This document shows, in pieces, positions 1-34,008 of a DNA stretch of 34,008 nt. The notes below the pieces were generated by a model. That model did no database searches. It was not told the origin of the DNA and was given only the letters and a program-made list of their open reading frames with translations. Location of the stretch: positions 1-34,008 of the forward strand of contig JALVTH010000040.1 in NCBI GenBank assembly GCA_027036015.1. Direction: 5' to 3'. Every line of letters starts with the position of its first letter. Position 1 is the first letter of the stretch. The position numbers were made by a program, and so were the translations under genes. The DNA is from Campylobacteraceae bacterium (lineage in GTDB: Bacteria > Campylobacterota > Campylobacteria > Campylobacterales > Sulfurovaceae).

Positions 1-19
1 AAGCTTAACTCTTTTTTGG

Positions 20-25
20 TATGAT
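20..25 (+). promoter_or_regulatory. possible -10 element for rsmH
   Basis: TATGAT, preceded by TG one base upstream (an extended -10 look), lies 21 bases before the TTG start of rsmH. The matching -35 box would fall at or beyond the left edge. It sits inside an imperfect inverted repeat at about 9-41 (CTCTTTTTT ... AAAAAAGAG around the palindrome ATGATATCAT), so the region could also be the tail of a terminator for a gene outside the window. Confidence 0.35.
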
Positions 26-46
26 ATCATAAAAAAAGAGGGTTTC

Positions 47-976
47 TTGAATCAATTACAAAATACTCCACATATTCCAGTTTTATTAAATGAAGTTGTC
101 AATCTTTTTGACAAAATAGAAGATGGAGTTATTATTGATTGCACCATTGGCTATGGAGGACATTCCAGTGCCATTTTAGAATCAAATAAAAACATTACAA
201 TTATTGGTATTGATAAAGATATTGAAGCAATCAACTATTGCCAAGAAAAATTTGCCCCATTTAAAGATAGAGTTACACTTTTACATGGCTCTTTTGCCCA
301 AAAAATCAAAGAATTAGATTTTGCTAATGTTAAAGGTATTTTAGCCGATTTTGGAGTCTCTTCATTACAGCTTGACAAGAGAGAAAGAGGCTTTAATTTT
401 TTTAGCAAAACACTTGATATGCGAATGGATCAAAGCCAAAGTTTTAGTGCCAAAGATGTCGTAAATGCTTATTCTCAAAGTGAACTTGAACGAATTTTTA
501 AAGAGTATGGAGAAATAAAAGAGGCAAGAAAATTAGCTAAAGCAATTGTTGCTTATCGTCAAATAGCTCCAATTAATTCAAATGAAACTTTAGCCAATAT
601 CATTGCTTCTACCATTCCCAAAAAAGGAAAAAGCCATCCAGCAACAACTGCTTTTCAAGCAATTAGAATTGAAGTAAATAATGAACTTGGCGAAATTATA
701 AGTTTACTTGATGTATTAGAGCAAAAGTGCCCAAAAGGAGCTATTACTGCTTTTATAACCTTTCACTCTCTTGAAGATAGACTCATTAAACGCCGTTTTA
801 AAAAGTGGGCAAAAAGTTGTATTTGTCCAGCTGAGAGCTTTCGATGCAGTTGTGGTAACAATCACGAACTTGGCACGATTCTTACAAAAAAAGCCATAAT
901 TCCAAGTCAAAAAGAGCTTATTAAAAATCCTCGAAGTAGAAGTGCAAAATTAAGAGCCTTTCAGTTTAAGGAATAA
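47..976 (+). CDS. rsmH: 16S rRNA (cytosine-1402-N4)-methyltransferase RsmH
   Basis: SAM-dependent methyltransferase (older name MraW) that modifies C1402 of 16S rRNA in the decoding centre. The 309-residue length is normal for the family. Visible signatures are HIPVLLNEVV near residue 9, the SAM-binding stretch DCTIGYGGHS near residue 31, LADFGVSSLQLD near 99, and the late segment FHSLEDRLIKRRFKKW near 240 that is typical of the family. The start is TTG with AAGAGGG upstream, and no ATG lies near the conserved N-terminus. It ends two bases before the ftsL-like gene, the arrangement seen at the head of division and cell-wall clusters in many bacteria. In this genome the rest of that cluster does not follow. 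Confidence 0.96.
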   Translation: MNQLQNTPHIPVLLNEVVNLFDKIEDGVIIDCTIGYGGHSSAILESNKNITIIGIDKDIEAINYCQEKFAPFKDRVTLLHGSFAQKIKELDFANVKGILADFGVSSLQLDKRERGFNFFSKTLDMRMDQSQSFSAKDVVNAYSQSELERIFKEYGEIKEARKLAKAIVAYRQIAPINSNETLANIIASTIPKKGKSHPATTAFQAIRIEVNNELGEIISLLDVLEQKCPKGAITAFITFHSLEDRLIKRRFKKWAKSCICPAESFRCSCGNNHELGTILTKKAIIPSQKELIKNPRSRSAKLRAFQFKE

Positions 977-978
977 AA

Positions 979-1242
979 ATGCAACTTGACGTAAAAAAAG
1001 CAATTTTTCTTTTGGCAATTTTAACCTTTTTCTTGCTTATAAAAGTATACGTTGCTAATCAAATCTATTATTTAAGTCGGGATATCCAAAAAATGTTAGT
1101 TAAAATTGATGCCCTCAAAGAAGAACACAACATTTTAATGCTCAAAACGCAAAAATTGCAATTTCAAAATACCGTAACCAATTCACTTTTTATCTATCAA
1201 AACCCTCAAGAAGAAAAAGAATACATAGAGGATGAGAATTGA
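979..1242 (+). CDS. FtsL-like small bitopic membrane protein
   Basis: An 87-residue protein with a short cytoplasmic start, one membrane helix at about residues 8-27 (AIFLLAILTFFLLIKVYVAN), then a helical, heptad-like stretch at about 30-65 and an acidic tail. This is the topology of FtsL, the single-pass divisome protein that pairs with FtsB through a coiled coil. Position directly after rsmH is the classical ftsL locus. FtsL diverges too far in sequence for a firm name, so the call rests on size, topology and position. The stop codon overlaps the start of the following RND gene (TTGA), implying translational coupling. Confidence 0.6.
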   Translation: MQLDVKKAIFLLAILTFFLLIKVYVANQIYYLSRDIQKMLVKIDALKEEHNILMLKTQKLQFQNTVTNSLFIYQNPQEEKEYIEDEN

Positions 1243-4200
1243 TTCGAAAATTCATTACTTTTGCGGTTGAAAAGGCAATATTAAATCATATTCTTTTTCT
1301 TTTAATGTTTATAATGGCGATTTTTGCCTATAAATCAATTCCAAAAGAGCTTTTTCCACCAGCCGAGCTTGATATTATTACAATTAGAGGAGCTTATAGC
1401 GGTGCAAGTGGGGAAGTTCTTGATCAAATGGCCGTTATTCCTTTGGAGGAGGATTTAAAAAATGTCGCAGGCATAGATAGAATCGATAGCGTAATTAAAA
1501 ATGGCTCATTTTTAATTACTTTAGAGCTTAAAGAACATACAAATCCTCAACAAGTATTAAATGATGTTAAAGATATTATTACTAATCATCGTCAAGATTG
1601 GCCAAGCGATATGAATGAACCAGTTGCCAAAGTTTTAGTGCATCAATTTCCCCTGCTTCTTATTGCAGTCTCTGGAGATGTTCCAAAAGAAAAGCTGCTA
1701 AAAGCTGCAAAAGAGTTAAAAAATCGACTTAGCCAAATTAAAGATTTAGGAACGATTGCAATTAGAGGCGATGCTTCTTATGAAGTAACGATTCAACTAA
1801 ACGAAGCAAAAATTGAAGCTTTAGGATTACCTCAAAATACTCTTTATCAAGCTATTTCTCAAATTAGCTCCATTTATCCAGCAGGAAGCTTTAAAAGTAA
1901 AGATGGCAAAATTTATCTCTCAAGCATTAATGGTCAAAAAGAGATAAAAAAACTGCAAAACTTAACCCTAAATGTTGGTGGTAAATTTATTCGTTTAAAT
2001 GATATTGCCTCCATTTCTTATGGTCTTGGCAAAGCAAAAGAGATATCCGATTTTAATGGAAAAGAGAATATCTCTTTAAATGTGACCAAACAAAAAAGCG
2101 GTAATGCCATTGAGCTAAGCAAAAAAATTAAAAAAATTTTACAAAATTTTCAAAAACACTATCCAAAAATTACCTTTAAAGTCTATACCGATACTTCCGT
2201 TTGGATTCGAAATAGAATTAATCTTGTAACTTCAAACATCTTTTTTGGACTTATTTTAGTCTTTCTTGCCATTTTTTTAAGCGTTAATTGGCAAATTTCT
2301 TTCGTTGTAGCTTTAGGAATTCCAACAAGCTTTTTTATAGGACTCATTACAGCAAAATATCTTGGCTATAGTATGAATATGCTCACAATGCTTGGAGCCT
2401 TGTTAGCTCTTGGAATGTTAGTTGATGAAGCAATAGTAGTAGCTGAAAATATCTTTCGCCACATTGAAATGGGCAAAACTCCAAAAGAAGCCGCAATTGA
2501 AGGCTCTATTGAGATGTTTCCAGCAGTGTTAACTGCAACCTCAACAACTATTTTTGCCTTTTTACCCTTGCTCTTAATGAGCGGTAAGATTGGAATTTTT
2601 ATCAAAGTTTTACCTGTTATGATTTCTATTTTGCTTTTAAGCTCCCTTTTTGAAGCCTTTTACTTTTTGCCACTCCATGCAAAAGAGCTTTTTACTTTTA
2701 AAAATCCTTCAAGTTCCATTAAAAAAGAGAGTCCATTTTGGCAAAAATTACAAAAAAAATATCAAAACTCTCTTCTAATACTTTTAAAAGAAAAAGTTTT
2801 AGTTGTAGCTTTGATGGTTACTTTTATTTTGGGCGCTACCGCTTATCTTTTAAAACAGAGCACCTTTGAACTGATGCCAAAATTTGATGCCCAACAAATC
2901 TATTTAAGTGGAAAAACAAGCATCAATAATACCTTAGAAGAGACAAAAAAAGAGATAATCCCCTTAGAACAAGCACTTTTAAAAGAGCTCAATTCAAGTG
3001 ACGTTTCTTCTATTACTTCAATTGTTGGAATTAAATTTAATCCAGACAATACTTTTGAAAGTGGAGAGCATCTTTTTCATATCTTTATTAACTTAAACGA
3101 GAGAAAGCCACAAAATTTTTTTGACAAATATATTAATCCAATCTTTTCACTTGAATACGATAACTCAAACATGAAGCGCCAAAAAAGTGCTTTTGAGATC
3201 TTAGAGCAGGCAAAAAAGATTCTTAATCGCTTTAAAAACACCAAAAATGAAAAAGGAGAAAAAATCTTTAAAGATTTAACCATTTTTGTTCCTCAAGCTG
3301 GTATTGTCAAACATGACATTGAATTAAGCATTGTTGATGATGGCACTAAAAATGTTGACTTAGCTATTGCAACAATAATAAAAAAACTTCATGAAATTGG
3401 AAATCTTATTGGAATCTCTACCAATAAAAAACTTGGCCCAAAAGAGATAAAATTACAAATTAATTCTTATGGTCAAAAGCTTGGCTTTAGTGAAGCTTAT
3501 TTAATTCAAGCTTTGCAAGGACTCTTTTTAGAAACCTACTATAGTAAAATGCTCAATAAAGAAGGAGTTATTAATGTTATTCTTAAAGAAAAAAATAAAG
3601 ATAAAGCCATCGATTTAAAAAATATTCAAATTGCAACACCAGATGGTTCAAAATTTGTGGCTCTAAAAGAGATTACCAACTTTATTACCATTAAACGCCC
3701 TCTAACACTTTATAAAGAAAATGGCAAACGCATTTGGAATATTACAGCCCAAACTATTAAAGGCAAAAGCGTTGCTTCTAAAGTTATGCAAAAACTCAAA
3801 CCTACCATTGAAAAATTAAGAAAGCAAGGCTATAAAATTATCATTAAAGGCGAAGCCAAAGAAAATGCCAAAGTAATTCGAGAAATGAGTGAAGCTGCAA
3901 TTTTAGCAATCTTTTTAATTTTTATTGCTCTTGTTTTAATGTTTGATTCATTAATTCTTTCTCTTATTACCTTAAGTGTTATTCCACTTTCAATTTTAGG
4001 AGCTCTTTTTGGCACCAAAATAATGGGGCTCAATCTCACAATGCCAGGACTCATGGGAATTGTAGGACTTGCTGGAGTTGTTGTAAATGATGCAATTATA
4101 ATGCTTGATTTTATTAAAACAAGTATAAACTATAACGATTTGGCAAAAAAAGCCTCAACAAGAATTAGACCTATTATGCTAACTTCTATTACAACTCTTT

Positions 4201-4373
4201 TAGGACTTTCTACTTTAATTTTCTTTGCAAGTGGGCAAGCGTTGGTTATTCAGCCAATGGCTGTTTCGCTTGGATTTGGACTTGCTTGGGCAACGATTTT
4301 AAATTTAATTTTTGTGCCTCTTCTTTTTGCACTCATTTATAAAATAAAGGCAAAAAATGAAACGACTTTATAA
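1239..4373 (+). CDS. RND-family efflux transporter permease (full length)
   Basis: A 1044-residue inner-membrane proton-driven exporter of the AcrB/CzcA superfamily. The twelve-helix layout is visible: TM1 near residues 15-32, a large periplasmic loop, TM2-6 at about 330-480, TM7 near 518, a second large loop, and TM8-12 at about 885-1035. The TM4 relay motif reads LGMLVDEAIVVAEN with D396 and E397, against the usual DD or DA. TM10 reads GVVVNDAIIMLDF, with N950-D951 where AcrB has a lysine. The start is TTG, overlapping the stop of the FtsL-like gene, with AGAGGATGAG upstream. No adaptor or outer-membrane partner gene is adjacent, so it may share partners encoded elsewhere or export lipid or hydrophobic cargo. 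The substrate is unknown. Confidence 0.88.
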   Translation: MIRKFITFAVEKAILNHILFLLMFIMAIFAYKSIPKELFPPAELDIITIRGAYSGASGEVLDQMAVIPLEEDLKNVAGIDRIDSVIKNGSFLITLELKEHTNPQQVLNDVKDIITNHRQDWPSDMNEPVAKVLVHQFPLLLIAVSGDVPKEKLLKAAKELKNRLSQIKDLGTIAIRGDASYEVTIQLNEAKIEALGLPQNTLYQAISQISSIYPAGSFKSKDGKIYLSSINGQKEIKKLQNLTLNVGGKFIRLNDIASISYGLGKAKEISDFNGKENISLNVTKQKSGNAIELSKKIKKILQNFQKHYPKITFKVYTDTSVWIRNRINLVTSNIFFGLILVFLAIFLSVNWQISFVVALGIPTSFFIGLITAKYLGYSMNMLTMLGALLALGMLVDEAIVVAENIFRHIEMGKTPKEAAIEGSIEMFPAVLTATSTTIFAFLPLLLMSGKIGIFIKVLPVMISILLLSSLFEAFYFLPLHAKELFTFKNPSSSIKKESPFWQKLQKKYQNSLLILLKEKVLVVALMVTFILGATAYLLKQSTFELMPKFDAQQIYLSGKTSINNTLEETKKEIIPLEQALLKELNSSDVSSITSIVGIKFNPDNTFESGEHLFHIFINLNERKPQNFFDKYINPIFSLEYDNSNMKRQKSAFEILEQAKKILNRFKNTKNEKGEKIFKDLTIFVPQAGIVKHDIELSIVDDGTKNVDLAIATIIKKLHEIGNLIGISTNKKLGPKEIKLQINSYGQKLGFSEAYLIQALQGLFLETYYSKMLNKEGVINVILKEKNKDKAIDLKNIQIATPDGSKFVALKEITNFITIKRPLTLYKENGKRIWNITAQTIKGKSVASKVMQKLKPTIEKLRKQGYKIIIKGEAKENAKVIREMSEAAILAIFLIFIALVLMFDSLILSLITLSVIPLSILGALFGTKIMGLNLTMPGLMGIVGLAGVVVNDAIIMLDFIKTSINYNDLAKKASTRIRPIMLTSITTLLGLSTLIFFASGQALVIQPMAVSLGFGLAWATILNLIFVPLLFALIYKIKAKNETTL

Positions 4374-5019
4374 TGCAATGCAATTAAAAAAACTCTATAC
4401 TCTCAAAAGTCTTGGAGTCAACTTTATTAAACCTCTCAAAGAATTTGAAAAAGATGAATTACCTCTTCCAAACGATTTAAATGCTTTACGAAAAATTGTA
4501 AACAATTGCCATTTATGTGAACTAAGCAAAACGAGAAAACACGTCGTTTTTGGAGAAGGTAATCCTAATGCAACACTTATGTTTGTTGGCGAAGGACCAG
4601 GAGCAAGCGAAGATGAACAAGGCCGCCCTTTTGTAGGACGTGCTGGAATGCTTTTAACAAAAATGATTGAAAATGTTTTGTTAATAAAAAGAAGCAAAGT
4701 CTACATTGCCAACATCGTTAAATGCCGCCCACCAAATAATAGAACTCCTCTTCCAACAGAAGCTTTAACTTGCCGCCCTTATCTTTTTAAACAAATAGAA
4801 ATAATAAAGCCAAAAATCATCGTTGCTCTTGGCTCAACGGCTTATCATTATTTAACAAACGATACAAAGCCTATTTCAAAGGTAAGAGGAAGCATCATTG
4901 ATATGAAAGAGTTTAAACTTATACCAACTTATCATCCAAGTTTCTTACTTCGAAATCCTTCGGCTAAAAAAGAAGCTTATGTTGATATGCTTCTTGTTAA
5001 AAAGCTCTTAGGCAGTTAA
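4357..5019 (+). CDS. uracil-DNA glycosylase, family 4 (Fe-S)
   Basis: Excises uracil from DNA as the first step of base-excision repair. The 220-residue protein has an N-terminal extension of about 40 residues, then four cysteines in the family 4/5 [4Fe-4S] pattern: C51 and C54 (NCHLC), C123 (VKCRPP) and C139 (TCRPY). Motif A reads GEGPGASEDE (78-87), followed by GRPFVGRAG, and the second active-site motif is HPSFLLR (193-199). Family 4 enzymes are typical of thermophiles and of many bacteria. The gene overlaps the end of the RND gene by 17 bases, with AAAGG before its ATG. Its 3' end overlaps the convergent minus-strand gene by 12 bases. Confidence 0.93.
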   Translation: MKRLYNAMQLKKLYTLKSLGVNFIKPLKEFEKDELPLPNDLNALRKIVNNCHLCELSKTRKHVVFGEGNPNATLMFVGEGPGASEDEQGRPFVGRAGMLLTKMIENVLLIKRSKVYIANIVKCRPPNNRTPLPTEALTCRPYLFKQIEIIKPKIIVALGSTAYHYLTNDTKPISKVRGSIIDMKEFKLIPTYHPSFLLRNPSAKKEAYVDMLLVKKLLGS

Positions 5020-5412
5020 TTTTTGAGAGCTTTGAGCAATATCAAGCAATTTTAAAAGAAGTGCTTTATTTGGATAGTGTTTACTTGCTAAAACCTTAAT
5101 AATTTTTAAAAGATTAATTTTTGCTTCTTTTGAAATATCTTTCCCATAAGCTCTAATTCTTTGAAGCTTTCGAATAATACTTTCTAATTCATTATCATTG
5201 ATTTTAGCTTTATTTTGAGTTAAATCTTCAAGCATAAAAGCAATTTTTAACTCAATCTCTTTTGTAATTTTGTTTAAAGAAAGTCTTACATCAGCAAAAT
5301 GTTTTGTAGTCTCTTTTTTTTCAGATACAAACTTTTTAGATACAAAAAAATGATGAACTCCTATATATCCAATACCAACTAAAATTATACTACCAAACAA
5401 AAGTTTTTTCAT
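5008..5412 (-). CDS. hypothetical membrane-anchored protein
   Basis: I do not recognise this 134-residue protein. It has one N-terminal membrane helix (about residues 4-24, LLFGSIILVGIGYIGVHHFF) and then a soluble, Lys- and Glu-rich, almost certainly alpha-helical body with no cysteines. The helix could be an uncleaved anchor or a signal peptide, but no good cleavage site is visible. The ribosome site AAAGGGTGG sits just before the ATG. It appears to have its own promoter within the end of apaH (5442-5469). Its last codons overlap the tail of the uracil-DNA glycosylase gene on the other strand. Confidence 0.7.
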   Translation of the reverse strand: MKKLLFGSIILVGIGYIGVHHFFVSKKFVSEKKETTKHFADVRLSLNKITKEIELKIAFMLEDLTQNKAKINDNELESIIRKLQRIRAYGKDISKEAKINLLKIIKVLASKHYPNKALLLKLLDIAQSSQKLTA

Positions 5413-5441
5413 CCACCACCCTTTTAGAAAAACTTCTTTAC

Positions 5442-5469
5442 ATTATAGCTTACTTTGCTTTACACTCAA
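5442..5469 (-). promoter_or_regulatory. sigma70-type promoter for the small membrane protein gene
   Basis: On the minus strand, TTGAGT (5469-5464), a 16-base spacer and TATAAT (5447-5442) form a good promoter. The start of transcription would be about 5435, some 22 bases before the gene. The -35 box and part of the spacer lie inside the last codons of apaH. Confidence 0.6.
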
Positions 5470-6253
5470 CTTGAACAATCTCTTTGCTCTCTAAACAAAA
5501 GGCACTAAGCTCTCTTCCCCATACACACCCTGTATCGATACAAATTACATCATCTCTTTGTAAAAGTCCCAATGTTGACCAGTGTCCAAATAAAATTGTT
5601 AAATCTATCTTTTTTCTATTTGGACAATTAAACCAAGCAAAAAGCTCTTTTGGTGCATTTTTTGGTGAGCCTTTTTGTTTAAAATCAAGTGTCCCATCTT
5701 TATAGCAATAGCGCATTCTAATAAAACTATTTAAAGCATAGCGCTCTTCTTCAATTAAAGGTCCCATTGGATGATATTTTCTTGTCTCTTTTGAAAAAAT
5801 TTTTGCTAACCACTCTTTTGCCTCAAATGAGCTAAGTCTTCCTTGCAAAAGCGAATTGTAATAAATTGCACTTCCAAGTTCAAATTGCGGAGCTATTCCA
5901 GCATGAGCCATAACATATCCAAGCGCATAATCGATATGAAGAAATGGTTGCGTTCTTAACCAATTGATATACTCATTTGCCCTTTTATGAGTCAAAATTG
6001 GCTCAATAGTATCATTTGATGGACGCAAATTATAAAAAGTAGCAAGTAATCCAATATCATGATTGCCTAAAACGAAATTAATTTTTTCTTTATGCTTATA
6101 AACAAATTCTAAAACCTCTAAACTCTTTTTGCCACGATTAACAATATCTCCAACAAGCCATAATCTATCTTTATCAAAATCAAAATTAATTTTCTCAAGC
6201 AACGTAATAAAGCTATCAAAACAACCTTGAATATCACCTATTGCCCAATTCAA
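5450..6253 (-). CDS. apaH: bis(5'-nucleosyl)-tetraphosphatase, symmetrical (ApaH)
   Basis: Metallophosphatase that cleaves Ap4A to two ADP and, in characterised bacteria, also removes NpnN caps from RNA. At 267 residues it matches the family. The phosphoesterase signatures are in order: GDIQGC (6-11), GDIVNRG (35-41) and GNHD (63-66), with a later GHWST segment and the C-terminal IDTGCVWG typical of ApaH. The start is TTG, sharing bases with the TGA stop of the upstream glycosylase gene (TTGA), with AAGGAG about nine bases ahead. It is the last gene of a short minus-strand cluster with the glycosylase and the DUF4149-like protein. Confidence 0.93.
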   Translation of the reverse strand: MNWAIGDIQGCFDSFITLLEKINFDFDKDRLWLVGDIVNRGKKSLEVLEFVYKHKEKINFVLGNHDIGLLATFYNLRPSNDTIEPILTHKRANEYINWLRTQPFLHIDYALGYVMAHAGIAPQFELGSAIYYNSLLQGRLSSFEAKEWLAKIFSKETRKYHPMGPLIEEERYALNSFIRMRYCYKDGTLDFKQKGSPKNAPKELFAWFNCPNRKKIDLTILFGHWSTLGLLQRDDVICIDTGCVWGRELSAFCLESKEIVQVECKAK

Positions 6254-6729
6254 AAGAGTAACTCCTTATAGATTTTACATTTATCTTCAAACTTCATCGC
6301 TGCATATGCAGGTGAAGGTGATGGCAAATAAAAAGTTTGCACTTTTACATCTTTAAAATGCTTTTTAAAAAGGCGCTCAGCCAAACGGCTTGTAAAAGCA
6401 ATTTTTTCAATATTTGGATACTCTTGCAAAAGCTTTTTTATATCATTAACTTCAATTTCTTGCAAATTATTATCAAGCGAATTTTTTCTTTTGCACGATT
6501 TTACCATATCCCAAAGCGCTAAATGATGCTCTTTTAAAAGCCAAATTTTTTGATCTTTACTTATTGCTGGATATCTTGTAATTTGACTTAAAATTTTCCA
6601 AAACTGATTTTTAGGATGTGCATAATAAAAGTTTTCTTCAAACGATTTAATACTTGGGAAAGAGCCCAAAATTAAAATTTTACTACCTTTAAAAATAATA
6701 GGTTGAAATGGATGTAATGCTTTTTCCAA
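6250..6729 (-). CDS. hypoxanthine-DNA glycosylase-type (UDG superfamily family 6) enzyme
   Basis: Member of the uracil-DNA glycosylase superfamily, best matching the bacterial hypoxanthine-DNA glycosylases that remove deaminated adenine. Evidence in the 159-residue protein is LGSFPS (21-26), the substrate-pocket motif YYAHPKNQFW (35-44), whose Asn is the expected catalytic residue, and LPSPSPAYA (135-143). No Fe-S cysteines are present, unlike the family 4 enzyme nearby. The start is TTG directly after the stop of the upstream gene, with AAAGGAG about nine bases ahead. A mismatch-specific (Mug-like) uracil activity is the main alternative. Confidence 0.82.
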   Translation of the reverse strand: MEKALHPFQPIIFKGSKILILGSFPSIKSFEENFYYAHPKNQFWKILSQITRYPAISKDQKIWLLKEHHLALWDMVKSCKRKNSLDNNLQEIEVNDIKKLLQEYPNIEKIAFTSRLAERLFKKHFKDVKVQTFYLPSPSPAYAAMKFEDKCKIYKELLF

Positions 6730-7209
6730 TTACTTTAACTCCTTTAAAAGTGTTCGAATAAAAAGAGTAAATCCAAAAAGCAAAAAAAGTGCCAAAGCAA
6801 TTTCGCTTCCTTTGTGCATATTTTCAAAAATATGACTATTTACAACATCTTCACCTTGCTTTTGCATTGAAATTATAGAATTCATATAAAAAAAACAAAA
6901 AAGTGCCCCACTTCCAATTGCTCCAAGTGCTGAAACTACTTTAATTACATCTCTATTAAATCGCTTATATTGATACCCTTCATAAATAAATATTGCAATC
7001 ATTGCAGCAACAATAAAATATTTAAGCCCAATAAAGTTTTGGCTCATTATAAGCCCTTCTTGATAGCGGCTTAAAATCTCACTTCCAAGCCACTTTTGAG
7101 AATTAAAAGTAACTGGAGCTACAACAAAAGCTGCATATACTGAAGCACCAAGTGCTAAAGATAAAATAAGTAGATAAATCGTCGTAAAAATTTTATTTGT
7201 TTTTTGCAT
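6730..7209 (-). CDS. DUF4149-like integral membrane protein
   Basis: A 159-residue membrane protein with four predicted helices (about residues 8-30, 58-75, 88-107 and 133-152). The N-terminal pattern (LALGASVYAAFVVAPVTF) resembles DUF4149/TMEM205-like proteins, which have no firm function in bacteria. I place the start at the ATG at 7209 because AAGGAAA lies at the right distance, whereas an in-frame start 30 bases upstream has no ribosome site. The stop codon directly abuts the TTG start of the glycosylase gene, so the two are co-transcribed. No link to repair is implied beyond the operon. Confidence 0.65.
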   Translation of the reverse strand: MQKTNKIFTTIYLLILSLALGASVYAAFVVAPVTFNSQKWLGSEILSRYQEGLIMSQNFIGLKYFIVAAMIAIFIYEGYQYKRFNRDVIKVVSALGAIGSGALFCFFYMNSIISMQKQGEDVVNSHIFENMHKGSEIALALFLLFGFTLFIRTLLKELK

Positions 7210-7321
7210 AATTTTTCCTTTTTTGTGTGATAATAACAACTTTTACTAAAAATTGGCTTTATTAAAATTTATTTTCAAAAGCAAACTTTACTAAACTAAA
7301 AAAATTGATTACAACATAAAT

Positions 7322-8140
7322 TTATTGAAACTTTTTATAAACAAAGCCTCTATCAAATCCAGCTAAATCTTTATAAAACTTCAACTCTCCATCTAATTGA
7401 AGCTCTTTTGCCTTTTTTGCAATAGCTTTTTTTTGATCATATCCCATTTCACATACTACAAATTTAATATCTTTTTCTTTGATAAGATTTAATATATCAA
7501 AAAGTATTTTCAAACCCTTTTGAGGTGCAAAAAGTGCCGTATGGGGCTCAAAATCTTTTACATTTTTTGCTAATGGATAACTTGGATCAATATAAGGAGG
7601 ATTACTAATTAAAAATTCATACTCTCCTAACTTCTCATCTAAATTGCAATGAAAAAGCTTGATTTTATTTTGTAAAGAAAACTTTTCAATATTTCTTTTT
7701 GCAATTTCTAAAGCCTCTTTACTAATATCACTTGCATTAATTGTCACGTTTGAATGCATTGCAATAGCAATCGAGAGCGCTCCACTTCCAATACCAATTT
7801 CTGCAACTTTGTTTATGTCATGTTTTTTAATAAGCTCTAAAGCCTTATCTACCAAAATTTCACTCTCAGGACGCGGTATAAGAGCACCCTTATCAATAAA
7901 AAGCTCAAAATCGTAAAAACTAACTTTATTTGTTATATATTCAATTGGCTCATGATTTTTTCTTCTATCAATCAAAGCTTTTAAAGCTTCAAAATCAATA
8001 TCTTCAATCTCTTTTAATATTAGCTCTTCGCGACGACATCCAAGCAAATAGGCAATTAAAATTTCAGCTTCTAATCTTGGGCGTTCAACCACATCAATTA
8101 ATTCTTTTTGTGCCCAAAGAAGCGCTTTTTTAAGCATCAT
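7322..8140 (-). CDS. prmC: peptide chain release factor N5-glutamine methyltransferase PrmC
   Basis: Methylates the Gln of the GGQ motif in release factors RF1 and RF2. The 272-residue length is typical. The N-terminal helical domain is followed by IPRPESE (88-94), the SAM-binding EIGIGSGALSIA (114-125) and the catalytic NPPY (180-183). The gene begins with tandem ATG codons that lie within the last codons of the protease gene, overlapping it by 11 bases and suggesting translational coupling. After it come about 110 bases of very AT-rich DNA in which I see no convincing hairpin. Confidence 0.94.
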   Translation of the reverse strand: MMLKKALLWAQKELIDVVERPRLEAEILIAYLLGCRREELILKEIEDIDFEALKALIDRRKNHEPIEYITNKVSFYDFELFIDKGALIPRPESEILVDKALELIKKHDINKVAEIGIGSGALSIAIAMHSNVTINASDISKEALEIAKRNIEKFSLQNKIKLFHCNLDEKLGEYEFLISNPPYIDPSYPLAKNVKDFEPHTALFAPQKGLKILFDILNLIKEKDIKFVVCEMGYDQKKAIAKKAKELQLDGELKFYKDLAGFDRGFVYKKFQ

Positions 8141-9377
8141 CTAAAAATCCCAAAATTACACTATCTTTAGAAAACTCCTCTTCTTTATACCCAAGAGCTT
8201 CAAGACGCTTAATAATTGGAGGATGCGAATAGTAAAAAAAGATATAAAGTGGATGCGAATATGGAAAAGCTTTATTTTCACTCACAAGCTTTAAAAGGGC
8301 TCGAATTAAATTTTCTTTTCCTCCAATTTTTGCTCCAAACTCATCTGCAGCATACTCATTTTTTCTGCTAAAATAGCTAATTATTGGCATAAAGAAAAAG
8401 CTAAGAAGCGGCATAATCATAATAATTAAAGCAAGCTTGACTCCAGCATTTTCAACAACTCCTAACTCATAAAATAAACTACTTGGCAAATGTCCAACAA
8501 TATAAAAAATTGCAAAAAAGAAAACTCCCATCAACGCAATATTTTTCAAAATATCTTTATGCGAATAGTGTCCTAATTCATGCCCTAAAACGGCAATAAT
8601 TTCATCATTATTTAATTTTTGAAGCAAAGTATCAAAAAGCACTACTCTCTTAGCCTTTCCAAATCCTCCAAAATATGCATTTAAGCGATTATCCCTTTTA
8701 CTTGCATCTATTGTATAAACACCATTACTTTCTAATCCAACTTCTTTTAAAATTGCTTCAATTTTTTCTTTTAAATATTCATCTTCAATTGGTTTGAATT
8801 TATTAAAAATTGGAGCAATAAGAGTTGGATAGAGAAAATTAATTGCAACCACAAAGAAAAAGGCTATCAAAAAGCCCCAAAGCCACCAATTTTCATAATT
8901 TGTAATAACATATATTAAAAGCGAAAAAATTGCTCCGCCAAAAAGCAAAAATAAAGCAATTTGCTTGATTAAATCAAGAATAAAAAGTTTTGGTGTCATA
9001 TTGCTAAAATGAAATGATTTATCCAAAACAAACGTTTTATAAATCTCAAAAGGTAAATGGATGAAAAATTCAATTGCAAAAAAACCAAGTAGAAAAAGTA
9101 AACTATTTATTAAAGTATCATCAATTCCAATCAAACCCTGCAACCATGCAAAACCTTTATAAACCCAAAATAAAAAAAGTAAATATTCAACAAAACTTTG
9201 TGCAATTGCCATACGCTCTTTTTTAATAGCATAATTTGCCGCTATGACATATTTTGTTGGCGTTAAAAGAACAGCCTCTTGATATTTTTTTTTGGCTATA
9301 TAGCCAATTTGCATTACACTAATATATATTTTTAATAATGTATAAAATGTAAAAATTCCAATTAAAACCTCAAGCAT
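8130..9377 (-). CDS. M48 family zinc metallopeptidase (Ste24/CAAX protease type)
   Basis: Inner-membrane zinc protease of 415 residues, the size of Ste24-type M48 proteins and longer than HtpX (about 290). It has an M48 N-terminal domain with several membrane helices (about 3-22, 62-80, 90-108, 138-158 and 165-185), the zinc motif HELGH (266-270), two further helices (about 282-295 and 315-335), and EYAADEF (341-347) supplying the third zinc ligand. Bacterial members are thought to act in membrane-protein quality control, since bacteria lack prenylated CAAX substrates. The start ATG has TAGGAGC upstream. It is divergent from the nap operon across 147 bases. Confidence 0.9.
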   Translation of the reverse strand: MLEVLIGIFTFYTLLKIYISVMQIGYIAKKKYQEAVLLTPTKYVIAANYAIKKERMAIAQSFVEYLLFLFWVYKGFAWLQGLIGIDDTLINSLLFLLGFFAIEFFIHLPFEIYKTFVLDKSFHFSNMTPKLFILDLIKQIALFLLFGGAIFSLLIYVITNYENWWLWGFLIAFFFVVAINFLYPTLIAPIFNKFKPIEDEYLKEKIEAILKEVGLESNGVYTIDASKRDNRLNAYFGGFGKAKRVVLFDTLLQKLNNDEIIAVLGHELGHYSHKDILKNIALMGVFFFAIFYIVGHLPSSLFYELGVVENAGVKLALIIMIMPLLSFFFMPIISYFSRKNEYAADEFGAKIGGKENLIRALLKLVSENKAFPYSHPLYIFFYYSHPPIIKRLEALGYKEEEFSKDSVILGFLDDA

Positions 9378-9443
9378 TGTTAGCTCCTATAATTTTTTGC
9401 AATAAATATAGCATAAATTGATAAAGCCAAGCTTTTTAGCAAA

Positions 9444-9461
9444 AATTGATTTAAATCAATT
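9444..9461 (+). promoter_or_regulatory. FNR/CRP-family operator upstream of napA
   Basis: A perfect 18-base palindrome, AATTGATTTAAATCAATT, contains TTGAT-N4-ATCAA, the consensus recognised by FNR-type regulators. Its centre is 72 bases before the napA start. If transcription starts near 9494, the centre is about 41 bases upstream, the class II activator position. This suggests oxygen- or nitrogen-oxide-responsive activation of the nap operon by a CRP/FNR protein encoded elsewhere. Confidence 0.75.
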
Positions 9462-9481
9462 ACTAACATAAAAATTTTTGA

Positions 9482-9520
9482 TACCATATATTCATCCCAT
9501 CTATAAATAAAATAGGAGGT
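9482..9520 (+). promoter_or_regulatory. napA -10 region and consensus Shine-Dalgarno
   Basis: TACCAT (9482-9487) is the -10 candidate that fits class II spacing from the operator. TATATT (9487-9492) is a better sequence match but lies five bases further on. AGGAGGT (9514-9520) is a full anti-16S match four bases before the ATG at 9525 and ten before the next ATG at 9531, the strongest ribosome site in the window, fitting high expression. Confidence 0.5.
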
Positions 9521-9524
9521 CTAT

Positions 9525-12339
9525 ATGGGAATGAATCGACGCGATTTTATTAAAGCCTCTGCAGCCGCCACAGCAGCTGCAGCAGTTGGTATTTCGGTCC
9601 CCGAAGAAGCAAAAGCAGCCGCTAAAGAAGCAGAAGCAGGATGGAGATGGGATAAAGCTCCTTGCCGCTTTTGTGGAACCGGATGCGGAATTATGTTAGC
9701 AGTAAAAGATGGAAAAATTGTTGCTGTAAAAGGTGACCCAGCAGCTCCAGTTAACAGAGGATTAAACTGCATTAAGGGTTATTTTAACGCAAAAATTATG
9801 TATGGTGCCGATAGACTCACTCAACCACTTATGAGAGTGAATGAAAAAGGTGAATTTGATAAAAATGGTAAATTTAAACCAGTCTCTTGGAAAAGAGCTT
9901 TTGATGAGATGGAAAAACAAATCAAAAGAGCTCTAAAAGAGAGTGGTCCAGAAGGTGTTGCAGTATTTGCTTCAGGGCAATATACTATTATGGAAGGGTA
10001 TGCCGCCCAAAAAATGATGAAAGCAGGTTTCCGCTCTAATGCGATTGACCCGAATGCAAGACACTGTATGGCAAGTGCAGTTGTAGGATTTTATCAAACA
10101 TTTGGTATCGATGAGCCAAGTGGGTGCTATGATGATATTGAACTTACTGATACTATTGTGGTATGGGGTTCAAATATGGCAGAAATGCACCCAATTCTTT
10201 GGTCAAGATGTACTGATAGAAAATTGAGTGATCCAGATCGTGTAAAAGTAGTAAACTTACAAACTTATACACACAGAACCTGCGATTTAGAGTGACTTTA
10301 CAATCATTTTCCGTCCACAAACAGATTTAGCAATTTGGAACTATATTGCTCATGAAATTGTCTATAACCATCCAGAAGCAATTGATTGGGATTTTGTTAA
10401 AAAACACATCGTTTTTGCAGCAGGTCCAGTTAATCTTGGTTATGGTATGAGAAGAGCAGGAGAAAAATCACTCAAAGATGGACTCTATAGCGATAAAGAG
10501 ATGGAAATTATCAAAAAAGAGATGGCAAAAGAAGTTTCATCGCTTGAAGCACCAGCCCTCAAACCGTATGGCTATAAAGAGGGTGATGTGATGAAAAATA
10601 GAGGTGGAACATTAGCCCACTGGATTATCAGCTTTGAAGATTACAAAAAATCACTTGAGCCATATACACTTGATTATGTAGCAAAATTGGCAAAAGGTGA
10701 TCCAGACGAACCGCTTGAAGAGTTTAAGAAAAAACTTAAAAAATTAGCCCAGCTTTACATTGAAAAAGATAGAAAAGTAGTAAGCTTTTGGACAATGGGT
10801 ATGAACCAACACACACGCGGTTCTTGGGATAATACATTGGCTTATAATGTTCATTTCTTGCTTAATAAACAAGCAAAACCAGGCTCTGGGGCATTCTCAC
10901 TAACTGGTCAACCAAGTGCTTGTGGTACAGCAAGAGAAGTTGGAACATTTACTCACCGCTTACCAGCAGATATGATGGTAAAAAATCCTAAACACAGAGC
11001 CATTGCCGAAAAACGCTGGAGAATTCCAGAAGGAACACTCAATCCAGTTGGTAAACAACACATTGTTGCAATCCACAGGGGCTTAGAAGATGGACTTATT
11101 AAATTTGCGTGGGTAAATGTTTGTAATGCTTTCCAAGATACAGCAAATGCAAACCACTGGATTAAAGCAGCAAGAAAAAAAGATTGCTTTATAGTAACCT
11201 CTGATGGATATCCTGGAATTTCAGCAATGGTATCTGATTTGGTACTTCCTAGTGCAATGATTTATGAAAAATGGGGAGCATATGGAAATGCTGAGAGAAG
11301 AACACAACATTGGAGACAACAAGTATTGCCAGTTGGGCAAGCAATGAGTGATACTTGGCAATGGGTAGAACTCTCTAAACGTTTTAAAGTTAAAGATGTA
11401 TGGGGTGAATATCCACCAAGTGGACCACGTAAAAAACCACTTCCAAGCGTAATTGAAGCAGCCAAAAAAATGGGATATAGCGAAGATACAACAATGTATG
11501 AAATTTTATTTGCTAATGAAGAGGCAAAAAAATATACCCTTGATGATCCAGTTGCTAAAGGTTTTGATGATACTGATAGTAAAGGTGATAGCAGAAAAGT
11601 TATTGGAAGTGATGGAAAAGAGTGGAAAGGTTATGGCTTTTTTATCCATAAATATCTCTTTGAAGAGTATGCAAGCTTTGGTAGAGGCCATGGACACGAT
11701 TTAGCTCCATTTGATGTATATCATAAAGTAAGAGGTCTCAAATGGCCAGTTGTTAATGGTAAAGAAACATTCTGGCGCTTTAATGTTAAATATGACCCAT
11801 ATGCAGCAAAAGCAGCAAAAGAGGCTGGACTAACAGATTTTGCATTTTATGGACCTTTGGCTAAAAAACTTTATCCAGGAAGCCTTACAAAACCAGATAA
11901 AACTAAGCCAAAAATTGATCTTAAAAACAAAGCAAAAATCTTTGCAAGACCATATATGGATCCACCAGAAATGCCAGATAAAGAGTATGATACATGGCTA
12001 TGTACTGGACGCGTGCTTGAGCATTGGCATAGCGGAACAATGACAATGAGAGTTCCAGAACTCTTTAGAGCAATGCCAGAAGCGCTTTGTTATATGCATC
12101 CAGAAGATGCGAAAAAACGAGGCGTAAAACGTGGTGAACTTGTATGGATTGAATCAAGACGTGGGAAAGTAAAAGCAAGGGTAGAGACAAGAGGAAGAAA
12201 CAGACCACCACGTGGACTTGTATTTGTGCCATGGTTTGATGAAAAAGTATTTATTAACAAAGTTACTCTTGATGCAACTTGTCCGATGAGTAAACAAACA
12301 GATTACAAAAAATGTGCAGTAAAAATTTATAAAGCATAA
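9525..12339 (+). CDS. napA: periplasmic nitrate reductase catalytic subunit NapA, frame broken at 10293
   Basis: Molybdenum bis-MGD enzyme that reduces nitrate to nitrite in the periplasm. The N-terminal part has a Tat signal (NRRDFIK, residues 4-10, then an Ala-rich core), the [4Fe-4S] cysteines C47, C50, C54 and C82, and the Mo-ligand motif NARHCMAS with C181. After residue 256 (THRTCDLE) the frame hits TGA at 10293. The homologous sequence resumes one base later as [15 protein letters not shown] and stays open to TAA at 12339, giving 256 + 681 = 937 residues, a normal NapA length. Removing one base restores the protein exactly. As written, only a 256-residue fragment would be made; the first ATG of the remainder is at 10447. 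No other damage is seen, so sequencing error, a recent mutation or recoding are all possible. Confidence 0.93.
10288..10296 (+). other. +1 frameshift site in napA
   Basis: The upstream frame reads GAT TTA GAG TGA. The downstream frame has TAG at 10288-10290 and is open from AGT GAC TTT onward, so the shift must occur in the window TTAGAGTGAC. The stop context UGA-C is the weak one used at prfB-type +1 shifts, but GAG cannot re-pair well on AGU and there is no Shine-Dalgarno-like stimulator just upstream. There is no homopolymer that would favour slippage. Confidence 0.85.
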
Positions 12340-12354
12340 AAAAAGGAAAAGGCA

Positions 12355-13203
12355 ATGGGTGGTAAAGAAAAAGAAAAAATTACTCCAAGAAGAAGATTTT
12401 TTACCGATTTAGCTCATCACATTGGGCTTGGGGCAATGGGAGTGTTGCTTTGGGCTGGTTATACAAGTAAAGCCAAAAGCTCACCTCTCACTCTTCGACC
12501 ACCCGCTGCCTTAGATGAAGAAGATTTTTTAAAAACTTGTATTAAATGCGGACTTTGTGCCGAAGCGTGCCAAAATAGACCACAAAATAAAGACGTAAAT
12601 GGCAAGCAACTTCCTGGCACGCTTAAAATGGCAAAAGCTGGAGATAATGTAACAATTGGAACACCTTTTTTTATTCCAAGAGATGTTCCTTGTTATATGT
12701 GTGATGATATCCCATGTACTAAAGCTTGTCCAACAGAAGCTTTAGATATTACAAGAGTTACCAATCCAAAAACAAAAGAGCTTGATATTAAAATGATGCG
12801 AATGGGCGTGGCTGTTGTTGATGTGCATTCATGCATTGCTTTTTGGGGATTGCAATGTGATGCATGTTATCGTGCTTGCCCACTCCTTGATGAAGCAATT
12901 AAATTGGTTTATAACAGAAACAGCAGAACCGGAAAACATGCCTTTTTAGAGCCAAAAGTTGATCCTGATGTTTGCACAGGGTGCGGACTTTGTGAAAAAG
13001 CGTGTGTAACTGAAAAACCAGCAATTTTTGTTTTGCCAAGAGAAGTTGCTCTTGGTAAAGTTGGAGCTCATTATGTAAGAGGGTGGGATAAAAAAGATCA
13101 ACAAAGAGTTAAAGAGCGTAATTTAAATGATATTACTACGCATGATGAGCGAAGTAAGAAAAAACCAATTGATTATTTAAATAGTAATTCTTTAGGATTA
13201 TAA
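12355..13203 (+). CDS. napG: NapG, Fe-S subunit of the quinol dehydrogenase for nitrate reduction
   Basis: Periplasm-facing ferredoxin-like protein that works with NapH to pass menaquinol electrons towards NapB and NapA. The 282-residue sequence starts with a Tat-type region (RRRFFTDLAHH, then a hydrophobic stretch) and carries four [4Fe-4S] cysteine groups: CIKCGLCAEAC, CYMCDDIPCTKAC, an extended group starting CIAFWGLQCDACYRAC, and CTGCGLCEKAC. AAGGAAAAGG precedes the ATG, 15 bases after napA. In species lacking NapC, NapGH is the main route from quinol to Nap, and no napC is seen here. Confidence 0.95.
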   Translation: MGGKEKEKITPRRRFFTDLAHHIGLGAMGVLLWAGYTSKAKSSPLTLRPPAALDEEDFLKTCIKCGLCAEACQNRPQNKDVNGKQLPGTLKMAKAGDNVTIGTPFFIPRDVPCYMCDDIPCTKACPTEALDITRVTNPKTKELDIKMMRMGVAVVDVHSCIAFWGLQCDACYRACPLLDEAIKLVYNRNSRTGKHAFLEPKVDPDVCTGCGLCEKACVTEKPAIFVLPREVALGKVGAHYVRGWDKKDQQRVKERNLNDITTHDERSKKKPIDYLNSNSLGL

Positions 13204-13204
13204 G

Positions 13205-14020
13205 ATGAAAAATATGAAATATTTGATTTTACGAAGAATTACCCAAATTACACTACTTTTTTTATACTTTGCAGGAAATGCATGGGGATGGAGTATTTTG
13301 CAAGGAGATATCTCTACTTCGCTTTTATTTAATAAAATTCCACTCTCAGATCCTTTTGCCCTCTTGCAAATATTAGCAACTGGCGCTTTAGTTGGAGCAA
13401 ATGTTGTTGTTGGAGCTGTTATAATTACTCTTTTTTATGGTTTAATAGGAGGTAGAGCCTTTTGTTCATGGGTTTGCCCTGTAAATATGGTAACTGATCT
13501 TGCTACCTGGCTTAGAAGAAAACTACTTATTGATAAAGTTGAGCCAAAAATCTGGATGAGTAGAAATATTCGTTATTATATGATTGCTTTAGCCCTGATT
13601 GTCTCAGCTATTAGCGGATTAGCTGCCTTTGAAGTAGTAAGTCCAATTTCAATTTTAAATAGAAATATTGTGTTTGGATTGGGTTCAGGATTAGGCCTAA
13701 TTGGTGCGATTTTTATTTTTGATTTGTTTGTTGTTAAAAATGGATGGTGTGGACATATCTGTCCACTTGGAGGATTTTATTCTCTTATTGGAAAATTTTC
13801 TTTATTTAAAGTAAAACATGATCATCAAAAATGCACTCTTTGTATGCGATGCAAAGAGGTGTGTCCTGAAAGTCAAGTTTTAAAGATGATTGGGAAAAGC
13901 TCTATCACAGTAAATAGCGGTGAGTGCACCAATTGTGGACGATGTATAGATGTTTGCAATGATGATGCACTCTTTTTTACAATCTCAAAATATATCAAAG
14001 AAAATAAGGAGTCAAAATGA
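13205..14020 (+). CDS. napH: NapH, membrane Fe-S quinol dehydrogenase subunit
   Basis: Inner-membrane partner of NapG, 271 residues. Four membrane helices are visible (about residues 10-27, 50-77, 113-135 and 150-172). Two cytoplasmic CX3CP motifs (CSWVCP and CGHICP, typical of NapH/NosR/RdxA proteins) are followed by two C-terminal ferredoxin motifs (CTLCMRCKEVC and CTNCGRCIDVC). It starts one base after the napG stop and its end overlaps the napB start (ATGA), so G, H and B are translated as a coupled set. Confidence 0.95.
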   Translation: MKNMKYLILRRITQITLLFLYFAGNAWGWSILQGDISTSLLFNKIPLSDPFALLQILATGALVGANVVVGAVIITLFYGLIGGRAFCSWVCPVNMVTDLATWLRRKLLIDKVEPKIWMSRNIRYYMIALALIVSAISGLAAFEVVSPISILNRNIVFGLGSGLGLIGAIFIFDLFVVKNGWCGHICPLGGFYSLIGKFSLFKVKHDHQKCTLCMRCKEVCPESQVLKMIGKSSITVNSGECTNCGRCIDVCNDDALFFTISKYIKENKESK

Positions 14021-14610
14021 GAAAAACACTCTTATCACTTGCTGCAATAACCCTCATGGGTGCAACACTTTTTGCAGCCCAAAAAGCTATCTCGCCTGAA
14101 GAGCTTAGTTTACGAAAAGCTGATGTTGTGAAGGAAAATGTAGCTCCAGTAGATGCAAAATATTCTGCACCAGCTCCAGGAGCTGCAAAAACTCTTGAGC
14201 GCTCATATGAAAATGCACCACCACTTATTCCTCACAGTGTAAAAGGACTTTTGCCAATTACAATAAAAAATAATGCTTGTTTAGGGTGTCATATGCCAAA
14301 TGTAGCAAAAGGAGTTGGAGCAACACCAATTCCAGAATCACACTTTACTGATTTTAGACCAAATACCATTATTAAAGATGGAAAAATTATTAAAGATGGA
14401 AAAGTAATTGCAAATACAACTGATGTTACAATTGCTAAATTTAAAAAACTTAAAAAACTCAATCCTGCAAGATATAATTGTAGCCAATGCCATGTTCCAC
14501 AAGCCAATGTTAAACCTTTAGTAAAAAACAACTTTAAACCAGAATTTACTGATCCAAAATTAAAACACAAATCTGATTTAATTAAAGTAATTAATGTTGG
14601 AGTCAAATAG
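14017..14610 (+). CDS. napB: NapB, di-haem cytochrome c subunit
   Basis: Periplasmic electron-transfer partner of NapA. The 197-residue protein has an N-terminal Sec signal (about residues 1-20, ending TLFAA) and two haem c sites, CLGCH near residue 88 and CSQCH near 156, plus nearby His and Met candidates for axial ligands. PPLIPHSV before the first haem is a NapB hallmark. A perfect six-residue tandem duplication, IIKDGK twice at 118-129, lies between the haems. TAAGGAG is present upstream, and the start overlaps the napH stop. Confidence 0.95.
   Translation: MRKTLLSLAAITLMGATLFAAQKAISPEELSLRKADVVKENVAPVDAKYSAPAPGAAKTLERSYENAPPLIPHSVKGLLPITIKNNACLGCHMPNVAKGVGATPIPESHFTDFRPNTIIKDGKIIKDGKVIANTTDVTIAKFKKLKKLNPARYNCSQCHVPQANVKPLVKNNFKPEFTDPKLKHKSDLIKVINVGVK
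14368..14403 (+). repeat. 18-bp perfect tandem duplication within napB
   Basis: ATTATTAAAGATGGAAAA occurs twice head to tail (14368-14385 and 14386-14403), in frame, coding IIKDGK twice between the two haem motifs. Both copies are identical at base level, which suggests a recent duplication. Confidence 0.9.
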
Positions 14611-15104
14611 TGGTAGATAGAAGAGCATTTTTTAAAAAACTTATTCCCTCAAAAGAGGAGTCTTCTCCTCTTTATCTTCGCCCGCCATATTTTAATGATT
14701 TAAACACTTTTGAAAAAGAGTGCATAAATTGTGAAGAAAAAAGCTGTGCTTTTGCTTGCCCAGAAAAAATTATTGTTATTGAAGCCAAAGGCACACCAAT
14801 ACTAAATTTTAATAAAAGTGGCTGCACTTTTTGTCAAGAGTGTGCAATTGCTTGTAAAAAAAATGTTTTAACAATTGAAAATGAAAAAGCCATTAATGCA
14901 GTCTTTTTAATCAATAAAGATAAATGTATGGCTCATAATAAAAGTATCTGCTTTTCATGTAAAGAGCCTTGCATTGAAGATGCAATTTTATTTGAAGGAC
15001 TTTTTAATCCAATTATTGACATAAATCGATGTAATGCTTGCGGATTTTGCTATAATAGATGTCCAAGTAATGCTATTGAATTTATTATTAAGGAGGCTGA
15101 ATGA
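14610..15104 (+). CDS. napF: NapF-type polyferredoxin
   Basis: Cytoplasmic Fe-S protein thought to help load or mature NapA before Tat export. The 164 residues hold four cysteine groups: CINCEEKSCAFAC, CTFCQECAIAC, an irregular one (CMAHNKSICFSCKEPC) and CNACGFCYNRC. The N-terminus DRRAFFKKLIP resembles a Tat motif without a following hydrophobic core, as is usual for NapF. The start is GTG, sharing its first base with the TAG stop of napB. Confidence 0.88.
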   Translation: MVDRRAFFKKLIPSKEESSPLYLRPPYFNDLNTFEKECINCEEKSCAFACPEKIIVIEAKGTPILNFNKSGCTFCQECAIACKKNVLTIENEKAINAVFLINKDKCMAHNKSICFSCKEPCIEDAILFEGLFNPIIDINRCNACGFCYNRCPSNAIEFIIKEAE

Positions 15105-15466
15105 AAATAAATTTAAATGATTTTCCTAATCTAAAAAATAAACTTAGTGAAGATGAACACGATTTAGATGATACAAGATTTTTTTGTGTAGTTGATGAAA
15201 ATTATGAAGATATCGATGATGAAGAGGTTGATGTTTTTGATCCTAATGATTACAACTATTTAGTTTATATTACAGAGCGAGTAAGTAATATTTTAGGAAA
15301 AGAAGGACTACAAAAATTAATCGAAACAATCCAAAAACAAGATTTTATAGAAAACTTTTTAGCCTCTGAAGAGGACCTTTATGGTATAAAATCAAACTTG
15401 AGTGATGAAGAAATTGCTCTAAAAATTACTCAATTAATTGATAATTTAATAGGAGAGATGAGTTGA
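15101..15466 (+). CDS. acidic hypothetical protein in the nap operon
   Basis: I do not recognise this 121-residue protein. It has no signal peptide or membrane segment, so it should be cytoplasmic. The first half is strongly acidic (a D/E-rich run at about residues 16-50), and the second half looks helical and amphipathic. There is one cysteine and no metal motif. The ATG overlaps the napF stop (ATGA) with AAGGAGG ahead, and its own stop overlaps the napL start (TTGA), so it is tightly embedded in the operon. A role in NapA maturation or assembly is inferred from position only. Confidence 0.8.
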   Translation: MKINLNDFPNLKNKLSEDEHDLDDTRFFCVVDENYEDIDDEEVDVFDPNDYNYLVYITERVSNILGKEGLQKLIETIQKQDFIENFLASEEDLYGIKSNLSDEEIALKITQLIDNLIGEMS

Positions 15467-16395
15467 AAAAACTATTTTTGCTTTTTTTACCACTTTTGCT
15501 CTTTGCAATATCTCCAATAAAAGAAATTACTGCAACAAGTGGCATTAAAGATATTGCCCTTTGTCAAAATAAAATTATTGCTGGTAGCGAAGATGGTAAA
15601 GTTACAATATATAACTTAAAAACACTTCAAATAATAAAAAGCTTTCAACTTCCAAAAATAAAAGATTTTATGGGTGATTTAATCGATGCTCCAATTGGGA
15701 GTGTGGATTGTTTAAATAAGAGCTATTTAGTAGTTAGCGATAGCGGCATTGGAGGTTATGGCAATGTTTGGATTATCAAAGATAATAATTTAACAAAAAT
15801 TTTTAGTGCAAAAGATAAATTAAGTGTTATAAAAGCACAATTTATTAGCAATGATAAAATTTTACTTGGGCTTTTAAGCAATGAAGCCTACCTTTTTGAT
15901 CTTAATAAGAAAAAATTTCTTTACAAAAAGCAACTGACCCCTTCGAAATTTTCTGATTTTGCTTTAAATAAAGAAAGAGATAAAGCTGTTTTTGTTAGCG
16001 AAAGTGGCAAAGCTGATTTAATGAACACTTATAATGGTAAATTGCTTCAATCAATTGATATGAATTTAGATATGATTTTTCAAGTAGCCTTTTATAAAAA
16101 TTATATTGCAACAGCAAGCAAAGATAGAAGTGCTACAATTTATAATATAGCAAATAACAAAAAACAAAAAATTACTTCAAATTTTTTTGTATACAATGTT
16201 GCTTTAAATGATAAATATATTGCTTTAATGATGGATGAAAAAAACAATATTACCATCTTTGATTTAAACTCATTAGAAAAGAAATATACCCTAAAAGGTC
16301 ATAACAAAATGATTAGTAAACTTCTCTTTTTTAATAACAATACTCTAATTAGTGCCGGAAGAGATGGGAAAATCTATTTTTGGAAATTACCATAA
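15463..16395 (+). CDS. napL: NapL, periplasmic beta-propeller protein
   Basis: A 310-residue protein with a Sec signal peptide (KKLFLLFLPLLLFA) followed by repeated WD40-like blades, for example ending in DGKVTIYNL, DRSATIYNI and DGKIYFWKL, the last blade closing at the C-terminus. NapL is a poorly understood component of epsilonproteobacterial nap clusters, reported to be dispensable for nitrate reduction but possibly affecting NapA activity. The start is TTG within TTGA overlapping the previous stop, with AGGAGAG upstream. The name rests on fold plus position. Confidence 0.85.
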   Translation: MKKLFLLFLPLLLFAISPIKEITATSGIKDIALCQNKIIAGSEDGKVTIYNLKTLQIIKSFQLPKIKDFMGDLIDAPIGSVDCLNKSYLVVSDSGIGGYGNVWIIKDNNLTKIFSAKDKLSVIKAQFISNDKILLGLLSNEAYLFDLNKKKFLYKKQLTPSKFSDFALNKERDKAVFVSESGKADLMNTYNGKLLQSIDMNLDMIFQVAFYKNYIATASKDRSATIYNIANNKKQKITSNFFVYNVALNDKYIALMMDEKNNITIFDLNSLEKKYTLKGHNKMISKLLFFNNNTLISAGRDGKIYFWKLP

Positions 16396-16406
16396 AAGGA
16401 GTAAAA

Positions 16407-16760
16407 ATGAATATTTCAAGTATTGTAGTTCAATGTAAAAGTGAGCACTTTGATGCTGTTAAAAAATGGTGTGAAGAAAGCACTATTTGTGATTATCACT
16501 TTGGTGATAAGGAAAAAGGAAAAATTATTGTAACAATTGAAGGTGAAAATGTTGAAGAAGAGATTGAAAAATTGCGCCAAATTCAAATGGCTCCCTATGT
16601 TATTTCAGCTGATATGATGATGACCTATCAAGAAGATATGCTTGATGAAGAATTTAAAAAAGTTCAAGAAAAAGACCCAGTTCCAGCATGGCTTAATGAT
16701 GAAAATATAAGAGCTGAAGATATTGTCTATCAAGGAGATTTAAAAAAGAAATTCTTCTAA
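16407..16760 (+). CDS. napD: NapD, NapA signal-peptide chaperone
   Basis: Small cytoplasmic chaperone that binds the Tat signal of NapA until the cofactor is inserted. I start it at the ATG at 16407 (NISSIVVQCK), giving 117 residues, because AAAAGGAG stands six bases ahead; an in-frame start 27 bases upstream lies inside napL. The ferredoxin-like beta-alpha-beta fold pattern is visible (IVVQCK ... GKIIVTIEG ... APYVISADMMMTYQ). It carries a C-terminal extension of about 30 residues compared with the enterobacterial protein. It is the last gene of the operon and is followed by a terminator. Confidence 0.9.
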   Translation: MNISSIVVQCKSEHFDAVKKWCEESTICDYHFGDKEKGKIIVTIEGENVEEEIEKLRQIQMAPYVISADMMMTYQEDMLDEEFKKVQEKDPVPAWLNDENIRAEDIVYQGDLKKKFF

Positions 16761-16798
16761 ATAGTGTTTTCCGCAGCTTTGCGGAAAACTATTTTTTT
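16761..16798 (+). terminator. rho-independent terminator of the nap operon
   Basis: A perfect 10-bp stem, GTTTTCCGCA / TGCGGAAAAC (16766-16775 and 16780-16789), has a GCTT loop, a partial ATA/TAT extension, and seven T residues from 16792. It begins immediately after the napD stop. The stem covers the stop codon of the convergent efp gene, so it may stop both transcripts, although the minus-strand T-run is weak. Confidence 0.92.
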
Positions 16799-17358
16799 AC
16801 TCTTTCTAAATATTTTCCTTCAACAGTATCTACTTTAATATAATCACCCTCTAAAATATGAAAAGGCACTTGCACTACTGCACCACTCTCAAGCGTTGCT
16901 GGTTTTTTGCCACCTTGTGTATCGCCTTTAAAGTTTGGTGGAGTCTCAACTACTTTTAATACAACAGTTTGAGGAAGTTCAACTGATATTGGCTTGCCTT
17001 TATGAAATAAAATATCCACTTCCATTCCATCAACCATAAAATCAAAATTCTCTTTACCAACTTGATCTAAAGTCAATCCAAGTTGTTCAAAAGTCTCTGT
17101 GTCCATAAATTGCAAAAATTCACCATCATCATATAGATATTGCATTTTTCTATATTCAAGTTCAGGCACTTCAAATTTATCTCCAGCATGAACGGTTCGT
17201 TCAATTACTCTTCCATTTTGCAAATTTTTTACTTTCATTCTAACAAATGCTGCACCCTTACCTGGCTTTACATGTAAAAAGTCAATTACTTTATAAGGGC
17301 TTCCATCAATTTCTAAACGTACACCTTTTTTAATATCACCCATTCCAATTGTAGCCAT
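16789..17358 (-). CDS. efp: translation elongation factor P
   Basis: Relieves ribosome stalling at polyproline. I choose the ATG at 17358 ([12 protein letters not shown]), which has AAAAGGAG nine bases upstream and gives 189 residues, the normal size; an in-frame start further out would add 13 unusual residues. The three-domain layout is intact. The tip loop of domain I reads KPGKGAAF, with the Lys that is modified in many bacteria, and domain III carries [11 protein letters not shown]. It has its own promoter and sits between the nap and efflux terminators as a single-gene unit. Confidence 0.96.
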
Positions 17359-17386
17359 AAAAATACTCCTTTTCTTGCTTTGCAAA

Positions 17387-17392
17387 ATTATA
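17387..17392 (-). promoter_or_regulatory. efp -10 element
   Basis: TATAAT on the minus strand (17392-17387), 28 bases before the efp ATG. The -35 region would overlap the T-tract of the efflux-operon terminator and shows no good consensus. Transcription would start near 17380. Confidence 0.55.
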
Positions 17393-17404
17393 TTCAAAAA
17401 AAGT

Positions 17405-17427
17405 AAAAAAAAGCAGCAAAAGCTGCT
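17405..17427 (-). terminator. rho-independent terminator of the efflux operon
   Basis: On the minus strand, AGCAGC-TTTT-GCTGCT forms a 6-bp stem (17427-17412) followed by a T-run (complement of 17412-17405). It lies just past the stop of the C-terminal half-RND gene and separates it from efp. Confidence 0.88.
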
Positions 17428-17432
17428 ATTAA

Positions 17433-19166
17433 TTATTTAGTAATTGAAATATTTGATTTGTCGTGATGGTAAGGAATCTCATCATCAAAATTCATAGCTT
17501 TTGTATTATCAAGCAATACTGGAACAAAAATTAACGAAACAAAAACAGCTGCAACTGTTCCAGAAATGAGTGCAACTCCAAGTCCACCAAAAATTGGATC
17601 ACTTGCAAGCAAAGCTGAGCCTAAAATAATAGCAATTGCAGTTAAAAAGATTGGTTTAGCTCTTGTAGCAGAAGCAATTGCAATTGCACGGCGCTTTTTA
17701 ATGCCGTGAGCTTCCATTAGTGCTTTTGCAAAGTCAATTAAAAGCAGTGAGTTTCTTGAACTAATTCCCATGAGTGCAATAAATCCAATAAGACTTGTTG
17801 CTGTTAAAAAGAATGTATCTCTTGTTACCAAATCTGCAACCCAGTGCCCTACAATTACTCCAATAATAGATAAAAAGCTTCCAGCAAGCACAATACCACT
17901 AAGTGTATAACTCTTATAATAAATTACCAAAAGTAAGAAAATCAAAACCAATGCACCAATAAATGCTCCACCTAAATCTCTAAAAGTATCAAGTGTTACT
18001 TTCATCTCTCCATCCCAGCGAAGCAAAAATTTCTCACCTGTTTTTTTATCGGTTAAATGCAAATCAAACATATAAGTGCTCATTCCTGGCTCTTTTTCTA
18101 CTTTATAGCCATGCTTACTAAAGTATTTAATCATTCTATCTCTTGCTTCTAAAAGTGGATAAACTTGAGACTCTTCATCTGCTTCTGCAATAACATTAAT
18201 CATTCTTCGTAAGTCTTTATGCATAATCATTGGATTTGATGGTACTTCTTTAATATCAACAACTTCAGTTAAAGGAACAAGCATACCCATTCTATTCATA
18301 AGATGCATAGATGAAAGTTTATCTTTTAAGGCTTCTAATGATTTGGTATTAAATTTTTTCGTTTGTGGATCTAAAACCAAAAAGATATTAACTTGATCTG
18401 GCTCTTTTGCTGAATTTTTATGAGCAATCACCATTCCTTCAAACGCTAAATAGATAATTTTATTTACCTGATCAACCGTTAATCCACTTTTTGCAATTTT
18501 ATCTTTATTTGGAATTAACTCATACTTTTTATAAATATCATCAGCCATAATATCAACATCTACAACTTTTGGCACTTTTGATAAAATATTTGCAACTTGG
18601 AAAGAGAGTTCTCTAATTTTTTTCAAATTATCTCCAGTTACTTCTACAACGAGCGATGCAAGTGTTGGAGGACCTGCTGGTTGTTCAATAAATTTAATTA
18701 CCGTTCCTTTTACTAAAGGCTCACACTTTTTCTTAACAATTGGGCGAAGGCGATGCACCATCATATAACTTGTCTCATCTCTTTCGTGCTTATCAGTTAA
18801 GTTTACAGCAATTTCAGCAACATTTTCGCTATTTTTCATACCAGAGCCCTTTACAAGCCCTGCATAATCAAGAGGAATCCCCATTCCAGCATAAAGCTCC
18901 ATATTAATAATCTCTTTTTCATCTTTAAGACTATCTATGACACATTGAGCCACTTTTTTAGTTTGTTCAATGGAACTTCCAGTTGGTGTATCAATATAGA
19001 TAGAAAAAGTATTATCACTTTTTCCTGGAAGCATTTTTGCCTTTACAATTTTTGTTGGCAACATCATTATTGAGCCAACAAGCGCTAAAAGCGTAATAAG
19101 CACAACTAACATTTTATTCTTTTTACTATCTAAAATCTTATAAACAAACTCTTCAAATCGTTTCAT
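17433..19166 (-). CDS. RND efflux transporter, C-terminal half
   Basis: A 577-residue protein corresponding to the second half of an RND pump: TM7 at about 18-36, one large periplasmic loop, and TM8-12 from about 400 onward. The TM10 relay motif reads [14 protein letters not shown] with R471 and D478, where AcrB has a lysine. It begins at an ATG overlapping the stop of the N-terminal half (ATGA) with its own ribosome site AAGGAG, so it is a designed separate gene and not a nonsense fragment. It must pair with the upstream half, giving a product of 1121 residues in two chains. The substrate is unknown; the DA motif in the partner resembles heavy-metal and HAE-type pumps. Confidence 0.9.
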
Positions 19167-20797
19167 GAAGGATTCTCCTTCTTATGTTTTTGATGGTGAT
19201 GATGATGTTTGTGCACTGGCTTTTTAAGCAATTTATAACTTAAATAAGGCGTAAAGATATAAGCTACTACTAAAGAAGCAATAAGTGCTACTGGAACGTT
19301 TAGTGGAATTGGCTTCATAAATGCTCCCATCATTCCACCAACAAAAAGCATTGGAATCATTGTCATAATAATTGCAAGTGTTGCAATATTTGTTGGTGGT
19401 CCAATTTCATCAGTAGCCTCTACCAATAATACGTCCATTGGTTTCTCTTCACTTTCATGTGAGTGTAAGTGTCTATGAATATTTTCAATCACAATAATTG
19501 CTGCATCAACCAAAAGCCCCAGTGAAAGCAAAAAGGCAAAGAGTGTAATCCTATTAATTGTTTGGCCACCAATAAATGCAATAAAAAGCGTAATTGCTAA
19601 AATTGCTGGAACTGTAAAAGTTACAATCATTGCCTCTTTAAATCCAAGTGCAAAAATAAGCATTACAGCAATAATTGCAATTGTAATTAAAAGATGATCT
19701 ACAAGCTCATTAACTGCATCATTTGCTCTTTTCCCATAATCTCTGGTAATTACAAATCCAATTCCTTCTTTATGCAATTGCTCTTTCATAGAATTTAAAA
19801 GCTTTATCACATCATGTGCAACAAATACAGCATTTGTTCCTTTAAGTTTTGCAACAGTTAGAGTAATTTGCTCTTTTAGTGGAGAAAATTTTGCTTTTCT
19901 AAGTTCTTCTAAATTTTTTCCTTTTTTGAAAGTTATGTAAGTTTTTTTAAAGTTTTGAAAATCAATTCCACGTGTAACTTTTGCTACATCTTTTAAATAG
20001 ATTGGTGAACCCATATAACTTGCAACAATAACATTTTTTAAATCATCAACACTCTCAATTGCATTTTTTACACCAAACATCAAAAGTTTTTTCGTTTTGG
20101 TTCTCCCTTTTACATCTGGCACATCAACAGCAATTGATTGTACCGCTTTCATAATCTGACCAAGTGAAAGGTGATATCCAGATAGTTTATTTAAATCAAC
20201 TTCTACGTTAAATTGAGGTTTATGAGCACCTACTAAAGTTGTTTTTGCAACATTTTTTACAGCATTAACTTTTTGCTGAATCTTTCTTGTAATTTTAAAA
20301 AGCTTTTCATAATTAACTTTCGTCCCCTTTATAGGATAAAAAGCTACTGTTAAAATTGGAATATCAATATCAATATCAAATGGTTTTACTAAAGGCTGCA
20401 TAACACCTTTTGGCATCTTATCCATATTTTGCATTACTTTATCATAAAGCTTTAAGTTTGCATCTTCTCTTCGCTCTCCAATTTTATAGACAACATTTAC
20501 AATTCCAACATTATTCATCGCCATTCCATAAATATGCTTAATCCCTTGAATTTCTCTTAACTTTCTCTCAAGTGGATTAACAATAACATTTTCAACTTCT
20601 TTTGGAGAGGCTCCAGGCATTGGAACTATGACTGATCCTCCACTAATTGCAATTTGTGGATCTTCTTCTCTTGGCATAATCTCTAAAGAGATAAATCCAA
20701 GAATTAAAATTGCAATTCCTAAAACTGATGTTAAAGGATTCGTTAAAAATCCTTTGGCTAATTTTCCAGCCCAATCTTTTGGCGTATAATTTACCAT
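19163..20797 (-). CDS. RND efflux transporter, N-terminal half, with His-rich tail
   Basis: A 544-residue protein equal to the first half of an RND pump: TM1 at about 22-40, a periplasmic loop with two porter-like subdomains (EEDPQIAISG near 44, PMPGASPKEVENVI near 59), and TM2-6 at about 366-525. TM4 reads GLLVDAAIIVIEN with relay residue D431. The loop after TM4 has alternating histidines (H441, H443, H445, H447), and the protein ends with VHKHHHHHQKH (528-538), both on the cytoplasmic side, which suggests metal binding. AAAGGG precedes the ATG, 12 bases after the adaptor gene. The break lies in the cytoplasmic linker between TM6 and TM7. Confidence 0.9.
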   Translation of the reverse strand: MVNYTPKDWAGKLAKGFLTNPLTSVLGIAILILGFISLEIMPREEDPQIAISGGSVIVPMPGASPKEVENVIVNPLERKLREIQGIKHIYGMAMNNVGIVNVVYKIGERREDANLKLYDKVMQNMDKMPKGVMQPLVKPFDIDIDIPILTVAFYPIKGTKVNYEKLFKITRKIQQKVNAVKNVAKTTLVGAHKPQFNVEVDLNKLSGYHLSLGQIMKAVQSIAVDVPDVKGRTKTKKLLMFGVKNAIESVDDLKNVIVASYMGSPIYLKDVAKVTRGIDFQNFKKTYITFKKGKNLEELRKAKFSPLKEQITLTVAKLKGTNAVFVAHDVIKLLNSMKEQLHKEGIGFVITRDYGKRANDAVNELVDHLLITIAIIAVMLIFALGFKEAMIVTFTVPAILAITLFIAFIGGQTINRITLFAFLLSLGLLVDAAIIVIENIHRHLHSHESEEKPMDVLLVEATDEIGPPTNIATLAIIMTMIPMLFVGGMMGAFMKPIPLNVPVALIASLVVAYIFTPYLSYKLLKKPVHKHHHHHQKHKKENPS

Positions 20798-20809
20798 ACT
20801 TTACCCTTT

Positions 20810-21610
20810 TTAGTTTTTAGGAATAATGACTTTGGTATACATTCCAGGAAATACAGTTTTGCCTTTATGATCAAAACTTATTTTTATTTTAAATTTATGC
20901 GTCATTGGATTAGAACTTGGAATAATTGCACTAATTTTTCCTTCTTCTTTTAATCCTATTGAAGGAATTTCAATTTGCACTTTTTTACCAAGAGGAGCAT
21001 ATTTTAACTCTTGCTCACTAAGCTCAGTTACCACTCTTAATTTACTTAAATCAGTTAAAACTAAAACTGGCATTCCAGGAATTTGAATTTCTCCTTCATT
21101 TGCCATTTTTCTAACAATAACTCCATCATTTGGAGCTTTTATTTTTAAATATTTATATTGTTCTAAAACTTGTTTTTTCTTAGCCTCAGCTTGTTTAACT
21201 TGCTTTTTTGCAATTCTTACCATATCACGCATATTTTTCGCTGCAAGCTCCATATTTTCAAGCTCAAATTTTGAAACCATTCCTTTTTTATAAAGTCTTT
21301 TATGGCGTGCTAAATTAATTAAAACATTATTTAATTGATTTTCATTCATTTGTAATGCAAGTTGCGCTTGAGAAATTGCCAAATCAACTTGTGTTACCAT
21401 TGCATCAATCTCTTTAGAATCAATCTCATAAAGCAAATCACCTTTTTTGACCATATCTCCTTCACTAACTTTCATATTTTTAATAAAGCCCATAAAACGG
21501 CTTGTTATCATTTTTTGATTATCTGATTGAACGGTTCCACTAAGCTCTATAACATCTTTAGCTACCAGCACACTTGTTAAAATCGTAAAAAAAAGAATAA
21601 TCTTTTTCAT
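20810..21610 (-). CDS. efflux periplasmic adaptor (membrane fusion protein)
   Basis: Bridges the RND pump and the outer-membrane channel. The 266-residue protein has a Sec signal (KKIILFFTILTSVLVA), a lipoyl-like half (GFIKNMKVSEGDMVKKGDLLYEID), a coiled-coil hairpin at about 75-155, the second lipoyl half (KIKAPNDGVIVRKMANEGE near 160) and a beta-barrel domain (LRVVTELSEQELKYAPLGK onward). There is no lipobox cysteine. It is shorter than AcrA because the membrane-proximal domain is nearly absent, as in some CusB- or HlyD-like adaptors. The start has AAGGAG and follows the TolC-like gene by nine bases. Confidence 0.92.
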   Translation of the reverse strand: MKKIILFFTILTSVLVAKDVIELSGTVQSDNQKMITSRFMGFIKNMKVSEGDMVKKGDLLYEIDSKEIDAMVTQVDLAISQAQLALQMNENQLNNVLINLARHKRLYKKGMVSKFELENMELAAKNMRDMVRIAKKQVKQAEAKKKQVLEQYKYLKIKAPNDGVIVRKMANEGEIQIPGMPVLVLTDLSKLRVVTELSEQELKYAPLGKKVQIEIPSIGLKEEGKISAIIPSSNPMTHKFKIKISFDHKGKTVFPGMYTKVIIPKN

Positions 21611-21619
21611 TTGCGCTCC

Positions 21620-23026
21620 TTATGAATTTAATACTTCTTGAAGTTTTAAGATTTTTTCATTTCTTTCATTTTTAATTTTAAGTAATTGCATCAATACCTG
21701 AACCTCATTTGATTGCTTAATTAAAAGATCTGTAATAGAAACTAAGCCCTCTTTATACTTTGCTCTATAAGTTAAATAGATTCTATGAGCAACTTTATAT
21801 TGTTTCTCATAACTTCTTACTCTCGCTTGCAAACTTTTAATTTGCGCTTTTAATTTTTGCACTTTAAGCCAAATCCCTTTTTTAGCTAACTCAACCTGTG
21901 TTGCAACTTGCAAATATTTACTTTTTGCTTTTTCATAAGCAGCTTTATCTCCGCCACCATTAAAAAGATTCCATTTTAATTGCACTCCTACGGTGTAAAA
22001 ATCTCTCTCTTTTAATTGATGAGGAAAAATTTTTTTATCTGCAAAGCCATACTCTGCAAATGCACCCACTGTAGGTTTAAACTTTGCTTTTGCAAGTTCA
22101 ACAGCATCTTTACTAATAGAAAGTCCTAATTTTGCTTTTGCTATATCTAAACTTTTTGCTTCAATAATCTCTTTAGTAGCAGTTGGAATTTTTGGCATAT
22201 GTCTTGGGGGGATAATTGAATCTACTTTAGTATTTAACAAAAATGAAAGATAGTAATAGGCAAGTTGTTTATTAAGTTTTGCTTCATCAAGCATTGCATC
22301 AACTTCGGCTAACTTTGCATCTACTTCCATAATATCAGTCTCAAGTGCATATCCTTCTTTTTTCATCTCTTTTATTACGTTTTTAAGTGTTGCAACATTT
22401 CTTCTAATTTTGTATAAATTGGCTATAAAGTTATTTACAAGTGCAATATTATAAAAGGTCTTTTTGAGTTCAAACTTTTTTAGAGCTAAAAGCTTTTTTG
22501 TATCAAGTTGACTCATTTCATACATTTTTTTTGTAATAGCTCTGTATGAGCTTAACATTCCACCAGTATATAAAGGTAATTTATAGGTAAATTTATATGC
22601 AAAATGATTTCTTGCTTTTGGATAATTAAGTTTTTTAGGTTGAATATTTAAAATTGAACCCATTCCTTTAGTAAATCCTTTTGGCAAATGTCCTGGATAA
22701 GCATTCATATTTTCTAATACTTGTCCCATAGGTGCTAAAAACTCATCAAACCCAAAATCAGCAAAAGAAGCCTCTCTACTTTGCATTTTAAAGCCAAAAA
22801 CATTTCCAGCATCATTTGAGCGAAGAGCCATAAAAGTAAAATCTAAGCTACCAAAACTTTTTGCTTTTACAGCTACATGATCATAATATTTCATTGCCTC
22901 TTCATATTTGGCTGCTTTTATTTCTAAATTATTTTTTTCAAGCAATGCCAAAGCTTCTTGCAATTGTAAATGCTTTAACCCTGCAAATAAAGGCAAAGCC
23001 AAAAGCACAACAAATAATGCTCTCAT
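21620..23026 (-). CDS. TolC-family outer-membrane efflux protein
   Basis: Outer-membrane channel of the tripartite pump. The 468 residues begin with a Sec signal (RALFVVLLALPLFAG) and show the two-fold repeat of long helices typical of TolC, including KHLQLQEALALLEKNN at the N-terminus and WNLFNGGGDKAAYEKAKSKY near residue 355. A segment of about 70 residues at 65-140, rich in Gly, Phe and Pro, fits the first strand region with a longer loop than usual. There is no lipobox. It is the first gene of the operon TolC - adaptor - RND-N - RND-C, with AAAGGGG about eight bases before the ATG. Confidence 0.9.
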   Translation of the reverse strand: MRALFVVLLALPLFAGLKHLQLQEALALLEKNNLEIKAAKYEEAMKYYDHVAVKAKSFGSLDFTFMALRSNDAGNVFGFKMQSREASFADFGFDEFLAPMGQVLENMNAYPGHLPKGFTKGMGSILNIQPKKLNYPKARNHFAYKFTYKLPLYTGGMLSSYRAITKKMYEMSQLDTKKLLALKKFELKKTFYNIALVNNFIANLYKIRRNVATLKNVIKEMKKEGYALETDIMEVDAKLAEVDAMLDEAKLNKQLAYYYLSFLLNTKVDSIIPPRHMPKIPTATKEIIEAKSLDIAKAKLGLSISKDAVELAKAKFKPTVGAFAEYGFADKKIFPHQLKERDFYTVGVQLKWNLFNGGGDKAAYEKAKSKYLQVATQVELAKKGIWLKVQKLKAQIKSLQARVRSYEKQYKVAHRIYLTYRAKYKEGLVSITDLLIKQSNEVQVLMQLLKIKNERNEKILKLQEVLNS

Positions 23027-23054
23027 ATACTATTCCCCTTTTAAATAGTTTTGC

Positions 23055-23060
23055 ATAATA
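23055..23060 (-). promoter_or_regulatory. candidate -10 for the efflux operon
   Basis: TATTAT on the minus strand, 28 bases before the TolC-like start, with only a poor -35 match. The 162-base gap between 23027 and 23188 is almost pure A/T on this side and includes two near-identical AAAAAATTAAT copies (about 23098-23119) that could be an operator or simply composition. Confidence 0.35.
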
Positions 23061-23174
23061 TTAACATAATTAAAATCTATTCACTATTAAAAATACAAAA
23101 AAATTAATAAAAAATTAATGAATAAGTCAAAAAAAGTAATAAAAAAGCAAAAAATAAGTAAATATTATCGATAA

Positions 23175-23203
23175 GAAAAAAGTGCAGCTTATATTACTGC
23201 ACT
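23175..23203 (-). terminator. rho-independent terminator of the rpsA-serA unit
   Basis: On the minus strand, AGTGCAG / CTGCACT (23203-23197 and 23187-23181) forms a 7-bp stem followed by TTTTTTC. The serA stop codon lies inside the nine-base loop, so the hairpin overlaps the end of the coding region. Confidence 0.85.
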
Positions 23204-24781
23204 CTTAACACTTATGCATGCTGGAAGTTGTGAGAGTTCTTCTAAAAGCTCTTTTGGAGTGTCTTCATCAGTTTTAATAACAGCCAAAGCCAAGCCATCT
23301 TTATTTCTTCCAAGTCGAAAATCTGAAATATTAATGTTATATTTAGCAATTAAGCTTCCTACCTCTCCAATCACACCTGGTTCATCATTGTTTTTAAATA
23401 AAATAAGCTTTCCTTTTGGCTCTAAATCTAAAGAATATCCATCAATATCTACAACTCTTTGAATATTTTCACTAAAAACAGTCCCACTAATTTTAAATTC
23501 ATCCCCATTTTTAGTCGTTAATTTAATTGTTAATAAGTTTTTAAAAGCAATTGCATCATTTTGTGTCTCTTTATGAATTTCAATTGAGCGCTCTTTTGCT
23601 ACATATTCAGCATTAACATAGTTAATTTGTTCACCCAAAGCTTCTTTCAATGCTCCAACTACGGCAAATGTTGCTAAAGAATCAATATATTCGTTAATCT
23701 CGCCACTTGTGCTAACTTTAATTGAATCAATTCCGCTTCTTGTAACTTGAGCACCTAAATTTCCAAGTTTTTGAGCAAGCTCTAAATATGGACGCATAAA
23801 AGAAGGAAGTTCATTTTCTTTAATTGGTAAATTAAGTGCATTTGGATAAGCAACACCACGAACTGCAGAAAGTGCTGCCTCTACTGCTTGAATTGCAATA
23901 TTTCTTTGTGACTCTTTTGTATTTGCTCCAAGATGTGGAGTAACAGTTACATTATCTAAAACTAAAAGTGGATTATCAGTAGCTGGCTCTTTTTCAAATA
24001 CATCAAGCCCAGCCATCCAAATTTTTCCACTTTTTAATCCTTCATAAAGAGCTTTTTCATTATAAAGCCCACCTCTTGCACAATTTATTAAAATTACCCC
24101 ATCTTTCATTTTTGCAATCTCTTCTTTATCAATCATATTGATTGTTTCTGCATTTTTTGGGGTATGAATAGTAATAATATCACAGGCTAAAATATCATCA
24201 AAATTTGTCGTATATTTAATATCTAAATTGGTTGCTTTACTTGGATCAATATATGGGTCATATGTAATTACGTCCATTCCAAAAGCTTTAGCTCTAATAC
24301 CAACGCGTGAACCAATATTCCCAAAACCAATAATTCCTAATTTTTTACCCTTTAATTCAATTCCATACCAATCTTGGCGTCGCCAAATTCTATCATTTTT
24401 TAAATTGTTATGAGCATAAGGAAATTGTCTAACGCACGCTAACATATGTGCCATTGTTAGTTCAACTGCTGCAATCGTATTTGCAGTTGGCACATTCATT
24501 ACAATGATTCCTCTTTTGCTACAAGCATCAATATCTATATTATCAACACCAACTCCAGCTCTTACAATTGCTTTTAAATTTTTTGCATGCTCTAAAAGAT
24601 ATTCATCTACAGCAGTTGGACTTCTTGTAATAATAACGTCAGCATCAACGATTACTTTTTCAATTAACTCTTTTTTGTCAACATCTGCTGCATTTACATA
24701 TTCAACATCTTGAGCGGCTTCTAAAAGATCTAAACCACTTTGGTGAATATGATCACACACTACAACCTTATATTTAGCCAT
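23189..24781 (-). CDS. serA: D-3-phosphoglycerate dehydrogenase SerA
   Basis: First step of serine synthesis: oxidation of 3-phosphoglycerate to 3-phosphohydroxypyruvate with NAD. At about 530 residues it is the long form with an intervening domain. It shows the NAD-binding GIIGFGNIGSRVG near 148, catalytic Arg in NCARGG, Glu in DVFEKEP and His in TPHLGA, then the regulatory intervening domain at about 315-450 and a C-terminal ACT domain (NNDEPGVIGEVGSLIAKYNI), the usual serine sensor. I start at the ATG at 24781, preceded by AAGGTGGG; the TTG codon just before it is a less likely start. It follows rpsA by nine bases and is probably co-transcribed. Confidence 0.96.
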   Translation of the reverse strand: MAKYKVVVCDHIHQSGLDLLEAAQDVEYVNAADVDKKELIEKVIVDADVIITRSPTAVDEYLLEHAKNLKAIVRAGVGVDNIDIDACSKRGIIVMNVPTANTIAAVELTMAHMLACVRQFPYAHNNLKNDRIWRRQDWYGIELKGKKLGIIGFGNIGSRVGIRAKAFGMDVITYDPYIDPSKATNLDIKYTTNFDDILACDIITIHTPKNAETINMIDKEEIAKMKDGVILINCARGGLYNEKALYEGLKSGKIWMAGLDVFEKEPATDNPLLVLDNVTVTPHLGANTKESQRNIAIQAVEAALSAVRGVAYPNALNLPIKENELPSFMRPYLELAQKLGNLGAQVTRSGIDSIKVSTSGEINEYIDSLATFAVVGALKEALGEQINYVNAEYVAKERSIEIHKETQNDAIAFKNLLTIKLTTKNGDEFKISGTVFSENIQRVVDIDGYSLDLEPKGKLILFKNNDEPGVIGEVGSLIAKYNINISDFRLGRNKDGLALAVIKTDEDTPKELLEELSQLPACISVKSAVI

Positions 24782-24790
24782 CAACCCACC

Positions 24791-26458
24791 TTATTTTTGT
24801 TTTTCTTTAATAATGTCGCCAAGTTTGATTGAATCATCTTTATTAAACTCTTTTAAAGCTTCTTTTTCTTTTTGGCGCTCTAACTTCTTAACCGACGCTC
24901 TTACACGTCCATTTTTGGTATCGATAAATACAATAGAAGCTTCTATCTCTTGATCTTTATTAATTTCATCTATTTTTAAAGGATAAAGATCTTCTTTTCG
25001 AATTAGCGCATCAATTCCCTCATCTACTACAATAAAGACACCAAAATCTTTAATATCTTTTACTTTTCCTTTAATTGTGTCACCTACTTTATGATTTTTT
25101 GCAAATTTTTCAATAGGTGACTCTTCTAACGCTTTTTTACTTAAAGAGATTTTCTCTTTTTCGGTATCAATATTAATAATTTTAACTTCTACCTCATCAC
25201 CAACTTTTAAAATATCTTTACACTTTTTATTTTTATCCCAAGAACACTCTTGATTATGAAGCAAACCTTCTAAATTATCAATCTTTACAAATGCTCCAAA
25301 ATCGGTCACTGAAGTAACAACACCTTTTACTACATCTCCACTTTTATATATGTTGGCAAACTCTTCAATTGGTTTTGGCAAAAGGCGTTTTAAACTCACT
25401 CTTAATCTTTTATTTTCTTTATCAATTTCAATCACTTCTACATCAAGCTCATCGCCAATATTCAAATAATCTTTTGGATGTTTTACATTTTTATCCCATG
25501 AAATTTCCGAAACATGCAAAAAGGCTTCTAAATCTTCACCTAAATCTACAAAAGCCCCATAAGGCTCAATATTACTAACAGTTACTTTAATCGTATCACC
25601 AACTTCTAAAATTTCGTCAATCTTATCCCAAGGATTTGGCATCGCTTCTTTAATTGAGAGTGAGAGATGCTTTTTCTTTTTATCGTAATCTAACATTACA
25701 ACTTTAACCTCATCACCCTCATTAAAATATTTTGCAGGATTTACAGGCCCCTTATGCGATATTTGCGAATAGTGCACCAATCCATCAATCCCACCCACAT
25801 CAACAAACATTCCATAACTTGTAATTTTTTTCACTACTCCAGTTACTGGTTCAGTTGCATTTTTTAATCGATCTATAATTTCTTGAATACGCGCTTTTTC
25901 ACGTTCAATCAATTCTTTTCTTGAAACAATAACTGATTTTTTCTCTTTATCGACTTTTACAATAATTGCTTTTACTTTTTTCCCAACTGGATTGCTTTTA
26001 GGACTTATATACGACTCTGTTCTTGGCATAAAAAAATCAATCCCATCACACTCAACAATATACCCACCACGATTTTTTTTGGTAATAACTCCATCAATAA
26101 TATACTCCTGTGAATCATCATACTCTTGCAAAAACTCATCCATGGCAAGACGTTTTTTTGCTTGAGTGTATGAGACAATTGGACGCTCATTTTTAAAACC
26201 AAGTAATACAACAGGAATCTTATCGCCTTTTTGAAATTCAAGATTTCCTTCTTCGTCTCTTAATTGATTCAAAGAGATGATGGCTTCGTTTTTTTGCCCT
26301 ACTGAGATAATGGCTTGATTTTCTTCTTCGTTAATGCCTACTATCTCACCTTCAATTAATTCGTTTTTCTTTTCTTCGTTTTTAAAAGACTCTTCTAAAA
26401 GCTCTTCAAAGCTTTTTTCTTCTTGATTGTTTTGTTCGATTTCTTCGAAATTACTCAT
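24791..26458 (-). CDS. rpsA: 30S ribosomal protein S1
   Basis: mRNA-binding ribosomal protein needed for initiation on most messages. The 555 residues contain six S1 (OB-fold) repeats, at about 34-85, 98-165, 197-265, 282-350, 369-435 and 456-523. The first two are degenerate (ribosome-anchoring) and the next four canonical (for example GMFVDVGGIDGLVH and GAFVDLGEDLEAFLH). The tail is short and charged. A good promoter (26490-26518) stands 32 bases upstream, and the ribosome site is an AAAGGGTAGG stretch, in keeping with high expression. Confidence 0.96.
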   Translation of the reverse strand: MSNFEEIEQNNQEEKSFEELLEESFKNEEKKNELIEGEIVGINEEENQAIISVGQKNEAIISLNQLRDEEGNLEFQKGDKIPVVLLGFKNERPIVSYTQAKKRLAMDEFLQEYDDSQEYIIDGVITKKNRGGYIVECDGIDFFMPRTESYISPKSNPVGKKVKAIIVKVDKEKKSVIVSRKELIEREKARIQEIIDRLKNATEPVTGVVKKITSYGMFVDVGGIDGLVHYSQISHKGPVNPAKYFNEGDEVKVVMLDYDKKKKHLSLSIKEAMPNPWDKIDEILEVGDTIKVTVSNIEPYGAFVDLGEDLEAFLHVSEISWDKNVKHPKDYLNIGDELDVEVIEIDKENKRLRVSLKRLLPKPIEEFANIYKSGDVVKGVVTSVTDFGAFVKIDNLEGLLHNQECSWDKNKKCKDILKVGDEVEVKIINIDTEKEKISLSKKALEESPIEKFAKNHKVGDTIKGKVKDIKDFGVFIVVDEGIDALIRKEDLYPLKIDEINKDQEIEASIVFIDTKNGRVRASVKKLERQKEKEALKEFNKDDSIKLGDIIKEKQK

Positions 26459-26489
26459 TAAACCTACCCTTTTTCCAAATATGGCAATT

Positions 26490-26518
26490 ATTATACTATC
26501 TTTTTAATAAAATGTTAA
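26490..26518 (-). promoter_or_regulatory. near-consensus sigma70 promoter of rpsA
   Basis: Minus strand TTAACA (26518-26513), exactly 17 bases of spacer, then TATAAT (26495-26490). The start would be near 26483, giving a leader of about 25 bases. This is the best promoter by sequence in the window. Confidence 0.85.
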
Positions 26519-26544
26519 GAAATTTGCAAGAGAAAAAGAGATTT

Positions 26545-27381
26545 TTAAGAAGTTAACTCCTTAATTTGTTTGACAACTTTTTGAATAATCCAATCAGGAG
26601 TCGAAGCCCCTGCACTTATTCCACAAAGCTCTTTACCTTCAAACCACTCTTTTTGTACCTCTTCTTCGTTTTCAATATGATAACTATGTGGACAAAGTGA
26701 TTTCGCAATATGAAAAAGTTGTTTCGTATTAGAAGAGTTTTTCCCTCCAACAATGATCATAACGTCAGCTTTACTTGCAAGCTCTTTAGTTGCATCTTGA
26801 TTTTCAAATGTAGCGTTACAAATGGTATTAAAAACTCTAAGCTCAGCTACTCTTGTCGTTAAAAAAGCAATAATTTTTTTAAAATCTTCTGGTTTTCTCG
26901 TGGTTTGAGCTACTACTGCAACTTTACTTCCAAGTGCTTTGCCAATAAGCTCACTTGGCTCTAATACAACATAAGTTCGCTCCCTATCAACACTATAACT
27001 TGCTACTCCTTTAATTTCTGGATGGTTTCTATCTCCAAAAATAACGATGCTATATCCTTCTTTACTCATATGCTCAACGATTTGTTGAGGCTTAGTCACA
27101 TAAGGGCATGTTGCATTAATAATTTTTTTCCCTTGCGATTTTAAAATTTTTAAATTTTCTTTTGTAATACCATGCGTGCGAATTATTAAAGTATCATATT
27201 TTAAAGCCTCGTTAATATCTTCTACCAAACCAACATTATGCTCTTTTTTTAATCGATTAATTTCATCTTTATTATGAATTATTGGACCAAATGTTGCACT
27301 ATTTGGATGCTTTTGGGCAATATCAATAGCTCTTTTTACTCCATAACAAAAACCATAATGTTTAGCAAGTTCAATTTTCAA
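26545..27381 (-). CDS. ispH: 4-hydroxy-3-methylbut-2-enyl diphosphate reductase IspH
   Basis: Last step of the MEP isoprenoid pathway, making IPP and DMAPP with a [4Fe-4S] cluster. I start at TTG 27381 ([14 protein letters not shown]), giving 278 residues, because family members begin this way and AGGTGG lies just upstream; a GTG 12 bases further out is possible. The three cluster cysteines are visible: C12 in GFCYG, the one in NATCPYV, and the one in [11 protein letters not shown]. The substrate motif SSNTKQL and the C-terminal [10 protein letters not shown] are present. It overlaps the end of aroA by 11 bases. Confidence 0.95.
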
Positions 27382-28678
27382 ATTCCACCTCACTTATCTT
27401 TTGTAAAATTGCAAAAAAGTTTGGGAAAGAGGTATTTACGCATTCAATATCTTCAATTTCCATTTGAGCCAGTAACCCCGCTATAGCAAAACTCATAGCA
27501 ATTCTATGATCGCCATGGCTATTTATTATAGCATTTTTCAATATACCACCCCTAATTTTATAACCATCGCTAAATTCTTCACACCAAATTCCAGCTTTTT
27601 GTAAATTTGTAACAACTGAATTTATTCGATCACTCTCTTTTACGCGAAGCTCTTTTGCATTCTTTACAACACTCTCACCCTCAGCTACCGCCATTGCAAT
27701 TGAAAGAGCTGGCAATTCATCTATGAGCCAAGCAATATTTTTATTAACTTCAATAGCTTTTAATTTTCCATTATAAGTAACTTCAATATCTCCAATTGGC
27801 TCATAAATGTTTTCTTTTTGAATAAATTCAACTTTTGCACCCATTTCTTGAAGTTTTTTATAAGCTTCTATGCGTGTTGGATTGAGTGTCACATCTTTTA
27901 TAATAACCCTTGCATCAGGCACTATTGCAGCTGCAACTGCAAAGAAAAATCCACTACTTGGATCTGCTGGAACTCGAATATTAAGTGGTTTGAGAGCTTT
28001 TCTTAATGGAGTAATCTCAAGCCAAATTCCATCTTCTTTTACTACCTCTTGAATTTCAGCTCCCATACCTTTTAGTATTCGCTCCGTATGATCTCTACTT
28101 AAAAGATTTTCTTTATAATAACTTTTTCCCTCAGCAAAAAGTCCTGCTAAGATAAGAGCCGATTTTACCTGAGCTGAATCAATTGGAGAGTGATACTTAA
28201 AAGCTTTAAGCTTTGAACCTCGAATATGAATTGGAGCTTTATTCCCCCACTCTCTTCCATCAATTTTTGCTCCAATTTCTCGCAAAGGCTTTGCAACTCT
28301 ACCCATTGGGCGTCTTCTTAAATATTGATCACCACTTAAAACAAAACTCCCTTCATTGGCACTCAAAAGCCCCATATAAAGTCGCATTGCTGTTCCAGCA
28401 TTTCCACAATCTAAAATATTAAAAGGCTCTTGAATTTTTGAAGGAGGAGTAATAACATAACTTCCTTTTGCCTTTTTTTCAACTTTTGCTCCAAGCTCTT
28501 TTGCAATATTTAAAGAAGCCAAAGTATCTTCTGCTTCTAAAAAATTGTTCACAACTGAGCTTTTATCACTTAATAAAGAAAAAATTGCACAGCGATGAGA
28601 GATAGATTTATCAGGTGCAATTTCATCACAAACTAAATCAAATCCTTTATTAATAGGATATACTTTTACCTTTTTCAT
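27371..28678 (-). CDS. aroA: 3-phosphoshikimate 1-carboxyvinyltransferase (EPSP synthase)
   Basis: Sixth step of the shikimate pathway. The 435-residue protein has DKSISHR near residue 23, GNAGTAMRL near 92, RRPMGRV near 121, DSAQVKSAL near 166, [12 protein letters not shown] near 315, ESDRI near 346 and [14 protein letters not shown] near 393, covering the substrate and catalytic sites. The PEP-site segment GNAGTAMRL keeps a glycine and alanine as in bacterial enzymes. The ATG overlaps the pheT stop (ATGA), with GGAG ahead. Confidence 0.97.
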
Positions 28679-30951
28679 CGCAGCTCCGCATTAAATTCTT
28701 TTTTCATAAAGGCTAAAATTTTATTCATAACCTCTTCTATCTCATCATCACTTAAAGTATGCTCCATAGATTGCAATGTAAATCGAATTGTAAGACTCAC
28801 TCTTTTTCCAAATTTTTCATCTTTATAAATATCTAATGGGTAAAAATCTTTTATTAATTTTTCACTTTCTTGTAAGCGTTTAAGAGCTTTTGCTACATCA
28901 AAAAATAAAATGTTTTTATCAATTAAAAGCGATAAATCTTTTCTTGTTGGCTGATAGTTTGAATACTCTTTTGCTTTCTTTGCCTTAGACAATACAGCAC
29001 TAAGCTCTACTTCGCATAAATATGTTGAATCCAAATCATACTCTTTAGCAACTTTTGGATGCAATTTAAAAATCACACCAATTTCTTTTCCTTCTTTAAT
29101 TACCACACCACTTTGATAAGGATGCATCAAAGCATTTTTTGCCTCACAATTTTTAACACTAAAATCTCCAATTGTTTGTGCAACTTTTTGAGCAAATGTA
29201 GCAAAATCAATTTTTTTCGCCTTTGCCTTGTTACTTACGTTTGCTCTCTCATATTCACCACTAAAAATAAAACAAATTCTTTCTTTTTCATTTCTTTGGC
29301 TATCAAAAACGCGTCCTATTTCAAAAAGGGCAATACTCTTTTGTCCATACTTTACATTTTTACTTGCTGCTTCGATTAAATTAAGCGTTATAGTTGGACG
29401 AAGAGTATTTAATTCATTTACAATTGGATTTAAAAGCTCTTTTTCTTCTTGCAATGTTTCAAATCCATATTTTTGCAATACCTCTTTATTGGCAAATGCA
29501 TATGTAATTGCTTCATAAAATCCAGCTCCAACCGCTTTTAAAGAAAGCTCTTTTTTTGCCAGATATTTTTGAAATATCTCATTTAAACGATTTTTCTCAA
29601 CTATCTCAAGCGGCTTAGCCTCAATTTTATCAATCCCATAAATTCGAACAATCTCTTCGCTAATATCGGCAATATTTTTAATATCATGAAAATAAAGTGG
29701 AATTTTTACTGTGTAGTTGTTTCCATTTTTTTCAATTTCATACCCTAAACGCTTTAAAATCTCAATAATAACACTCTCATCTAAATCATTACCAATAATT
29801 TCGTTAATTTCTTGAATACTAAAAGTTATCTCTTTTTTTTGCGGTTCCTCTAAATTAGCGTTTAGAAATTTAGAAAATTCTCCTTTTTCAAAAAGAGAAA
29901 GAAGTAAAGCTAAACCATACTCAACATCAGCTTCACTCCCTCTTATTGCATTATAAGCAAAACTATCGCTTTGCACTTTTTTCCCGACAATGTAGTCTGG
30001 ATAAATATAAGAAGCTTCAAAAAGTACTTCATTTGAACTTGGGAAATAGGCTTTGTTTTGATTTAAACCAATAGTGCTTATTGTCTCTTTTTCATTTTTT
30101 AAGACAAATAGATCATCTTCTTTGCCAATTGTTAGCTTATGTACTTTTTCCTTATCGTATGCTCTTAAAATAACATTGCTCTCACAAAAAGCATACTCTA
30201 AGAATGCTTGCAAATCATTTTCTATCTCTTTTTGCGCAAAAGCCAAGCGAAGGCGCATTAAAAAATTTGGCTTAGCCTCTTTTAAAGTAGCACAGCAAAA
30301 ACTCTCTTTACCAAGAAATTTTTCTTTTACACTAAGTTCCACATTGCAAGGCAAGGTATACTCTAAATCAAACTCTTTTTTCTTAAATTCTCTCTTTAGT
30401 GCAGCAGCCAAATCTCTTGCTGCACCCATAATACTTAGGGCATCGCCTCTATTTGGCGTAACATCATACTCAATCACAAAATCATTAAGCTTTTCATATT
30501 CTCTTAACTCTTTTCCAACCACGAGCTTGCCAATACTCTCATCTAAAATCATAATGCCATCTTCTATCTTTGGCAATCCAAGCTCTGTGCTTGAACAAAT
30601 CATTCCATAACTTTCAATGCCTCTTAGCTTTGCCTTTTTAATCTTAAAATCTCCTGGTAAAATGGCTCCAATTTTTGCTACGGCTACATATTTTGCATCA
30701 ACAACATTGGCTGCCCCACAAATAATTTGCAGTCTCTCTTCTCCAACGTCAACTTCACAAAGGTTGAGTTTATCAGCATTTGGATGTTTTTGACAGCTAA
30801 TAATTTCTCCAATAACAACATTTGCTGCAATTGTATACTCTTTTGCCTCTTCTACCTCTAAACCAATTTTATTAAATGTCTCAAGCAAAGTAGTATTATC
30901 AATTCCATCTAAATTAACGTATTCTTCTAACCAAGTTCTTGTTACTCTCAT
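28675..30951 (-). CDS. pheT: phenylalanine-tRNA ligase beta subunit
   Basis: Structural and editing subunit of the alpha2-beta2 synthetase, 758 residues. In order: N-terminal domain, an EMAPII-like tRNA-binding domain ([19 protein letters not shown] near 49), a region corresponding to the B3/B4 editing domain at about 205-370, a B5 domain (about 395-465), a catalytic-like core with [12 protein letters not shown] near 523, and the C-terminal FDX-ACB anticodon-binding domain ([15 protein letters not shown] near 662). The B3/B4 stretch seems less conserved to the eye than the rest, so editing competence cannot be judged. The start overlaps the pheS stop (ATGA). Confidence 0.96.
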
Positions 30952-31940
30952 TTGAACTGCTCCAATAATCTGATATCACCTTCAAACATATTTCGCAAAT
31001 CTGGCACTTGATGCAAAAGCATTGCAAAGCGCTCTACTCCCAAACCAAAAGCATACCCACTTACATCCTCATATCCAACTGCTTCAAAGACATTTGGATC
31101 AACCTCTCCACATCCTAATACTTCAAGCCATCCTGTGTGTGAGCATACACGACACCCTTTGCCACCACAAAAAATACAACTAATATCCACCTCTGCACTT
31201 GGTTCAGTAAAAGGGAAAAAGCTTGGACGAAAACGAACATCAACATCTCCAAACATATAGCGCAAAAAGTCGGTTAAAATAAATTTTAAATTGGCAAACG
31301 AAACTTTACCCTTTTTATCAACTACAAGACCTTCAACTTGGTGAAACATTGGAGTATGAGTTAAGTCAAAATCTCTTCTAAATACAGCTCCAGGAGCTAT
31401 CATTCGAATTGGAATAGAATCTTTTTGCATCGTTCTAATTTGTACAGGAGATGTATGCGTTCGTAAAAGATTGCCATCTTTAAAAAAGAAGGTAGCTTGC
31501 ATCTCTCTTGCTGGATGATTTTTTGGAAGATTAAGTGCTTCAAAGTTATGAAAATCATCTTCAACTAATGGTCCTTCTTCGATAGAAAAATTAAGTGCTA
31601 CAAAATAATCAATAATTTTATTCATCGTTTGCGTAATCGGATGTAAAGCACCTGTTTTACTCTCATAAGAAAAGAGTGATAAATCAAGCGCTTCACTTTT
31701 TAATTGCTCTTGCAGTGCTTTTGCTTCAAGCTCTTTTTTCTTTTGCTCAAAGAGTTTTGTTAAAGCTGCTTTTTTTTCGTTTAATTGCTTGGCAAAATCT
31801 TTCTTTTGCTCATTTGGAATTGTTTTTAATTTAGCAAATTCTGCAGCTAAAATCCCTTTTTTCCCAAAAATTTCTATTCGAACCTCTTCTAACTTTTCTA
31901 AAGAGGTAGCATTTTTGATTTTATTTTCTAACCTTTCCAA
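30948..31940 (-). CDS. pheS: phenylalanine-tRNA ligase alpha subunit
   Basis: Catalytic subunit, 330 residues: an N-terminal coiled coil (about 1-85), then the class II core with [12 protein letters not shown] near 138, motif 2 ([20 protein letters not shown] near 183) and motif 3 ([12 protein letters not shown] near 302). A Cys-rich knuckle ([17 protein letters not shown]) lies at about 255-271, as in many bacterial PheS. The start is TTG with AAAGG seven bases ahead; the frame is open upstream, but family members begin here. Confidence 0.95.
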
Positions 31941-31991
31941 ACTACAACCTTTATTTTCAATTTCTTGCCATAATAATACCTAAAATTATGT

Positions 31992-31997
31992 TATACT
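31992..31997 (+). promoter_or_regulatory. candidate -10 for the HIT gene
   Basis: TATACT, 32 bases before the ATG; a second copy is at 32004-32009. No good -35 box at standard spacing. The 89-base gap is shared with the divergent pheS gene, whose promoter must also lie here, for example around the minus-strand TATAAC or TATTAT. Confidence 0.35.
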
Positions 31998-32029
31998 ACG
32001 CTATATACTTTTAATTTAAAGGAGAGATA

Positions 32030-32386
32030 ATGTGCATCTTTTGCAAAATTGTCAATAATGAAATTCCAAGTAATAAAGTATTAGAAAATGATGAATTTTT
32101 AGCCTTTCACGATATTAATCCAAAAGCTCCAATTCATGTTTTAGTAATTCCAAAAAAACACGTTGAATCATTTCATGAAGTAGATGGAGAGACTATGGCA
32201 AAAATGACGCCATTTATTCAAGAAGTTGCAAAAATGCTTTGTATTGATAAGAGTGGATATCGTTTAGTAACTAATATTGGAAAAGATGGTGGACAAGAAG
32301 TTCCTCATTTGCATTTTCATTTACTTGGAGGAGGCAAACTTCGCTGGGATCATAGAAGCGATGCAAATCCTCAAAAAAATATTTAA
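32030..32386 (+). CDS. HIT-family nucleotide-binding protein (HinT-like)
   Basis: Purine nucleoside phosphoramidase-type protein of 118 residues. It starts CIFCKIVNNEIPS, where CxxC is common in this subfamily, has IHVLVIPKKHVES in the middle, and ends with the histidine triad VPHLHFHLLGG (95-105). The ATG has AAAGGAGAG ahead. It stands alone on the plus strand between pheS and rimP; the same HIT gene next to pheS is found, as I recall, in Campylobacter. Confidence 0.94.
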   Translation: MCIFCKIVNNEIPSNKVLENDEFLAFHDINPKAPIHVLVIPKKHVESFHEVDGETMAKMTPFIQEVAKMLCIDKSGYRLVTNIGKDGGQEVPHLHFHLLGGGKLRWDHRSDANPQKNI

Positions 32387-32388
32387 TT

Positions 32389-32404
32389 TTGGGCTTTTGC
32401 CCAA
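32389..32404. terminator. hairpin between convergent HIT gene and rimP
   Basis: TTGGGC-TTTT-GCCCAA, a 6-bp stem in the 32-base gap between the two stop codons. On the minus strand it is followed by AATTAAATATTTTTTT, so it works best as the terminator of the infB-rbfA-rimP transcript. The plus-strand side has no T-run. Confidence 0.6.
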
Positions 32405-32418
32405 CAGTTAGATTGAAC

Positions 32419-32862
32419 TTAAATTTTTACACTATTCCAATCAAAATAGGTTTTAACTGTTCCTAACTCATCATATTTAAGTTCAACTACATCATCTTTT
32501 GTTTCAATAACAACTTTTTCATCATCTGCACCAATAAGTTTACCTTTTATTTTCTTCCCACCCAAAACTTTTACTTTTACATTTTCTCCAATAGAATTTT
32601 GAAAATGATTTTTTTTCGTTAGTTTACGCTCAATTCCAGGAGAGCTCACTTCAAATCGATATTTGCCACTAACTGGCGGTTCCAAATCAAGCAAAGGTGA
32701 GATATCTTGCGAAATGTTGGTACAAAGATCTAAATCAACTCCACCATCTTTTGTAATATAAAGACGATAAATTGTCTCATCATTTTCTTTTACAATCTCA
32801 ACATCATAAACTTTAGCTCCATAAGAAGCAACTATTGCTTTTATATCATCACTTAGAGCCAC
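32419..32862 (-). CDS. rimP: ribosome maturation factor RimP
   Basis: 30S assembly factor. I start at GTG 32862 (product [14 protein letters not shown]), giving 147 residues, with AAGGAA ahead; an in-frame start 48 bases upstream would lie deep in rbfA and add a tail not seen in the family. Conserved parts are VYDVEIV, the acidic DLCTNISQDISPLLD and the hallmark FEVSSPGIERKL near 76, followed by the Sm-like C-terminal domain. It overlaps the rbfA end by 14 bases, which suggests coupling. Confidence 0.94.
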   Translation of the reverse strand: MALSDDIKAIVASYGAKVYDVEIVKENDETIYRLYITKDGGVDLDLCTNISQDISPLLDLEPPVSGKYRFEVSSPGIERKLTKKNHFQNSIGENVKVKVLGGKKIKGKLIGADDEKVVIETKDDVVELKYDELGTVKTYFDWNSVKI

Positions 32863-33217
32863 TCTCTTTTCCTTTTTGAATTTGTTTAAAAAGCTCATCA
32901 ATTTTTGCAATTTTTTCTAAATGATCATCAAATTCAAAGCGTAAATTTGGTGCTCTATACCATCCTTGTGATTCTTTAATATAAGTTTTTAAAAAACCTC
33001 TTACTTTATGCAATTTTTTTAAAATCTTTTCTTGCTCTTTTTGGCTAAAGTCACTCTTATCTAAAAACACTTTTGCATCATAGCGTCCGCGTGAGCAAAC
33101 TACATCTGTTACTACCAAATTTTTTAATTGCTCATCATCAAGCAAAGCAAACGCTTGAGGAATAACCTCTATAAGAAGCGTTTCAGTTCTTTTTCTTTTA
33201 ATCTCACTTATATTCAT
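32849..33217 (-). CDS. rbfA: ribosome-binding factor A
   Basis: Late 30S assembly and cold-adaptation factor. The 122 residues begin with [19 protein letters not shown] and contain [19 protein letters not shown] and [15 protein letters not shown], matching the KH-like RbfA fold with its RxxPxLxFxxD signature near 97. The ATG overlaps the infB stop (ATGA). Gene order infB-rbfA-rimP is common in Campylobacterota. Confidence 0.94.
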
Positions 33218-34008
33218 AGCGTTGCTTGCTCCTGAATAATTTTATAAGCTTCTATAATGTCTCCTTCTTTAATATCGTTAAAGTTTTCAATCATGAGCCC
33301 GCAATCATATCCTTTTCTTACCTCTTTTACGTCATCTTTAAAGCGTTTGAGCGAACTAATGCTTGAATCATAAATTACAACGCCATTTCGAATAACTCGA
33401 GCTTTTGCACCTCGCTCAATAACACCATCAATAACCATACATCCTGCAATTGTTCCAACTTTGGCAACATGAAATGTTTGTCTCACCTCTGCTTGACCAA
33501 GCACCTCTTCTTTTTCTACTGGGCTCATAAGTCCTGCAAGAAGTGCTTTAATATCATCAATTAAATCATAAATAATGCTATAAGTTTTTATCTCAATTCC
33601 AAGCTCTTTGGCTTTATTTTTAACACTTCCGGTTGGGCGCACATTAAAGCCAACAATTAATGCATGTTCACTTGCATCAGCTAAAATAACATCACTCTCG
33701 CTAATTGCTCCAACACCACCATGAATAACTTGTACTTCAACTTCATCATTTTTGAGTTCACTAAGTGCTTTTTTAATTGCTTCAAGCGAACCTTGAACAT
33801 CAGCTTTAACAATTAATGGAAGTTTTTTAATTTTACCCTCAGCTATCAATGCTCCAAGCTCATCAAGTGAGACTTTTGTCGTTTTTGAAAGCTCTTTTGC
33901 TCTGGCTAACTCTTTTCTTTTTTCGGCAATTTCGGCTGCCTCTTTTGCATTATCTACCGCAATTAAAATATCACCAGCATTTGGAACTTCGTGTAATCCA
34001 ATTAGTGC
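33214..34008 (-). CDS. infB: translation initiation factor IF-2, C-terminal part (runs off the window)
   Basis: The last 264 residues of the GTPase that brings fMet-tRNA to the ribosome. The frame is open to the right edge (first residues [13 protein letters not shown]), so the gene is cut by the window, not broken. The stretch [19 protein letters not shown] opens domain C1 and [20 protein letters not shown] opens domain C2, which binds the initiator tRNA; it ends normally. The GTPase domain is outside the window. Confidence 0.96.

Follow-up and report, generated by a model that had tools for sequence, protein, structure and literature searches.

RND efflux pumps are regarded as single-chain proteins whose TM1 to TM6 and TM7 to TM12 move together. 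Two described systems may be compared with a pump in two pieces: MdtB and MdtC of Escherichia coli, which arose by duplication according to the available text of PMC7015380, and SecD and SecF, which the accessible part of PMC8277102 describes as separate RND-like 6-TM neighbors in place of one 12-TM chain. As to the adaptors of such pumps, the available text of PMC4446572 confines the membrane-proximal domain to adaptors that serve RND and ABC pumps whose periplasmic parts are prominent, and says that it docks on RND pumps; PMC13328181, in the portion available, treats this domain as standard for RND adaptors; and in the same parts of both sources EmrA, the adaptor of an MFS pump, ends without it. 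No paper on a split RND efflux permease was found in the literature searched, a search that left out most subscription papers and does not show absence from print.

Here, we analyze a locus from a member of the Sulfurovaceae (phylum Campylobacterota) in which the N-terminal and C-terminal halves of an RND permease (N-half and C-half) are encoded by separate genes. It lies within the window, i.e., the whole stretch of DNA of 34,008 nucleotides that was analyzed (Table 1). The link between the two sets of six TM helices was cut here once and has stayed that way across much of the phylum.

Table 1. Coordinates of the split-pump operon and its signals in the window
Feature	Position	Strand	Basis
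TolC-family outer-membrane channel, 468 aa	21620-23026	-	PF02321 OEP, TIGR01844
Periplasmic adaptor (MFP), 266 aa, without C-terminal membrane-proximal domain and without lipobox	20810-21610	-	HlyD_D23, RND_mfp
RND N-half, 544 aa: TM1, first periplasmic part, TM2-6, D431, His-rich disordered C-terminal tail	19163-20797	-	PF00873 11-499; six long helices; AcrB 1-502
RND C-half, 577 aa: TM7, second periplasmic part, TM8-12, R471, R502, T509	17433-19166	-	PF00873 515-1017; AcrB 524-1034
ATGA overlap: N-half stop 19163-19165 / C-half ATG 19166-19164	19163-19166	-	Sequence; overlap or abutment in 107/125 loci
AAGGAG, C-half ribosome-binding site, 8 nt 5' of ATG	19175-19180	-	Sequence; core in 101/125 loci

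Gene organization and annotation

The original prediction, an RND pump encoded as two genes joined by an ATGA overlap with a proper ribosome-binding site for the second, was borne out in each of these respects. Both reading frames, the overlap, and the ribosome-binding site (AAGGAG ahead of the C-half start) are as described, and the PF00873 matches score 248.4 bits for the N-half and 165.3 bits for the C-half against a cutoff of 28. Transcription on the minus strand runs from the TolC-family channel through the adaptor and the N-half to the C-half, and the genes for adaptor and channel adjoin those of the pump, as in a tripartite system, in an order that is conserved. The permease itself is not the one polypeptide of ~1000 residues expected of an RND pump but the product of two genes, both in the window and in 153 genomes. 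The three further RND genes in the same genome (G000, 79 contigs) are single chains with frames of 1018, 1028, and 1045 aa, which makes the split particular to the pump at 17433-20797. In the public records examined, the two halves each bear the name of a complete permease subunit, hence pump counts made by gene name are too high.

Several other features of these loci may be recorded. Elsewhere in the window, rsmH and a gene for a family-4 uracil-DNA glycosylase flank a single-chain RND gene (1239-4373, plus strand; 1044 aa) that has no adjoining adaptor. After TM6, the N-half ends in a His-rich tail (19166-19214, minus strand) with 7 His among its last 18 residues; across 125 split loci, the last 20 residues of the N-half contain a median of 3 His, with at least 4 in 50 loci. 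The tail could bind metal. In Sulfurovum mangrovi (L207, 16534-18143), two overlapping neighbor genes each carry the annotation cation:proton antiporter and may be a further case of a transporter encoded in fragments.

Genomic neighborhood and substrate

The gene order serA-TolC-MFP-N-C-efp recurs among the split loci; the window has it, and S. mangrovi shows it with named genes. Of 56 split loci, 26 have serA no more than four genes upstream, 46 have a TolC gene within three genes, and 45 have the adaptor directly upstream; efp is next in 22 of 62. The 11 loci without an MFP gene directly upstream include three in which the gene caller chose a long opposite-strand ORF (L188, L196, and L200) and three with the adaptor on the other strand (L191, L193, and L234). 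These last three, in which the adaptor lies downstream, group with L174 and L178 in a second split-pump clade whose C-halves are longer, up to 646 aa. An RND C-part of 646 aa is present in genome G462 (L231, 4916-6854, plus strand), beside a full RND of 1011 aa.

Housekeeping neighbors such as serA and efp reveal little about the substrate. Against TIGR00914, the CusA/CzcA heavy-metal RND model, the halves score 147.5 and 61.7 bits versus 701.45, a cutoff meant for the whole protein. Export of sulfur compounds (sulfide, polysulfide, or sulfane sulfur), which would be compatible with a two-subunit pump, is possible but doubtful. ArsR/SmtB regulators are encoded near rhodanese-type or FAD/NAD(P) oxidoreductase genes in 3 of the 6 fused plasmid relatives examined, and 5 of 56 split loci encode an SQR-like protein no more than four genes upstream, a raw count with no chance control in bacteria in which SQR genes are common. 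However, the other 51 loci have no SQR-like neighbor, nor does the window, and the SQR-like proteins score far under the NCBIfam cutoff. RND pumps are listed among the genes linked to sulfane-sulfur-sensing ArsR repressors in the available text of PMC12423496. We regard sulfur-compound export as a lead, not a finding.

Cut site, fold, and proton relay

The cut had been placed at the TM6-TM7 linker, and this is where the alignment puts it: it falls cleanly in the cytoplasmic linker, with little gained or lost compared to fused relatives, and the models of the halves match the N-terminal and C-terminal portions of AcrB. The N-half model, with long helices at 22-40, 354-384, 386-409, 416-444, 454-489, and 500-523, fits 2j8s_A with a Z of 22.2 and an rmsd of 8.0 over 466 residues, and the C-half model fits 6zo5_A, as far as the end of its ordered chain, with a Z of 22.0 and an rmsd of 4.3 over 460 residues (rmsd 3.5 to 3.6 against other AcrB structures); the aligned AcrB ranges (Table 1) mark the first and last matched residue only. 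The single-chain models are of middling quality (mean pLDDT 73.5 and 72.8, pTM 0.57). By C-half sequence, the nearest solved relatives are MexK (9xwg) and the RND transporter 6vej, which we take to be TriC.

An RND proton relay has an Asp in TM4, a basic residue in TM10, and Arg/Thr in TM11. These places are occupied by D431, R471, R502, and T509, none of which varies in the alignment, either among the 64 split rows or among the 13 fused ones (77/77). We take their AcrB counterparts to be D407, K940, R971, and T978, respectively, and assume the corresponding roles. The residue at the K940 position is Arg in the split pump (R471), as it is in MexK and 6vej. The second Asp of AcrB's pair corresponds to A432, which is Ala in 57 and Asp in 7 of the 64 split rows; because of this replacement, the proton path may differ from that of AcrB. 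D431, R471, and D478 had all been proposed as relay residues. All three are found at these numbers and the first two stand, but D478, itself invariant (77/77 rows), is not a classical relay residue; it aligns with an AcrB Glu that presumably has no relay role.

With D431 in the N-half and R471, R502, and T509 in the C-half, the relay would be divided between two proteins, and neither half should then work alone. This division, and the fact that the N and C genes are always adjacent and co-inherited, makes it highly improbable that the halves act separately, each forming an oligomer with a function of its own, even though there is a parallel in SecD and SecF, which the available text of PMC8277102 describes as separate RND-like proteins; these nonetheless act together.

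Gene coupling and translation signals

A search for adjacent half-RND pairs in Campylobacterota, suggested in the original prediction, yielded 125 distinct loci holding both halves, and in all 125 the N gene lies directly 5' of the C gene. The overlap is of 4 or 1 nt in most loci, and in the 18 loci in which the genes neither overlap nor abut the gap is 1 to 30 nt. ATG was assigned as the start codon of the C-half in 113 loci and GTG in 12, and a Shine-Dalgarno core is present upstream of it in 101 of 125, compared to 506 of 4869 (10.4%) control windows inside the N gene. Taken together, these signals indicate that N and C are two proteins made by coupled translation, not by recoding. A frameshift or readthrough joining the halves into one chain might be suspected from the short overlaps, but it is scarcely credible: relative to N, the C gene is in frame 2 in 102 loci, in frame 1 in 9, and in frame 0 behind a stop in 14, a mixture that no single shift could serve, and the C-half has a start codon of its own in addition to the ribosome-binding core.

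Conservation of the split in Campylobacterota

The C-half was detected in all 11 genera of the Sulfurovaceae (162 of 175 genomes, E <= 1e-30) and in 42 of the 68 genera of the phylum sample (163 of 397 genomes, E <= 1e-20). Among the 163 matching genomes, all of which were assigned (136 from the main phylum search rows and 27 from further locus inspection), it stands alone in 153 and is a portion of a fused gene in 10. The stand-alone frames are of 546 to 676 aa, except for one of 412 aa that is cut by a contig end (G509), and the fused genes, of 1077 to 1181 aa, belong to nine genomes of family f4 (perhaps Nautiliaceae, as a guess) and to G526 of family f10. The split is old and fixed across many families of the phylum. 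Its reading frames remain open at identities down to 46 to 49%. The two-half pump is probably functional today.

The split recurs in 153 of 163 matching genomes with start codon and ribosome-binding site retained, which makes it virtually impossible that it stems from faulty sequencing or assembly or from a gene decaying into a pseudogene. Frame faults do occur in the window, where a frame change near 10293-10295 interrupts napA, and isolated broken RND genes do occur in relatives, e.g., L232 in G447, but the L232 break looks quite different, as the close relatives of that gene have single frames of ~1030 to 1042 aa. Because of those relatives, L232 was also discarded as a candidate second split family, and G156, which had looked like an exception with an odd open frame of 892 aa, proved to be split like the others. 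The napA gene (window 9525-12339, plus strand) reads as NapA 1-253 in ORF 9525-10295 and as NapA 286-830 in the frame from 10393, with a stop near 10293-10295 between the two; the interruption could be genuine or reflect a local error.

Origin of the split

The split was mapped on a tree, as had also been proposed, of 84 rows (64 split, 13 fused, and 7 other RNDs) taken from every fourth related locus of the search plus individually added loci, with L038 (contig edge) and L208 (duplicate) left out. The split rows form one clade with an SH-aLRT of 100 and a long stem. Nearest to it are the fused pumps of f4 and G526, then those of Polaromonas and Roseibium (joined at 84), and further out those of Pseudanabaena, Flammeovirga, Novosphingobium, and Paracoccus, in a midpoint-rooted drawing whose outgroup branches are very long and were flagged by the program. 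Separate N and C trees without outgroups recover the split bipartition with local supports of 0.958 and 0.917. Distances among N-halves correlate with those among C-halves with an r of 0.96 (2080 pairs, which are not independent). A single split clade, whose sister group consists of fused relatives within the phylum and which itself lies inside a fused subfamily, indicates that one fission of a single-chain ancestor accounts for the split clade; repeated fission is unneeded, as one origin suffices. Close fused relatives, coupled with an erroneous stop between the halves, had been named as evidence that would speak against the split. The fused relatives that bear on this are only 37 to 44% identical and fall outside the split clade, and their placement indicates that they represent the ancestral state rather than an error.

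The fused pump of G526 (L221, G526:C61:1-12000, frame 1680-4911) sits before efp and a DJ-1-family gene, the usual place of split pumps, and its adaptor retains the membrane-proximal domain. It is 59 to 61% identical to the f4 fused pumps and ~42% identical to split pumps, and the genus-mate G363 is split (L227). From these comparisons, replacement in place by a transferred fused pump seems likelier than re-fusion.

A shortened adaptor

The adaptors beside split pumps stop right after the beta-barrel, only 3 to 13 residues following, and do not have the four domains of an RND-type adaptor, the membrane-proximal domain being absent in 50 of 50. In contrast, those beside fused pumps continue for another 74 to 87 residues after the barrel and keep the domain in 11 of 11; both counts leave out MFPs whose 3' end lies at a contig edge. 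The domain-profile match of the fused-side adaptors is to be expected, as the profile was built from those rows and three E. coli adaptors, and length provides the independent evidence. Two other MFPs, in L182 and L185, retain the domain. No lipobox-like motif was found in the first 40 residues of any of the 50 split-side adaptors, no free-standing membrane-proximal-domain ORF near the split operons, and no pump insertion replacing the lost domain, the notable clade-specific insertion being only of 8 residues near C271.

The window adaptor is 33 to 43% identical to the f4 adaptors and a true relative of these, hence loss of the membrane-proximal domain most likely took place on the lineage of the split pumps. 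An exclusive link between the split and adaptor shortening was considered and is weakened by L001 (G000:C62) of the same genome, where a single-chain RND of 1018 aa has an adaptor of 240 aa that also ends after the barrel, i.e., short adaptors also accompany unsplit pumps. Two losses on one branch are one coincidence, not many.

Discussion

The locus very probably encodes a complete tripartite efflux system whose RND pump consists of two different half-subunits after one ancestral fission, likely assembled as N3C3 and driven by protons. In this reading, a single-chain ancestor belonging to a distinct RND subfamily was cut once in the short cytoplasmic TM6-TM7 linker, early in the history of Campylobacterota, and the halves have since been made from translationally coupled genes and passed on as a pair. 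The active pump would most likely be a trimer of N-C pairs, with three N-halves and three C-halves replacing the AcrB-like trimer, from which the substrate would exit via the shortened adaptor and then the TolC-family channel, whose genes lie just upstream. Counting against a two-subunit pump are the fit of the N-half to AcrB at an rmsd of 8.0 only, the replacement of the second Asp, and an adaptor without its docking domain.

More tentatively, and with less likelihood than not in our judgment, the system may have an architecture of its own, in which the N3C3 core is held together non-covalently only and the adaptor, having lost the membrane-proximal domain on the same branch, must dock differently. 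If so, genomes with two split operons could swap halves, mixing N and C specificities. In any event, the need for a covalent linker and for the membrane-proximal domain of the adaptor becomes directly testable.

Comparison with known systems

Single-chain RND pumps of the AcrB kind share with the split pump the half folds, the 2 x 6 TM layout, the relay columns, and the tripartite partners; they differ in being encoded by one gene instead of two, and in that the adaptor of the split pump is without the membrane-proximal domain. The direct relatives are the pumps of the fused subfamily (f4, G526, Polaromonas, Roseibium, Pseudanabaena, Flammeovirga, Novosphingobium, and Paracoccus), with C-half identities of 29 to 44% and the same invariant relay residues, which differ in forming one chain of ~1060 to 1180 aa and in having adaptors that keep the domain (11/11).

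MdtB and MdtC are likewise two different gene products in one inner-membrane pump, but each of them is full-length whereas the genes of the split pump encode complementary halves of one chain. The likeness to SecD/SecF that had been pointed out holds for the layout, two neighboring 6-TM proteins, but not for kinship. SecD and SecF are a different family, while both halves of the split pump match PF00873 only in Pfam and have TolC and adaptor partners; the SecDF models match the N-half at 1.9e-6 and 2.6e-5, far behind RND permeases, and do not match the C-half at E <= 0.001. Finally, the split-pump adaptor resembles EmrA in ending without a membrane-proximal domain; the pump of EmrA is without a large periplasmic part, whereas the split RND retains its periplasmic parts.
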